Below, in pieces: positions 1-64,000 of a DNA stretch of 64,000 nucleotides (positions are counted from its first letter, which is position 1; every line of letters starts with the position of its first letter). The position numbers and the translations under genes were made by a program. Origin of the DNA: Mycetocola manganoxydans (GTDB lineage Bacteria; Actinomycetota; Actinomycetes; Actinomycetales; Microbacteriaceae); the NCBI RefSeq assembly GCF_003667545.1, contig NZ_RCUV01000012.1, forward strand, positions 1-64,000. The letters are read 5' to 3'. A model generated the notes under the pieces. It made no database searches and had not been told where the DNA came from. It was given only the letters and a program-made list of their open reading frames with translations.

Positions 1-105
1 GCACGCTGTTGAGTTCTCAAGGATCGGATGCTCCTGCTTTTCACCCTTCCGGGCTGCTCCGCAGGGCAACTTCTCTAGCCTAGCACCGATTTTCTCTTGT
101 GTTGT
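1..105 (-). promoter_or_regulatory. rRNA operon leader and probable promoter
   Basis: Read on the minus strand, bases 22 to 1 are CTTGAGAACTCAACAGCGTGC-like, the conserved actinobacterial pre-rRNA box (palindromic TTGAGAACTCAA) found shortly before 16S and 23S rRNA. An extended -10 (TGC then TAGGCT, 82-77) lies about 55 nt upstream. The -35 is weak (ACAACA at 105-100, 17-nt spacer). The rRNA gene itself would start left of the window, transcribed leftward. The box assignment is strong; the promoter is inferred from spacing only. Confidence 0.7.
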
Positions 106-164
106 ACACGCTCCCGGACCGAAGTCCGAGTCCCGAGTACGAGAGAAATCCTGTGAAAGGATTA

Positions 165-214
165 CCCCCACAAGAACCGGAATCCGAATAATTCGGGGCG
201 ATTCTTTTGTGGGG
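165..214 (-). terminator. hairpin between tyrS and rRNA promoter
   Basis: Imperfect inverted repeat: CCCCACAAGAA at 166-176 is complementary to TTCTTTTGTGGGG at 202-214, with an inner CCGAATAATTCGG palindrome. It lies after the tyrS stop and before the rRNA promoter, so it probably ends tyrS transcription or insulates the rRNA operon. No long U-tract follows. Confidence 0.45.
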
Positions 215-341
215 TTTGGTCCCGCATGAGGCCGGCGAGCTGTTCCGCTCTGCCGCACCTTTGGGGTGACGAGTGATTACTTTACGCACATCCCGGTACC
301 CCCGCAAATTGCTCTTGCAGTCCGGGCGTGTCGCGCCCTTC

Positions 342-1637
342 TCAGGCCGGAAAGACGCCGGCGAGCGTCTTCTTGCCGCGGCGGAGAACCGCCACTCCCC
401 CGGCGAGCGTCGGCTGGAAGACAGCCGAATCATCGGTGACCTTCACGTTGTTCAGGTACACCCCACCCTGGCTGATCGCGCGACGGCCTTCTCCGAGGCT
501 CGACGTCAGGCCGGTGTCGACGAGCAACTGGGTGACCAGGGTGCCGGCAGGCGCCGCGGTGTTCGGAAGTTCGCGCAGTGCGGCAGCGAGGGTGTCGGCG
601 TCGAGACTCTCCAGTTCCCCCTGCCCGAAGAGGGCAGCGGACGCGGCGATCGCGGCATCCGTCGCTACAGCTCCGTGGACGAGGGACGTGACCTCCCACG
701 CGAGTCGCTTTTGCGCTTCACGACGGAAGGGCTCACTCGCCACTGCTTCTTCGAGCTGTTCGATCTCGGCGCGTGTGAGGAAGGTGAAGATCTTGAGACG
801 TGCGATCACATCCGCATCGTCGGAGTTGAGCCAGAACTGGTAGAACGCGTACGGGCTTGTCAGCTTGGGGTCGAGCCAGACAGCGTTGCCCTCGCTCTTG
901 CCGAACTTGGATCCATCGGAGTTGGTGATGAGTGGCGTCCCGATGGCGTGCGCGCTCTTGCCCTCGGCCTTGTGGATGAGATCGGTACCGCTCGTGAGGT
1001 TGCCCCACTGGTCGCTGCCACCGGTCTGGAGCACGCATTCGTAGCTGCGGAACAGTTCGAGGAAGTCCATGCCCTGCAGGATCTGGTAGCTGAACTCGGT
1101 GTAGCTGATTCCGGCATCGGAATTGAGGCGGGCGCTGACGGCATCCTTCTTGAGCATCGTGCCGACACGGAAGTACTTGCCGACATCGCGAAGGAAGTCG
1201 ATCGCCGAGAGCGGCGCGGTCCAGTCGAGGTTGTTGACGAGCCGTGCGGCGTTGTCACCCTCGAAGTCGAGGAAGCGCGAAACCTGGGCCTGGAGGTAAC
1301 CCACCCACTCCGCGACGGTGTCCGGGGTGTTGAGTGTCCGCTCAGCGGTCGGTCGCGGGTCACCGATGAGACCGGTCGATCCGCCGACGAGCCCGAGGGG
1401 CTTGTGGCCGGCAAGCTGAATGCGGCGCAGGAGCAACAACTGCACGAGGTTGCCCAGGTGCAGGCTCGGTGCCGTCGGGTCGAATCCGCAGTAGTAGGTG
1501 ATCGGCGGACCGGCGAGCAGGGTCTTCAGCTCGGCGGCATCCGTTGAGACGTGGACGAGACCGCGCCAGACGATCTCCTCCCAGACGTCCTCGAACGACG
1601 GGTCATTGGACTGGGTCTTCAGTGGGGTCTGCGGCAC
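342..1637 (-). CDS. tyrS: tyrosine--tRNA ligase
   Basis: Class I aminoacyl-tRNA synthetase that charges tRNA-Tyr in the cytoplasm. The HIGH-like HLGN is at residues 60-63, KFGKS lies in the middle of the protein, and an S4 RNA-binding domain closes the C-terminus (LLVDTGLTSSLGEGRRA). The GTG at 1637 is chosen because it gives 431 residues, the usual family length; the longer open frame to 1733 would run through the promoter of the divergent gene. No Shine-Dalgarno precedes the GTG, but GATACT lies 9 nt upstream, so the mRNA may be nearly leaderless. The gene sits next to an rRNA operon and faces away from the regulator-like gene at 1755. Confidence 0.95.
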   Translation of the reverse strand: MPQTPLKTQSNDPSFEDVWEEIVWRGLVHVSTDAAELKTLLAGPPITYYCGFDPTAPSLHLGNLVQLLLLRRIQLAGHKPLGLVGGSTGLIGDPRPTAERTLNTPDTVAEWVGYLQAQVSRFLDFEGDNAARLVNNLDWTAPLSAIDFLRDVGKYFRVGTMLKKDAVSARLNSDAGISYTEFSYQILQGMDFLELFRSYECVLQTGGSDQWGNLTSGTDLIHKAEGKSAHAIGTPLITNSDGSKFGKSEGNAVWLDPKLTSPYAFYQFWLNSDDADVIARLKIFTFLTRAEIEQLEEAVASEPFRREAQKRLAWEVTSLVHGAVATDAAIAASAALFGQGELESLDADTLAAALRELPNTAAPAGTLVTQLLVDTGLTSSLGEGRRAISQGGVYLNNVKVTDDSAVFQPTLAGGVAVLRRGKKTLAGVFPA

Positions 1638-1686
1638 GACAGCAAGAGTATCAGCGCCTCCGACTCTTGAGCCTCGAAGCTCACTC

Positions 1687-1740
1687 TTGACGATGTTTAG
1701 GAAATTGCCTAATCTCAAAAGAGTTAGGTTCACAACCTAA
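1687..1740 (+). promoter_or_regulatory. promoter with two TTAGG/CCTAA palindromes
   Basis: A good sigma-A type promoter: TTGACG (1687-1692), 17-nt spacer, TAATCT (1710-1715). The palindrome TTAGGAAATTGCCTAA (1697-1712) fills the spacer and touches the -10. A second, TTAGGTTCACAACCTAA (1724-1740), lies just after the expected start of transcription. Centres are about 27 bp apart. This is the layout of a repressor operator pair. The likely ligand is the HTH protein encoded immediately downstream (inference). Confidence 0.7.
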
Positions 1741-1754
1741 ACAGAGGAGTGGGC

Positions 1755-2393
1755 ATGTTCGTCATCACCGCCGACCAGGTGGACAGCCGCAATCAGCCGG
1801 ACCGCGCGGCATCCGTTCTCAACCGCCTGAACGGAGAGAAGGGCCCGGAGTTGCTCCTGCCCGCCGATCGCACCGCCGGCGACGAGATTCAGATCCTTCC
1901 GGCGACCGCCTCTGGCACCCTTGCCATCGTGCTCGAGCTGACGCGCGAGGACGCGTGGAGTGTCGGGGTCGGCATCGGGCCGGCGCGACTTCCCCTCCCC
2001 CGTGCGACTCGTGAGGCGACCGGTGAAGCGTTCTTCGCTGCCAGGGATGCCGTCACGCGCGCCAAGAAATCACAGACCCGTTTCGCACTCTCCCGCGCCG
2101 GCGAGGATTCCGACGAGGGCATCCGTGGCGACGACGTCGAAGCGCTCATCTCACTCCTGCTCGTGCTTCGTGAGCGGAGGACGGATGGCGGGTGGGAACT
2201 GTACGACCTGCTCAACACGGGGCTCACCCAGTCGGAATCCGCGGACAAGCTCGGCATCACCGCCGGCGCAGCCAGTCTGCGGGCGCGGGCCGCGGGCATC
2301 CGTGTCGAACGGGCGTCGTCGGAGGCCCTTGTTAGGCTTCTCGACACGGTCGACCGCTCGGCCGATCCGGCTTCGACCGACTCACCGGGCTAA
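1755..2393 (+). CDS. HTH protein, SatD-like in form, possible autoregulator
   Basis: 212 residues. The N-terminus MFVITADQVDSR resembles the opening of SatD-family proteins (resemblance by eye only). The C-terminal part (about residues 150-185, with LTQSESADKLGITAGAASLRARAAG) has the pattern of a helix-turn-helix. Its function is unknown. The ATG at 1755 is preferred over the in-frame GTG at 1749 because GAGGAG (1744-1749) then sits 5 nt upstream. It starts a two-gene operon with the membrane protein at 2422. Two palindromes over its promoter suggest negative autoregulation, which is inference. Confidence 0.75.
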   Translation: MFVITADQVDSRNQPDRAASVLNRLNGEKGPELLLPADRTAGDEIQILPATASGTLAIVLELTREDAWSVGVGIGPARLPLPRATREATGEAFFAARDAVTRAKKSQTRFALSRAGEDSDEGIRGDDVEALISLLLVLRERRTDGGWELYDLLNTGLTQSESADKLGITAGAASLRARAAGIRVERASSEALVRLLDTVDRSADPASTDSPG

Positions 2394-2421
2394 CGGCCGA
2401 AACAACCGCGAGGAGACGAAT

Positions 2422-3030
2422 GTGAGCCCGATCACCGGAGCACTTCCGATCACGCTGTACTGGATTGCCGTCCTGGTGCTCGCGGCAGGGTGCCTTGCCG
2501 TCATCGGAGTCGCCCACTGGCAACGCAAGAATAAGATCATCGCCATCGCCGCCGCACTTCTCGCTGTCGATCTCGTCCTGGTCGCGCTCCCGTCGCCGGA
2601 GTCACCTCTCGGTGTGACGATCGCCCTCGGCATCCTCTCGATCTCCATCGCCGTCCTCGGCGGCGGCATCGCCACGACGTACGTGCTCAAGCTCGCGACT
2701 CGCGGGCTCGTACGGCCTGGGTTGTTCGGCGGCATCATCGTGACGGAGCCCAGCCGCACTGCCGGCGGAGCCCTGCGCGCGAATGCCGGCGAGCAGCACG
2801 AAGTACTCCGCGGCGGGCGGACCATCGGCTACCTCGAACGCTTCGCCGTTGCCGCGACGCTCATGGCCGGGTTCGCCGAAGCGATCGCCGTGATCATCGC
2901 GATCAAGGGCGTCGGCCGGTTCACCGAACTGGAGGCGGCAGAAGCGCGCGAACGTTTCATCATCGGAACCTTCGCGAGCCTCATCTGGGCTGCGTCGAGT
3001 GCGGCACTGTTTCACTTCGCGCTGAACTAA
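2422..3030 (+). CDS. conserved membrane protein, unknown function
   Basis: 202 residues with four or five hydrophobic segments: about residues 10-30, 38-55, 61-88, 140-160 and the C-terminus. I recognise no catalytic motif. The GTG at 2422 has AGGAG at 2411-2415, and the stop of the HTH gene lies 28 nt upstream, so the two are co-transcribed and probably act together. A small integral membrane partner beside an HTH/SatD-like protein suggests stress or envelope sensing, but nothing in the sequence proves this. Confidence 0.75.
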   Translation: MSPITGALPITLYWIAVLVLAAGCLAVIGVAHWQRKNKIIAIAAALLAVDLVLVALPSPESPLGVTIALGILSISIAVLGGGIATTYVLKLATRGLVRPGLFGGIIVTEPSRTAGGALRANAGEQHEVLRGGRTIGYLERFAVAATLMAGFAEAIAVIIAIKGVGRFTELEAAEARERFIIGTFASLIWAASSAALFHFALN

Positions 3031-3054
3031 GACTCCCGCGTCGGGTCGACCGCG

Positions 3055-3217
3055 CCGAATCACCCAACTCTGTCGTTTGTGCGCACGCGATGCTGCCGAA
3101 TCACCGCAGTGTGTCGCTTTCGCCCCGCGCGAGCAGCGTTTTGCGGCGACTCGAGCTCGATCGGTCCCAAAGGGCCACCGAACCCGAGCGCGAACGGCCC
3201 TTCGGGACCGATCGAGC
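3055..3217. repeat. modular intergenic repeat with 22-bp inverted arms
   Basis: The gene-free stretch between the membrane gene and mpg holds two CCGAATCACC-type units (starting near 3056 and 3093) followed by TGTCG-TTT sequences. A module at 3131-3155 (ending TTTTGCGGCGACTCGAG) follows. Then comes an inverted repeat: left arm 3155-3176 (core CTCGATCGGTCCCAAAGGGCC) and right arm 3196-3217, identical except for one base. The same modules recur at 26892-26949 and 54431-54972. Besides being a repeat it could end transcription of the flanking convergent genes. Confidence 0.75.
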
Positions 3218-3232
3218 CGAGACGACACCGGT

Positions 3233-3826
3233 TCAGGCTTTCGGATGCTTCTTGTACGGCGACACCGACGCCTCGCCCGGGATCCAGAACCGCCACGGCA
3301 GGTCCGCTCCCCCGGCAAGCCCGGTGCGAGGGCCGGTGAGGTAATCGACGGATGCCGCCGGTCGCTCGAGCGAGAACGGCGGCGCGAACAGGTCGCTCCC
3401 GTCATCGGTCAGGCTGATGCCGAGCGCGACGACGAGCCGCGCCGGCCCCTGCGCCAGGTCGCGATCGGACTTCGAGGTCGTCCGCCGCTGGCGCGCGAGG
3501 TCGATTCCCTCGATTACCTCACCCGCGCGGACCAGACACCCGGATGCTTCGCCCTCGGGCGAGCAGACGATGTTGGCGCACACATGCATCCCGTAGGTGA
3601 AGTAGCAATACAGGTGCCCCGGTTCGCCGAACATGCTCGCGTTCCGTTTGGTCTTCCCGCGGAAGGCGTGCGAGCCGGGGTCGAGGCCCTGGCCGACATA
3701 TGCCTCGACCTCGGTGATGCGCACCGCGACGGTTCCAGCATCCGTCGTGTGCCGCAGCACCGCACCGAGCAAATGTGGAGCGACCTCAAGCGCTGGACGC
3801 TCGAGAAACGCGCGGTCGAACGTCAC
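3233..3826 (-). CDS. DNA-3-methyladenine glycosylase (AAG/MPG type)
   Basis: 197 residues, the usual size of the bacterial alkyladenine glycosylase family, which removes alkylated purines in base-excision repair. Family features visible are ITEVEAYVGQGLDPGSHAFRG near residues 37-57 (with the catalytic Glu), the aromatic YCYFTYGMHVCANIVC segment, and RAGEVIEG. It starts 3 nt after the argH stop, so it is the last gene of the arginine operon transcript; this is a positional link rather than a metabolic one. The intergenic repeat lies beyond its 3' end. Confidence 0.92.
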   Translation of the reverse strand: MTFDRAFLERPALEVAPHLLGAVLRHTTDAGTVAVRITEVEAYVGQGLDPGSHAFRGKTKRNASMFGEPGHLYCYFTYGMHVCANIVCSPEGEASGCLVRAGEVIEGIDLARQRRTTSKSDRDLAQGPARLVVALGISLTDDGSDLFAPPFSLERPAASVDYLTGPRTGLAGGADLPWRFWIPGEASVSPYKKHPKA

Positions 3827-3829
3827 GAT

Positions 3830-5269
<1,440 letters not shown>

Positions 5270-6469
5270 CTACTCCTGTCCGGCGTCGCGGCGAGCCGAG
5301 ATCTTGCTCGGCAGCGACCACAGCTCGATGAAGCCCTTGGCCAACGACTGGTCGAAGGTGTCACCGGTGTCGTAGGTGGCGAGGTTGAAGTCGTACAGGC
5401 TCGAGTCGCTCCTGCGACCGGTCACGACGGCGCTGCCCGCGGCAAGCTTCAGGCGGATGTCGCCGGAGACGTGCTTCTGGGTCTCGTCGATGAAGACGTC
5501 GAGTGCCTTCTTGAGGCCGGAGAACCACAGGCCGTCGTAGACGAGCTCTGCCCACTTGGACTCGACGGTGCGCTTGTACCTGGCGAGGTCGCGTTCGATG
5601 GTCATGTTCTCGAGCTCTTCGTGGGCGGTGATGAGTGCGATGCCCGCCGGGGACTCGTAGACCTCACGGCTCTTGATGCCGACGAGGCGGTCCTCGACGA
5701 TGTCGATGCGGCCGACACCCTGGTCACCGGCGATACGGTTCATCAGTTCGACGGCTTCGAGCGGCGTGATCGGCTTGCCGTCGTAGGCGACGGGGATTCC
5801 CTGGTCGAAGGTGATGACCACCTCGACCGGAGCACCGGCATCCGCGGGGTTCTTCGTGTAGGTGTAGAGGTCCTCGATCGGAGCGTTCCACGGGTCCTCG
5901 AGGAATCCGGTCTCGACGGCGCGGCCCCAGACGTTCTGGTCGATCGAGTACGGGCTCTTCTTCGACTGGGCGATCGGCAGGTTGTGCTTCTCGGCGTAGA
6001 CGATCGCCTTGTCGCGGGTCAGGGCGAGGTCACGGACGGGCGCGATGCTCGTCAGGTCTGGTGCGAGGGCGGCGACAGCGGCTTCGAACCGGACCTGGTC
6101 GTTTCCCTTGCCGGTGCAACCGTGGGCGACGCTGTTCGCGCCGAGTTCCTTGGCGGTCGACGCGAGGTACTTGGCGATCAGCGGACGGCTGAGAGCAGAG
6201 ACCAGCGGGTAGCGCTTCTGGTAGAGCGCGTTGGCCTTGAGTGCAGGCATGAGGTAGTCGCTCGCGAATTCCTCGCGGGCGTCGACGACGACGGACTCGA
6301 CGGCGCCGCAGTCGAGGGCGCGCTGACGGATGACCTCCATGTCCTCGCCCTCCTGACCGACGTCAATTGCGAGGGCGACGACCTCTTTGCCCGTGGCATC
6401 CTTCAGCCAGCCGATTCCCACCGAGGTGTCCAGGCCGCCCGAATATGCGAGTACGACGCGTTCCGCCAT
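5270..6469 (-). CDS. argG: argininosuccinate synthase
   Basis: Condenses citrulline and aspartate with ATP. 399 residues. The ATP-binding P-loop-like motif AYSGGLDTS is at residues 8-16, and further family blocks such as [13 protein letters not shown] and SIDQNVWGR are intact. The ATG at 6469 is preceded by GGAGAAG. The gap to argF upstream is only 66 nt and contains no argR, which sits between argF and argG in many actinobacteria. Confidence 0.97.
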
Positions 6470-6535
6470 GAAGTTCTTCTCCTTGATTGCTTGTGAAATA
6501 AGTGTAGTGACGCCGGTTGGTTCCGGCTGCGCCGG

Positions 6536-8660
<2,125 letters not shown>

Positions 8661-8664
<4 letters not shown>

Positions 8665-9566
8665 GATCCGTCCTCGACAACCTGGGTTCCGATGCCCTGC
8701 TGGGTGAATACCTCGAGCAGGAGAGAGTGCTCCAGCCGCCCGTCGATGATCGCGGCGTTGAACACACCGCCGTCGACTGCCTCGAGGCACGCTGTCATTT
8801 TCGGGATCATGCCCGATTCGAGCGACGGCAGCAGCTCCCGCAATTCGCTCGCGGTGATGACCGATACGAGCGAGTCGCGGTTCGGCCAGTCGCTGTACAG
8901 TCCGGCGACGTCGGTGAGGATGAGGAACTTGTCGGCTTCAAGAGCGACGGCGAGGGCGGATGCCGCGGCATCCGCGTTCACGTTGAGCACCTGGCCTGCT
9001 GTGTCCCCGTCCGGCGCGATGGAGGAGATGACCGGGATGCGGCCGTCGTCGATGGCCGTGTGCACGACATCGGGGTTGACCGCGACGACGTCTCCGACGA
9101 GACCGAGGTCCACGGTCTCACCGTCGATTTCGACACCGCGCTTCCTGCCGGTGAAGAGCGACGAGTCTTCGCCGCTCAACCCGACGGCGAAGTCGCCGTG
9201 CTCGTTGATGGCGTCGACGAGTTCGCGGTTCACCTCTCCGCGGAGCACGTCGCGAACGACGGTCATGGCTTCGGGAGTGGTGACCCGGTAACCGCCGCGG
9301 AATTCGCTCTCGATACCGAGGTCCTTCAGGCGAGCGGAGATCTGCGGGCCTCCCCCGTGCACGACGACGGGCTTGAGGCCGGCGTGGCGAAGGAAGACCA
9401 TGTCCTCGGCGAAGGCGCGGGTGAGTTCCGGACTCACCATGGCGTTGCCGCCGAACTTCACGACGGCGATCGCTCCGTTGTAGCGCTTGAGCCATGGCAG
9501 GGCTTCGATGAGGACGGCGGCCTTGGCGATGGCTTCGGCGGTGGATGCGGGGATGACGGTGGCCAT
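8661..9566 (-). CDS. argB: acetylglutamate kinase
   Basis: Phosphorylates N-acetylglutamate, the usual arginine feedback point. 301 residues of the amino-acid kinase fold. KFGGNAM is at residues 37-43, VVHGGGPQI near 70, and [13 protein letters not shown] is the nucleotide-side block. An N-terminal helix of about 25 residues before the kinase core is present, as in arginine-sensitive hexameric enzymes, so feedback inhibition is plausible (family knowledge). It overlaps argD by ATGA and starts 5 nt after argJ. Confidence 0.96.
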
Positions 9567-9571
9567 GGCGA

Positions 9572-10723
9572 TCAGCTCGAGTACGCGCTGTTCTCATGCA
9601 CGTAGTCGTGCGTGAGGTCGTTGGTCATGATGGTGGCCGATTCGGTGCCCTCGTGAAGTTCGATGAGCACGTGGACGGCGCGACCGGTGAGGTCGACGAG
9701 GTCGCGTGACTGGTCGGGCGCTCCGGCGTGGCAGACGCGGACGCCGTTCATGCTCACGTCGACGGCGTACGGGTCGAACGGCGCTGTCGTGGTTCCGATC
9801 GCCGCGAGGACGCGTCCCCAGTTGGGATCGTTGCCGAAGACCGCCGCCTTGAAGAGGTTGTTCCGAGCGACCGAGCGCCCGACTTCGACGGCGTCATCTT
9901 CGGTCACGGCACCGACGACCTCGATGGTGATGTCGTGAGCAGCGCCCTCGGCATCCGCCTGGAGCTGGCGGGCGAGGTCGAGGCAGATCTCGCGGAGACC
10001 GTGGGCGAATTCGTCGGCGTCCGGTTCGACGCCGGATGCTCCGGAGGCGAGGATCGAGACCTGGTCGTTGGTCGACATACAGCCGTCAGAGTCGAGCCGG
10101 TCGAAGCTCACCCGCGTGGCGGCGCGAAGGGCGGTGTCGAGCTGGTCGGAGGCGACATCCGCGTCCGTTGTCAGGACGACGAGCATCGTTGCCAGGCCGG
10201 GAGCGAGCATCCCCGCCCCCTTCGCCATTCCGCCGATGACCCAGCCGTTCCCCTCGAACACCGCGGTCTTCGGGTGGCTGTCTGTGGTGAGGATGGCGTC
10301 TGCGGCGTCGGCGCCGCCGTCCGCGCTGAGTTCTGCGGCGACGGTGGCGACCCCCGGCAGGAGCTTGTCGCGGTCGAGCTGTTCTCCGATGAGCCCGGTG
10401 GAACAGACGAGCACGTCGCCGGCTGAGATGTCGAGCGCGGTGGCGACGGCTTCGGCGGTGGCGTGAGTGGTCTGGAATCCCTGCGTTCCGGTGAAACAGT
10501 TCGCGCCGCCGGAGTTCAGGACGATCGCGCTGACCGTTCCGTCGGCGATGACCTGCTTCGACCACAAAATCGGGTTGGCCAGCGCGCGGTTGCTCGTGAA
10601 GACCGCTGCGGATGCCGCTCCTGGTCCCCGGTTGACGACGAGTGCCAGGTCCTTGCCCCCGGATGCTTTGAGGCCGATGGCGATGCCGGCTGCTTCGAAA
10701 CCCTGTGCTGCTGTGACACTCAT
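9572..10723 (-). CDS. argJ: glutamate N-acetyltransferase / amino-acid acetyltransferase
   Basis: Transfers acetyl from N-acetylornithine to glutamate, closing the acetyl cycle. 383 residues. The precursor self-cleaves before the nucleophile, here Thr179 in [13 protein letters not shown]. The C-terminal [16 protein letters not shown] tail is typical. Whether it also uses acetyl-CoA (bifunctional form) cannot be judged from sequence. The start overlaps the argC stop as ATGA. Confidence 0.96.
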
Positions 10724-11763
10724 GGTGCGACTCCGTTCACCGGGAGACCGGTCGATTCCTCGATGCCGAGGGCGATGTTGGCGGATTGGATGGCAGCGCC
10801 TGCGGTGCCCTTGGCGAGGTTGTCGACGGCGGTGACGACGACGACGCGGCCGGCTGCTTCGTCGACGGCGAGTCCCATCAGCATGGTGTTGGCGCCGAGA
10901 ACATCGGCGGTGCGCGGGAACTCTCCTGCCGGCAGGAGCTGCACGAAGGTTTCGTCGCCGTAGGCGTTCTGCCAGGCCGCGCGGACGGCATCCGCACTCG
11001 TTCCAGGCACGATGCGCGCGGTGGAGGTTGCGAGGATGCCGCGGGACATCGGAACGAGGACGGGGGTGAACGAGATGCTCACGTCGGTTGCCCCTGCTCC
11101 GCGCAGTCCCTGGGCGATCTCGGGGATGTGCCGGTGGGTGCCGCCGACGGCGTAGGAGTTTGCTGAGCCGAGGATCTCGGCGGCGAGCAGGTTGGTCTTG
11201 AGTGCCTTGCCCGCACCGGACGGCCCGACGGCGAGGACGCTGACGATATCCGCTGCTTCGATCACTCCGGCTGCGATACCGGGCGCGAGTGAGAGGGCGA
11301 CGGTGCTCGCGTTACAGCCCGGCGCGGCGATGCGGCGGACCCCGGCGAGGTGCTTGCGCTGTTTCGAGCCTGCGACGAGCAGCTCGGGAACGCCGTACGC
11401 CCAGGCGCCGAAGTAGTCGCCGCCGTAGAAGGCGGCCCAGTCGGCCTCGCTCGTGAGCCGGTGGTCGGCACCGCAGTCGACGACGAGGGTGTTCTCGTCG
11501 AGCTGCGCCGTCACCTCCCCGGATTTGCCATGGGGCAGGGCAAGGAACACGACATCGTGACCGGAGAGGTTCTCGGGCGTCGTCTCGGTGAGGGTGAGGT
11601 GCGCGAGGGAGCGCAGGTGTGGCTGGACGGATGCCAGTGGCTGGCCCGCGGTGGAATGCGCGGTCACCGTGCGGATGTCGAACTGGGGGTGTGCCGCGAG
11701 TAACCGCAGCAACTCTCCCCCGGCGTAACCGGATGCACCGGCTACGGCTACAGAAAAGGACAT
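10720..11763 (-). CDS. argC: N-acetyl-gamma-glutamyl-phosphate reductase
   Basis: NADPH-dependent reductase and first gene of the argCJBDFGH operon. 347 residues. The Rossmann loop [12 protein letters not shown] is at residues 9-20, the catalytic Cys150 is in APGCNAST, and GTHRHIPEI is the substrate block. The ATG at 11763 has only a weak AAGG upstream. An arginine-rich leader ORF ends 84 nt before this start, and together they form a candidate attenuation system. Confidence 0.96.
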
Positions 11764-11847
11764 GGCTCTACCTTATTGAGAAACGATCGTGGGAGAGTTC
11801 GGCGGCGCCTGTCGGAGTCGTGCGGTGCACTCCTCGCCCGGCGTCGC

Positions 11848-11931
11848 CTATCGTCGCTCTGAGGTACGGCGTCGACGCAGGCTGCACGGGGTGACACCCT
11901 GTGCGAAAACGCTGCTGTCGGAAATGGCCAT
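11848..11931 (-). CDS. arginine-rich leader peptide (uORF) of the arg operon
   Basis: A 27-codon ORF too short for automatic calling. It opens ATG GCC ATT TCC GAC and ends at TAG 11850-11848. Six of the last nine codons are arginine: residues 19-22 are consecutive (CGT CGA CGC CGT) and residues 26-27 (CGA CGA) directly precede the stop. TACAGT lies 6 nt before the ATG, so the message is expected to be leaderless. A GC-rich stem follows the stop (GGAGT at 11833-11829 with ACTCC at 11818-11814). No intrinsic terminator U-tract was seen. The codon run and position point to arginine-dependent control of argC (inference). Confidence 0.7.
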   Translation of the reverse strand: MAISDSSVFAQGVTPCSLRRRRTSERR

Positions 11932-11937
11932 GAGTCG

Positions 11938-11968
11938 ACTGTAGCCGCACCGGAGCGGCATCCGCCAA
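11938..11968 (-). promoter_or_regulatory. promoter of arg leader and operon
   Basis: The -10 is TACAGT at 11943-11938, exactly 6 nt before the leader ATG. A -35-like TTGGCG lies at 11968-11963 with a 19-nt spacer. It sits directly after the helicase stop codon. No ArgR-type palindrome is visible in or near it. Confidence 0.55.
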
Positions 11969-11981
11969 TCGGCCCTCGAGT

Positions 11982-14504
11982 TCAGAGCCGGTTGACGCCC
12001 GTGACGGTGACGACGGCGAAGCCCTGTTCGTCGGATTCGGCGAGGTCGATCTCGGCGCTGATTCCCCAGTCGTGGTCTCCGGCCGGGTCGTCGAGAATCT
12101 GACGCGCGGTCCAGACCGGGCCGCTCTCGTCGAGGATCAGCAGCTTCGAACTCCGGGCGTCCGGCCCGGTGAGGACCTGGTCGTACTCCTCGAAGTAGCC
12201 GTCGAGCGAGTCGGCCCAGCGGTCAGCGTCGAAGCCGGATGCCGCGTCGAGCTCTCCGAGGGCGTCATAGTCTTCGAGGGCGGCGAGCTGAACCCGGCGG
12301 AACAATTCGTTGCGCACGAGGATGCGGAACGCGCGTGCATTGCCGGTGAGGCGTTTCGGTGCCGGCGGCACGATCGCCTCCGCCTGTGTGGCGTGCTTCG
12401 CGGCATCCGGGTGGCTGAGTTCCTCCCACTCGTCGAGGAGGCTCGAGTCGACCTGGCGGACGAGTTCGCCGAGCCACTCGATGAGGTCGAGGAGGTCTTC
12501 GGTCTTGGCGTCGTCCGGGATGGTTTGCCGGGCGGCCCGGTAGGCGTCGGAGAGGTAGCGGAGAACGACACCCTCGGAGCGGGCGAGTTTGTAGAAGGCG
12601 ATGAACTCGCCGAACGACATCGCGCGCTCGTACATGTCGCGCACGATCGACTTGGGGCTGAGCTCGAAGTCGCGGATCCACGGCTGGTGAGCGCTGTAGG
12701 TCTCGAAGGTGGCGGTGAGCAGTTCTTCGAGCGGTTTCGGGTGCGTGACCTGCTCGAGAAGTTCCATCCGCTGGTCGTATTCGATTCCCTCGGATTTCAT
12801 CGCCGCGACGGCTTCACCGCGGGCGAGGAACTGCTGCTGGCTGAGCACGGCGCGCGGATCGTCGAGCGTCGCTTCCACGATGGAGATCATGTCGAGGGCG
12901 TAGCCGGGGTCCTCCGGGTCGAGCAGCTCGAACGCGGCGAGCGCGAACGGCGACAGCGGCTGGTTGAGCGCGAAGTTGGGCTGCAGGTCGACGGTCAGGC
13001 GGATGGTCCCGTTTGCGGACTGTTCGACGATCCCCGACTCGCGAAGGGTCCGGTAGATCCCGAGGGCGCGGCGGGCGAGTTCGAGCTGACGTTTCCACGG
13101 TTCGTGGTTGTCGAAGATGAGGTCGTGGACGTGCCTGTACACGTCTCCCCCTCGCCCGATCACGTTGATGAGCATCGCGGAAGTGATCTGCATGCTCGAG
13201 GTCAACGTCTCCGGTTCCGCCGCGACGATGCGCTGGAAGGACGGCTCACCCCAGGAAACGAAGCCTTCCGGCGCCTTCTTGCGGATGATCTTGCGTTTCT
13301 TCTTCGGGTCGTCTCCGGCCTTCTTGATGGCGTTGAGGTTCTCGGTCTCGTGCTCGGGAGCCTGCACGACGACGGTTCCCGCTGTGTCGAAGCCGGCACG
13401 GCCGGCCCGCCCGGCGATCTGGTGGAACTCGCGCGCCTTGAGCTGGCGCATCCGGGTTCCGTCGTATTTGGTGAGCGCGGTGAACAGCACGGTGCGGATG
13501 GGCACGTTGATCCCGACGCCGAGCGTGTCCGTTCCGCAGATGACCCGCAGGTATCCGCGCTGCGCGAGTTGCTCGACGAGCCGCCGGTACTTCGGCAGCA
13601 TGCCGGCGTGGTGAACGCCGATTCCTGCACGGATCAGTCTCGACAGTGTCTTGCCGAAGCTTGTCGTGAAGCGGAATTCGCCGATCAGCTCGGCGATGAC
13701 ATCCCGCTGTTCCCGGGTGGCGACCTTCATGCTCGACATCGACTGCGCGCGTTCCATCGCAGCGGCCTGCGAGAAGTGCACGATGTAGACCGGCGCCTGC
13801 CCGGTGGTGAGCAACTCCTCGACCGTCTCGTGGATCGGCGTCGTCTCGTAGTAGAAGTGCAGCGGCACCGGGCGGTCGACACCCGTGACGAGGGCCGTCT
13901 CGCGCCCCGTGCGACGGGTGAGGTCTTCGGCGAGCGCCGTCACGTCGCCGAGGGTCGCCGACAGCAGGATGAACTGCACCCCCGGCAGGCTCAGGAGTGG
14001 AACCTGCCACGCCCAGCCACGCTCCGGGTCGGCGTAGAAGTGGAACTCGTCCATGACGACCTGGTCGACCTCGGTGTCTTCCCCGTTGCGCAGGGCGAGG
14101 TTCGCGAGGATCTCCGCTGTGCAGCAGATGATCGGGGCGTCGGCGTTGACCGACGAGTCCCCCGTCATCATGCCGACGTTCTCGGCGCCGAACACGTCGA
14201 CGAGCGCGAAGAACTTCTCGCTGACGAGCGCCTTGATCGGTGCGGTGTAGAAGCTGCGCTTTCCGGCGACCAGCGCGGCGAAGTGAGCGCCGATCGCGAC
14301 GAGGGACTTCCCGGTTCCCGTCGGAGTGCTGAGCACCAGATTCTGTCCAGACACGATCTCGATGATCGCCTCATCCTGTGCCGGATACAGACGGATGCCG
14401 GTGGCGTCGACCCACGCGGAGAACGCGTCGTAGACGGCATCCGCTTCGATCGAAGTGCCGAGGCTCGAGCGGAGGGCGTGCGGATCGAGCTTCGGTGGCG
14501 TCAT
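11982..14504 (-). CDS. DEAD/DEAH-box helicase, Ski2-like, with DUF3516-type C-terminus
   Basis: 840 residues. Walker A STPTGTGKS is at about 59-67 and DEFH at 152-155. LLSATLGD, HHAGMLPKYRR and the motif VI-like QIAGRAGR follow in order. The long alpha-rich C-terminal half matches the DUF3516 region of actinobacterial Ski2/HelY-like proteins (from memory). It is probably an ATP-driven RNA or DNA remodelling enzyme in the cytoplasm. The ATG at 14504 has GAAGGA two bases upstream; the open frame to 14693 overlaps pnuC and is rejected. There is no terminator before the arg promoter at its 3' end. Confidence 0.88.
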   Translation of the reverse strand: MTPPKLDPHALRSSLGTSIEADAVYDAFSAWVDATGIRLYPAQDEAIIEIVSGQNLVLSTPTGTGKSLVAIGAHFAALVAGKRSFYTAPIKALVSEKFFALVDVFGAENVGMMTGDSSVNADAPIICCTAEILANLALRNGEDTEVDQVVMDEFHFYADPERGWAWQVPLLSLPGVQFILLSATLGDVTALAEDLTRRTGRETALVTGVDRPVPLHFYYETTPIHETVEELLTTGQAPVYIVHFSQAAAMERAQSMSSMKVATREQRDVIAELIGEFRFTTSFGKTLSRLIRAGIGVHHAGMLPKYRRLVEQLAQRGYLRVICGTDTLGVGINVPIRTVLFTALTKYDGTRMRQLKAREFHQIAGRAGRAGFDTAGTVVVQAPEHETENLNAIKKAGDDPKKKRKIIRKKAPEGFVSWGEPSFQRIVAAEPETLTSSMQITSAMLINVIGRGGDVYRHVHDLIFDNHEPWKRQLELARRALGIYRTLRESGIVEQSANGTIRLTVDLQPNFALNQPLSPFALAAFELLDPEDPGYALDMISIVEATLDDPRAVLSQQQFLARGEAVAAMKSEGIEYDQRMELLEQVTHPKPLEELLTATFETYSAHQPWIRDFELSPKSIVRDMYERAMSFGEFIAFYKLARSEGVVLRYLSDAYRAARQTIPDDAKTEDLLDLIEWLGELVRQVDSSLLDEWEELSHPDAAKHATQAEAIVPPAPKRLTGNARAFRILVRNELFRRVQLAALEDYDALGELDAASGFDADRWADSLDGYFEEYDQVLTGPDARSSKLLILDESGPVWTARQILDDPAGDHDWGISAEIDLAESDEQGFAVVTVTGVNRL

Positions 14505-14532
14505 GGTCCTTCGATCATGCCACCCTCCCCGG

Positions 14533-15222
14533 TCACCGCTTGACGGTCGGGTCAGGGAACGCCGTCTCGATCGTGAGCGAGTTCTTCTTCTGCACCCGCA
14601 TCCAGATGAAGAAGCCGACGAGGGTGAACCCGCCGTAGAAGAGATACAGCAGAGCGGACGCGTAGTAGCCGGCGCTGACCAGCAGCGGAACACCGACGAT
14701 GTCGACAGCGATCCAGATCAGCCAGAACTCGACCCAGCCCTTGGCCATGCCGTAGGTGGCGAGGAGGGAGCCCATGAAAATCCAGGCGTCTGCCCACACC
14801 GGTTCGAACGAGCCCAGTGCCCGGAAGATCGGGATGAGGACGAGGGTTCCGCCGAACAGGCCGAGGATCAGGAAGAACCGGGCCTTGTTGGACGCCCAGT
14901 GCGGGGTCACCGCCGTGTGCTTCTCGGAGTTACGGCTCTGCCTCCACTGCACCCAGCCGTAGATCGAGACGATGATGAACATGACCTGGCGGCCCGCCTG
15001 GCCGAGGAGGTTCACCGGGTTGGGTGTCCCGAAGACAGCGCCGAGGAACACCGTGAACAGCATCACGTTGCCGATGATTCCGACCGGCCACGCCCACACC
15101 TTGCGGCGCATCCCGCCGACGGCGCTGGCCATGCCGAACGCGTTGCCCAGGATCTCCCGCCAGAGGATTGTCTGGTCGCCGATCACCAGTTGCGCGTCGA
15201 AGAGCCACTCGATCGGGTTCAT
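14533..15222 (-). CDS. pnuC: nicotinamide mononucleotide/nicotinamide riboside transporter PnuC
   Basis: 229 residues with about seven hydrophobic segments. Family blocks include LGNAFGMASAVGGM, WAWPVGIIGN, YGWVQW and the WLIWIAVDIVGVPLL stretch with the conserved W-x3-D. It takes up an NAD precursor across the membrane. The ATG at 15222 (MNPIEWLFD) is used because the longer frame would overlap the divergent promoter. The helicase gene starts 28 nt downstream on the same strand. I saw no NAD-type riboswitch. Confidence 0.9.
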   Translation of the reverse strand: MNPIEWLFDAQLVIGDQTILWREILGNAFGMASAVGGMRRKVWAWPVGIIGNVMLFTVFLGAVFGTPNPVNLLGQAGRQVMFIIVSIYGWVQWRQSRNSEKHTAVTPHWASNKARFFLILGLFGGTLVLIPIFRALGSFEPVWADAWIFMGSLLATYGMAKGWVEFWLIWIAVDIVGVPLLVSAGYYASALLYLFYGGFTLVGFFIWMRVQKKNSLTIETAFPDPTVKR

Positions 15223-15272
15223 GCCCCCATCATTCCATCCCGGCGCACGGCCGGAGCCCAGATGTCCTCGGG

Positions 15273-15285
15273 TAGAATCGCCCAA
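15273..15285 (+). promoter_or_regulatory. leaderless promoter of SDR gene
   Basis: TAGAAT (15273-15278) is followed by 7 nt and then the ATG at 15286, so transcription should start on the start codon. No convincing -35 was found. Confidence 0.55.
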
Positions 15286-16800
15286 ATGACCGCCGCCACA
15301 TCGACACCCGCTCCCACCGGCGACGGGATCGACCCCTCAGACCTCGAGACCACCCTCCGCGTCCTCTCCTCGATGAACACCCTCGACGAAGAGCACCCGG
15401 ACTACGTCACCGTCCGCCGCGCGACCGCCGCCATGTTCAAGGCCGTGAAGCGCACGCGCCGCCGGGAACTGCGCGACACCATCGCCAACGCCGACAAGGC
15501 CGTCATCGCGGCCACCGCCACCGGGGCATCCGATCGCATCGACGACGAGACGCGCGGCATCCCGCTCGCGACGACGGTCGAGGCGCCGACGGCCGGCGAA
15601 CTGCTCAAGCCGCGCAATTGTTACATCTGCAAGCAGCCGTACACCCTCGTCGATGCGTTCTACCACCAGCTCTGCCCGGACTGTGCCCGGTTCAGTCACG
15701 GCAAGCGCGATGCTCGCACGGACCTCACGGGCAAGCGTGCGCTGCTCACCGGTGGCCGAGCCAAGATCGGCATGTACATCGCCCTCCGCCTGCTGCGCGA
15801 CGGTGCGCACACGACGATCACGACGCGGTTCCCGCGGGATGCCGTCCGCCGCTTCGCGTCACTGCCGGACTCTGCCGACTGGCTGCACCGACTCCGTGTC
15901 GTCGGCATCGACCTGCGTGATCCCGCCCAGGTGATCGGCCTCGCCGACTCCGTCGCGGCCCAGGGCCCGCTCGACATCCTCATCAACAACGCGGCGCAGA
16001 CCGTTCGCCGCTCTGCCGGTTCGTATTCGCTGCTGGCGGATGCCGAACTGCAGCCACTCCCGGACGGTCCGCTCCCCGAGATGGAGACCTTCGGGCACAC
16101 CGCCGATCAGCACCCGGAGGCGCTTGCGGCATCCGTCGCCGCCCACCCGCTGCTCTCGGTCGCATCCCTCGCCGGCACGGTTGCCGAGGCCGGCTCGCCT
16201 GCCCTCACGGCCGCCGACCTCGCCAACCTCGCGATGGCACCGGGTTCGTCATCGCTCGCAAAGCACGCCGATGGCACGGCGATCGACGCCGGCGGGCTCG
16301 TTCCCGACCTGCAGAGAACGAACAGCTGGGTGCAGAACATCGAACACGTCGACCCGCTCGAGATGCTCGAGGTGCAGTTGTGCAACACGACAGCGCCGTT
16401 CCTGCTGATCAGCCGCCTGCGGCCGTCGATGGCTGCGTCGCCCGCCCGCCGCAAGTACGTCGTCAACGTCTCGGCGATGGAAGGCCAGTTCTCTCGTCGT
16501 TACAAGGGCCCCGGGCACCCGCACACCAACATGGCCAAAGCCGCGCTCAACATGCTGACGCGCACGAGCGCCGGAGAGATGCTCGAGACCGATGGCATCC
16601 TCATGACCGCTGTCGACACCGGCTGGATCACCGACGAGCGCCCACATCCGACGAAGGTACGGCTTGCTGAGGAGGGCTTCCACGCCCCACTCGACCTCGT
16701 CGACGGCGCTGCTCGCGTCTACGACCCGATCGTGCGTGGCGAGGCGGGCGAAGACCTCTTCGGATGCTTCCTCAAGGACTACAAGCCGGGCGCCTGGTAG
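15286..16800 (+). CDS. SDR-type oxidoreductase-like protein with zinc-ribbon-like insert
   Basis: 504 residues. Residues 1-105 are alpha-rich and unfamiliar. Four cysteines (112, 115, 130, 133; CYIC and CPDC) form a probable zinc ribbon. A Rossmann SDR domain starts near 150 with TGGRAKIG (155-162) and later NNAAQ and NVSAMEG. The usual catalytic Tyr of YxxxK is missing: the lysine is in TNMAK, with Thr in the tyrosine position. It may therefore bind NAD(P) without standard SDR chemistry or use another acid. The substrate is unknown. It ends at a strong bidirectional hairpin facing pheT. Confidence 0.8.
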   Translation: MTAATSTPAPTGDGIDPSDLETTLRVLSSMNTLDEEHPDYVTVRRATAAMFKAVKRTRRRELRDTIANADKAVIAATATGASDRIDDETRGIPLATTVEAPTAGELLKPRNCYICKQPYTLVDAFYHQLCPDCARFSHGKRDARTDLTGKRALLTGGRAKIGMYIALRLLRDGAHTTITTRFPRDAVRRFASLPDSADWLHRLRVVGIDLRDPAQVIGLADSVAAQGPLDILINNAAQTVRRSAGSYSLLADAELQPLPDGPLPEMETFGHTADQHPEALAASVAAHPLLSVASLAGTVAEAGSPALTAADLANLAMAPGSSSLAKHADGTAIDAGGLVPDLQRTNSWVQNIEHVDPLEMLEVQLCNTTAPFLLISRLRPSMAASPARRKYVVNVSAMEGQFSRRYKGPGHPHTNMAKAALNMLTRTSAGEMLETDGILMTAVDTGWITDERPHPTKVRLAEEGFHAPLDLVDGAARVYDPIVRGEAGEDLFGCFLKDYKPGAW

Positions 16801-16844
16801 CGCACCGCGTTCGTCGAGCAGCTCGTGCGGCCGATCACCGAGCG

Positions 16845-16895
16845 AGATTGCAGTAGTGGCCCGAACTCGAGGTTTTCGGGCCACTACTGCACTCT
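16845..16895. terminator. bidirectional terminator between SDR gene and pheT
   Basis: Perfect 15-bp arms (16850-16864 and 16876-16890, core GCAGTAGTGGCCCGA) extend by about five more bases with one mismatch. The loop is 11 nt. It lies between two convergent genes. Confidence 0.8.
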
Positions 16896-16903
16896 CGACG
16901 CGA

Positions 16904-19429
16904 TCAGTCCCGGATCGCTGCCCCGAAGCGCTCGGCCGCGAGAGCTGAGCCGGCAAGCTTCGCTTCGGTGGCTTCGGCAGCGGTGAGCGTGCGGTCAGGT
17001 GCACGGAATCGCAGGGCGAAGGTCAGGCTCTTCGTGCCGTCCTCGAGCCCCGAACCCCGGTAGTCGTCCACGAGACGGATGCTCTCCAGCAGCTCCCCTG
17101 CACCCTCACGCACGGCTGCACCCACCGCTGCGGCGGGCGCATCCACCGAGACGACGAGTGACAGGTCCTGGGTCGCTGCCGGAAGCGTCCCGATCACCCC
17201 GGCGGTGAAGACAGCATCGGTCGACGCGATCACCGCGTCGAGGTCGAGCTCGACGACGGCGACGACGCGAGGCAGGTCGGAGTCGAGTGCGAGCTGCGGC
17301 AGGAGCTCGCCGGCGAACCCGACGGCGCGGTCGCCCACCCGGAGTTCAGCGGTGCGGCCGGGGTGGAACGCCTTGTGGCTCCCCTGAACGACGTCGATGG
17401 TTGCACCGGTCGCAAGTCCGATCTGCGTGACCGCAGCGAGAGCATCCGCGATGCCGGACGGCACGACCTGCTGGCCGGGCTGTTTCGACACGGCGTTGCC
17501 GAGGATGAGCACACCGACGTGGCGCGGCTGCGGCGGGATGCCCGCGTTGAGCTCAGCGAGCTGGTCGTCGGTCGGCAACGTCACGCCGGACGGCAGGTCG
17601 ACCTGACCGTACTTCCTGCCTGCCTCGGGCCGGAAGACGAGCCCGACTTCGAAGAGCGACAGGTCGGTGAGCCCGCGGGAGAGGTTGCGCTTCGCGGCTT
17701 CGATGAGCCCGGGGATCAGGGTCGTCCGCAGGTAGGGCGAGGTCGCGTCGAGCGCGTTCGCGACCTTGATGGCGGCAACCTCTTCGGAGTCCGCCGAGCC
17801 GTAGACGTTGTTCTCGGTGGCTCCCAGGAACGGGAACGCGAGGATCTCGGTCGACCCGGCAGCGGCGAGCGTGTCTGCGACGGTGCGACGGATGCGCTGC
17901 GACCGGCTGAGCCCGCGACCGGCGGGAGCGACGGGCAGCACGGACGGGATCCGGTCGTACCCGACGATCCTCGCGACCTCTTCGGCCAGGTCGGACTTGT
18001 CGGTGAGGTCGGGGCGCCAGGTCGGCGGGGTGACGAGCAGTCCCCCGTCGGTGTCCTCGATCGTCGCTCCGATCTCCTGCAGTGAGCCGCGGATCTCCTC
18101 ATCGGTGTAGTCGACGCCGATGAGGGTGGAGACGTAGCCGTCGGGGAACGAAACCGCCTGCGGTGCGGTCGGTTCGCCGACGACGCCGGCGACGGCATCC
18201 GCTTCTCCCCCGGCGAGCGAGACCATCAGTTCGGCGACGCGTGACGCGGCGGCGACAGCGATACTCGGGTCGACGCCGCGCTCGAAGCGCTTCGACGCTT
18301 CGCTCGGCAGCTTGTGCCTGCGGGCTGTGCGGGCGATCGACACCGGGTCGAAGTTCGCGGCCTCGATGAGCACGTTGCGGGTGGAGTCGCCCATCTCGGT
18401 GCGAGCGCCACCCATGACGCCGGCGATTCCGATCGCGCCGGAGCCGTCGGTGATGAGCAGGTCTTCGCGGTCGAGCGTGCGCTTCTGCCCGTCGAGGGTT
18501 TCGAGCGTCTCGGTCGGGACAGCCCGGCGCACGACGATGCCGCCGGCGAGAGCGTCGAGGTCGTAACCGTGGATCGGCTGGCCGAGCTCGAGCATGACGT
18601 AGTTGGTGATGTCGACGAGGAGTGAGATCGAACGGATGCCGGCGAGCTTCAGTCGCGACATCATCCACGGTGGTGTCGGAAGCGAAGCGTCGACGCCGCG
18701 CACGATGCGGGTCGCGAAGACACTCGCACCCTGACGCCCGCGGATCGGGGATGCATCGTCGATCGCGACGGAGTAGCCATCGCCGATGGGCGTGTCCAGT
18801 TCGGGCCGCAGCGCCGGATCCCGGAACGTTGCGCCGGTGGCGTGGGCGTACTCGCGGGCGACGCCGCGGATCGAGAAGGCGTAGCCGCGATCCGGGGTGA
18901 CATTGATCTCGACGGCGGCGTCGTCCAGGCCGAGCAGGGCGATGGCATCCGTCCCCACCGGGGCGTCGACGCCGAGGGTCGACAGGCGCAGGATGCCGTC
19001 GTGCTCGTCGCCGAGGCCGAGCTCACGGGTCGAGGCGATCATTCCGTCGGAGACGTGCCCGTAGGTCTTGCGCGGTGTGATCGGGAACGGGCCGGGCAGC
19101 ACGGCGCCGGGCAGGGTCACGACGACTTTGTCACCGACGAAGAAGTTGCCCGCACCACACACGATGCCGTGCACGGCGGGGCCGCCGTCGGCCGCGAGTT
19201 CGCCGTCGGGGGCGACTCGCACCTGGCACCAGCGGATGGTCTTGCCGTTCTTCTGCGGCTCCTCGGTGAACTCGAGGACCTCGCCGACGACGACCGGTCC
19301 CGTGACGTCGAAGGTGTGGACGTCTTCCTCTTCGAGGCCGACCTTGACGAGGGCGGCGTGTACGTCGTCGGTTGTCGATCCCGGTGCGAGATCAACGTAT
19401 TCGGCGAGCCAACTGAGGGGCACCCGCAT
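16904..19429 (-). CDS. pheT: phenylalanine--tRNA ligase beta subunit
   Basis: 841 residues, full length. The order of domains is an N-terminal OB-fold tRNA-binding region (about 40-150, IRWCQVRVAPDG), the B3/4 editing region, B5 (about 400-475), the catalytic-like core (LPVAPAGRGLSRSQ), and a C-terminal anticodon-binding FDX-ACB domain (LPAATQDLSLVVSVD to the end). With PheS it forms the (alpha-beta)2 enzyme. It starts one base after the pheS stop. The long frame to 19477 is overlap with pheS. Confidence 0.97.
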   Translation of the reverse strand: MRVPLSWLAEYVDLAPGSTTDDVHAALVKVGLEEEDVHTFDVTGPVVVGEVLEFTEEPQKNGKTIRWCQVRVAPDGELAADGGPAVHGIVCGAGNFFVGDKVVVTLPGAVLPGPFPITPRKTYGHVSDGMIASTRELGLGDEHDGILRLSTLGVDAPVGTDAIALLGLDDAAVEINVTPDRGYAFSIRGVAREYAHATGATFRDPALRPELDTPIGDGYSVAIDDASPIRGRQGASVFATRIVRGVDASLPTPPWMMSRLKLAGIRSISLLVDITNYVMLELGQPIHGYDLDALAGGIVVRRAVPTETLETLDGQKRTLDREDLLITDGSGAIGIAGVMGGARTEMGDSTRNVLIEAANFDPVSIARTARRHKLPSEASKRFERGVDPSIAVAAASRVAELMVSLAGGEADAVAGVVGEPTAPQAVSFPDGYVSTLIGVDYTDEEIRGSLQEIGATIEDTDGGLLVTPPTWRPDLTDKSDLAEEVARIVGYDRIPSVLPVAPAGRGLSRSQRIRRTVADTLAAAGSTEILAFPFLGATENNVYGSADSEEVAAIKVANALDATSPYLRTTLIPGLIEAAKRNLSRGLTDLSLFEVGLVFRPEAGRKYGQVDLPSGVTLPTDDQLAELNAGIPPQPRHVGVLILGNAVSKQPGQQVVPSGIADALAAVTQIGLATGATIDVVQGSHKAFHPGRTAELRVGDRAVGFAGELLPQLALDSDLPRVVAVVELDLDAVIASTDAVFTAGVIGTLPAATQDLSLVVSVDAPAAAVGAAVREGAGELLESIRLVDDYRGSGLEDGTKSLTFALRFRAPDRTLTAAEATEAKLAGSALAAERFGAAIRD

Positions 19430-19430
19430 G

Positions 19431-20471
<1,041 letters not shown>

Positions 20472-20485
20472 GGTCCCCAAGTCTA
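20472..20485 (-). promoter_or_regulatory. promoter of pheST
   Basis: The -10 TAGACT (20485-20480) sits 8 nt before the pheS GTG. It lies between the pheS start and the gluD 3' end. The -35 is not clear. Confidence 0.5.
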
Positions 20486-20513
20486 CCGACGTGGAGCAGT
20501 GCCCCACGCAGCG

Positions 20514-21422
20514 CTACTGGATCGGGCCGGCGGTGCCGCCCATCTGCTGACCGATGAATGGCGCCTTGGCTGCTTCGAGGGTGTCTGCATCGCCCTTGCC
20601 TGGCTTGGCAATCTTCGGGCTGCGGCGAGTGCGGACCTCGACCCATTTGGCGATGCCAGCGAGGATGAGGCAGAGCACAATGTAGATGGTGCCGAACACG
20701 ATCGTCGCCGGGATGATCGGTGAGCCGTAGGTGACCTGAGCTCCGTAGAACTTGGCGAGGTAGAGCAGCTCCTGGAAAGTCACGATGAAGCCGAGCGCGG
20801 TGTCCTTGAGCACGACGACCAGCTGAGAAATGATGACGGGCATCATCGCCCGGATCGCCTGCGGGAACAGGATGAGACTCATCACACCGCTCTTGCGGAG
20901 GCCGAGGGCGTAACCCGCCTCTTTCTGGCCGCTCGGCAGCGATTCGACGCCGGCGCGGAAAACCTCGGCGAGCACCGAGCCGTTGTACAGGGTCAACCCG
21001 GTCACGACAGCGACGAGCGGAGTCACGAAGGTGACGCCAAGCGGCGGGAGTCCGTAGTACATGATCATCATCAGGATGAGGACAGGGATGGCCCGGAACA
21101 GTTCGATGAACCACGTCACCGGGAGGCGAATCCAGGCATGCTGCGACAACCGGCCGATAGCGAGGACGAACCCGAGAACGAGGCTGAGGACCGCCGCCAT
21201 TCCGAAGGCGGTGAGCGTGGCGATCGTCGCTTCGAGCACCTTCTGCTGCACGAGGGGGAAGGAGAAGATGCGCCATTTCGCCGCGGAGAACTGGCCGGTC
21301 TGCGCGAACTGGTAGACGACGAACGTAAGAAGGGCAGCGATGACCAGGATGGTGACGACACCGAGAATGCGGTTGCGTCTGATGGCGCGCGGGCCGGGGA
21401 CGTCGTAGAGGACGCTGCTCAT
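20514..21422 (-). CDS. gluD: glutamate-type ABC transporter permease
   Basis: 302 residues, polar amino-acid (HisM/GluD) permease family. There are about five membrane segments in the core (residues 25-250), with the EAA-type loop ESLPSGQKEAGYALGL meeting the ATPase. A C-terminal cytoplasmic tail of about 40 residues (RRSPKIAKPGKGD onward) is typical of GluD. The ATG at 21422 overlaps the gluC stop as ATGA. It is the last gene of gluABCD. Confidence 0.9.
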   Translation of the reverse strand: MSSVLYDVPGPRAIRRNRILGVVTILVIAALLTFVVYQFAQTGQFSAAKWRIFSFPLVQQKVLEATIATLTAFGMAAVLSLVLGFVLAIGRLSQHAWIRLPVTWFIELFRAIPVLILMMIMYYGLPPLGVTFVTPLVAVVTGLTLYNGSVLAEVFRAGVESLPSGQKEAGYALGLRKSGVMSLILFPQAIRAMMPVIISQLVVVLKDTALGFIVTFQELLYLAKFYGAQVTYGSPIIPATIVFGTIYIVLCLILAGIAKWVEVRTRRSPKIAKPGKGDADTLEAAKAPFIGQQMGGTAGPIQ

Positions 21423-22066
21423 CGGAGGACCTTCCATCGACGTTCGAGTGATCGTTGCAGCCAGGCCAGAAAGCCGACGAGGATGACGAAGAAGAAGGCC
21501 ACCCAGAGCAACACAACGATCGCCGGCTCACCGCGTTCGGAGAGGTTCGCTCGTATTGTTCCGGCTTCGGCCACCGAGAATCCCGCAGCAACGGTGGTGT
21601 TCTTGAGAAGGGCGATGAAGACGCTCATCATCGGTGGAATCACCGCGCGGAACGCCTGGGGCATGATCACGAGCGACATTGTCGGCCCGAACGGCAGCCC
21701 GATTGCGCGCGCTGCTTCGGCCTGACCGACGGGGACGGTGTTGAACCCCGACCGAAGGACCTCGGCCACATAGGTGGCGGTGTACACGCTCAATGCGATG
21801 ATCGCCAGAACGGTGTAACCCGGGTTCGGAAGGTCCAGCTTCGGGTAGCCGAAGGCGAAGAAGAACATGAGAAGGGTCAGCGGGGTATTACGGATGAAGT
21901 TCACGTACACGGTGCCGACCCCGCGCATGATCGGCACCGGGGAGACGCGCATTGCGCCGACCACGATACCGATCACGAGCGCGAAGATCGCCGAGAAGAA
22001 GAACAGGATCAGTGTGTTGCGAAACCCTGAAATGAAGAGATCGCTGTTGTTCAGCAGGGTGTCCAC
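21419..22066 (-). CDS. gluC: glutamate-type ABC transporter permease
   Basis: 215 residues, partner permease of GluD. It has an EAA-type motif NTVPVGQAEAARAIGLPFG and about five membrane spans. It begins with GTG at 22066, 86 nt after the gluB stop. A GC-rich hairpin lies in that gap, which probably lowers or protects expression of the permease part relative to the binding protein. Confidence 0.9.
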   Translation of the reverse strand: MDTLLNNSDLFISGFRNTLILFFFSAIFALVIGIVVGAMRVSPVPIMRGVGTVYVNFIRNTPLTLLMFFFAFGYPKLDLPNPGYTVLAIIALSVYTATYVAEVLRSGFNTVPVGQAEAARAIGLPFGPTMSLVIMPQAFRAVIPPMMSVFIALLKNTTVAAGFSVAEAGTIRANLSERGEPAIVVLLWVAFFFVILVGFLAWLQRSLERRWKVLR

Positions 22067-22114
22067 TGGGTCCCACCTTCTTCCGGTTTATCGAGTGTGA
22101 AGTGTTGCAGATGT

Positions 22115-22141
22115 GGTGGCGGGGCGTGATGCCCCGCCACC
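22115..22141 (-). terminator. intercistronic hairpin gluB-gluC
   Basis: Perfect 11-bp arms GGTGGCGGGGC/GCCCCGCCACC with a 5-nt loop. No U-run follows, so it is more likely an RNA-stabilising or partial terminator element that lets gluB be made in excess of gluCD. Confidence 0.65.
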
Positions 22142-22152
22142 GTTATCGGTTT

Positions 22153-23058
22153 CTAGTACGCGTCCACCGCAGGCTGCTCGACCTCGGTGCCGGAGAGTCC
22201 CAGCGTCGCGTCGTAGATGGCCTGCCAGGTGTCTCCACCCTCCGTGAACATGTCATTGATGAACGCGCGGAGAGCGTCGTCACCCTTGGGGAGGCCGACA
22301 CCGTAACGCTCTTCGGTGAAGGGCTCGCCGACAACCTTGAGGTTGTCCGGGTCCTGTGCCGCGTAGCCGATGAGGATAGCGGCGTCAGTGGTGACAGCGT
22401 CGACCGATCCGTCGTTGAGCGCTTCGACGCACTGAGAGTACGTGTCGAATTCCTCGGTGTCGGTGTCGGGGAAGTTGTCCTTGATGTTCTGGATCGGCGT
22501 CGATCCGGTCGCGGAACAGACCGTCGTACCTGCCAGGTCGTCTTCGCTCTTGATGTCTTCGTTGTCAGCGGCGACGAGGATGCCCTGGCCGGTGATGAAG
22601 TACGGTCCAGCGAAGTCGATCTGCTCCTTGCGCTTGTCCGTGATCGAGTAGGTGCCGACGTAGTAGTCGATGTCACCGTTCACGATTGCGGACTCACGGT
22701 TGGCGCTCGGGATGGCGACGAATTCGATCTTGTCTTCGGCGAAGCCGAGCGATGCAGCGATCCACTTCGAGATCTCGATATCGAAGCCGGTGCGCTCGCC
22801 TGTTGCTGCGTCGAGGTAGCCGAGACCCGGCTGGTCTTCCTTGACGCCGATCTTGACGGAGCCGCGCTCGGTCATCTCGTCGAACGTCGGGCTGCCTTCG
22901 AGGTCGACATCCGTCGCGACCTCGAACAGCTCGCCGCTGGTTTCTCCTTCGGCGGGTGCGTCCGTGCCGGTGTCTCCGCCGCCGTCAGTGCCGGCGCAGC
23001 CGGTGAGGACGAGGGCAGCTGCAGCTGTGGCTGCGAGAAGCGTCAGTCTCTTCTTCAT
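22153..23058 (-). CDS. gluB: glutamate-binding lipoprotein
   Basis: 301 residues, extracytoplasmic solute-binding protein family 3. The lipoprotein signal has KKR, a hydrophobic core and lipobox LTGC with the acylated cysteine at 21. A Gly/Asp-rich linker precedes the mature domain (VKIGVKEDQPGLGYLD, GFDIEISKWIAASLG). AGGAAG lies before the ATG. A glutamate or aspartate ligand is inferred from operon order. Confidence 0.9.
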   Translation of the reverse strand: MKKRLTLLAATAAAALVLTGCAGTDGGGDTGTDAPAEGETSGELFEVATDVDLEGSPTFDEMTERGSVKIGVKEDQPGLGYLDAATGERTGFDIEISKWIAASLGFAEDKIEFVAIPSANRESAIVNGDIDYYVGTYSITDKRKEQIDFAGPYFITGQGILVAADNEDIKSEDDLAGTTVCSATGSTPIQNIKDNFPDTDTEEFDTYSQCVEALNDGSVDAVTTDAAILIGYAAQDPDNLKVVGEPFTEERYGVGLPKGDDALRAFINDMFTEGGDTWQAIYDATLGLSGTEVEQPAVDAY

Positions 23059-23117
23059 GATCTTCCTTTCTCGGTGAGGAGCCGGCCAGCCGGATCCTCG
23101 GTCTGCTGGTGCAGGTA

Positions 23118-23969
23118 TCAGTGGGAGAGCAACTTGGACAGGAAGTCCTTCGCGCGGTCGCTCTTCGGTGCCGAGAAGAACTCTTCAGGAGTTGCTTCCT
23201 CGACTATCTCGCCGTCGGCCATGAACACGACCCGATCGGCGGCCTTTCGGGCAAAGCCCATCTCGTGGGTGACGACGATCATCGTCATGCCCTCGGACGC
23301 CAGCTGGATCATGACGTCGAGGACCTCATTGATCATCTCGGGGTCGAGGGCGCTTGTCGGCTCGTCGAAGAGCATCACTTTGGGCTTCATCGCGAGGGCG
23401 CGGGCGATCGCGACACGCTGCTGCTGGCCACCGGAGAGCTGGGCAGGCATCTTGTTCGCCTGCTTCTCGACTCCGACCCGTTCCAGCAGAACCATCGCGG
23501 CCTTCTCGGCATCCGCTTTGCTCTGCCCGCGAACCTTGATCGGTCCGAGGGTGACGTTTTGAAGGATTGTCTTGTGCGCGAAGAGGTTGAACGACTGGAA
23601 CACCATTCCGACGTCAGCGCGCAGCGCAGCCAGCGCTTTGCCCTCTTCCGGGAGCTTCTTGCCGTCGATCCGGATCTCGCCGGCGTTGATCGTCTCGAGG
23701 CGGTTGATCGTGCGGCACAGAGTCGACTTGCCGGACCCCGACGGCCCGATCACCACGACCACCTCACCCTTGGTGACGGTCAGGTTGATGTCTTTCAGCG
23801 CCTGGAAGTCACCGAAGTACTTCTCGACGCCTTCCACGACGACGAGCGGCTCCCCCACACCAGCGACGATCGGGTTACTTGTCGTCTCATACCGGGGGCG
23901 GTTACGGGCCGCAGCCGCCGGTGTCTCATGCGCGTTCGACTCCATGGAGTCCAACGTAGGGGACGCCAT
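23118..23969 (-). CDS. gluA: glutamate-type ABC transporter ATPase
   Basis: 283 residues. Walker [10 protein letters not shown] is at 75-83, then a Q-loop, signature LSGGQQQR, Walker [13 protein letters not shown] and H-loop VVTHEMGFA. About 40 residues precede the usual GluA start at [10 protein letters not shown], so one of the internal starts could also be used. It is the first gene of gluABCD. A GTTAC-N6-GTAAC palindrome lies 29 nt upstream of the start. Confidence 0.92.
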
Positions 23970-23997
23970 GTTTCGCGCGCATGACGCGCCCGTTCCC

Positions 23998-24013
23998 GTT
24001 ACTCAGTTGTAAC
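23998..24013 (-). promoter_or_regulatory. GTTAC-N6-GTAAC palindrome upstream of gluA
   Basis: GTTACTCAGTTGTAAC is a perfect palindrome whose half-sites match the GTnAC form used by actinobacterial GlnR (and reported for MtrA). It is followed on the operon strand by a further GGGAACG. It lies between the gluA start and the stop of the methyltransferase gene. Regulator identity is inference. Confidence 0.45.
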
Positions 24014-24028
24014 CAAACCCGTCCGAGG

Positions 24029-24838
24029 TCAGGAGACGACGGAACGCTGCGCGAACGCCGATTCGTACAGGCAGACGGATGCCGCCGTGGCGAGGTTCAT
24101 GGATTCGGCGTGACCGTAGATCGGCACCGTGACCGCGGCATCCGCTTCGAGCAGTTGCTCGTCGGTGAGACCGTGCGCTTCGTTGCCGAACAACCAGGCG
24201 GTCGGTTTGGCGAGGGTGCCGTCTGCACGCGCATCGAGGAGACTCGTGCCCTTGACGTCGGCGGCGAGAACGGTGAGACCGGCGGCGTGGGCGCGCTGGA
24301 TCACGTTGGGCAGTTCAGCGCCGACGGCGATCGGCAGGTGGAAGAGCGAACCCGTGGTCGAACGGACGACCTTGGGGTTGTAGAGATCCACCGAGCGACC
24401 GGTGAGGATGACGGCATCCGCCCCCGCTGAGTCCGCGGCCCGGATGATCGTTCCGAGGTTGCCCGGGTCGCGCACCTCCTCGAGGATGGCGATGAGCTTG
24501 GGGCCCGCAGCGAAGATGTCCTTCATCGAGGTCGGGAACTGGTGCGCAACGGCGATGAACCCCTGCGGGGTGACGGTGTCGCTCATCACGTTGAGGACTT
24601 CTTCGGAGACGAACTCCACCTCGACGTTCGCGGCGGCGGCCTTTTCGGCGATGTCGCTGTAACGCTCGAGCGCCGTCGGCGTCGCGAACAGCTCGACGAA
24701 CAGCTGCGGCCGGAATGTTAGCGCCTCGGAGACGGCCTGAGGTCCTTCAAGGAGGAAGAGTCCCGTCTCGGCACGACCGGGTCGTTTGGCGAGCTTGGCG
24801 ACCGATCGGACGCGCGGAGAACGTGGATTATCAAGCAC
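24029..24838 (-). CDS. TrmH/SpoU-family RNA 2'-O-methyltransferase
   Basis: 269 residues. A short N-terminal RNA-binding region is followed by the SPOUT knot. Motif 1 is LEEVRDPGNLGTIIRAADSAG, motif 2 is AWLFGNEAHGL and motif 3 is VPIYGHAESMNLATAAS. It probably methylates a ribose in 23S rRNA. It follows rplT beyond a strong terminator. Its GTG start (24838) has TAGACT exactly 6 nt upstream, so it has its own leaderless promoter. Confidence 0.92.
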   Translation of the reverse strand: MLDNPRSPRVRSVAKLAKRPGRAETGLFLLEGPQAVSEALTFRPQLFVELFATPTALERYSDIAEKAAAANVEVEFVSEEVLNVMSDTVTPQGFIAVAHQFPTSMKDIFAAGPKLIAILEEVRDPGNLGTIIRAADSAGADAVILTGRSVDLYNPKVVRSTTGSLFHLPIAVGAELPNVIQRAHAAGLTVLAADVKGTSLLDARADGTLAKPTAWLFGNEAHGLTDEQLLEADAAVTVPIYGHAESMNLATAASVCLYESAFAQRSVVS

Positions 24839-24850
24839 AGGCCCAGTCTA
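24839..24850 (-). promoter_or_regulatory. leaderless promoter of the TrmH gene
   Basis: TAGACT (24850-24845) lies 6 nt before the GTG start at 24838. Confidence 0.6.
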
Positions 24851-24895
24851 CGAGCGGCGGGAGGCAGCGTCTGACAGGCTCGCGCGTTAACGCAA

Positions 24896-24929
24896 CAACG
24901 GGCATCCCGCCGAAGCGGAATACCCGTTG
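24896..24929 (-). terminator. terminator of infC-rpmI-rplT
   Basis: On the minus strand 15-bp arms (24929-24915 and 24910-24896) pair fully if two G-U pairs are allowed and enclose a TTCG tetraloop. TTG then follows. It lies just after rplT. Confidence 0.8.
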
Positions 24930-24944
24930 CATGAAGCGAAAAAC

Positions 24945-25337
24945 CTACGCTGCTGCGTCAGCCTTCGGAGCCGACGTGTCGGCCGGGAGGGCCTTCTTCG
25001 CGCTCTCGACGAGGGCGGCGAACGTGGCGGGCTCGTGAACGGCGAGTTCAGCGAGGATGCGACGGTCGACCTCGATGCCGGCAAGACCAAGACCCTGGAT
25101 GAGGCGGTTGTAGGTCAGGCCGTTGGCGCGCGATGCCGCGTTGATCCGCTGGATCCAGAGACGACGGAAGTCGCCCTTCTTCTGGCGGCGGTCACGGTAC
25201 GCGTAAACCATGGAGTGGGTGACCTGCTCCTTGGCCTTCCGGTACAGGCGCGAACGCTGACCCCGGTAACCCTCAGCCCGCTCGAGGATCTTCCGACGCT
25301 TCTTGTGAGCGTTTACCGCCCTTTTTACTCTTGCCAT
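24945..25337 (-). CDS. rplT: 50S ribosomal protein L20
   Basis: 130 residues. Basic N-terminal half ([34 protein letters not shown]) and the globular [22 protein letters not shown] block are typical. It binds 23S rRNA early in large-subunit assembly. It is the third gene of infC-rpmI-rplT. The tail after residue 118 is alanine-rich and specific to actinobacteria. Confidence 0.98.
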
Positions 25338-25362
25338 TGTCTATATTCCTAACGGGTCTGGT

Positions 25363-25557
25363 CTAGTGACCGAGAAGCTTCTTGATGTTCTTGGTGTCGG
25401 CCTTGGACACAAGCTGGTCAGTGTTCAGGCGACGCTTGCGCTGGCCGGACTTCACTTCGAGGTTGTGACGCATGCCCGACTGCTGCTTCTTGATCTTGCC
25501 GGAGCCAGTGAGCTTGAATCGCTTCTTGGCGCCGGAGTGGGTCTTCTGCTTAGGCAT
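25363..25557 (-). CDS. rpmI: 50S ribosomal protein L35
   Basis: 64 residues starting [20 protein letters not shown], the family signature. The ATG at 25557 lies inside the end of infC (8-nt overlap), with AGGAGGAAAACA giving the ribosome-binding site. The upstream in-frame start at 25593 is rejected. Confidence 0.98.
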
Positions 25558-26134
25558 TGTTTTCCTCCTGCTTAGCTGCCTTGTCGGCAGCACGATGTGC
25601 GTTGGCCTCGGCCTTGGCCTCTGACTTGTTCTTCAGAGGTCCAATGACCATGACCATGTTTCGACCGTCGATCGTCGGGGCGGACTCAACAGTGCCCAGC
25701 TCCGCCACATCTTCGGCAAATCTTTGGAGCAAGCGCACGCCCTGGTCGGGGCGGGACTGCTCACGGCCGCGGAACAGGATCATTGCTTTGACCTTGTCGC
25801 CACCCTTGAGGAATCCCTCAGCGCGCTTTACTTTCGTCTCGTAGTCGTGCTTGTCGATCTTGAGGCGGAAACGAACCTCTTTGAGGATCGTGTTCGCCTG
25901 GTTGCGCCTGGCTTCCTTCGCCTTCTGCGCAGCCTCGTACTTGAACTTGCCGTAATCCATGATCTTTGCGACCGGTGGCTTGGAGTTCGGGGCGACCTCA
26001 ACCAGATCGAGCTCGGCATCCTGCGCAAGACGCAGTGCCACCTCGATTTTGACGACGCCGACCTGTTCTCCGGCGGGACCGACGAGGCGAACCTCGGGGA
26101 CGCGGATACGGTCGTTTGTACGGGGATCGCTAAT
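25550..26134 (-). CDS. infC: translation initiation factor IF-3, ATT start
   Basis: 194 residues from an ATT codon at 26134-26132. The protein then starts at [19 protein letters not shown], where actinobacterial IF-3 normally begins. GAGGAG lies at 26146-26141, 6 nt upstream, an ideal position. The in-frame GTG/ATG codons further up (to 26224) would add residues that no IF-3 has. A rare start codon lets IF-3 discriminate against its own message, as known for E. coli infC. The N-domain, linker and C-domain ([15 protein letters not shown]) are intact. Confidence 0.95.
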
Positions 26135-26320
26135 GCGTAGCTCCTCTAACTCAAATCTCGTGACCACCGATTCAGACGGATGCCTGTACCGGGCGAGAGA
26201 GGAGAAATACCACACTGCAACCACGATGGTTAAACACCATCGCAGCGGCTCGTACCCTGACTACCTCGGCATGAAACCATGCGTTCGGCGGAGTACAACA
26301 ACCCGGTAACCTTAGTGAAG
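26135..26320 (-). promoter_or_regulatory. long infC leader with stem-loop
   Basis: The 269-nt gap between infC and the divergent DUF1844 gene holds a leader containing the hairpin CGATGGTGTTTAACCATCG (26242-26224). A CTGC/GCAG pairing flanks it. A second pyrimidine/AGGAG-rich stretch (CTCCTCTCTCG) sits at 26204-26194. No clear intrinsic terminator was seen. It may be a ribosomal-protein-type leader; the match to any known family is untested. Confidence 0.4.
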
Positions 26321-26403
26321 CGGTCAAGCGCGGGTGGGAAATTTCCTCTTTCGTACCAGGACAAAAGTCCCGGAGCCGTCCAGAAGTCTAGCAGAGGTTG
26401 GCA

Positions 26404-26769
26404 GTGAGCACTAACGAATCCCCTTACGACAACGTGGAAGACGCAGCAACGGATGCCACACGCGACATCGCAGACGTCGGCGCCGTCGAGGTGATCACCA
26501 CCACCGCCGTCCACCTCATGAGCGCAGCAGCCGTCAAGTGCGGGCTCGCCGATGACCCGGATTCGCAGCAGGACCTCGATGAGGCGCGCAAGCTCATCAA
26601 CGCGCTGGCCGGCCTGATCACCGCGGGAGCCCCGGAGATCAGCGACATGCACGCACGGAGTCTCCGTGACGGACTGCGTTCGCTGCAGCTGGCGTTCCGC
26701 GAGGCATCCGTTCTTCCCGACCCCATCGGTAAGGGGCCGGGAGAGAAGTGGACGGGGCCGGTTAACTAG
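26404..26769 (+). CDS. DUF1844 family protein
   Basis: 121 residues. The central block (VEVITTTAVHLMSAAAVKCGL then DLDEARKLINALAGLI) matches DUF1844, which in actinobacteria sits divergently beside infC. Function is unknown. The GTG at 26404 has AGAGG at 26393-26397. It ends before a structured repeat. Confidence 0.85.
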   Translation: MSTNESPYDNVEDAATDATRDIADVGAVEVITTTAVHLMSAAAVKCGLADDPDSQQDLDEARKLINALAGLITAGAPEISDMHARSLRDGLRSLQLAFREASVLPDPIGKGPGEKWTGPVN

Positions 26770-26891
26770 GCCACCAACGGCTCCGCGGCGTGCGCCGCGT
26801 CCCCGCCCGTGGACGCCCGTCCACGCCCTGGACGCGGCACACACCGCTTCGCCTTCGTTTGCCAGTTCACTTCGGCTGGAAGGCTGCTGGA

Positions 26892-26949
26892 CTCATCGGC
26901 CCGCAATGTTCGGTTTTCGGCCGCGAAAGCGACATTTGGGACCGATGAG
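26892..26949. repeat. single copy of the GATCGGTCCC-type inverted repeat
   Basis: Arms CTCATCGGCCCGCAATGT (26892-26909) and the complement of CTCATCGGTCCCAAATGT (26949-26932) differ at three positions. The minus strand also carries TGTCGCTTTCGC, seen at 3112-3123. It lies between the convergent 3' ends of the DUF1844 gene and the DUF5671-type gene, where it may act as a terminator. Confidence 0.65.
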
Positions 26950-26964
26950 CGACGCCGGCGCGCG

Positions 26965-28629
26965 TCAGTCCGCCAGCGGCACGACCTCGAGGCGCATCGC
27001 AGGACCCGCGAGAACGAGGACCCTCCTGCCGGTGACCCCGTCGAGGGCACGAGCCAGACTCTCCGGATCCGGTGACGGCTCCGCCACTGCGGGCGACGCC
27101 GCGTCCAGCTGCACCGCAGATGCCGTCGGCCAGACGGTCACGGTCGCTCCCGTTCGGTCCCGGATAACGTCGACGAGCGGTGAGGCGTTTGCAGCAGTGA
27201 CGAGGATCACCTCGCCGATGGTGCGCAACCGTTCGGCGGGCGCGGACGCAGCGGCATCCGCACGGTCGTGCCGCCAGACACCGAAGTGGTACCCGGCAAC
27301 GAGCGCTGTCGCCGTCAGGAGCCCGAGCGGTGCACGGATCTGCTCGATCAGATTCCCACCGCCCTGAAGGAAGAACTCGAACAACCGGTACCCGATCACG
27401 AGCAGCGTGATGAGCGCAACGATGGCACTCAGCCCGAAGACGGCGATGAGGTAGATGCGCCGTCCTGTTCCCGCCGCGGCGGCATCCGTCGGCCGGAAGG
27501 GCCGCCAGGTGAACCACCACACGACTCCCCCGACGAGCAAAGCGCTCAGGCCTCCGAGGAGCAGTGATCGCAGGTCATCGCCCGCCAGCCGTGTCGCGAA
27601 GATTCCGAGAGCCGAGTTGACGACGATACCGAGTCCGGATGCCGCCCCGACGAGGCCGATACCGCTGGTGGCCAGGATGCTCGCCTGCCTCACGGCGGGA
27701 GTGCGGCCCAGGGCGACCCCGCGTGAATAAGTCCAGATCACCGCTCCGATCAGTGCGGCGGCAATCGCGACTCCGAGCGGCGACAGCAGGACCCGGATCG
27801 GATCGGTGCTGTCGAGCAGAAGCCGGAGGACAACGTAGAGAACGGTTCCGACGCCACCCAGCGTTGCGAGGGCGGCGAGGAGAATGCCGATCAGAATGAG
27901 TGCGACGTTCGCGAGACCCGTGGTCGTGGTGCGGGCGCCCTCCCGATACCAGTGCCATGCCCAGACGAGCAGTCCCCCGGCCGCCCAGACCAGGGTCTGG
28001 AATGTTCCCACCCACCACCGCTCGCCAATCGTGGGCGCCGCCGTGAGATCGATGATCGCTGCATCGAAAATCCCGGCCAGCGTCGCGATCGCGCTCCCAG
28101 CACCGAGCAGAATTCCGAACGCTGCGCCGAGAACCGCCGGTACCTCCGCGAGCCGGAGGGGGCTTTTCGCCGGATGCCGCCACATCCACCGATGCCACAC
28201 CCACACCGCCGCGAACACCACAGCCGTGGCGCAGGCGGAGCCATCCCACTCCCCGTCGATGAGGGCGGCGACGACCCCGACGAGCGAGACCGTTGCCGTG
28301 ATCACCGCGACGACAGAGGCCAGTGAGATGTAGAGCCCCCAGGTCAGCGCGGCGCGCTCGGCGGGCTCCGAAAGGCGGCGCCACGACGCCCACCACAGCA
28401 AGGTCGCGAGGGGGCCACCGATGAGAGTGAACGCGAGAGACTGTGCGAGTGCTCCCGTGCTCTCGCCGGCGATTACCGTATCCGGTTCGAGGACGAGAGC
28501 GAGAAGGCCCTGCAGACCGGTCGCCGCAATGATGACGAGGGCGAAGAGCAGCGAGTAGACGATGACACGTCGAATGGTCTGCCCTGCCGATGACCCTGTC
28601 GCCGGCTCGTATGGTGCGCTGACGGTCAT
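26965..28629 (-). CDS. DUF5671-type multi-pass membrane protein
   Basis: 554 residues with about twelve hydrophobic segments grouped into repeated units of three or four spans. Each unit contains a WWASWRR- or WxWHWYREG-like motif (near residues 80, 140, 230, 370 and 455), the pattern I associate with DUF5671. A soluble C-terminal region of about 90 residues follows (RTIGEVILVTAANASPLVDVIRD). The role is unknown. Its start overlaps the preceding small gene as ATGA. Confidence 0.75.
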   Translation of the reverse strand: MTVSAPYEPATGSSAGQTIRRVIVYSLLFALVIIAATGLQGLLALVLEPDTVIAGESTGALAQSLAFTLIGGPLATLLWWASWRRLSEPAERAALTWGLYISLASVVAVITATVSLVGVVAALIDGEWDGSACATAVVFAAVWVWHRWMWRHPAKSPLRLAEVPAVLGAAFGILLGAGSAIATLAGIFDAAIIDLTAAPTIGERWWVGTFQTLVWAAGGLLVWAWHWYREGARTTTTGLANVALILIGILLAALATLGGVGTVLYVVLRLLLDSTDPIRVLLSPLGVAIAAALIGAVIWTYSRGVALGRTPAVRQASILATSGIGLVGAASGLGIVVNSALGIFATRLAGDDLRSLLLGGLSALLVGGVVWWFTWRPFRPTDAAAAGTGRRIYLIAVFGLSAIVALITLLVIGYRLFEFFLQGGGNLIEQIRAPLGLLTATALVAGYHFGVWRHDRADAAASAPAERLRTIGEVILVTAANASPLVDVIRDRTGATVTVWPTASAVQLDAASPAVAEPSPDPESLARALDGVTGRRVLVLAGPAMRLEVVPLAD

Positions 28630-29084
28630 CGGATCTCACCGTCCATCAGGCAGATCGTCAGTTCCCACGGCGCAACCTCGATGCGCCAGTCGCCGCCTTC
28701 CCGCGTCAGTTTGACGTCTTCCTCGTAGCTGTATTCGCTCCCGAACGGTCCACTGCCGTTCTGGCTGATCTGCACCCGGACATCCGCTGAGTTCTCACGA
28801 ACATCGGTGGAGATCAGGGCGACCCTCAGATCGCTTGTGACGCTCTGTGTTGTCCCGCATTCCTCACGCGCGTCGTCCGAAAGCCAGTTGAGCGCTTCAT
28901 CGTCATCGCCATCCAGCACCGCTGCGGCATACCGCTGCACGACACCCTCAGGAGTGGACTCATCGAGCACCTCCGGTTCGCCCCGCGTGAACACGATGGC
29001 GAGCGCGACGATGACGAGGACCGCGATCGCGACGAAAAGGAGGAGAAGGTTCCGCCGGACAGGAGCTGAAGTATCGTGCGTCAT
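28626..29084 (-). CDS. small membrane-anchored protein, unknown function
   Basis: 152 residues. A short cytoplasmic N-terminus and one membrane segment (about 14-34, LLLLFVAIAVLVIVALAIVF) precede an extracytoplasmic domain of NTF2/lumazine-like size (TPEGVVQRYAAAVLDGDDDEALNWL). The ATG at 29084 has CATACT 6 nt upstream, so it may be leaderless. It is the first gene of an operon with the DUF5671-type protein. Confidence 0.7.
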   Translation of the reverse strand: MTHDTSAPVRRNLLLLFVAIAVLVIVALAIVFTRGEPEVLDESTPEGVVQRYAAAVLDGDDDEALNWLSDDAREECGTTQSVTSDLRVALISTDVRENSADVRVQISQNGSGPFGSEYSYEEDVKLTREGGDWRIEVAPWELTICLMDGEIR

Positions 29085-29135
29085 GTCGTCAGTATGGCGC
29101 AGCCAGGTTGCCGCAGGCATCCCGCAATCGGGAGG

Positions 29136-29651
29136 TTACCCTTTCGAGACCCGCGCGACTTCCGCGGCGTAGTGGGCGACCTGCGCCGGGTAGTAATCGT
29201 CCCAGTCAGGGAGCGGGACTCCTGCGCGCGAGGCAACGAGCATGTCGAGGTAGTACTCCCAGCCCGGTCCGCTCGATTCCGCGACGGCGGCATCCGCGAG
29301 CGCGTGCACGAAGGTCAGTTCGGTCTGCCCGGCATGCTCCTCCAGTCGTGCCTCGAGCACCCAGTCGTCCTCCTGGGGGTCATCAGACACGATCACCCGC
29401 AGTCGCTTCTCGGGTTCGCACGCCTCGATGTGGACGGTGCTCCATGCATCGCCCTCTTCGAACGACATCCGGAGTTCGACGGTGCGGCCGACGCCCGGTT
29501 CGCCCCGCCACGGGCCGAGCCATCCTGCGGTTCTTCCCGGATCGGTGAGGCTCGCCCACACGTCTGCGGCTGTCGCGTCGAACGTCCGGGTGAGCGCAAG
29601 TTCGACGACCTCTGACGTTCTCCGGACGACGTGGCCTGTTGCACCGGGCAT
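29136..29651 (-). CDS. SRPBCC family protein (AHSA1/START-like)
   Basis: 171 residues. VVELALTRTFDATAADVWASLTDPGRTAGWLGPW is the classic AHSA1 opening strand and helix, and the C-terminal helix contains GWEYYLDMLVAS. This fold holds small hydrophobic ligands; the ligand here is unknown. The ATG at 29651 has AAGGAG 4 nt upstream and is preferred to the ATG at 29675. Confidence 0.85.
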   Translation of the reverse strand: MPGATGHVVRRTSEVVELALTRTFDATAADVWASLTDPGRTAGWLGPWRGEPGVGRTVELRMSFEEGDAWSTVHIEACEPEKRLRVIVSDDPQEDDWVLEARLEEHAGQTELTFVHALADAAVAESSGPGWEYYLDMLVASRAGVPLPDWDDYYPAQVAHYAAEVARVSKG

Positions 29652-29729
29652 GGGGCTCCTTCCGAGCTCTCCCATCGGACCACGCTGCAGCGGTCAGGTC
29701 AAGGACGGATGCCGCTCCCTCGCTGCGGA

Positions 29730-30497
29730 TCAGGCCGACGCTTCGAGCTTCACGCGGAGCGAATCCACGCGGGTGGCGATCACGTCGCTGGCCGCCCAGC
29801 GTTGCGCCAGCCGGTTGAGCGTCGTGTCGAGCTCCGCCCGGGTGAGACCGTCAACGAGTTCCAGTCGCACGACCACTTCCGGTCCGCCGAGCCTGGCGGC
29901 GGGGTCTCCCGCCGCGAGCCGGACGTTGAGGACCGCGAGTTCCGACGTGACGCTCGTGAGGAACGCGTCGAGAACATCCGGGTCGAGGTAGCCGGGCGCC
30001 CAGGGCTGCGATTGCGCGATCGCCCACAGTGCTGGCCGCCGGATCGCGAATTCGGTCGGACTCGTCGGGTCGAGCACGACGAGGTCGGTGTTCTCGCTCG
30101 CCGCCGCGAGTGCGACACGGATGCCGTCGGCTGGCACCGGTCTCGCTCTCGGGTTCCACGCCGACAGGGCGTCGACCGAGGAGAACACGGGAAGGACGTT
30201 GCGTCCGTCCGGCCCGCCGACGGTGACGATGGACAGCTCTTGCGTCTTGTCGACCTTCTGGCCGTTCGGGCCGACGCCGACGTCGCCGGCGTGCGCGACC
30301 AGCGGGATCAAGAGGCGGGACGCGCGGAACGCGTCGACGACATCCGCTTCTCCGGCGTTGCCGCTGTGGAACCGTTCAAGCGCATCGATCAGCGGCCGGG
30401 GCGCCGACCCGTCATCGGTGGACGGGGTGTGGTCGCCGAATGAGCGACCCTCCCACGGCTGGCCGGCGGAGTCCGCTGGGTTAGTCGGATGCGACAT
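29730..30497 (-). CDS. SseB family protein
   Basis: 255 residues. The N-terminal part (about 30-150: [32 protein letters not shown], then [15 protein letters not shown]) is the SseB fold. The C-terminal part resembles an SseB-associated domain. Function is not established. Its ATG lies 17 nt inside the end of priA, so it is translated from the histidine operon message. Confidence 0.8.
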
Positions 30498-31227
30498 CCA
30501 GCGCCTCAGCGAGCGTGAAGGCGCCCGCGTAGAGTGCCTTCCCGACAATCGCACCCTCGAGTCCGAGCGGGACGAGCGACCGCAACGCAACGAGGTCGTC
30601 GAGGCTCGACACACCGCCGGACGCGACGACCGGCCGGTTGGTCCGCTCGAGGACCTGGCGGAGCAGGTCGAGGTTTGGGCCCTGCAGTGTGCCGTCCTTG
30701 GTCACGTCAGTGACGACGTAACGGGCGCAGCCGGCCTGCTCGAGCCGGTCGATGACCGTCCACAGGTCTCCGCCGTCGCGGGTCCAGCCGCGCGCGGCGA
30801 GCGTGGTGCCGCGGACGTCGAGGCCGACGGCAACGGCCTCGCCGTACTGGCCGATGACGTTGGCCGCCCACTCGGGGTTCTCGAGCGCGGCGGTTCCGAG
30901 GTTGATGCGCTTCGCACCGGTGGCGAGAGCCGCTTCGAGCGAGGCATCATCACGGATGCCGCCGGACAGCTCCACCTTGACGCCGCGGACCTGCTTGATC
31001 ACCTTGCGGATCACGCCGGCGTTGTTGCCACGCCCAAAAGCGGCGTCAAGGTCGACGAGGTGAATCCACTCGGCCCCCTGGTTCGCCCAGTCCGCAGCGG
31101 CGTCGACCGGGTCACCGTAGTTGGTTTCGGTGCCGGCTTCGCCCTGCGTCAGGCGCACGGCCTTGCCGTCGGCGACGTCGACCGCAGGAAGCAGGACGAG
31201 CTTCGGGGTCGTGTTGAACTCACTCAT
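30481..31227 (-). CDS. priA: bifunctional ProFAR / phosphoribosylanthranilate isomerase
   Basis: 248 residues, HisA/PriA TIM barrel. The catalytic aspartates are in [15 protein letters not shown] and [13 protein letters not shown], and two phosphate loops are SGGIRDD and [10 protein letters not shown]. In actinobacteria this enzyme serves both histidine and tryptophan synthesis; that this copy does so follows from the lineage. The ATG at 31227 is 55 nt after the hisH stop. Confidence 0.93.
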
Positions 31228-31282
31228 GGTTGTCCTTGTTGTTTGCTCGGGTGTGGCAACGGGGTGCCGCAGAAGATGAACG

Positions 31283-31933
31283 TCAGTCGGTGGAGAGGGA
31301 GGCGACCCAGTTCTTGAGAAGCCGGATCCCGGCATCCCCCGATTTTTCGGGGTGGAACTGGGTAGCGGAAAGGGGGCCGTTCTCGACGGCGGCGATGAAC
31401 CGGGTGCCGTGTTCGGCCCAGGTCACCCGGGGTGCGGGGAACGGTGGGGTCACGTCGAGCGTCCAGTCTTGAGCGGCGTAGGAGTGCACGAAGTAGAAAC
31501 GCTCGTCGCGGAGTCCGCGAAACAGCACGGAGTCTTCGGGAGCGTCGACGGTGTTCCAGCCCATGTGAGGCAATACCGGGGCGTCGAGCTCGGCCACGGT
31601 GCCTGGCCATTCGCCGAGGCCCTCGGTTTCGAGCCCTCGTTCGACGCCCTGTTCGAACATCACCTGCATGCCGACGCAAATGCCGAGCACTTTGCGACCG
31701 CCGGCGAGCCTGCGGTCGATGACTTCAGCGGCACGCGACGAACGGAGTTGTTCCATCACTGCGCTGAACGCGCCGACTCCTGGCACGAGGAGCCCGTCGG
31801 CTTCGAGGGCGCGGGCGCGATTGCCGGTCAGTTCGACCGACGCGCCCGCGGCTTCGAGAGCCTTGACGGCGGAGTGCACGTTGCCGCTGCCGTAGTCGAG
31901 GACGACGACACTCGGGGTGGAGCCGCTGCTCAC
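31283..31933 (-). CDS. hisH: imidazole glycerol phosphate synthase glutaminase subunit
   Basis: 216 residues, class I glutamine amidotransferase. The nucleophile is Cys86 in GICVGMQ, and the His-Glu pair is in ATQFHPEKS near the C-terminus. It supplies ammonia to HisF, whose gene is not in this window. It starts with GTG overlapping the hisB stop. Confidence 0.95.
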
Positions 31934-32538
31934 AGGGCACCCTTTGTAGAGGGGATACCGGTCACCTCGGCGTCGAACGCCTTGGCCTGCCGGAATGCAC
32001 GGGCGAACGCCTTGAATTCCGCTTCGGCGATGTGGTGCGGGTCGCGTCCGCCGAGCACGCGGACGTGAACGGTGAGCGCGGCGTTGTAGCTGATGGCCTC
32101 GAAGACGTGGCGCACCATGGAACCGGTGAAGTGACCGCCGATGAGGTGGAATTCGAACCCCGCCGGCTCGCCGGAGTGCACGAGGTAGGGGCGTCCGGAG
32201 ATGTCGACGACCGCCTGCACAAGGGCTTCGTCGAGCGGCACGAGAGCGTCGCCGTACCGTGAGATGCCCTCCTTGGTGCCGAGCGCCTGCCGGATGGCCT
32301 GGCCGAGGGCGATGCCGATGTCTTCGACCGTGTGGTGCACGTCGATGTCAGTGTCTCCGCTGGCCCGCACGGTGAGGTCGGTGAGCGAGTGCTTCGCGAA
32401 TGCCGTCAGCAGGTGATCAAAGAACGGCACCGTCGTGTGGATGTCGCTCGTGCCCGTGCCATCGAGGTTGATCGCGAGGTCGATGGTCGACTCGCTCGTC
32501 TCACGCTGGACGTGCGCTGTGCGCTCTACGGAGTTCAT
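31930..32538 (-). CDS. hisB: imidazoleglycerol-phosphate dehydratase
   Basis: 202 residues, monofunctional form without the phosphatase domain. The manganese ligands are in the histidine clusters [13 protein letters not shown] and [14 protein letters not shown], with matching ones at [12 protein letters not shown] and [12 protein letters not shown] in the second half. ATGA overlap with hisC. Confidence 0.96.
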
Positions 32539-33617
32539 GGCTTCGAGCCTATCGCGGCCATGGCGTCGAGGAATGCGGTGGTCTCGGCCTCGGTTCCTGC
32601 GGTCACCCGCAGCTGCCCTGGGAGCCCGATGTCACGAATCAGGATGCCGCGCTCGAGTAATGCCTCGAACAGGGCGTGCGGGTTCTCCACTCCCCCGAAC
32701 AGAACGAAGTTGCTGTGGCTGCGGTACGGGTGAAATCGGAGCTCCGTGAGGCCGGCGCTGATCCGGTCCCGCTGCACACGGATGTCGTCCACCATGGCAA
32801 GCATGGCCGTGCTGTGCAACAACGCCGCCGTTGCTGCCGCCTGCGTCAGCGCGGAGAGGTGGTAGGGCAGGCGGACCAGACGGAGAGCATCCGTCACGGC
32901 CGGGTCTGCCGCGAGGTAGCCGACGCGGACGCCGGCAAACGCGAACGCCTTGCTCATTGTGCGGGAGATGAGGAGGCGGTCTCGTCCGGGGAGAAGCGTC
33001 AAAGCGCTCGGGATGTCATGGGGTGCGAACTCGACGTAGGCCTCGTCGACGACGACGATCCCGTCGGTCGCGTCGTAGACCGCAGCGATCGTCTCGAGTG
33101 ACAGCGGTGTACCCGTCGGATTGTTCGGAGAGCAAAGGAACACGATGTCGGGCTGGGCCTCGGCGACAGCAGCCGCCGCAGTAGCCGGTGAGAGCTCGTA
33201 CTCAGGGTCGCGTTCGGCGCCGATCCAGGCGGTACCGGTCCCCGATGCCAGAAGCGAGTACATCGAATAGGTGGGAACGAAACCCAGGAGGGAACGACCG
33301 GGTCCACCGAAGGCCTGGAGGACCTGCTGGAGCACTTCGTTGGATCCGTTGGCCGCCCAGATGTTGTCCCGCGTGAGGCCGTGCCCGAGGTAGTGCGCGA
33401 GGCTGTCGCGCAGTGTGCTGAACTCGCGGTCGGGGTACCTGTTGGCCCCGAGCACCGCAGACGCCAGCGAGGTGACGATGTCGCGAGCGACCTCTTCGGG
33501 GATCGCATGAGTGTTCTCGTTCACGTTGAGCGCGACAGGCACGCTCTTCTGGGGAGCCCCGTAGGGCGTCTTGCCGCGAAGGTCGTCGCGGATGGGCAGG
33601 GACTCGAGAGAACTCAC
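32535..33617 (-). CDS. hisC: histidinol-phosphate aminotransferase
   Basis: 360 residues, PLP fold type I. The PLP lysine is in [20 protein letters not shown] and the Asn/Asp contacts are in [11 protein letters not shown] and VVDEAYVEF. It is the first gene of hisC-hisB-hisH-priA-SseB. The GTG at 33617 has TAAACT 6 nt upstream within a perfect palindrome, so a leaderless and possibly repressible start is expected. Confidence 0.95.
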
Positions 33618-33634
33618 CCGGTAAGTTTACCGGC
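33618..33634 (-). promoter_or_regulatory. hisC promoter with overlapping palindrome
   Basis: CCGGTAAACTTACCGG (33634-33619) is a perfect 16-bp palindrome. It contains the -10 TAAACT (33629-33624) and abuts the GTG start, so a protein bound here would block the promoter. Confidence 0.5.
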
Positions 33635-33668
33635 GGCCGGCAGGGCCACTGCCCGCCGCGTCAGAGAC

Positions 33669-34097
33669 TCAGTTCGCGTACTGCTCGGGGATCGCGATGC
33701 GCTGGCCGGGAGACACGGTAGAGGTGTCGAGCTGGTTGAGACGCATGATGTCGGCGATGACGTCGCGGGGGTCAGACTCGGGTGCAACGGTTGCTGCGAG
33801 CTGCCAGAGGGACTGCCCCGACTCGATGGTCTCGTACTCGAAGACGACCGTGCTTGAGGTGGAGTTTGCGACAGCCGGCAGGGCGTTGACCCCGAGCCAG
33901 GCGGCGATGCCGACGAGGGGCGCTGCCGCGAGAGAGGTGAAGACCACTCGTCCGCGACGCGTGAGGCGCATTTTGGTCGCCGGCCGGGATTGCGTCTGCG
34001 AGCCTGACTGGCGGGACGGAGCGACGGGCGTCGGTCGCATCGCTGCCGATCGGGACGAAAGTGCCGGGCGGATCGGTGTGATGACTGCTGTGCTCAT
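33669..34097 (-). CDS. LysM protein divergent from lexA, probable SOS division inhibitor
   Basis: 142 residues. A basic N-terminus (1-50), one membrane segment (about 50-68) and a C-terminal LysM domain (about 88-138, YETIESGQSLWQLAATVAP to GQRIAIPEQY) are visible. The position opposite lexA matches mycobacterial Rv2719c/ChiZ and corynebacterial DivS, which halt division during SOS (family knowledge). AGGAGG lies 8 nt before the ATG. The promoter -10 lies inside a LexA-type palindrome. Confidence 0.85.
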   Translation of the reverse strand: MSTAVITPIRPALSSRSAAMRPTPVAPSRQSGSQTQSRPATKMRLTRRGRVVFTSLAAAPLVGIAAWLGVNALPAVANSTSSTVVFEYETIESGQSLWQLAATVAPESDPRDVIADIMRLNQLDTSTVSPGQRIAIPEQYAN

Positions 34098-34160
34098 GGT
34101 GTGTGCCTCCTGCGTGCTGACGATGCTGTGCTGTTTGCGGTGCTGTGCTGCTTCGGAGTA

Positions 34161-34198
34161 TTCGTATCCGACTCCCGGCCGGGGGAGCCGGATACGAA
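34161..34198. promoter_or_regulatory. stem-loop in 5' UTR of the LysM gene
   Basis: TTCGTATCCG (34161-34170) pairs with CGGATACGAA (34189-34198), and five more pairs (CTCCC/GGGAG) follow after one mismatch. It lies between the promoter and the ribosome-binding site of the LysM gene. Confidence 0.55.
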
Positions 34199-34207
34199 GC
34201 TGTGTTC

Positions 34208-34238
34208 CGAATATATATTCGATTGTTCGAACATTCAA
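34208..34238 (-). promoter_or_regulatory. promoter of LysM gene with LexA-type box
   Basis: TTGAAT (34238-34233), 17-nt spacer, TATATT (34215-34210). The -10 is embedded in CGAATATATATTCG (34208-34221), a perfect palindrome close to the LexA consensus CGAAC-N4-GTTCG. Confidence 0.7.
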
Positions 34239-34279
34239 CCCCATATTCGGACTTTCTTTGAAAAGAGTGCCGACACACT

Positions 34280-34319
34280 CGAACAAATGTTTGTTGCCAG
34301 TCGACTCCGAAGCTAGGGT
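34280..34319 (+). promoter_or_regulatory. lexA promoter with LexA box
   Basis: CGAACAAATGTTTG (34280-34293) matches the LexA box with one mismatch. It overlaps the -35 TTGTTG (34291-34296), which is followed after 17 nt by TAGGGT (34314-34319). Autorepression by LexA fits. Confidence 0.75.
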
Positions 34320-34389
34320 TTGACTACTGGTTGAAACTCAACCAGCGACCACTGACATTGGCCGGCCCCGCCCGCCAGACGGGAGTGAC

Positions 34390-35127
34390 ATGACGCTCAA
34401 CAAGAGGGATGCCGCTGCAACTACCGGGAGCGCTGCTGCTTCGGCGAAGCCCAAGCGTGTGCTTGCCGAGAAGCCGACCACACGTCGCCGCAAGAACCTG
34501 AGCGAGAAGCAGCTGGCCATTCTCGACGTGATCCAGCGGTCGGTGACCTCTCGCGGTTATCCGCCGAGCATGCGCGAGATCGGTGACGCCGTCGGCCTCG
34601 CCTCGCTATCGAGCGTCACACACCAGCTCAACCAACTCGAGCTCAGCGGATACCTCCGCCGCGACCCGAACCGACCGCGCGCCCTCGAGATCCTCATCGA
34701 CCTGCCCTCCCAGTCGGCCGAAACCGACTTCGAGAACCAGACGCCCGTCGGTGACGCCGCCATGGTCCCGCTGGTCGGCCGGATCGCCGCCGGCGTTCCC
34801 ATCACGGCAGACCAGCAGGTCGAAGAAGTGTTCCCGCTCCCCCGGCAGCTCGTCGGAAAGGGCGACCTGTTCATGCTCAAAGTGTCTGGTGAGTCGATGA
34901 TCGACGCCGCGATCTGCGATGGCGACTGGGTTGTCGTCCGTCAGCAGCAGACGGCCGAGAACGGAGACATCGTCGCAGCAATGCTCGACGGCGAAGCGAC
35001 CGTGAAGGTGTTCCGCCAGCGCGACGGCCACACCTGGCTGCTCCCCCGCAACTCGAGCTTCGAACCGATCCTGGGCGATGAGGCCGACGTCCTCGGCAAG
35101 ATCGTGGCGGTTCTCCGCGCGGTCTAG
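34390..35127 (+). CDS. lexA: SOS repressor LexA
   Basis: 245 residues. The winged HTH spans about 36-100 ([36 protein letters not shown]). The self-cleavage site is Ala134-Gly135 (GRIAAGVPI), with catalytic Ser169 (SGESM) and Lys206 (ATVKVF). RecA filaments trigger cleavage. The basic N-terminal extension of about 35 residues is common in actinobacteria. The ATG at 34390 has GGGAG just upstream; a TGGTTGA/TCAACCA hairpin lies in the 5' UTR. Confidence 0.97.
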
Positions 35128-35200
35128 CCGTACCCGCCACTCGTCGTGCGACGGATACCGGCGCTTCCGGCGCGAGAGCGGCGCGACTATCGTGATCGGC

Positions 35201-35575
35201 ATGTCCGAGCGCGCCGTTCCCATCCTCCCCGGTCGCGATTTGAACGAGACTCTCGGCTTCTATGAGCGACTCGGCTTCGAGAACCGTGGTGCGCCGCCCG
35301 AGGAATGGGACTACCTCATCCTCGGACGCGGATCACTTGAGCTGCACTTCTCATCGGAGCCCGGCGTCGACCCCCTCACGACGGCGTCGATGTGCTACCT
35401 CTACGTCGATGACGCGAACGCCCAGTTCGATGAGTGGCGCGAACTCGTCGTCGGCAACCGTGCCACCGGCAGTCGGATCGTCCCGCCAGTCGTCACCGAT
35501 TACGGGATGATCGAGTTCGCCATCGTCGACCCGAGCGGAAACCTGATCCGTATCGGGACTCCGGCCGACAAGTAA
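35201..35575 (+). CDS. VOC family protein (bleomycin-resistance/glyoxalase-like)
   Basis: 124 residues. AVPILPGRDLNETLGFYERLGFE and FAIVDPSGNLIRIG are the two halves of the vicinal-oxygen-chelate fold. Members bind bleomycin-type drugs or act on small molecules; which applies here is unknown. The ATG at 35201 has TATCGT 7 nt upstream, so the mRNA may be leaderless. It faces hflX across a terminator. Confidence 0.85.
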   Translation: MSERAVPILPGRDLNETLGFYERLGFENRGAPPEEWDYLILGRGSLELHFSSEPGVDPLTTASMCYLYVDDANAQFDEWRELVVGNRATGSRIVPPVVTDYGMIEFAIVDPSGNLIRIGTPADK

Positions 35576-35608
35576 CGGGAACGACGCGCCACGCGGCATC
35601 CGGCATCC

Positions 35609-35667
35609 CTGCCCGGTCGATTCTGGCTACAACCGGCGCCGAATCTCGACCAAGACTGACCGGGCAG
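35609..35667. terminator. bidirectional hairpin between VOC gene and hflX
   Basis: CTGCCCGGTC (35609-35618) pairs with GACCGGGCAG (35658-35667), and an inner GATTC/GAATC pair closes part of the 39-nt loop. It lies between convergent genes. Confidence 0.55.
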
Positions 35668-35721
35668 CCGCGCGAACAGCCGAAACCGACCGAGCGACAC
35701 ACACAATGCGCCGCGGAGGCG

Positions 35722-37254
35722 TCAGCCCCGGCGGGTGAACTCCGCGACCTGCGCGGCAAGTTCCTCGGATGCCATCGCGCGCACGTGGGTGCCTTCCTCG
35801 AGGTAGTCGAGGTGATCCACCCGCCCCCGGCGGTGCAGCATCGAGATGACGTCTCCCCTGTCGTACGGTACGAGGAGGTCGAGCTCGATCGACGGGCTCG
35901 GCAGAAGGGTTCCGAGCGCGGTGAGGATCTCGTCAATCCCCTCCCCTGTGCGCGCTGAGGCGAAGATCGCGTTCGGCTCGAGGCCGCGCAGCAACAGCCG
36001 GTCGTCCTCGCTGACGAGGTCGCTCTTGTTGAAGACGACGAGCTCAGGGATGTCACGGGCACCGACATCGCCGATGACGTCGCGGACGGTCATCAACTGG
36101 GCAGCAGGATCGGGGTGCGACCCGTCGACGACGTGCACGATGACATCCGATTCCGCGACCTCTTCCAGGGTGGAGCGGAACGCTTCGACGAGCTGGTGCG
36201 GCAGATTGCGCACGAAGCCGACGGTGTCGGAGATCGTGTAGAGCCGGCCGTCCTCGGTCGCGGTGCGGCGGACCGTTGCGTCCAGCGTCGCGAACAGGGA
36301 GTTCTCGACGAGAACTCCCGCCTTGGTGATCCGATTGAGCAGGCTTGACTTACCGGCGTTGGTGTACCCGGCGATCGCGACGGATGGCACCTCGAAACGG
36401 TGGCGGTTGGCGCGCTTCGCCTCACGTGCGGGGCCGAAGCCCTTGATCTGCTTGCGCAGCTTCGCCATCCGGGTGTGGATCCGGCGGCGGTCGAGCTCGA
36501 TCTTCGTTTCACCCGGACCGCGGGAACCCATACCGGCTCCGGCTCCACCGACCTGACCACCGGCCTGCCTGGACATCGAGTCACCCCAACCGCGAAGGCG
36601 CGGGAGGAGGTACTCGAGCTGGGCAAGTTCGACCTGCGCCTTACCCTCGCGGCTCTTCGCGTGCTGGCTGAAGATGTCGAGGATGACGGCCGTGCGGTCG
36701 ATCACCTTGACCTTGACGACGTCCTCGAGCGCACGACGCTGGCTGGGTGCGAGCTCGGTGTCGGCGATCACGGTGTCTGCGCCGAGCGCGGCCACGATGC
36801 CACGCAGCTCTTCCGCCTTGCCCTTGCCGAGGTAGGTGCTCGGGTCAGGAGTCGGGCGGCGCTGGAGCATTCCGTCGAGGACGACGGCGCCGGCGGTCTC
36901 TGCCAGGGCGGCGAGTTCGCGAATGGAGTTTTCAGCTTCCTGCAGGGAACCCTGCGAGTAGATGCCGATGAGCACCACATTCTCGATCCGGAGCTGTCGG
37001 TATTCGACCTCGGTGACGTCTTCGAGCTCTGTCGAGAGACCGCGGACACGGCGGAGTGCCTGACGGTCTTCGCGGTCGAACTGCTCGCCATCGTGGTTGT
37101 CATCGTCGCGGGCGCCGCTGTCGGCGTCGAGCGCCTCGGCCCTGCCCGCTCCGAAAAGTGCATAACCGGACGCACGCGTCTCAGCGTTTTTGAGCACGCG
37201 GGCCACGGCGTCGTCGCCTTCGGTGAGGTCTGGGGTGTCGCTCTGAGATGTCAT
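35722..37254 (-). CDS. hflX: ribosome-splitting GTPase HflX
   Basis: 510 residues. The N-terminal HflX domain (about 90-270, including the GSRGPGETKIELDRRRIHTR helix) precedes the G domain. The P-loop GYTNAGKSS is at 296-304, then DTVGFVRNLP and NKSD. It binds the 50S subunit and rescues stalled or heat-damaged ribosomes (family knowledge). A 90-residue acidic N-terminal extension is present. TAGGGT lies 8 nt before the ATG, and the promoter is back to back with that of the methyltransferase. Confidence 0.94.
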   Translation of the reverse strand: MTSQSDTPDLTEGDDAVARVLKNAETRASGYALFGAGRAEALDADSGARDDDNHDGEQFDREDRQALRRVRGLSTELEDVTEVEYRQLRIENVVLIGIYSQGSLQEAENSIRELAALAETAGAVVLDGMLQRRPTPDPSTYLGKGKAEELRGIVAALGADTVIADTELAPSQRRALEDVVKVKVIDRTAVILDIFSQHAKSREGKAQVELAQLEYLLPRLRGWGDSMSRQAGGQVGGAGAGMGSRGPGETKIELDRRRIHTRMAKLRKQIKGFGPAREAKRANRHRFEVPSVAIAGYTNAGKSSLLNRITKAGVLVENSLFATLDATVRRTATEDGRLYTISDTVGFVRNLPHQLVEAFRSTLEEVAESDVIVHVVDGSHPDPAAQLMTVRDVIGDVGARDIPELVVFNKSDLVSEDDRLLLRGLEPNAIFASARTGEGIDEILTALGTLLPSPSIELDLLVPYDRGDVISMLHRRGRVDHLDYLEEGTHVRAMASEELAAQVAEFTRRG

Positions 37255-37283
37255 CAGTGTTAACCCTAACCCGTGCGGTCGAG

Positions 37284-37295
37284 TAACGTTCGGGT
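37284..37295 (+). promoter_or_regulatory. leaderless promoter of methyltransferase
   Basis: TAACGT (37284-37289) lies 6 nt before the ATG at 37296. A possible -35, TTAACC, lies 18 nt upstream of the -10. The whole hflX/methyltransferase divergent gap is only 41 nt. Confidence 0.5.
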
Positions 37296-37910
37296 ATGGC
37301 CAGCGAACACTATTTCACCGGCGTGCCCGGGACCGAGCTCAAGCTGCGGACCGTCACGGTGCACCTCGCAGGCGAGGAGCGTGAGCTCACGACCGCCAAC
37401 GGCATCTTCAGCCCGGCCCGGATCGACCAGGGCACCCAGGTGCTCCTCAGCGAGACGCCGCGTCCTCCCGCGACGGGCAACATCCTCGACCTCGGTTGCG
37501 GCTGGGGACCGATCGCGTTCACCATCGCTTTCGCATCGCCGGATGCCACGGTGTGGGCCGTGGACGTCAACGAGCGCTCGCTCGAACTCGTTCGGATGAA
37601 TGCCGAGAAGCTCGGACTGACCAACGTCAAAGCTGTACTTCCCGACCAGGTTCCCGGCGGCCTCCTGTTTGACTCGATCTGGTCGAACCCGCCGATCCGC
37701 ATCGGTAAGCAGGCCCTGCACGAGATGCTCGAACACTGGCTCCCCCGGCTCACCCCTGGTTCGGACGCCTGGCTCGTCGTGCAGAAGAACCTCGGCGCGG
37801 ACAGCCTCCATCGCTGGCTGCAGGAGCAGTTCGGGAGCGATCTCGACGTGACGCGCGAAGCGATCAGCAAGGGCTACCGCGTCCTGCGCGCCTCCCGGCA
37901 CGCCGACTGA
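37296..37910 (+). CDS. class I SAM-dependent methyltransferase, RsmC/RlmG-like
   Basis: 204 residues. SAM-binding LDLGCGWGP is at 64-72. The catalytic SNPP at 130-133, in the sequence SIWSNPPIRIG, marks an N-methyltransferase acting on guanine or adenine, usually in rRNA. It corresponds to the catalytic half only; the N-terminal pseudo-domain of E. coli RsmC is absent. Its stop lies 2 nt from that of dapF. Confidence 0.88.
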   Translation: MASEHYFTGVPGTELKLRTVTVHLAGEERELTTANGIFSPARIDQGTQVLLSETPRPPATGNILDLGCGWGPIAFTIAFASPDATVWAVDVNERSLELVRMNAEKLGLTNVKAVLPDQVPGGLLFDSIWSNPPIRIGKQALHEMLEHWLPRLTPGSDAWLVVQKNLGADSLHRWLQEQFGSDLDVTREAISKGYRVLRASRHAD

Positions 37911-37912
37911 CC

Positions 37913-38794
37913 TCAGCCCAGTTCGAGCGTCCCGGTGTAGACGAGGTCGGCCGGGCCACTGAGCCCCACGTGCTCACCGTCCTGGGTGGCGAACATTCGT
38001 ACCCCGAGGGTTCCTCCTGGCACGTCGACGCGCCAGGCGTTCGGGGCGGATGAGCCGGCCCAGTGCCGCGTCGCCAGGGCGGCGGCGGCCACTCCGGTTC
38101 CACAGGACAGGGTCTCACCGCTCCCCCGTTCATGCACGCGCATCGTGATGCGGCCGATCCCGTCGGTCACGAGCGGGTCGTGCGGCACGACGAACTCGAC
38201 GTTGGCTCCATCGATGGGTTCCGGTTCGATCCGCGGAACGTAGCTGAGGTCTGCGGACGCCAGCTCGCTCTCATCGGCGAGGGCGACGACGACGTGCGGG
38301 TTGCCGACATTGATCCCGAGCCCCGGCCGGGCGACCTTGAGCTCCTTGGCGCGCACGAGTGGCTCTCCCCCGTCGAGCGTCCACCGGCCGAGATCGACCT
38401 GGAATCCGTTCGTCGACCGCTGCACGTCGCGCACACCGGCACGTGTGCCGATGGCGAGGGTGTCACCCGACTCGAGTTCCACAAGGCCCTGGTCGAGCAG
38501 GTAGCGAACGAAGACGCGGATGCCGTTTCCGCACATCTCCGCGATCGACCCGTCCGCGTTGTGGTAATCCATGAACCACTCGGCGTTCTCGTCCTCGGCG
38601 AGTGCGGCGGCACCCGCTTCGAGGTTCCGTGAACGCACGGCGCGGATGACACCATCGGCGCCGACGCCGAAGTGCCGGTCACAAATCGCGGCGATCTGCT
38701 CCACGCTCAGCGGTATCCTGCCATCCGGGTCAGCGTAGAGAACGAAGTCATTGCCGGTGCCGTGGCCTTTGGTGAACGGGAGCGTGAATGCCAT
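37913..38794 (-). CDS. dapF: diaminopimelate epimerase
   Basis: 293 residues. It interconverts LL- and meso-diaminopimelate for lysine and peptidoglycan. The catalytic cysteines are Cys88 (MCGNG) and Cys231 (SCGTG), both present, with [10 protein letters not shown] at the start. The ATG at 38794 has TAGACT exactly 6 nt upstream. It follows miaA by 19 nt, so it can be read from both its own promoter and the mia message. Confidence 0.96.
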
Positions 38795-38806
38795 GGCTCG
38801 AGTCTA
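38795..38806 (-). promoter_or_regulatory. leaderless promoter of dapF
   Basis: TAGACT (38806-38801) lies 6 nt before the dapF ATG, inside the short miaA-dapF gap and the end of miaA. Confidence 0.55.
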
Positions 38807-38813
38807 GGGTTCG

Positions 38814-39722
38814 CTAGCCGGTGACGGATGCCTCGGCAGCGTCTCCGAGGTCGGCCGCGTCGTAGTCGAGCCAGACGATGTCGGCGTAACGCCGGAACCA
38901 GCTCACCTGCCTGCGGGCATACCTGCGCGTCAACTGCTGCGTCTCGTCGATCGCTTCGGCTTCTGTCGCCGTCCCGGCGAGCTGTCGCAGCGCCTGCGCG
39001 TATCCGATCGCTCTGGATGCGGTGACGCCTTGCTCAATTCCCTGCGGCACGAGGCCGCGGACTTCGTCGAGAAGGCCGGCGCTCCACATCCGCTCGACCC
39101 GCTCATCGAGGCGGGCGACAAGCTGGTCCCTGGGCGCACGCAACCCGAGGATGCGTGTCGGCCGCCAGTAGACCGGAGCCTCGGGCAGCATCCCGGCGAC
39201 GGGCGACCCGGTGAGCTCGGCGACCTCGAGGGCGCGCACGAGCCTGCGCGTGTTCTGCGAACCGATCCGTGCCGCGACGTCCGCGTCCAGGGCGGAGAGG
39301 CGGCGGAAGAGTTCACCGGGTCCGTGAGACTCCAGTTCCGCCTCGAGCCGCGCGCGCACCGCCTTGTCGGATGCCGGGAACTGGAAGTCGTAGATCACGC
39401 TCGCGACATACAGCCCGCTGCCTCCGACGAGGATCGGGGTGGAGCCCCGCGCGATGATGTCCTCGACCGCTGCCCGGGCATCCGCCTGGTAGCCCGCGAC
39501 GGTCGATTCGGTCGTGACGTCGAGCACGTCGAGCATGTGGTGGGGGATGCCGCGGCGTTCTTCGGGGGAAAGTTTCGCGGTGCCGATGTCCATTCCGCGG
39601 TACAGCTGCATCGCGTCGGCGTTGACGATCTCAGCCGGACGCCCCGCACGCGCCAGGCGCTCGGCGAGAGTGAGCGAGAGCTCGGATTTTCCGGTGCCGG
39701 TTGGGCCGATGATGCAGATCAC
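38814..39722 (-). CDS. miaA: tRNA dimethylallyltransferase
   Basis: 302 residues. It adds the isopentenyl group to A37 of tRNAs reading UNN codons. P-loop GPTGTGKS is at 6-13, and the [15 protein letters not shown] and GGSGLYV blocks are intact. It starts with GTG, 20 nt after the miaB stop. MiaB then thiomethylates the same base, so the two adjacent genes form one pathway. Confidence 0.95.
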
Positions 39723-39742
39723 TTCGGCACCGGGCGACGGGT

Positions 39743-41341
39743 TCAGCGCTGACCGTCCAACGCGTCGTAGATCGGGGTGGTAGCGCCGGCAACGGATGCC
39801 GGCGGACCGACGCGCAGGGACGGCAACCCGAGCGACACCCGGCCGGGCGTCGCGGATGGGGTGGCGGGCACACCGCAGGACTCGGCCTGGGCGCGGTCCC
39901 AGGCATCACCGGCGGTCGTCCGGCGCACGCGCAGTGGTGCGCCGTCGATTGTGTCTGCGATGAGGTAGAACGGTGCGGCCTGGCTCACTCGGACGGTCAC
40001 GACGTCTCCGGGACGCGGGATCTCGGAACCGGCGGGTACGTCGAAGTGCACGAGCCGCGAGTCTTCGGCACGGCCGGACATGCGGTGCGTTGCGGCGTCC
40101 TTCTTGCCTTCACCGACGGCGACGAGCAGGTTGACCTCGCGTCCGATCACGCCCTGGTTCTCTTCAAGGCTGATCCGGTCCTGCAGCGCGGTCAGCCGTT
40201 CGTAGCGTTCCTGGACGACCGCCTTCGGGACCTGGTCGGGCATCGTGGCCGCAGGCGTGCCTGGACGGATCGAGTACTGGAAGGTGAACGCGGTCGCGAA
40301 GCGGCTCGCTTCGACGACGCGCAGAGTCTCCTGGAAGTCTTCCTCCGTCTCGCCGGGGAACCCGACGATGATGTCCGTCGAGATCGCCGCGTGCGGCATC
40401 CGTTCCCGGACCCGGTCGAGGATCCCGAGGAATTTCTCGCTGCGGTACGAGCGGCGCATCGCCTTCAGGATGCGGTCGGAGCCGGATTGAAGCGGCATGT
40501 GCAGCTGGGGCATGACGCTGGGCGTCTCGGCCATGGCATCGATGACGTCGTCGGTGAACGCAGCGGGGTGAGGGCTGGTGAAGCGAATGCGTTCCAGTCC
40601 CGGGATGGCGCCGGCCGCGCGAAGCAGTTTCGAGAATGCCTGCCGGTCGCCGAATTCGACGCCGTAAGAGTTGACGTTCTGGCCGAGCAGGGTGACTTCG
40701 ATCGCTCCGTCGTCGACGAGGGCCTGGATCTCGGCGAGAATCTCGCCCGGGCGCCGGTCCTTCTCTTTGCCACGCAGAGCGGGCACGATGCAGAAGGTGC
40801 AGGTGTTGTTGCAGCCGACCGAGATGGACACCCAGCCGCTGTAGGTCGATTCACGTTTGGTGGGGAGCGTCGACGGGAACGTCTCCAGGGAATCGAGGAT
40901 CTCGATCTGGGCTTCGTCGTTGTGGCGAGCCCGTTCGAGCAGGCTCGGCAGTGAGCCCATGTTGTGGGTGCCGAAAACGACATCCACCCACGGTGCCTTC
41001 TCGAGGATGACGTTCTTGTCTTTCTGGGCGAGGCAGCCACCGACGGCGATCTGCATGCCCGCGTGACGCTTCTTGACCGAAGCCAGGTAGCCGAGGTTCC
41101 CGTAGAGCTTGTTGTCGGCGTTCTCGCGCACGGCGCACGTGTTGATGACGACGACGTCCGGCTCGACCCCGTCGGCTTTGACGTACCCGGCGGCGTCGAG
41201 TGAGCCGCCCAGGCGTTCCGAGTCATGCACATTCATCTGGCACCCGTAAGTGCGGACTTCGTAGGTTCGTGCTCGCCCTGACCCGTCGATGGCGGCGGCT
41301 GACGCCGGAATGACGGTGGGGAGTTCCTGCAGCGTGCTCAT
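39743..41341 (-). CDS. miaB: tRNA-2-methylthio-N6-dimethylallyladenosine synthase
   Basis: 532 residues. The N-terminal UPF0004 domain carries Cys34, Cys69 and Cys103 for the auxiliary Fe-S cluster. The radical-SAM cluster cysteines are 177, 181 and 184 (CNNTCTFC), and a TRAM domain lies near 385-450. The C-terminal 60-80 residues after TRAM are longer than in E. coli MiaB and low in conservation. TAGACT lies 9 nt before the ATG. Confidence 0.96.
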
Positions 41342-41415
41342 GATCGTTCCAGTCTACGTTCGCCCGGCGGACCGGGCGACGGACACCTGCCGGTGTTGTC
41401 GTGTCGATACGAAGA

Positions 41416-41453
41416 CCGGCCTGTGTCGATCACGAGTGATCGACACAGGCCGG
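41416..41453. terminator. terminator of recA-recX
   Basis: A perfect inverted repeat with 18-bp arms (41416-41433 and 41436-41453) separated by two bases, core GGCCTGTGTCGATCAC. It lies beyond recX and before miaB. Confidence 0.75.
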
Positions 41454-41478
41454 GTCGGGTCGGGTTCAGACAGACGTG

Positions 41479-42093
41479 TCAGCGGAACCGCACCGTCGAC
41501 GCGGAGGCGCTGGACCGCCCGGTCAGGAGCGGAGCAATAGCCTCCCGAACGATATTGCCCGGGTACCCCCGCCGCGCAAGGAATCCAACGAGCCGGCGCT
41601 CGAGAGTCTGCTTGTCGAGACCGCTGAGCTGCGATGCTCGCTTCGCGGCGAGCTCGGTCGCGGCGCTCAACTCGTCGCCTGAGTCGATGTCGTCGAGTAC
41701 CTCGTCGATCACGTCGCGCGGAATCGACCGCCCGGCCATCGCTCGACCGACCACGGATTTGCTCTGGCCTTTGCGCTCGTACAACGCGTGCTTCAACTGC
41801 TCGGCCAGCACGTGATCATCGACGTAACCGAGGTCGCGCAGGCGATCGAGCACCGCATTGGCCTGGGAGGCGTCGAGACCTTCATCCATGCCGAAGGCGA
41901 GTACCTCGGCTTCGCTGAGCGCTCGGCGCGCGAGCTTCCGCACCAGGGCAGCTTCGACCGCCTCGGGCTCTGCCTGCGGCTCGGCGACGGGAGCGTCAGG
42001 CTCCCGCGCCGCGCCTGGGAGGTAGGTCACCGGCGCGATCCGGTCTCCACCGTTCTCCGTCGAGTCGTCGTCGGGGTCAAGAAACCGGACCAT
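41479..42093 (-). CDS. recX: RecA regulator RecX
   Basis: 204 residues. The C-terminal 150 residues are the three-repeat all-helical RecX fold (LARRALSEAEVLAFGMDEGLD, LGYVDDHVLAEQLKHALYERKGQS, LVGFLARRGYPGNIVREAI). The first 45 residues are acidic and variable. It inhibits or modulates RecA filaments. It starts 11 nt after recA and shares its SOS control. Confidence 0.92.
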   Translation of the reverse strand: MVRFLDPDDDSTENGGDRIAPVTYLPGAAREPDAPVAEPQAEPEAVEAALVRKLARRALSEAEVLAFGMDEGLDASQANAVLDRLRDLGYVDDHVLAEQLKHALYERKGQSKSVVGRAMAGRSIPRDVIDEVLDDIDSGDELSAATELAAKRASQLSGLDKQTLERRLVGFLARRGYPGNIVREAIAPLLTGRSSASASTVRFR

Positions 42094-42104
42094 CTGCGAC
42101 CGCC

Positions 42105-43196
42105 CTACGCGCCGCGCCGCGCGGCGAGCTGGTCAGCGGCAGCCTTGGCGGCCTTGCCAGTGACGGGGGCCTCGACAGCGGCCTCCGGTGCGGCGACGGC
42201 GCCGCCGATGCCGAGCTTGACCTTGATCTTGTGTTCGATCTCGTTGGCAATGTCGGGGTTGGTGAGGAGGAAGTTGCGCGAGTTCTCCTTACCCTGCCCC
42301 AGCTGTTCGCCGTCGTAGGTGTACCAGGAGCCCGACTTCTTGACGATGAGGTGCTCGACACCGAAGTCGATGAGGCTTCCCTCGCGGGAGATGCCGACGC
42401 CGTAGAGGATGTCGAACTCGGCTTGCTTGAACGGAGGGGCCATCTTGTTCTTGACGACCTTGACGCGTGTGCGGTTACCGACGGCATCCGTACCGTCTTT
42501 GAGCGTTTCGATCCGGCGGATGTCGAGCCGGACCGAGGCGTAGAACTTGAGTGCCTTACCGCCGGCCGTGGTCTCCGGGCTGCCGAAGAAGACGCCGATC
42601 TTCTCGCGCAGCTGGTTGATGAAGATCATGGTGGTGTTTGTCTGGCTCAGCCCACCGGTGAGCTTGCGGAGGGCTTGCGACATCAGTCGTGCCTGGAGCC
42701 CGACGTGGGAGTCACCCATCTCGCCCTCGATCTCGGCACGAGGCACGAGAGCGGCGACGGAGTCGATCACGATGAGGTCGATGGAACCCGAGCGTACGAG
42801 CATGTCGGCGATCTCGAGGGCCTGCTCACCGGTGTCTGGCTGCGACACCAGGAGGGCGTCGATGTCGACGCCGAGCTTCTTGGCGTACTCGGGGTCGAGT
42901 GCGTGCTCGGCGTCGATGAAGGCAGCGATGCCGCCCGCCCTCTGCGCGTTGGCGATGGCGTGGAGGGTGAGTGTCGTCTTACCCGACGACTCAGGCCCGT
43001 AGATCTCGACGATCCGGCCACGAGGGAGCCCTCCGACGCCGAGCGCGACGTCGAGCGCGATGGATCCGGTGGGGATGACAGCGACAGGGGCGCGTTCATC
43101 GCTCCCGAGGCGCATGACGGAACCTTTGCCGAACTGGCGGTCGATCTGCGCGAGCGCGGTCTCGAGGGACTTCTCGCGGTTTTCTGGTGATGGCAT
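42105..43196 (-). CDS. recA: recombinase RecA
   Basis: 363 residues. Walker [10 protein letters not shown] is at 67-75, with Walker [11 protein letters not shown] and the DNA-binding loops L1 and L2 ([27 protein letters not shown]). No intein interrupts it, unlike in some mycobacteria. AGAGG precedes the ATG by 6 nt. A perfect LexA box lies about 200 nt upstream, giving a long untranslated leader. Confidence 0.98.
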
Positions 43197-43380
43197 GTCA
43201 TGCCTCTTTCTCTGTCGATATCGGTGCGCCTGTAGGCTGTCGCGCCCGGTGGATTCCGGTGCTGTGACAAGGCTGGGAGCGTCTGTCAGGAACGTTCTCG
43301 ACTGTATTGTGCACCCCCGACATTGATATCGGGAGGAGGAAAACAGTGGAGTAAACGAACCCGAAGGGCCCTTGTGAAGG

Positions 43381-43409
43381 AGCCTAACCCAATCCGAACA
43401 GATGTTCGA
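43381..43409 (-). promoter_or_regulatory. recA promoter with SOS box
   Basis: CGAACAGATGTTCG (43395-43408) is a perfect palindromic LexA box. It covers the -35 position (43409-43404) and the start of the spacer. The -10 is TAGGCT at 43386-43381, 17 nt downstream. Transcription should start near 43374, about 178 nt before the recA ATG. A TACAGT at 43311-43306 could be a second, LexA-independent promoter. Confidence 0.75.
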
Positions 43410-43465
43410 GAGACGTCGCTCGGCGTGTCGAAGTCAATTTCGCTCGCTGCGGGCGACCGCCCAGG

Positions 43466-43690
43466 TCAATCGCGGGGCGGCGGCACTCCGGCACCGTGGC
43501 GTCGCTCGACCGGAACATCCGTCTCGCGGCACAGGGCCAGCCAGACGGTCCGCGGGGACTCACCCGCGGCCAGCGCTTCTTTCGCCGTCCGGCCACCCAG
43601 CTCGCGCAGGACGAGGTCGCTGGCGAGAACGCGCCCATACGCGCCACCGAACTCGGTGGTCATGGCCGTCCAGAATTCGCTGAGTTTCAC
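43466..43690 (-). CDS. DUF3046 family protein
   Basis: 74 residues (LSEFWTAMTTEFGGAYGRVLASDLVL, GGRTAKEALAAGESPRTVWLALC). DUF3046 proteins regularly precede recA in actinobacteria; function is unknown. The GTG at 43690 has TACGCT 7 nt upstream, so the message is probably leaderless. The recA promoter begins about 57 nt after its stop. Confidence 0.88.
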   Translation of the reverse strand: MKLSEFWTAMTTEFGGAYGRVLASDLVLRELGGRTAKEALAAGESPRTVWLALCRETDVPVERRHGAGVPPPRD

Positions 43691-43721
43691 GCAATCAAGC
43701 GTACTGGCGCCAAACAGAGAA

Positions 43722-43753
43722 ATACCCCGGAGCGCCAGAGCACTCCGGGGTAT
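43722..43753 (-). terminator. terminator of clgR
   Basis: ATACCCCGGAG (43722-43732) pairs with CTCCGGGGTAT (43743-43753) around a 10-nt loop. It separates clgR from the DUF3046-recA unit. Confidence 0.75.
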
Positions 43754-43765
43754 CGACTCTTGTCG

Positions 43766-44074
43766 TTACTGGCGTACGAGGTTCGCATCCAGCTCGGCGA
43801 CGAATTCGTCCGGGACCGTGTCGGGGATGGGGTCGATGCCTTCGAGGACAGCGAGGCGATCTCCGACCTCACGCATGATCACCGATATGGGCGTTTCGAG
43901 TGCTTCAGCGACCGAAGCGAGAATCTCGCTCGATGCTTCTTTCTGTCCGCGCTCGACTTCGCTGAGGTAGCCAAGAGCCACGCTCGCTTTGCTTGCAACC
44001 TGGCGAAGAGTCCGCCCTTTTTGCAGCCGGAAGTCACGAAGCACGTCGCCGATTTCTTGACGAACAAGTATCAT
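43766..44074 (-). CDS. clgR: ClgR-like XRE-family transcriptional regulator
   Basis: 102 residues. The HTH lies at about 8-62 (IGDVLRDFRLQKGRTLRQVASKASVALGYLSEVERGQKEASSEIL). In corynebacteria and mycobacteria ClgR activates clp protease and stress genes and sits between cinA and recA, as here. The gene name rests on that synteny and the HTH. The C-terminal tail (LDANLVRQ) could expose a degradation signal, as reported for ClgR elsewhere. AGGAGG lies 7 nt before the ATG at 44074. Confidence 0.85.
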   Translation of the reverse strand: MILVRQEIGDVLRDFRLQKGRTLRQVASKASVALGYLSEVERGQKEASSEILASVAEALETPISVIMREVGDRLAVLEGIDPIPDTVPDEFVAELDANLVRQ

Positions 44075-44250
44075 TTGACCCCTCCTTCTCTGCCGGTCAG
44101 TCTCACCGCCGGGTAAGTCTGTGGATGGCAACATTACTACACCGATCCAGATACAAACCTTAGTGTTGCTGACTGATCTTTTCTTGTGAATCTGTCATGC
44201 CCAACGCGGATTGCCGCCGTCGTATTCCGCAGCGATCACATACGTTTCGA

Positions 44251-44772
44251 TCAGGCGCTTCCCGACCCTGCCCCGGTGATCGCGAGCAGGTAATCGATGG
44301 CGGATGTCACGGTGTCGCGCCGGATGGCATCCCGCGTTCCCGAAAGGGTCAGCCCGATCGATCTCGTTCCACCGGCCATCGAGAGGCCGAGGTAGACCGT
44401 GCCCGGTTGCTTGCCCGCCTGGGGGTCCGGGCCGGCGACCCCCGTTGTCGAGATTCCGATGTCCGCCTCACGCCCGTCGACGCTCAGGACGCGGCGCACC
44501 CCCGCCGCCATCTGCTCGGCGACCTGCGGATGAACAGGGCCGTGTTCGGCGAGGAGATCCCGGTTCACGCCCAGCACGGATGCCTTGACCTCTGTCGCGT
44601 ATGCCACGACGCCCCCGCGAACGACAGCGGATGCCCCCGCCGGCCGGATGAGTTCGGCCGCGAGCAGTCCCCCGGTCAGCGACTCGGCCACCCCGAGGGT
44701 CAATCCTCGCGCGGTGAGGTGGCGAATCAACGCGGCTGTTCGATCCGCCTCGCGCCCGCCGGCGGAAGTCAT
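44251..44772 (-). CDS. CinA C-terminal family protein (NMN amidohydrolase type)
   Basis: 173 residues. LGVAESLTGGLLAAELIRPAGASAVVRGGVVAYATEVKASVLGV and STTGVAGPDPQAGKQPGTVYLGL are the PncC/CinA-C active-site blocks. It would deamidate nicotinamide mononucleotide. The N-terminal MoaB-like domain of full CinA is absent, as in the stand-alone PncC form. The ATG at 44772 overlaps the pgsA stop as ATGA. Confidence 0.92.
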   Translation of the reverse strand: MTSAGGREADRTAALIRHLTARGLTLGVAESLTGGLLAAELIRPAGASAVVRGGVVAYATEVKASVLGVNRDLLAEHGPVHPQVAEQMAAGVRRVLSVDGREADIGISTTGVAGPDPQAGKQPGTVYLGLSMAGGTRSIGLTLSGTRDAIRRDTVTSAIDYLLAITGAGSGSA

Positions 44773-45356
44773 CTCCGCCTGCCGGCCTTCGCCGCTGTGA
44801 TCACATAGTCGATGCCGCTGGCGACGGTCAGCGCGACAGCGACGCTCATGAGGGCACCGTTCAGCCAGAACACCCACTCGCCGACGACGAGGTAGAGCGG
44901 TGCGAGCGCCATCGAGATCGCGATGGCCTGGGCAAGGGTCTTGAGCTTGCCCATCCACGCGGCGGCGACAACATGGTCGGTCGCGACGATCATCCGGTGC
45001 ACGGTGATACCGAGTTCACGCACGAGGACGATGGCGGTGACCCACCACGGCAGTTCGCCGAGGATCGACAGGGCGATGAGCGCTCCGCCGGTGAGGATTT
45101 TGTCGGCGATCGGGTCGAGGAGCTTGCCGAGGTCGGTGACGAGGCCGTACCGGCGCGCGATGGCGCCGTCGATTCCGTCGGTCGCGATGGCGAGGACGAA
45201 CAGGGCAGCCGCGGCCCAGCGGAGCCCACCGTCCGCGCCCCCGTCGGCCAGCAGCATCCAGACGAAGACGGGAGCGAGCAGGATGCGAACGACGGTGATC
45301 GTATTCGGCAGGTTGAGATTGGCGGAGCGCGGCTGCGCGGCGCTGGAGGAAGCCAT
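44769..45356 (-). CDS. pgsA: CDP-diacylglycerol--glycerol-3-phosphate phosphatidyltransferase
   Basis: 195 residues, six membrane spans. The CDP-alcohol signature is DGIDGAIARRYGLVTDLGKLLDPIADK with all Asp residues present. It makes phosphatidylglycerophosphate. It begins 3 nt after the ftsK stop and is coupled to cinA. The position in ftsK-pgsA-cinA-clgR is standard for actinobacteria. PgsA2-type alternatives are less likely. Confidence 0.92.
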   Translation of the reverse strand: MASSSAAQPRSANLNLPNTITVVRILLAPVFVWMLLADGGADGGLRWAAAALFVLAIATDGIDGAIARRYGLVTDLGKLLDPIADKILTGGALIALSILGELPWWVTAIVLVRELGITVHRMIVATDHVVAAAWMGKLKTLAQAIAISMALAPLYLVVGEWVFWLNGALMSVAVALTVASGIDYVITAAKAGRRR

Positions 45357-45359
45357 GAT

Positions 45360-48179
45360 CTAGTCCTTGCCGGTGAGTTGCCAGGCGTCCTCGTCGGAGT
45401 CGCCCTCCTCCTCATCGTAACCGGCGAACTGCTCCTCGACCTTGTCTCCGGCGTAGCGATCGTCCGTCGTCGACGGCGCGAACGCTGGTCCGTCCTCACC
45501 CTTGAGCTTCGCGAGAAGCCCCGGCAGCTGTTCTGCGGTGACGAGAACGTCGCGCGCCTTCGAACCTTCGGACGGGCCGACGATCTCGCGGGACTCCATG
45601 AGGTCCATCAGACGACCGGCCTTGGCGAAGCCGACGCGCAGCTTGCGCTGGAGCATCGACGTGGAACCGAACTGGGTACCGACGACGAGCTCCGTCGCCG
45701 CGAGCAGCAGGTCGAGGTCGTCACCGATGTCAGCGTCGACCTCTTTCTTCTCGACAACGGCGGCGACATCCTTGCGGTACTCCGGCCGCGCCTGCTGGGT
45801 GACGTGCTTGACGACCTTCTCGATCTCGGTCTCTGAAACCCAGGCGCCCTGCACGCGGATGGCCTTGTTCGTTCCCATCGGGAGAAACAGCCCGTCGCCC
45901 TGGCCGATGAGCTTGTCTGCGCCCGGCTGGTCGAGGATGACACGCGAGTCGGTGACGCTCGTCACGGCGAACGCGAGGCGTGACGGCACGTTGGCCTTGA
46001 TCAGACCGGTGACGACGTCGACGGACGGACGCTGCGTCGCGAGAACGAGGTGGATGCCGGATGCTCTCGCGAGCTGGGTGATCCGGACGATCGAGTCCTC
46101 GACGTCACGCGGCGCGACCATCATGAGGTCGGCGAGCTCATCGACGACGACAAGCAGGTACGGGTACGGCTTGAGCTGCCGTTCGCTGCCCGCGGGAAGC
46201 ACGATCTCGTCGTTGATGACGGCCTTGTTGAAGTCGTCGATGTGGCGGAAGCCGAAGCTGGCGAGGTCGTCGTACCGCATGTCCATCTCCTTCACCACCC
46301 ACTGCAGCGCTTCTGCCGCTTTCTTCGGGTTGGTGATGATGGGCGTGATGAGGTGCGGAACCCCGGCATACGAGGTGAGCTCGACGCGCTTCGGGTCGAT
46401 GAGCACCATGCGGACGTCGCTAGGCTTCGCCCGCATGAGCAGGCTCGTGATCATCGAGTTGATGAAGCTGGACTTTCCGGAACCGGTGGATCCGGCGACG
46501 AGGAGGTGAGGCATCTTGGCGAGGTTCGCAACGACGAACCCTCCCCCGACGTCCTTGCCGACACCGATGGTCATCGGGTGAACGCTCTTCGTCGCGTTCG
46601 CGGAGCGCAACACGTCGCCGAGCGTGACGATCTCACGGTCGGTGTTGGGGATTTCGACACCGATGGCGCTCTTGCCGGGGATCGGCGCGAGAATGCGGAC
46701 TTCGTTCGAGGCGACGGCGTATGCGATGTTGTTGGTGAGCGCTGTGATGCGCTCGACCTTCACGCCGGGACCGACTTCGATCTCGTACTGCGTGACGGTC
46801 GGGCCGCGGGAGAACCCGGTGACCTTCGCGTCGACCTTGAACTGCTGGAGCACGCTCGTGACGGCAGCCACGACGTCATCGTTCGCAGCCGAGCGGGTCT
46901 TCGCGGGGTCTCCAGCGCCGAGGGTGGATGCGGACGGCAACCGGTACGGCGCTACGGGCGCCGTGGGTCGCGCCATCTTCTGCGGGCTGGTGTCGCCCAT
47001 CAGTCCCAGGCCCTCCATGCCGGGGAGCACATCGGTCTCTGCGTTGGGGCCGTCGTCGTGGAGACCGGAGGTGGGCTCTGCGGCGTTCTCGTATGCACCG
47101 AGCGCTGCCTCGGCGGCGGAAAGGTCGCCGATGACCTCCGTCATCGCCTCGTCGTCGATCGGGTTCCCGAACATGTCGAGGTCCTGGCCCTCGAGCGCCG
47201 AGTCGAATTCACCGTTGCCGCGGGCAGGGCCGCCGAGAAGTTCGTCCATGTCGTTGGCTTCGATCGCTGAATCGAAGGCGGGGTCGACCTCGCGCTGGCC
47301 CTTGTTGCGTCGCCACCACGGCAGCGATTCATCGTCGGACTCGTCGCCGTCGATGCCGTCGAGTTCGACCTGTTTGGTGCGCTCGAGCTTCGCGGCTTCG
47401 CGCTCCTCTTCGGTAGGCAGCTCGGTACCGAAGGTCCAGGCATACAGCTGACGGAGGCGAGAGCCGATCTTGTTCGGCGGGGTCTTGGTGATGATGAAGA
47501 CGCTCAGCAACAACACGAGCGACAGGATGATCGCCGCGCCGATCTGGGTAGTCAAGGCGACGAGAGGCGCCCCGACGATCCAGCCGACCAGTCCCCCGGC
47601 AACCGCGAGAGCCGGCATCCCCTCACTGGGGCTGGGCTGACCGCCGAACGCGTGACAGAGACCGGATGTCGCGACGAGAGCGAGAATGAGGCCGATGCCG
47701 ATCCGGCCGTTGTCGTTGACCGAACTCGGGTGGCGGAACAGCCAGATCGCGAGCAGCAGCATCACGACGGGAAGAGCGAACGCCAGTCGGCCGAAGATAC
47801 CGCCGAAGGTGAAGTTGTTGAGGTTCTGGGCCACCTCGTTGTTGACGCCGAACCACTGCACCACCATGCCGACGATCGACAGGAGAAGGATCAGGAAGGG
47901 GATGCCGTCGCGGCGCTCCTCCTTGCTGAACCGTTCCGGCCCGAAGGCGCGAGCGGTTCCGCCGGCGAGGTGGGCGAGGCCCAGCCACATCTTGACGAAA
48001 ACGTTCTCGGGAGTCTCCGCTGCCGGGTACGCCACGGTCTTCGTTGCCGGGAGTTTGGTGGTCTTTGCCGTCGCCGTTTTTGCCGGCGTTGTCTTGGTCG
48101 TCGCCTTGGTGGCGCTCGAGTTTCCTCCGCGCGCCGACGTGCCCCGACCGCGGCTGGACGATTTGCTAGTCGTAGCCAT
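45360..48179 (-). CDS. ftsK: DNA translocase FtsK
   Basis: 939 residues. A Lys/Thr/Ser-rich N-terminus (1-50) is followed by about four membrane spans (95-255) and an acidic linker (270-430). The motor is of SpoIIIE type, with Walker [17 protein letters not shown] and Walker [13 protein letters not shown]. The C-terminal gamma domain (about 840-910, [24 protein letters not shown]) reads the polar DNA signals. It moves chromosome DNA through the division septum. TAGCGT lies 6 nt before the ATG. Confidence 0.96.
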
Positions 48180-48191
48180 GGTTCCACGCTA
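48180..48191 (-). promoter_or_regulatory. leaderless promoter of ftsK
   Basis: TAGCGT (48191-48186) lies 6 nt before the ftsK ATG at 48179. Confidence 0.55.
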
Positions 48192-48244
48192 CTTTGGGCC
48201 GGCGACTTTGCCCCGCATTGACCCGGGCCAGTCCGGTCCAGGGG

Positions 48245-48736
48245 TCAGCGCAGGATTCGCACCATCGTGTCGGAATCGGGACCGCGCACTACCGGGAGAA
48301 ACCCCTCGCTGAGATACAGGCGCTGGGCGTAGTTCGCCCGGCCGACGTTAAGGCTCAGCCGTGAATAGCCCGCGCTTCGGGCCTGCTCGAGCACCGCACA
48401 GATGAGCGCCCGGCCGACACCCTGCGCCCGCCACACCGGCACGACCCCGAGAGTCAGCTCGGGAACGCCGGACGCGACGAAACCCCGACCGGGATTGTGC
48501 ACGGGAAGGAGCCGGAACCAGCAGGCGCCGATCGGTGAACCGGCGCTGTCGACTGCGACGGTTCCCGCGTCCCCCGGCCGTTGCCAGCGGTCGATGTATT
48601 TCGCTGTGTCAGGGTCCGAGAGGACGTCGATGCGTGACCGCGTGCGTCCAGGCATCCATTCGGACGCCTCGACGAGCATGTCGCCGAGGAAGCGGGCATC
48701 GCTGCCCGTCGCTTCCCGGAGGGTGAACCCGGCCAT
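48245..48736 (-). CDS. GNAT family acetyltransferase
   Basis: 163 residues. The acetyl-CoA loop is LGVVPVWRAQGVGRALICAVLEQA (about 100-123), followed by RLSLNVGRANYAQRLYLSEGF. The substrate is unknown. The ATG at 48736 (MAGFTLREA) is chosen; the frame to 48835 would run through the rnj terminator. It sits between rnj and ftsK, where many relatives have no gene. Confidence 0.88.
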   Translation of the reverse strand: MAGFTLREATGSDARFLGDMLVEASEWMPGRTRSRIDVLSDPDTAKYIDRWQRPGDAGTVAVDSAGSPIGACWFRLLPVHNPGRGFVASGVPELTLGVVPVWRAQGVGRALICAVLEQARSAGYSRLSLNVGRANYAQRLYLSEGFLPVVRGPDSDTMVRILR

Positions 48737-48782
48737 GAGACGGATGCTACGCCGCCAGTGTTTCGCCCGGATGAACAAACAC

Positions 48783-48840
48783 GAATTGCCCGGTTTCGCG
48801 GGTCCGGGCGGGCCGGGACCCGCGAAACCGGGCAATTCGA
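48783..48840 (-). terminator. terminator of rnj
   Basis: Perfect 24-bp arms (48783-48806 and 48817-48840, core AATTGCCCGGTTTCGCGGGT) with a 10-nt loop, starting 9 nt after the rnj stop. Confidence 0.8.
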
Positions 48841-48848
48841 TGGCGGGG

Positions 48849-50525
48849 TTACGCCTCGATGACGAGCGGCACGATCATCGGCCGGCGGCGGTAGGACGTG
48901 TTGACCCAGCGACCGACAGTACGACGCACGATCTGCGAGAGGGCGTGCGGGTCGCGGACGCCATTCTTCGCGGCTTCGGCGAGGGCCTGCACGATCTTGG
49001 GCTTGACGGAGTCGAAGACGCGGTCGTCCTCGGCGAATCCCTTGGCGTGGATCTCGGGGCCCACGATGACCTTGCCGGTCTGCGCTTCGACGACGACGAT
49101 GATCGAGATGAAGCCCTCTTCACCCAGGATGCGTCGGTCCTTGAGGTCGGCGTCCGTGATTTCGCCGACACTGGAGCCGTCGACGTAGACGAACCCGATC
49201 TCGAGCTGGCCGACGACACGAGCTTCGCCGTCCTTGAGGTCGATGACGGTGCCGTCCTCGGCGAGGATCGTGTTCTCCTCGGGAATCCCTGTGTCGATCG
49301 CGAGCTTCGCATTGGCGACGAGGTGACGGTATTCACCGTGAACGGGAAGCACGTTCCTGGGCTTGATGATGTTGTAGCAGTAGAGCAGTTCGCCCGCGGC
49401 GGCGTGACCGGAGACGTGTACCTTCGCATTTCCCTTGTGAACGACGTTCGCACCGAGCTTGGTGAGGCCGTCGATCACGCGGTAGATGGCGTTCTCGTTG
49501 CCGGGGATCTGGCTCGAGGCGAGGATGACGGTGTCGCCCTCCCCCACCTCGATCGCGTGATCCATGTTGGCCATGCGGCTCAGAACGGCCATCGGCTCGC
49601 CCTGCGAACCCGTGGACATGTAGACGATCTTGTCGTCGGGGATGTCCTTGGCCTTCTTGTAGTCGATGAGTACGTTCTCGGGAACCTTGAGGTAGCCGAG
49701 GTCAGCGGCGATGGTCATGTTGCGGACCATCGAACGGCCGAGCAGTGCAACGCGGCGACCGTTGGCGTGGGCGGCGTCGAGCACCTGCTGCACCCGGTGG
49801 ACGTGGCTCGAGAAGCTCGCGACGATCACACGTCGCGGCGCCTTGGAGATGACCTGCTCGAGGACCGGGCCGATGGACCGCTCGAGCGGGGTGAAGCCGG
49901 GGACGTCGGCGTTGGTGGAGTCGACGAGGAACAGGTCGACACCCTCCTGACCGAGGCGGGCGAACTCGCGGAGGTCGGTGAGGCGGCCGTCGAGCGGCAG
50001 CTGGTCCATCTTGAAGTCACCGGTCGCAAGGACGGTGCCTCCGTCGGTCTTGATGGCGACGGCGAGAGCGTCAGGGATGGAGTGGTTGACCGCGACGAAC
50101 TCGAGATCGAACGGGCCCAGCTGTTCCTTCTGGCCCTCGGTGACGGTGAGGCTGTACGGCTGGATCCTGTGCTCTTTGAGCTTGGCCTCGACGAGCGCGA
50201 GGGTCAGGCCCGAACCGATCAGCGGGATGTCCTTGCGCAGGCGCAGCAGGTAAGGAACCGCGCCGATGTGGTCCTCGTGACCGTGGGTGAGGACGACGCC
50301 GACGATGTCATCGAGGCGGTCCTTGATCGGGCTGAAGTCAGGCAGGATGAGGTCCACGCCCGGCTGGTGCTCCTCGGGGAACAGCACGCCGCAGTCGACG
50401 ATGAGGATCTTGCCGTCGATCTCGAAACTTGTCATGTTCCGGCCGATTTCGCCGAGGCCACCGATGGGGATGACGCGGAGCGTCCCCTTCTTCAGGGCAG
50501 GCGGATTGTAAACGGATGTGGGCAT
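48849..50525 (-). CDS. rnj: ribonuclease J
   Basis: 558 residues. Beta-lactamase fold with HGHEDH at 81-86, followed by the beta-CASP region and the motif GSQGEPMAVLSRMA. It combines 5'-exonuclease and endonuclease activity in RNA decay and rRNA maturation. AAGGAGG lies before the ATG at 50525; the frame to 50666 is rejected as dapA overlap. It follows dapA by 22 nt. Confidence 0.95.
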   Translation of the reverse strand: MPTSVYNPPALKKGTLRVIPIGGLGEIGRNMTSFEIDGKILIVDCGVLFPEEHQPGVDLILPDFSPIKDRLDDIVGVVLTHGHEDHIGAVPYLLRLRKDIPLIGSGLTLALVEAKLKEHRIQPYSLTVTEGQKEQLGPFDLEFVAVNHSIPDALAVAIKTDGGTVLATGDFKMDQLPLDGRLTDLREFARLGQEGVDLFLVDSTNADVPGFTPLERSIGPVLEQVISKAPRRVIVASFSSHVHRVQQVLDAAHANGRRVALLGRSMVRNMTIAADLGYLKVPENVLIDYKKAKDIPDDKIVYMSTGSQGEPMAVLSRMANMDHAIEVGEGDTVILASSQIPGNENAIYRVIDGLTKLGANVVHKGNAKVHVSGHAAAGELLYCYNIIKPRNVLPVHGEYRHLVANAKLAIDTGIPEENTILAEDGTVIDLKDGEARVVGQLEIGFVYVDGSSVGEITDADLKDRRILGEEGFISIIVVVEAQTGKVIVGPEIHAKGFAEDDRVFDSVKPKIVQALAEAAKNGVRDPHALSQIVRRTVGRWVNTSYRRRPMIVPLVIEA

Positions 50526-50547
50526 ATGCCCTCCTTGGATGTGTGCG

Positions 50548-51525
50548 TCAGCGAGTGGTGCCGTGCACCTGAGGCAGTGCACCGCCAGCTGCCGCGTTGC
50601 GGTCTGGACGGAAGTTGGAGAAGTCCACTCCCGGGATGTTCCGGACGAGATCGATCTCGTCTTCAATCTGTGCTGCTTCCCATTCCTCTGGTCCGACGAG
50701 GGGGAGGCGAACGCGCGGGCTCGAAATGCGGCCGAGCCCGTGCAGGATGTACTTTGCGGCCACTGTTCCCGGCACGTGAGTCATCACGGCACGGACGAGG
50801 GGCTCGAGCTGCTTGTGTGCGGTGGTTGCCGCGGTGAGGTCTCCGGCGTTGACGGCGTCGACCATCTGGCGGTACGGCGTCGCCGCGATGTTGGCGGTGA
50901 CCCCGATGAGTCCTGCCGCACCGATGGAGAGGTGCGGGAGGGCGTTGGCGTCGTCGCCGGAGAAGTAGAGCAGGTCGGTCTGGTTGAGAACCCGGCTGAC
51001 CTCGGAGAAGTCACCCTTGGCGTCCTTCACCGCGAGGATGTTGGGGTGCTTCGCGGCGCGGAGGATCGTCTCGTAGGTGATCGGGATGCCGGTACGCCCG
51101 GGAATGTCGTAGAGGATCACGGGCAGGTCCGTGGCATCCGCGATCATCCGGAAGTGGGTGAGAACGCCCGCCTGGGTGGGCTTGTTGTAATACGGCGTGA
51201 CGATCATGACACCGTCTGCGCCGGCCTTCTCGCTCTTCTTGTAGAGGTCGATGGCGTGGGCGGTCTCGTTCGATCCGCCGCCGGTGATGATCTTCGCCCG
51301 GCCGGATGAGACGGACTTGCCGATCTCGACGAGACGCAGCTTCTCCGGGTCGGTGAGGGTGGAGGTCTCCCCCGTCGTTCCGGTGACGACGATGCCGTCG
51401 GCTCCAGCGGTGATGACGTCGTCGATGTGCTTCTCGACGCCGGGCCAGTCGACTTCACCGTCAGCGGTAAAGGGGGTGACGAGCGCTACGAGGACCTGAC
51501 CGAAGGGATTCACGACGTTAGACAC
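50548..51525 (-). CDS. dapA: 4-hydroxy-tetrahydrodipicolinate synthase
   Basis: 325 residues. It condenses pyruvate with aspartate semialdehyde, the first step of lysine/DAP synthesis. The Schiff-base lysine is Lys167 in ILAVKDAKGD, Tyr139 is in ILYDIPGRTG, and GTTGE is near 49. The GTG at 51525 has TACCCT 7 nt upstream, so a leaderless promoter is likely. The longer frame to 51711 is overlap with folA. Confidence 0.95.
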   Translation of the reverse strand: MSNVVNPFGQVLVALVTPFTADGEVDWPGVEKHIDDVITAGADGIVVTGTTGETSTLTDPEKLRLVEIGKSVSSGRAKIITGGGSNETAHAIDLYKKSEKAGADGVMIVTPYYNKPTQAGVLTHFRMIADATDLPVILYDIPGRTGIPITYETILRAAKHPNILAVKDAKGDFSEVSRVLNQTDLLYFSGDDANALPHLSIGAAGLIGVTANIAATPYRQMVDAVNAGDLTAATTAHKQLEPLVRAVMTHVPGTVAAKYILHGLGRISSPRVRLPLVGPEEWEAAQIEDEIDLVRNIPGVDFSNFRPDRNAAAGGALPQVHGTTR

Positions 51526-51586
51526 AGGTATCAGGGTACCGGGTGCTGGCGCGGCCGCACCGCAATGACGTCTCGTGCGCGGCGGA

Positions 51587-52105
51587 TCAGCGCGACTCGT
51601 AGCGGACGAAACGGTACTCGGTGCCGTTGGCGGCCGTGTGCCAGGCATCGACGGGGTCCTCCGCGGCGACGTGCCAGCGTTCCGTGATCGCTGGAGCGAC
51701 AGCATCCCCATCGATGTCGGCGTTGATCGTCGTCACTTCAAGGCGGTCGGCGGTGTCGACGATCGCTGAGAACACTTCGGCTCCCCCGATCACCCAGACC
51801 ATGCCGTCGGTGCCGGTGTCCGTCGCGGCGAGTTCGAGAGCGGATGCCAGCGAGTTGCGTACGTCTGCCCCTTCCGCCTCGAATTCCGGTTGGCGGGTGA
51901 TCACGATGTTGCGGCGCCCCGGCAGTGGGCGGAAGCGTTCGGGGAGGGACTCCCAGGTTCTGCGGCCCATCACGACCGGGCTGCCGAGGGTGATCTCCTT
52001 GAAATGACCGAGGTCCTCCGGGAGATGCCAGGGAAGGACCCCGCCCTTGCCGATGGTTCCGTTTCGCGCCTCGGCCCAGATCAGCCCGACGCGTGGGAGG
52101 CTCAT
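51587..52105 (-). CDS. folA: dihydrofolate reductase
   Basis: 172 residues. It regenerates tetrahydrofolate consumed by Thy[34 protein letters not shown] and [12 protein letters not shown] are the family signatures, and VIGGAEVF is the NADPH contact. The start overlaps the thyA stop as ATGA, so the two are coupled. Confidence 0.96.
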
Positions 52106-52911
52106 ACCGCCACCGGAGCCTTGATCGCCGGGTGGTGCTGGTACCCCTCGACGACGAGGTCTTCGAAGGAGTACCCGAAGATGTCGTCCGGTTTCGCGGT
52201 GATCCGAAGTTTCGGCGCCGGGTACGGGTCACGCGTGAGCTGTTCGGTGACCTGCTCGACGTGGTTGTCGTAGATGTGGCAGTCACCGCCGGTCCAAACG
52301 AAATCTCCGACCTCGAGCCCGACCTGGTCGGCGACGAGGTGGGTGAGAAGTGCGTAGCTCGCGATGTTGAACGGAACGCCGAGGAAGAGGTCGGCGCTGC
52401 GCTGGTACAGCTGGCACGACAGTTTGCCGTCTGCCACGTAGAACTGGAACAGCGCGTGGCAGGGCGCGAGCGCCATGGTCGGGATGTCGGCGGGGTTCCA
52501 CGCCGAGACGATGAGCCTGCGGGAGTCAGGGGTGGTGCGGATCGCTTCGATCACCTCGGAGATCTGGTCGATCGTGTCACCGCCGGGGGTGGGCCAGGAG
52601 CGCCACTGCACACCGTAGACCGGGCCGAGTTCGCCGTCGGCGTCTGCCCATTCGTCCCAGATGCTGACGCCGTTCTCTTTCAACCAGCCGACGTTGCTCT
52701 CGCCGCGCAGGAACCACAGCAATTCGTACGCGATGGACTTGAAGTGCACGCGCTTCGTCGTGATCAGCGGGAAGCCCTCGGCGAGATCGAACCGGAGCTG
52801 GCGCCCGAAGACGCTCCGTGTCCCTGTACCCGTTCGGTCACCCTTGCGGGTGCCGTTCTCGAGAGTGTCACGCAGGAGGTCCTCGTACGGGGTGGGGATC
52901 GTCTCAGCCAT
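52102..52911 (-). CDS. thyA: thymidylate synthase (folate type)
   Basis: 269 residues. It makes dTMP from dUMP. The catalytic cysteine is Cys151 in [24 protein letters not shown] and the [11 protein letters not shown] block are intact. The ATG at 52911 has TACGCT 7 nt upstream, suggesting a leaderless start. It is the first gene of thyA-folA-dapA-rnj. Confidence 0.96.
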
Positions 52912-52924
52912 GGCTCCAAGCGTA
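52912..52924 (-). promoter_or_regulatory. promoter of thyA-folA
   Basis: TACGCT (52924-52919) lies 7 nt before the thyA ATG. A GGAG between them is too close to serve well as a ribosome-binding site. Confidence 0.5.
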
Positions 52925-53004
52925 CCCCGGGGGCCTTTCCGCGCGAGCGGATGCCGTCGCATCCGTGTGCGGTGTGGCATCCGCTGGGGATGCTCCGCAA
53001 GCGG

Positions 53005-53033
53005 GTGACCTCGTGGGGGCTTCCCGTTAGGCT
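53005..53033 (+). promoter_or_regulatory. promoter of OsmC gene
   Basis: GTGACC (53005-53010), 17-nt spacer, TAGGCT (53028-53033). Unlike its neighbours this gene has a real 5' UTR with TTGGAGG before the ATG. Confidence 0.6.
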
Positions 53034-53079
53034 CGGCTGTGCGGCGAGACCGCCGCGCGAGCATTTCTTGGAGGACACC

Positions 53080-53505
53080 ATGGCTGTAACCAGCGAAGCA
53101 ACGACCGTATGGAATGGAACACTGTTCGAGGGCTCGGGCACCGTCTCGCTTGACTCGTCGACAGCCGCGAAACTGCCCGTGAACTGGAAGGCCCGCGCCG
53201 AAGGGTCAGACAGCGTCACGACTCCGGAAGAGCTGCTCGGGGCCGCGCACGCCGCGTGCTTCAGCATGCAGTTCTCGAACATGCTCACCGAAGCCGGAAA
53301 CCCGCCGGAGAGCATCCAGGCGACGGCGGCTGTGACGTTCCAGCCGGGGACAGGCATCACCGGAAGCCACCTGCTCGTGAGCGCGAATGTGCCCGGCATC
53401 AGCGAAGAAGACTTCGACCGCATCGCCAACGAGGCCAAGGCGACCTGCCCGGTGTCGCAGGCGCTTGCCGGGATCACGATCACCATCGAGGCGAGCCTCG
53501 CCTGA
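53080..53505 (+). CDS. OsmC family peroxiredoxin
   Basis: 141 residues. The redox cysteines are Cys60 ([10 protein letters not shown]) and Cys123 (ATCPVSQAL), as expected for OsmC/Ohr thiol peroxidases that reduce organic hydroperoxides. TTGGAGG precedes the ATG. It and the next gene are transcribed against the surrounding thyA and dapB genes, so they look like an insertion into an otherwise conserved order. Confidence 0.92.
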
Positions 53506-53533
53506 CGTCGGCGCGAAGAAGCGGGCGGATGCT

Positions 53534-54427
53534 GTGAAGCGCGTCGTTCTCGCCGGTGCGTCCGGCCTCATCGGAACAGCACTCACCGACGCGCTTCGCG
53601 CCCGCGGCGACGAGGTGGTGCGCCTGGTTCGCGCGAACCCCGGCCCGGGCGATGTGCTGTGGGACCCGGCCGAGCGCCGGCTCGATGCCGGTGTCGTCGA
53701 CGGGGCGACCGCTGTCGTGAACCTGTCGGGGGCATCCATTGGGCGTCTACCGTGGACCTCCGGCTACAAGCGGGAGATCCTGTCGTCGCGGATCGATGCG
53801 ACGAGCACGCTCGTCACCGCCATCACCGCCGCCCGGGTTGCGCCTGAGGTCTTCGTGAGTGCGTCAGCGTCCGGGTTCTACGGTTCTCGCCCGCGGGAGG
53901 AGCTCACCGAGGAGAGTCCGCGCGGCACCGGGTTCCTGAGCGATGTGACCGCCGAGTGGGAACGCACGGCGCTGCGGGCGGCGGATGTGACCCGGGTGGT
54001 CCTCGCGCGGAGCGGTATCGTCGTCGCGACCGACGGCGTGCTCAAACCGCTCCTGGTGCTGACGCGCGCCGGGATCTCCGGGCCCCTCGCCGGCGGGAAG
54101 CAGTTGTGGCCGTGGGTGAGCCTCGACGATGAGATCGGTGGGCTGTTGCACGTGCTCGACGGCACCGTGTCCGGTCCGGTGAACCTCGTCGGCCCGACCC
54201 CCGGGTCGGCGAACGACCTGATGCGGCACCTCGCCGCGCGCATGAAACGACCGTTCTTCCTGCCGGTGCCCGGCTTTGCCGTGACGGCGGTTCTCGGGGA
54301 CGCCGCCCGCGACCTGCTGCTCGTGGACCAGCATCCGCACCCGAAGCGGCTCCTCGACGACGGGTATGTCTTCAGGCACACGACGGTCGAGCAGGCCGTG
54401 GACGCGGCGCTTCGCCGGCGTCGTTGA
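53534..54427 (+). CDS. TIGR01777-type NAD-dependent epimerase
   Basis: 297 residues, atypical SDR. The nucleotide loop GASGLIGTAL is at 8-17. GVVDGATAVVNLSGASIGRLPW and WPWVSLDDEIGGLLHVLD are TIGR01777 blocks, and a C-terminal DUF1731-like part (AARMKRPFFLPVPGFAV) follows. The substrate is unknown. The GTG at 53534 is 28 nt after the OsmC stop and lacks a strong ribosome-binding site, so translation may be coupled. Confidence 0.88.
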   Translation: MKRVVLAGASGLIGTALTDALRARGDEVVRLVRANPGPGDVLWDPAERRLDAGVVDGATAVVNLSGASIGRLPWTSGYKREILSSRIDATSTLVTAITAARVAPEVFVSASASGFYGSRPREELTEESPRGTGFLSDVTAEWERTALRAADVTRVVLARSGIVVATDGVLKPLLVLTRAGISGPLAGGKQLWPWVSLDDEIGGLLHVLDGTVSGPVNLVGPTPGSANDLMRHLAARMKRPFFLPVPGFAVTAVLGDAARDLLLVDQHPHPKRLLDDGYVFRHTTVEQAVDAALRRRR

Positions 54428-54430
54428 CGC

Positions 54431-54674
54431 GTCGAGTCACCGCAAACTGCTGCTCGCTGGCTTCGAATCGCCACACTTCGCGCTACGAAGGCACGTGAAG
54501 CGACATTTCGTGGCGATTCGGCGGATGCCACACGCTCACCATCGCGCACAACCCATCGATCGGTCCCAACGGGCGATGCACGCCGACCACGATCGACCCT
54601 TTGGGGCCGATCGATCGCGGGAACGACCCCTTGGGACCGATCGATCGCGGGAACAACCGTTTGGGACCGATCGA
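54431..54674. repeat. intergenic repeat, tandem copy 1
   Basis: About 244 bp. It starts TCGAGTCACCGCAAACTGCTG. It contains the shared block from CTACGAAGGCACGTGAAG through CGGATGCCACACGCTCACC, then an inverted CGATCGGTCCC module, and ends in a 30-bp minisatellite (about 2.7 units, 54590-54674) with the core TTGGGACCGATCGATCGCGG. The gene-free stretch from 54428 to 55000 holds only this and copy 2. Confidence 0.85.
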
Positions 54675-54729
54675 ACACATGAGCATCCGCTGACGACAGA
54701 TCAACCGAAACTGACCTCGACGCCAACGC

Positions 54730-54972
54730 TCGAGTGACCACAAACTGCTGCACCGCGCCCACGAAACGCCACGATCTGCGCTACGAAGGCACGTGAAGTG
54801 ACATTTCGTGGCGATTCGGCGGATGCCACACGCTCACCATCGCGCAGCACCCATCGATCGGGCCCAAAGGGCGATGCACGCCGACCACGAACGACCCCTT
54901 GGGACCGATCGATCGCGGGAACGACCCCTTGGGACCGATCGATCGCGGGAACAACCGTTTGGGACCGATCGA
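54730..54972. repeat. intergenic repeat, tandem copy 2
   Basis: About 243 bp, offset 298-299 bp from copy 1. The central part and the 30-bp minisatellite are nearly identical to copy 1, while the first 50 bases have diverged (GACCACAAACTGCTG onward). Short minus-strand frames across both copies read repeated SIGPKG-like peptides because the unit is a multiple of three; I do not regard these as genes. Confidence 0.85.
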
Positions 54973-55000
54973 CGGATGCCGCCGCCGCTGCGAGAACCCG

Positions 55001-55441
55001 TCAGCGCGCCGAGCTGTACTTGATCGCCTCACGGATCGCGTGCCGCGCACGCTTGCGGTCGCCAGCACCGTCATACACGATGCCGAGGCGGTACCAGGCG
55101 CGCCAGTCCTCCGGGAATTCCTCGACGGCCGCCCGGTATTCGGGGAAGATCGCGTCGACGGCATCCCGCTCCGGCCGACCGCTGGGCCGCACCGGCAGCT
55201 CGTTGGCGGGAAGGGCATTTTCCGCCTCGAGGATACGTCCGAGGCGCTCGGCGCGGACGCCGAACATCAGCTCACGCGCGAGAGCCCAGACGCCGATGAC
55301 CGGAAGCACGAGCAGGGCGACGCCGATGACGATCGCGACCGGCTGCCCCGTCGCGAGGAACTTGAAAGCGCGGTCGCCGACGACCACGAGGTACAGAACA
55401 AGGAGTGCGGCCATGACGCCGACCCCGATACGGGTGGTCAT
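55001..55441 (-). CDS. membrane protein with TPR-like C-terminus
   Basis: 146 residues. Two membrane segments (about 5-25 and 35-60) precede a soluble helical part whose last 45 residues (YRAAVEEFPEDWRAWYRLGIVYDGAGDRKRARHAIREAIKY) read as one or two tetratricopeptide units. Probably a protein-contact module; function is unknown. It overlaps dapB as ATGA and so belongs to the dapB operon. The repeat region lies at its 3' end. Confidence 0.75.
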   Translation of the reverse strand: MTTRIGVGVMAALLVLYLVVVGDRAFKFLATGQPVAIVIGVALLVLPVIGVWALARELMFGVRAERLGRILEAENALPANELPVRPSGRPERDAVDAIFPEYRAAVEEFPEDWRAWYRLGIVYDGAGDRKRARHAIREAIKYSSAR

Positions 55442-56178
55442 GCGCGGGTGATCCCCAGATCCATGAGATTCTCGAGCCCGACGGTGAGTCCAGTCGCGGT
55501 GCGGGCTGCCTCGAGGGCGAGCAGGATGCCCTTCTCGTACGAACTGCCGTCCACCGTGTTGTGGGTGATCGTCAGCGTTTCCCCGGTTCCACCGAACGTG
55601 ACCTCCTGGCGGGCGACGACGCCGGCAAGGCGGAGGCTGTGGATCGGGATGCTCGACACCTGCTGTCCGCGGGCGCGCTGGTCGACGTGTGGCGCTTCGA
55701 CCGGTCCGAGCCCGGCGCGTGCCTGGCCGATCAGCTCAGCGGTGCGCACGGCCGTACCGCTCGGCGAGTCGACCTTCGCTGCTCGGTGCGCTTCAACGAT
55801 CTCGATCGAGTCGAAGAAACGGCCGGCGATGGTGGCGAGCGTGGTGCCGAGAACCGAACCGAGCGAGAAGTTGGGGATGATGATGGCGCCGTTGTCGGCA
55901 TCCGCGAGGCGGGTCCGCAGCGCGGAGAGCCTCTCCTGTGACCAGCCGGAGGTGCCGACGAGAACGTTCGCGCCGGAGTTGAGTGCGTGCTCGACGACGT
56001 GAGGTGAGACGGCTGGGGCCGTGACGTCGACGACGATGTCCGCACCGTCCATCTCGGTGAGGGCACTCGACGAACCGAGTCGAGCGGTGACCTCGAACCC
56101 GGGTGCCTCGTCGATCAGACGCGTGAACAACCGCCCCATCGTGCCGTTCGCACCAACCACTGCCACGCTCGTAACCAT
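55438..56178 (-). CDS. dapB: 4-hydroxy-tetrahydrodipicolinate reductase
   Basis: 246 residues. The NAD(P) loop is GANGTMGR (9-16). Catalytic His131 and Lys135 lie in EAHRAAKVDSPSGTA; the second His of the common HH pair is Arg here, but the catalytic pair is kept. It is the second step of lysine/DAP synthesis after DapA. TAGATT lies 6 nt before the ATG. Confidence 0.94.
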   Translation of the reverse strand: MVTSVAVVGANGTMGRLFTRLIDEAPGFEVTARLGSSSALTEMDGADIVVDVTAPAVSPHVVEHALNSGANVLVGTSGWSQERLSALRTRLADADNGAIIIPNFSLGSVLGTTLATIAGRFFDSIEIVEAHRAAKVDSPSGTAVRTAELIGQARAGLGPVEAPHVDQRARGQQVSSIPIHSLRLAGVVARQEVTFGGTGETLTITHNTVDGSSYEKGILLALEAARTATGLTVGLENLMDLGITRA

Positions 56179-56190
56179 GGTTCCAATCTA
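56179..56190 (-). promoter_or_regulatory. leaderless promoter of dapB
   Basis: TAGATT (56190-56185) lies 6 nt before the dapB ATG. It is back to back with the promoter of the GNAT gene. Confidence 0.6.
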
Positions 56191-56219
56191 CAGCGCGCCC
56201 CGTTGCCGCCCGGCCGGTT

Positions 56220-56231
56220 TAGGCTGAACGA
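56220..56231 (+). promoter_or_regulatory. leaderless promoter of GNAT gene
   Basis: TAGGCT (56220-56225) lies 6 nt before the ATG at 56232. Confidence 0.6.
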
Positions 56232-56690
56232 ATGCCCGAGTTCACGACCGCTCCCGTCACCGATACCACCGCCCACGAATTGCTGTCCGAGTACTTCTCC
56301 AGCCGTGAACTCACGTTCGTCGGCGGGACCTACGCCGTCACGTTCCCCTCCCCCGAACAGTTCGACCCTCCCGCCGGCGTCTTCGTGATCGTGCGCGACG
56401 GCGGACGCGCTGTCGGTTGCGGCGGCATCCGTCGTCTCGCCCCTCATCAGTACGAGGTCAAGCACCTGTTCCTTCGGCCGGAAACGCGCGGCAAGGGCTG
56501 GGGCAAGGATCTCCTCGCCGACCTCGAACGGCGCGCGGCGGAGTTCGGCGCGACCGAAGTCGTGCTCGACACCAACGCGACCCTGACCGCAGCAGGCGGC
56601 CTCTACCGGTCGATGGGCTACGAGAGCGTCGAACCGTACAACGACAACCCCAACGCGAACGCCTGGTACCGCAAGACCCTGACGGCCTGA
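56232..56690 (+). CDS. GNAT family acetyltransferase
   Basis: 152 residues. VKHLFLRPETRGKGWGKDLLADLERRA is the acetyl-CoA loop (R-G-K-G-W-G), and the end (LYRSMGYESVEPYNDNPNANAWYRKTL) is typical of small-molecule GNATs. The substrate is unknown. It is divergent from dapB and convergent with the phosphatase gene 25 nt further on. Confidence 0.9.
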   Translation: MPEFTTAPVTDTTAHELLSEYFSSRELTFVGGTYAVTFPSPEQFDPPAGVFVIVRDGGRAVGCGGIRRLAPHQYEVKHLFLRPETRGKGWGKDLLADLERRAAEFGATEVVLDTNATLTAAGGLYRSMGYESVEPYNDNPNANAWYRKTLTA

Positions 56691-56715
56691 ACCGCATCGA
56701 ACGGATGCCGCGGCG

Positions 56716-57318
56716 TCAGATCAGCGGAGCGTCCGGCAATCCTGTGCGCAGTTCCATCGGCAGGTGCGCCAGATCGTTGTGAGCGAGAAGCGTCCACGGC
56801 CGTCCCGGCTTCCGCTGGATGATCGTGATCCCGCAGTGCGCCTGGTCGAGCGTCATCCAGCGCCACTCCGGCGCTCCGAGTACCTCGCGCGCGAACCACG
56901 CGATGACGAAGTTGTGGGTGATCAGCAGGTCGTGCCGGTCACCCTTCCGGGGTGCGAGGAACTCGGCGACGGCATCCGCCATCTGTGCCGTTCCCGCCTC
57001 GATCTCAGCCTCGGTCACCGAGCCGAAGAACGGCAGGTACGCCGACGGCATCTCATCGGTGCTGCCGGTCGGCACACAGTCCATGAGGAGCGCTGTCGGC
57101 TCCGAGACGATCGACGGCATCCGCTCACCGATGATCCGCGCCGTCTCCGATGCCCTCTGCAGCGGAGAGTGGTGCGCTGCTGTGAGGGGCAACCCTCCAA
57201 TGCGTTCGGCGAGCAGTTGCGCCTGCCTGCGACCGCGGGGAGACAGCGGGCCGTCGCCGAGTCCGTGTTCGGCGTCCTGCTGTTCGCCATGGCGCACGAG
57301 GTAAATGGTCTGGGTCAC
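56716..57318 (-). CDS. histidine phosphatase family protein
   Basis: 200 residues, phosphoglycerate-mutase-like fold. The catalytic RHG is at 9-11 (YLVRHGE), and the second His is in LLITHNFVIAWF. SPLQRASETARI is the supporting arginine block. The substrate is unknown. It overlaps the M16 peptidase stop as ATGA and is co-transcribed with it. Confidence 0.9.
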   Translation of the reverse strand: MTQTIYLVRHGEQQDAEHGLGDGPLSPRGRRQAQLLAERIGGLPLTAAHHSPLQRASETARIIGERMPSIVSEPTALLMDCVPTGSTDEMPSAYLPFFGSVTEAEIEAGTAQMADAVAEFLAPRKGDRHDLLITHNFVIAWFAREVLGAPEWRWMTLDQAHCGITIIQRKPGRPWTLLAHNDLAHLPMELRTGLPDAPLI

Positions 57319-58697
57319 GACGTACTCCTGTTGTCCTCACCGAATCCGGCGAACACGTCATCATCGACGGCGCCAACGGCAGCGAGGGAAAGTGGGCGGG
57401 CGACGAGATCGGCGGCCAGCGCCTGCACGTCATCTGTGGTGACGAGAGCGAGCCTGCGCAGGCTCTCGTCGAGGTCGAGGAATTCACCGAGGGTGATTTC
57501 GGCCCGGCCGAGCCGCGACATCCGGGTGTCCGAGTCCTCGAGCGCGAGAGCGGATGCCCCGGAGAGCGCCCCGTTCGCCCGCGCGAGTTCATCGTCGGTG
57601 ATGCCGTCGGTTGCGAGGCGCCGGAGTTCGTCGAGCATGAGGTCGGCCACCTCGCGGGCCCTGGCCGGCGAACACGCGCCGTAGAGACCGAAGACGCCCG
57701 CGTCGGAGTACGACGCCGAGAACGAATAGACCGAGTACGCGAGGCCACGCTTTTCGCGGATTTCCTGGAACAGGCGCGACGACATCCCGCCGCCGAGGAT
57801 GGAGCTGAGCACACCCATGGTGAGACGGCGATCATCTGCTGCCGCAAGCCCGGGGAACCCGATGAGCAGGTGAACCTGCTCGATCGGACGGGTTTCGACC
57901 GAGAGCACGGCACCTCGTGTCACCGGTGAGTCGCCCTGGTGCCGGCGCTCGACCGGGCGGGCAGTCGCCGACAGGTCCCATCCGGCGGCGGTCAGTGCGG
58001 TCGTCACTCCGGCGACCAGCGCGTCGTGGTCGACGGCGCCGGCTGCTGTGATGACGAGATCCTGGGGGCGGTAGTTCTCACGGTAGTGAGCGAGCACTGC
58101 ATCCCTGGTGACCTGGCGGATGGCATCCGGGGTTCCGCCGATCGGGCGGCCGAGTGCGTGGTCGCCGAGGACGGCTTCGAAGAGTCTCTGGCTGACCACG
58201 TCACCCGGGTCGTCCTCCGCCATCGCGAGTTCCTCGAGGATGACTCCGCGTTCGTTCTCGAATTCATCGGCGTCGAGGAGGCTGCTGGTGAGCATGTCCG
58301 CGATGACCTCGACCGCCATGCCAAGGTCGTGGTCCCGGACTTTCGCGTAGTAGCAGGTGTGCTCTTTGGCGGTCAGGGCGTTGTGCTCTCCGCCGACGGA
58401 ATCGAAGGCGATCGCGATGTCGAATGCGGTGCGCGTCGGAGTTCCCTTGAAGAGGAGGTGCTCGAGGAAGTGAGTGGATCCGTAGCCGGATTCGGAGGCA
58501 CCGGGCGTTTCACCGCCCCGCTCGTCGCGTGAGCCCACGGCGACCCAGTAGCCCAGGGTCGCGCTGCGGCTGCCCGGCACGTGTTCGCTCAGGATTCGTA
58601 CACCGCTGGGCAGGACTGTCCGGCGCACGAGGGCGTCTCCGGATGCAGCAAAGGACAGCTCGGCAACATCGAGCGGGAATTCAACGGCGCCGTTCAT
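57315..58697 (-). CDS. M16 family zinc metallopeptidase
   Basis: 460 residues. The inverted zinc motif HFLEH is at 76-80, and a distal Glu lies in the ENERGVILEELAMAEDD block. The second, inactive half is also present (SRLFQEIREKRGLAYSVYSF). Relatives in actinobacteria lie beside pnp and dapB (PepR type). pnp is not here; an aldo/keto reductase lies upstream instead. TAGGCT lies 8 nt before the ATG at 58697. Confidence 0.93.
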   Translation of the reverse strand: MNGAVEFPLDVAELSFAASGDALVRRTVLPSGVRILSEHVPGSRSATLGYWVAVGSRDERGGETPGASESGYGSTHFLEHLLFKGTPTRTAFDIAIAFDSVGGEHNALTAKEHTCYYAKVRDHDLGMAVEVIADMLTSSLLDADEFENERGVILEELAMAEDDPGDVVSQRLFEAVLGDHALGRPIGGTPDAIRQVTRDAVLAHYRENYRPQDLVITAAGAVDHDALVAGVTTALTAAGWDLSATARPVERRHQGDSPVTRGAVLSVETRPIEQVHLLIGFPGLAAADDRRLTMGVLSSILGGGMSSRLFQEIREKRGLAYSVYSFSASYSDAGVFGLYGACSPARAREVADLMLDELRRLATDGITDDELARANGALSGASALALEDSDTRMSRLGRAEITLGEFLDLDESLRRLALVTTDDVQALAADLVARPLSLAAVGAVDDDVFAGFGEDNRSTS

Positions 58698-58711
58698 CGT
58701 GTTCCAGCCTA
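58698..58711 (-). promoter_or_regulatory. promoter of M16 peptidase
   Basis: TAGGCT (58711-58706) lies 8 nt before the ATG at 58697. Confidence 0.5.
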
Positions 58712-58759
58712 CGGCAGCGGGCGCGTCCTGTCTCACGCCCATCCGGGGGCACGACCCGG

Positions 58760-59707
58760 TCAGGCGCGGGCGGCGCGTTCGAGTTCGACGACCTGCGCTC
58801 GCGTGAGGCGGATCGCGGTCGCGCCGACGAGGGCGTCGACCTGCTCCGGCCGTGACGCACTCGCGACGGGTGCGACCACACCCGCTTTGGCGAGGAGCCA
58901 GGCGAGGGCGATCGATGCGACAGGCGCGTTGTGCTCAGCGGCCACGGCGTCGAGCGCGTTCAGGACGCGCAGTCCATTGCGGTTGAGGTGCCTGGCAACC
59001 CTGGCGGCCCGTGTGGATCCGTCGAGGTCGGCCCGCGAGCGGTATTTGCCGGTGAGGAACCCGTTTTCGAGCCCGAAGTATGGCATGACGCCAAGACCCT
59101 GCCCGCGACTGACGAGCCCGAGGTCTCCCTCGAACGGCTGGCGGTGCAACAGGCTGTAGTGCGTCTCGAGCGCTTCGATCCGCGGGTAGCCGGCCGCACT
59201 GAGGATCCGTGCTTCGACGAGCCTCTCAGCCGAGAAGTTGGATGCGCCGAGGTACCGCACCTTGCCGGACTCGATGAGCCACTGGGCGGTGCCCAGGGTG
59301 TCCTCGAGCGGAACCGAGCGGTCGTCGAGGTGAAAGTACAGCAGGTCGATGTGGTCGGTCTGCAACCGCTCGAGGCTCGCCTCGACCGCGCGCACCATGG
59401 CGACGGGGCCGAGCCCCGGGTTGTCCGGGTGATTCCCGATCTTGGTGGCAAGCACGATGTCGTCGCGGTTGCGCCTGCGCGACATCCACTGACCGATGAT
59501 GTGCTCGCTCCGGCCGGCGGAGTAGCTGTCGGCGGTGTCGATGAAGTTGCCGCCGAAGTCGTAATACCGGTTGAGAATCGCGGCGCTCGCGTCGACTTGG
59601 GCTGTCCAGCCGAAAACGCTCGAGCCGAGCGCGAGCGGGAAGACGCTCAGGTCGGTGTCACCCAGAGTGCGCCGGATGGCGGCACCGAGGCCGGCACCAT
59701 CGCCCAT
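58760..59707 (-). CDS. aldo/keto reductase
   Basis: 315 residues from the ATG at 59707. Family blocks are NFIDTADSYSAGRSEHIIG (catalytic Asp and Tyr), LATKIG (Lys), and ALETHYSLLHR. It reduces carbonyls with NADPH; the substrate is unknown. The start is uncertain: the frame is open to 59857 (a 50-residue Pro/Ala-rich extension), with AGGG before a GTG at 59848, while the chosen ATG has no ribosome-binding site but gives the normal length. Confidence 0.85.
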   Translation of the reverse strand: MGDGAGLGAAIRRTLGDTDLSVFPLALGSSVFGWTAQVDASAAILNRYYDFGGNFIDTADSYSAGRSEHIIGQWMSRRRNRDDIVLATKIGNHPDNPGLGPVAMVRAVEASLERLQTDHIDLLYFHLDDRSVPLEDTLGTAQWLIESGKVRYLGASNFSAERLVEARILSAAGYPRIEALETHYSLLHRQPFEGDLGLVSRGQGLGVMPYFGLENGFLTGKYRSRADLDGSTRAARVARHLNRNGLRVLNALDAVAAEHNAPVASIALAWLLAKAGVVAPVASASRPEQVDALVGATAIRLTRAQVVELERAARA

Positions 59708-60003
59708 CACGGGGATCGGAGATGAGGGGTGCATCTCAGGAGCACCGGCGTGCCTGCCGCGAGCCGGTTCGGAGCCGGTCGGTCGCATGTCGGCGGGCCC
59801 GGCGTCAGGAGCGTCGGACGCGAATAGTCGCGGCATCATCCTGCTCACTGATTTCACCCTCTTTGCCCGTCATTTTGCGGGATGCAAGAGACTCAGCGCC
59901 CCCGCACCTGAGGCCAGAATATGCCAGTCCTCCGACACCGGCCGACCGCAGCGGTGTCGCCACGACAAATACTTGGTAACGATTTGGTATCGGCGTCGAG
60001 GAG

Positions 60004-60819
60004 CTACTCGGAGCCGCTTCTCCGGAGGATGTTTCGAGCGTGGCGAAGCACCGGTTCGTCCACCATGACACCGTCCAGCTGGAACACTCCCCGGTGGGTT
60101 TCCGCCGCCTCCAGGACGGCTCTGGCAGCAGCAAGCTGGGCGGGTTCCGGGGCGTAGCCGGCCCGGATCGTGGCGACCTGGCCGGGGTGGATGCAGGCCG
60201 TTGCGGAGAATCCGGACGCCGCGGCATCCTGAACTTCCTCCAAGAGTCCGCTCAGGTCCCCGATGTCGAGATACACCGAATCGATGGCTGCCCGGCCGGA
60301 CGCCCCCGCGGCGAGAAGCACAGTCGACCGGGCGTGGAGGGCGAGCGAACGATAGCGACCGTCACCGTTCCGGCTGGCGGTGCCGCCGAGCGACGCGACG
60401 AGATCCTCTGCACCCCACATCAGGGCCACGGTCGACGAATGCTCGGCGATGTCCTGCGCAGCCAGAACCCCGCGGGCGGTCTCGCACAACGCGACGACGC
60501 GATAACCGGGACCCACCCGATCGATGTCGGCAGCGGACTCTGTCTTGGCGAGCATGACGAGCCGGTAGTCGGTCGCTGCGACAGCCTCGAGATCTGCATC
60601 GAAGTCGGCGCTGCCGGCCGGGTTCAGGCGGATGATGGTGGCTTCGGGGTCGAGCGGATGCTTCGCGAGGGCCAGCCGCGCATCCGGTCTGCGTTCCGGC
60701 GAGACGGCGTCTTCGAGATCGAGGATGACGGCATCCGCCCGCGCGGCCGCCTTCTCGAACCGGTCCGGCCGGTCAGCGGGGCAGAACAACAGCGAGGGAC
60801 CGAGCTCGAACCCGTTCAT
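60004..60819 (-). CDS. CitE-like HpcH/HpaI family CoA-ester lyase
   Basis: 271 residues, TIM barrel. SLLFCPADRPDRFEKAAARADAVILDLEDAV is the family opening, and metal-binding Glu/Asp lie in ALCETARGVL and YLDIGDLSGL. The stand-alone CitE next to MaoC and acyl-CoA dehydrogenase matches the mycobacterial Rv2498c-type locus linked to branched-chain acyl-CoA breakdown (family knowledge). It is the last gene of the cluster and overlaps maoC as ATGA. Confidence 0.88.
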   Translation of the reverse strand: MNGFELGPSLLFCPADRPDRFEKAAARADAVILDLEDAVSPERRPDARLALAKHPLDPEATIIRLNPAGSADFDADLEAVAATDYRLVMLAKTESAADIDRVGPGYRVVALCETARGVLAAQDIAEHSSTVALMWGAEDLVASLGGTASRNGDGRYRSLALHARSTVLLAAGASGRAAIDSVYLDIGDLSGLLEEVQDAAASGFSATACIHPGQVATIRAGYAPEPAQLAAARAVLEAAETHRGVFQLDGVMVDEPVLRHARNILRRSGSE

Positions 60820-61307
60820 CCGGCGCCCTCGAGGCAGAGGACGAGAGTGTTTCGCACGGCGGTGACGACGACGTCGCCGTGCTGGTTACGCCCGGTGTGC
60901 TCGAGGGTGACGATGCCCTGGCCCGGCCGGGATGCCGAGAGACGCCTGCCCAGCACGACCGTCTCGGAGTAGAGGGTGTCGCCGTGGTACAGCGGCGCGG
61001 GAAACCGCACCGAGTCGAACCCCAGGTTGGCGACGATGGTGCCCTGGGTGAGCTGTGCCACCGATGCACCGACGACCGTGGAGAGGGTGAACATCGAGTT
61101 CACCAGGCGCTGCCCGAACGGCTGCTCCTCGCTCCACGCGGCGTCGAGGTGCAGCGACTGCGTGTTCATCGTCATCGTCGTGAAGAACACGTTGTCGGCC
61201 TCGGTCACCGTTCGCCCCGGTCGGTGCAGGTACCTGGCGTCGAGGTCGAACTCCTCGAAGTACAGTCCGCGCTGTTCGATCGTGCGCCGTTGCTCAGTCA
61301 TCGCCAC
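60816..61307 (-). CDS. MaoC family dehydratase
   Basis: 163 residues, hot-dog fold. TVTEADNVFFTTMTMNTQSLHLD contains the catalytic Asp-His type motif, and PAPLYHGDTLYSE is typical. It probably hydrates an enoyl-CoA made by the neighbouring dehydrogenase. The start may be the GTG at 61307 or the ATG at 61301; neither has a good ribosome-binding site, so coupling to the upstream gene is likely. Confidence 0.88.
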   Translation of the reverse strand: MAMTEQRRTIEQRGLYFEEFDLDARYLHRPGRTVTEADNVFFTTMTMNTQSLHLDAAWSEEQPFGQRLVNSMFTLSTVVGASVAQLTQGTIVANLGFDSVRFPAPLYHGDTLYSETVVLGRRLSASRPGQGIVTLEHTGRNQHGDVVVTAVRNTLVLCLEGAG

Positions 61308-61310
61308 AGC

Positions 61311-62477
61311 CTAGGCCTCGAAACCCAGTTCCCTCGCGATGATCATGAGCTGCACCTCGCTCGTTCCCTCACCGATTTCGAGGATCTTCGAGTCGCGGTA
61401 GTGGCGGGCAACCGGATTCTCGTTGAGGTACCCGTACCCGCCCCAGATCTGCGTGGCATCCCTGGCGTTGTCCATCGCTGCTTCGCTGCTGATCAGCTTC
61501 GCGATCGACGCCTCCTTCTTGAATGGCTTCCCCGCGAGCAGGAGGGATGCCGCGTGGTAGTACGCCATCCGCGCAGACAGGGCACGGGCCTCCATCCGCG
61601 CGATCTTGAACGCGATGTGTTGGTTGGAACCGATGTTGCGGCCGAACACGTTCCGGGTGGCCGCGTACCGCACCGCTTCGTCGACGCAACCCTGGGCGGC
61701 GCCCGTACAGAGGGCGGCGAATGCGATGCGGCCCTCATCGAGGACCTCAAGGAAGTTGGCGTAGCCGCGGCCACGCCTGCCGAGAAGATTCACCTCGGGA
61801 ACGCGGACGTTCCGGAGCGTGAGCGGGTGGGTGTCCGAGGTGTGCCAGCCGACCTTGTCGTAGGCGGGCTCGACGGTGAATCCCTCCGCCGGAGTCGGGA
61901 CGAGAATCGTCGACAGCTCTTTCTTGATCGTGCCGTCCGGCCGCTCGCTCTCACCGGTCACCGCGGTGATCGTGACGAGGCGGGTGATCGGCGTACCCGA
62001 GTTGGTGATGAACTGCTTCGTGCCGTTGATCACCCATTCCCCGCCATCAAGCGTCGCCGAGGTCTTCGTCGCCGAAGCGTCCGAGCCGGCTTCGGCCTCG
62101 GTCAGCCCGAACCCGGCGAGCGCCTCGCCCTTGGCAAGCATCGGCAGGAATTGCTCGCGTTGCGCGTCGGTACCGAACCGGAACACCGGCATCGCACCCA
62201 GTCCGACCCCCGCTTCGAGCGTGACCGCGATCGACTGGTCGACGCGGGCGAGCTGCTCGACCGCGAGGCAGAGGGTGAAGTAGTCCTCGCCCTGCCCGCC
62301 GTACTCCTCCGGGAACGGAAGCCCGAACAGGCCCATGTCGCCCATCTGGGCGATGATCTCCATCGGAAGGCGGCGTTCGGTGTCATACGAGTAGGCGGCG
62401 GGGGCGACGACGGTCGTGGCGAAGTCGTACACCTCGTCGACGATTCTCTGCTGGGCTTCGTTGAGTTCGGTGTTCAT
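61311..62477 (-). CDS. acyl-CoA dehydrogenase (isovaleryl-CoA-like context)
   Basis: 388 residues, FAD flavoprotein. FGLTEAEAGSDASATKTSA, the QIWGGYGYLNENPVARHYRD block, and the C-terminal KILEIGEGTSEVQ with its Glu are intact. The carboxylase, MaoC and CitE neighbours suggest a short branched-chain substrate such as isovaleryl-CoA or 2-methylbutyryl-CoA; the sequence alone does not decide. It overlaps the carboxylase stop as ATGA. Confidence 0.9.
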   Translation of the reverse strand: MNTELNEAQQRIVDEVYDFATTVVAPAAYSYDTERRLPMEIIAQMGDMGLFGLPFPEEYGGQGEDYFTLCLAVEQLARVDQSIAVTLEAGVGLGAMPVFRFGTDAQREQFLPMLAKGEALAGFGLTEAEAGSDASATKTSATLDGGEWVINGTKQFITNSGTPITRLVTITAVTGESERPDGTIKKELSTILVPTPAEGFTVEPAYDKVGWHTSDTHPLTLRNVRVPEVNLLGRRGRGYANFLEVLDEGRIAFAALCTGAAQGCVDEAVRYAATRNVFGRNIGSNQHIAFKIARMEARALSARMAYYHAASLLLAGKPFKKEASIAKLISSEAAMDNARDATQIWGGYGYLNENPVARHYRDSKILEIGEGTSEVQLMIIARELGFEA

Positions 62478-64000
62478 TCGGTGTCTCCTTCGACAGTCGA
62501 GGGCGAAGCGGGCGGGCTGAGGGTGGCGACGACCTGGTCGAGTTTGACGAGGTCTCCGGGTGCGACGTGAACGGTGACGGTACCCGCCACCGATGCCGTG
62601 AGTTTGTGCTCCATCTTCATCGCCTCGACGACGACGAGAGCAGCCCCCGCTTCGACGCTGTCGCCCGTGGTCGCCTCGACGCTGATCACCGTTCCCGGCA
62701 TCGGCGAGCGCACGTCGGGGCTCTCCGGTTTACCGGCCCGTTCGATCGACGCGAGGCGGGTGGCGAGCACCTGCTCACGCGTGAGCACACGCAACTCCGC
62801 ACTGAAACCGGAGTCGTGGACCCAGACGGAGGATCCCGCGGAGAGGAGGCGGAGCATCCGGGATTCGTCGCCCCACACCACCGAGTAGTCGTCGCCGTTC
62901 ACCCGGCGGAGGGCGGCGGCGGTCGCCGGTCCGGTTCCGACGGTGACGGATGCTCCGCGCGCGTCGCCGAGGACGCGCACGGCCTCGGGTTCGCTGCCCT
63001 CGGTTCCACCGACGAAGAGGTAGGAGGTCGGGCGGTGGTCGCCGAGTCGCCACCCGCTGGGGCGGCTCCACGGGGACCCGGTCGACCGCTTCTCGCGCTC
63101 GGCGTGCAGGAGAAGCGCCGCAGCCGCCAGGTGTTCGTCTTCCGGGCGGCGGAACGTGAGCCCGAAAAGGCGCCGGTCGATGAGCGAGGTTTCGAGGCGT
63201 CCTGCCAGGACATCCTCGTCGGCGAGGAGCAGGCGCAGGTACTCGATGTTGGTGCGAACGCCGAGGATGGTGGTGTCTGCCAGCGCCCGGTCGAGCCGCA
63301 CGAGCGCTTCGGCTCGATCGGTACCGTGCGCGATGACCTTCGCCAGCATCGGGTCGTAGTCGCTGCCGATGACGAGCCCTGAATGAAGAGAACTGTCGAC
63401 GCGCACGCCGGCACCGGTCGCCTCGCGCAGGGCAAGGATGGTGCCCGTCGCCGGAAGGAACCCGCGCTCAGGGTCTTCCGCGTAGACGCGCGCTTCGATC
63501 GCATGCCCGGTCAGGCTGACATCGGACTGGGCCAGTCGCAGCTGCTCCCCCGCGGCGATGCGAATCTGCTCCGCGACGAGGTCGAGCCCGGTCACCTCCT
63601 CGGTCACCGGGTGTTCCACCTGGAGCCGCGTGTTCATCTCCATGAAGAAGAACTCGTCCGGTCGCTCGGCGGAGACCAGGAACTCGACCGTTCCTGCGCC
63701 GACGTAGCCGACGCTCTCGGCCACGCGGCAGGCGGCCTCACCGATCCTCGCCCTGGTCTCGTCGTCGAGGAGCGGGGACGGCGCCTCTTCGATCACTTTC
63801 TGGTGCCGGCGCTGCAGCGAGCATTCGCGCTCCCCCAGGTGGATGACGCCGCCGTGCGTGTCTGCGAGCAGTTGCACCTCGATGTGGCGCGGGCTCGGGA
63901 CGAGTCGCTCGAGGAAGAGGGTGTCGTCGCCGAACGCCGCCGCTGCCACCCGGCGAGCGGTGATGAGCGCTTCCTCCAGTTCGGACGGATCCGAGACGGA
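62474..64000 (-). CDS. biotin-dependent acyl-CoA carboxylase alpha subunit (5' end beyond window)
   Basis: Partial: 508 codons without the start; the frame stays open to base 64000 with matching sequence (DPSELEEALITARRVAAAAFG). Biotin carboxylase C-terminal regions are seen (ERECSLQRRHQKVIEEAPSP, EMNTRLQVEHPVTEEVTGLDLV). A linker follows, then a biotinyl domain near the end with VVEAMKMEHKL carrying the biotin lysine. The gene order favours methylcrotonyl- or propionyl-type carboxylase. The beta subunit should lie to the right of the window. Confidence 0.93.
   Translation of the reverse strand, partial: SVSDPSELEEALITARRVAAAAFGDDTLFLERLVPSPRHIEVQLLADTHGGVIHLGERECSLQRRHQKVIEEAPSPLLDDETRARIGEAACRVAESVGYVGAGTVEFLVSAERPDEFFFMEMNTRLQVEHPVTEEVTGLDLVAEQIRIAAGEQLRLAQSDVSLTGHAIEARVYAEDPERGFLPATGTILALREATGAGVRVDSSLHSGLVIGSDYDPMLAKVIAHGTDRAEALVRLDRALADTTILGVRTNIEYLRLLLADEDVLAGRLETSLIDRRLFGLTFRRPEDEHLAAAALLLHAEREKRSTGSPWSRPSGWRLGDHRPTSYLFVGGTEGSEPEAVRVLGDARGASVTVGTGPATAAALRRVNGDDYSVVWGDESRMLRLLSAGSSVWVHDSGFSAELRVLTREQVLATRLASIERAGKPESPDVRSPMPGTVISVEATTGDSVEAGAALVVVEAMKMEHKLTASVAGTVTVHVAPGDLVKLDQVVATLSPPASPSTVEGDTE

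Follow-up and report, generated by a model that had tools for sequence, protein, structure and literature searches.

A putatively leaderless, arginine-rich leader ORF and a stop-proximal RNA hairpin upstream of argC: a probable ribosome-mediated arginine attenuator in Microbacteriaceae

The stretch of Mycetocola manganoxydans DNA analysed here (64 kb at its full length, hereafter the window) carries on its minus strand an arginine biosynthetic operon with the gene order argC, argJ, argB, argD, argF, argG, argH. Upstream of argC lies a short open reading frame rich in arginine codons, which the original prediction had described as a candidate arginine attenuator. Sequence and translation bore out its description of a 27-codon ORF at 11931-11848 on the minus strand, 6 nt past a TACAGT box. 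The codons also read as claimed, with four Arg codons at positions 19-22 (CGT CGA CGC CGT) and Arg-Arg at codons 26-27 (CGA CGA) followed at once by TAG. Likewise, the leader stop lies 84 nt upstream of the argC ATG at 11763, and argC is indeed the first gene of the arginine operon argCJBDFGH. Of the pairing partners proposed for the RNA downstream of the stop, GAGGAGT (11835-11829) and ACTCC (11818-11814) had been placed correctly, whereas AACTCTC lies at 11799-11793 and not at 11793-11787. The features of the locus, in the direction of transcription, are the following.

11965..11970, minus strand: conserved GATTnG block upstream of the leader promoter, -35-like, located by information content
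11938..11943, minus strand: TACAGT, putative -10 box of promoter P1, 6 nt before the leader ATG, assigned by sequence
11848..11931, minus strand: putatively leaderless leader ORF of 27 codons, translation MAISDSSVFAQGVTPCSLRRRRTSERR
11866..11877, minus strand: Arg run, leader codons 19-22
11854..11856, minus strand: invariant Arg codon CGA, two codons ahead of the TAG/anchor codon
11840..11848, minus strand: GGCGACGCC, 5' arm of the RNA element, its first base being the last one of the stop codon
11814..11835, minus strand: inner hairpin GAGGAGU...GACUCC of the window species, not conserved in sequence
11801..11809, minus strand: 3' arm GGCGCCGCC of the RNA element
11776..11800, minus strand: spacer between the 3' arm and the Shine-Dalgarno (SD) sequence, C-rich and G-poor on family average
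11770..11775, minus strand: UAAGGU, SD-like for P1 transcripts and possible -10 box (P2) of a leaderless argC transcript
10720..11763, minus strand: argC (TIGR01850, 331 bits, over the cut-off), first gene of argCJBDFGH, the operon extending down to 3830

The whole 64-kb window was scanned for ORFs of 12-60 codons with runs of a single residue, Ala and Gly runs being left out. The leader was the sole ORF that combined a TAnnnT box 5-7 nt before the start with at least five identical residues in ten. Intrinsic terminator-like sites were not found in the window, in keeping with the original description of the locus. An Rfam search of positions 11400-12300 up to E = 10 returned an irrelevant CRISPR repeat (E 4.3) as its sole match, and no T-box upstream of argC. 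The gene 5' of the leader (11982-14693, minus strand) matches models of ATP-dependent DNA helicases, all under their cut-offs; it is not pheT.

We located argC in 143 of 150 Microbacteriaceae genomes and read the upstream regions of all 143. The leader rule called for a TAnnnT box 5-7 nt before an ATG or GTG and an ORF of 14-60 codons with at least four Arg in 12 codons; ORFs containing RTL[TRK] were discarded from real and control sequences alike, which excludes pheT frames. An Arg-rich, putatively leaderless ORF passed this rule in 73/143 argC upstream regions. Of the controls, the reverse strands yielded 4/143, and 40 rounds of dinucleotide shuffling averaged 1.05, never exceeding 4. Leader and RNA element occurred together in 74 genomes from 42 genera, 72 of them by rule and two added by eye (G132 and G023, counted as leader-positive though their starts miss the rule). 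The leader-negative class comprised 65 genomes from 38 genera, and four genomes with leader-like remains and no element by rule (G017, G068, G082, G145) were assigned to neither class. With these four ambiguous genomes set aside, no genus was mixed among the 139 classified genomes. The leader was absent from Cryobacterium, Leucobacter and others (L037-L043, L045-L047, L066 and the leader-negative genomes of the main set). In two PHSC20C1-like genomes (L063, L108) the element match was weak and a leader-like ORF was poor in Arg codons (ending in VLRGADERR before the stop), perhaps a decaying leader.

Leader presence was also placed on a tree of ArgC, from which L055, L068 and L069 were omitted (failed motif). 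The distribution needs 10 changes, and the starred branches force at least 5. Three 'minus' labels on this tree are false, namely L184 (contig cut at argC), L022 (spacing of 8) and L016 (leader too far upstream for the rule). Because at least five changes are forced and these three labels are false, an early gain followed by leader losses is likely but unproved.

The distance from start codon to RNA element was in frame in 72/72 leaders, spread over 14 different lengths, and the leader rule sets promoter and Arg richness, not the frame relative to the element. In 36/36 within-genus pairs the distance differed by a multiple of three, and in 10 of these by more than zero. Arg reached 5.58 per 12 codons in the ORF frame, compared with 0.76 and 1.80 in the other two frames. 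Since Arg richness is confined to the ORF frame, base composition does not explain the leader, and judged by these comparisons the leader is not a chance occurrence. In 74/74 genomes, 72 of which a similar Arg criterion had selected, the 12 codons preceding the anchor codon include at least four Arg. Neither AGA nor AGG occurs among the 559 leader Arg codons. The codon two before the TAG/anchor codon was Arg in 42/42 genera and CGA in 41/42. Differing Arg codons in 29 within-genus pairs were synonymous in 23/46 cases (expected 0.37; p = 0.049), and single Arg positions swapped with Leu and others. The conserved feature is the Arg-rich stretch and not each codon, with the CGA two before the anchor as the exception. 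The conservation check across Microbacteriaceae that had been proposed along with the attenuator bore the proposal out: ORF, frame and Arg richness are strongly kept, although single Arg positions shift.

The RNA element consists of GGCGACGYC, starting from the third base of the stop codon, and a matching GRCGUCGCC, the whole spanning 39-66 nt; CGA and GGCG.C are among the invariant alignment columns. Helix pairs 1-4 and 6 were present in 74/74 genomes, pairs 1-3 and nearly pair 4 being fixed by construction through the anchor and 3'-arm rules. Pair 5 was intact in 49/74 and broken in 25/74, with A opposite C in 16 of these, the window included. The arms were complementary at 8-9 out of 9 positions in 64/74 genomes, versus 14% of letter shuffles. 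RNAalifold retained 6 pairs on the MAFFT alignment because some 3' arms were misaligned, and the arms were re-anchored by rule. Helix covariation was modest (p = 0.022; fixed 3'-arm rule, 41 genus representatives), and the p of 5e-5 obtained with best-pairing arms is biased.

The position of the leader stop was constrained as well. Relative to the first base of the 5' arm it lay at -2 in 40 and at +13 to +22 in 31 of 71 leaders. In the latter 31 run-on genomes (18 genera) TAG is changed and the new stop falls 13-22 nt beyond the arm's first base in all; the other two frames of these genomes stop that soon in 2/62. Given a footprint of ~16 nt upstream and 13 nt downstream, a terminating ribosome would therefore cover the 5' arm in 71/71 leaders. 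The switch that had originally been proposed, in which GAGGAGU pairs alternatively with ACUCC or AACUCUC, was rejected, as the inner loop is not conserved in a 60-sequence alignment; the RNA feature that is kept is GGCGACG:CGUCGCC starting at the stop codon. The family comparison yielded no conserved competing helix, and no U-tract was seen by eye in the 60 sequences of alignment A1.

A covariance model, R1, was trained on 60 of the 74 elements; its matches in those genomes or in the same strains are given by construction. Wherever the argC position was known, R1 matches with E below 1e-4 adjoined argC, the exception being G243, with the match at the end of another contig and argC at a contig start. 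In G265 and G266, two genomes of the window's genus with R1 matches, the argC position was not located. Weaker matches away from argC (best 3.3e-4) look like chance. R1 is incomplete, giving only 0.0101 for the leader-positive G018 and 0.00134 for G257 at argC. Outside the model set it hit G265, G266, G215, G229, G243 and G257, and also the pheT-ended loci L058, L069, L077, L092, L097, L102, L136 and L182, in which the element stands upstream of argC without an Arg leader. Among 38 named loci, some of them the same strains as in R1, a match at E up to 0.05 was found in 23/38, all ending at the argC start and including Mycetocola, Okibacterium, Leifsonia, Plantibacter, Diaminobutyricibacter, Salinibacterium, Rhodoglobus, Microbacterium and Frondihabitans; R1 did not match any of the 10 Cryobacterium loci or the Leucobacter locus in this set.

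Information content upstream of the leader, computed for 40 genus representatives, peaked at the GATTnG block, which lies 33-28 nt upstream of where the -10 hexamer ends. TAnnnT preceded the start codon by 6-7 nt in 72/72 leaders with a start call, the box itself being a search criterion with spacings of 5-7 nt allowed. The -35-like block is present at P1 and absent at P2 in both leader-positive and leader-negative classes. An SD-like motif was found at argC in 71/74 leader-positive genomes, as a leadered transcript needs; leader-negative argC had a TAnnnT box without SD in 41/65 genomes and an SD-like motif in 21. TAnnnT still preceded argC in 53/74 leader-positive genomes, and UAAGGU may therefore double as SD and -10 box. 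A second, unattenuated promoter may accordingly be encoded at argC. The spacing from UAAGGU to argC in the window, 6 nt, is the same as at the leader promoter and suits both an SD and a -10 box. The spacer between 3' arm and SD averaged 44% C and 21% G; leader-negative genomes have 34% of either base at this distance.

Repression by ArgR is the textbook mode of control for arginine biosynthesis. We detected neither ArgR_C (PF02863) nor the ArgR N-domain (PF01316) in any of the 150 Microbacteriaceae genomes, the window's own included, whereas ArgR_C was found in 110/111 other genomes of the order, the exception being a 0.8-Mb genome. The motif GTAT[AG][GT]T stood just before argC in 29/41 sister-family loci (23 with ATGC following), in a search range that misses some longer N-termini, and in 0/143 Microbacteriaceae regions. 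We take the sequence around these GTATAGT-like -10 boxes of sister-family argC to be the ARG box. The same argC operon would in sister families be under ArgR/ARG-box control, while Microbacteriaceae have no ArgR and no ARG-box-like core by these searches. Conversely, an Arg leader was found in 0/41 sister-family loci scanned, with start codons picked by rule and some perhaps off; the argC motif was not found at one sister-family locus, L212. The sister-family argC (L188-L229) mostly looks leaderless, with its -10 box (TATAGT) within ARG-box-like sequence. A second, divergent argC-like match (37% identity) lies at G253:C2:286534-287547, in a genome of another family. Neither leader nor detectable ArgR was present in 65 Microbacteriaceae genomes, six pheT-ended ones included. 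The suggestion that the leader stands in for ArgR fits the absence of both Pfam domains from all family genomes, and the best reading of the distribution is that the attenuator took over after ArgR loss.

In the six pheT-ended genomes, which belong to three genera (g4, g31, g35), the Arg leader is missing and the element is kept. Here the end of pheT lies 55-75 nt upstream of argC, and the 5' half of the element is made up of the final pheT codons, GAG CGA nnn GGG GCG, with CGA read in the same frame as in the leaders. R1, which had been built without pheT-ended genomes, detected all six (E 1.5e-11 to 3.9e-6) as well as both named Frondihabitans loci, possibly of the same genus as some of them. 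CGA was present in 6/6 of these pheT ends versus 6/36 other motif-bearing ones (p = 0.00018, ignoring relatedness within three genera), a comparison that left out 36 further pheT ends without the motif. The leader may have evolved from the end of a pheT gene, or else pheT may have taken its place. A bolder reading, which we regard as improbable, is that the core sensor would be the single invariant CGA 8 nt before the stop-proximal hairpin and not the whole Arg run. In some lineages the leader would then be replaced by the 3' end of pheT, which encodes an essential tRNA synthetase, and ribosomes finishing PheT would gate the arg operon. If true, the family would have exchanged a repressor for control by ribosomes and, in some cases, for control by the end of an adjacent gene.

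Together, these comparisons of sequence make it probable, with a chance of roughly four in five, that leader and hairpin belong to the class of ribosome-mediated arginine attenuators. The sensing half of such an attenuator is well supported by the sequence comparisons; we infer from them that arginyl-tRNA is what it reads, and likewise the output step and which way that step acts. Transcription from P1 would begin at or beside the leader ATG, and the Arg-rich leader would be translated during transcription of the arg operon. With ample arginyl-tRNA the ribosome would get to the stop and cover the 5' arm, so that the 3' arm and the C-rich spacer stay open. If arginyl-tRNA is scarce, the ribosome would pause in the Arg run, in most cases 13-22 nt ahead of the arm, and the hairpin would be free to form. 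The hairpin state would set argCJBDFGH expression, most likely by shielding the leader from Rho or RNases, and low arginine would lead to expression. We hold this detailed version (5' arm covered by a ribosome at the stop, hairpin freed by one at the Arg run, expression at low arginine) only tentatively, at slightly less than even odds.

Folding was scored for 67/72 leaders, with the ribosome placed in turn over the first Arg pair, over the CGA codon and on the stop. The mean helix probability of the outer hairpin in these 67 genomes was 0.56 with the ribosome at the first Arg pair and 0.65 without a ribosome, and with the ribosome at the CGA codon or stop the hairpin was excluded by construction. 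The leading edge of the stalled ribosome lay 13-22 nt short of the 5' arm in 54/67, 7-10 nt short in 8 and touching it in 5. Between the stalled and the stop state, SD accessibility changed by more than 0.1 in either direction with no consistent trend (11 up and 12 down of 67), and no partner that sequesters the SD was found to be conserved. Rho was detected in 20/20 genomes, 13 of them of Microbacteriaceae, and over the cut-off in 19. Because no terminator was found, the spacer is C-rich and Rho is detected, Rho-dependent attenuation or RNA decay would be the likeliest output.

Two versions of the attenuator assign the output differently. In translational attenuation the leader RNA would sequester the argC SD, and a ribosome stalled on Arg codons would release it. 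In the window species the SD AAGGUA is indeed predicted to be paired, at a probability of 0.77, to leader bases that lie 14-17 nt ahead of the element, codon-shuffled controls giving 0.12 and 0/20 of them reaching 0.77, and predicted pairing is high also in G108, G063 and G075. However, it is 0.00 in G149, of the same genus as the window species, and over 66 genomes (at most two per genus) pairing exceeded codon-shuffled controls in just 23/66 (p = 0.25). SD sequestration was consequently rejected as a family-wide mechanism, not being above controls over the 66 genomes, and we consider translational attenuation unlikely. Somewhat less unlikely, though still doubtful, is a version in which a ribosome waiting at the invariant CGA beside the stop would cover the 5' arm, this blocked state being the ON state; stalled ribosomes keep Rho off tnaC in a comparable way. 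That CGA is fixed at its place while other Arg codons vary, and that it persists in pheT-ended versions (6/6 vs 6/36 other motif-bearing pheT ends), speaks for this version, but it leaves the upstream Arg run unexplained, as a starved ribosome would halt there first, with the arm free.

The remaining explanations dispense with attenuation altogether. Were the ORF a coincidence, and the conservation due to an element that binds protein or acts as RNA unread by ribosomes, one could account for the invariance of CGA together with GGCG.C and for the survival of the element without the leader in 6 genomes. Against this, the frame is held in 72/72 leaders over 14 lengths with Arg richness limited to the ORF frame, the stop placement is constrained, the spacing of the arms varies over 39-66 nt, unlike an operator, and pheT-ended versions read CGA in the same frame; this explanation is very improbable. 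Even less credit is due to the idea that the ORF yields a small protein that is functional in itself. The ORF is conserved and has its own putative promoter, but leader length varies from 20 to 39 codons, N-terminal halves look unrelated by eye between many genera, and the parts that are kept are the Arg-rich tail and the RNA at the stop. Ribosome-mediated arginine attenuation remains the preferred reading.

The trpL and hisL leader peptides are the classical amino-acid attenuators. As in trp/his-type systems, the arg leader is an ORF rich in end-product codons between a promoter, assigned by sequence, and the first gene of the operon; unlike them, it was found to have no intrinsic terminator or U-tract. 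Leaders of trp and ilvB occur in Actinobacteria according to PMC1262725, and like these and trpL/hisL the arg leader places end-product codons ahead of a biosynthetic operon. The same source predicts cysteine leaders, and polycysteine leaderless sORFs precede mycobacterial cysteine operons (Canestrari et al. 2020, PMC8764745, as described in PMC9031893 and PMC13236596). Our leader resembles these polycysteine sORFs, as described there, in being putatively leaderless and actinobacterial, with a run of end-product codons near the stop and no conserved terminator hairpin reported. It differs in using arginine, not cysteine, in the conserved hairpin starting from the stop codon, and in operon and family.

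Nearest in function, along with these polycysteine sORFs and S. aureus rbfL, is the Salmonella speF leader, in which a pause at two Arg codons is reported to let a stop-adjacent hairpin form and a ribosome at the stop to prevent it (PMC6386406). Shared features are consecutive Arg codons and a hairpin directly past the stop, and for the arg leader, too, RNA alternatives set by ribosome pause or stop are predicted. The speF orf34 controls an ornithine decarboxylase gene and is an SD leader encoding a conserved DUF2618 peptide in a long 5' leader, with Rho and RNase G; the arg leader, in contrast, is putatively leaderless, precedes an arg biosynthetic operon and has no conserved peptide domain that we saw. 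The HIRRT core given for speF in PMC6386406 is not in the leader peptide of the window. Arginine is also sensed by S. aureus rbfL, a leader of 8 residues with two Arg codons (AGA, AGG), where arginine shortage lowers rbf translation through paused ribosomes covering the RBS (PMC13009471). There too arginine availability is read via the Arg codons of a uORF; rbfL differs in not lying at an arg operon. In a 2005 survey of Actinobacteria (PMC1262725), which had Leifsonia xyli in its genome list, arginine operons were reported to have no conserved RNA regulatory structures ahead of them. Within the open-licence literature, judged by title and abstract opening, we found no paper that describes a leader peptide sensing arginine, or rich in it, in front of bacterial genes for arginine biosynthesis.

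These findings point to a leader-peptide sensor at the arg operon in about half of the genomes examined, in a family without detectable ArgR. If this is true, arginine would be a further amino acid with leader-peptide attenuation of its biosynthetic operon, and the arg operon would offer a compact system in which to study how high-GC Gram-positives attenuate without an intrinsic terminator. Microbacteriaceae and their sister families would then present a clear swap of regulator type.
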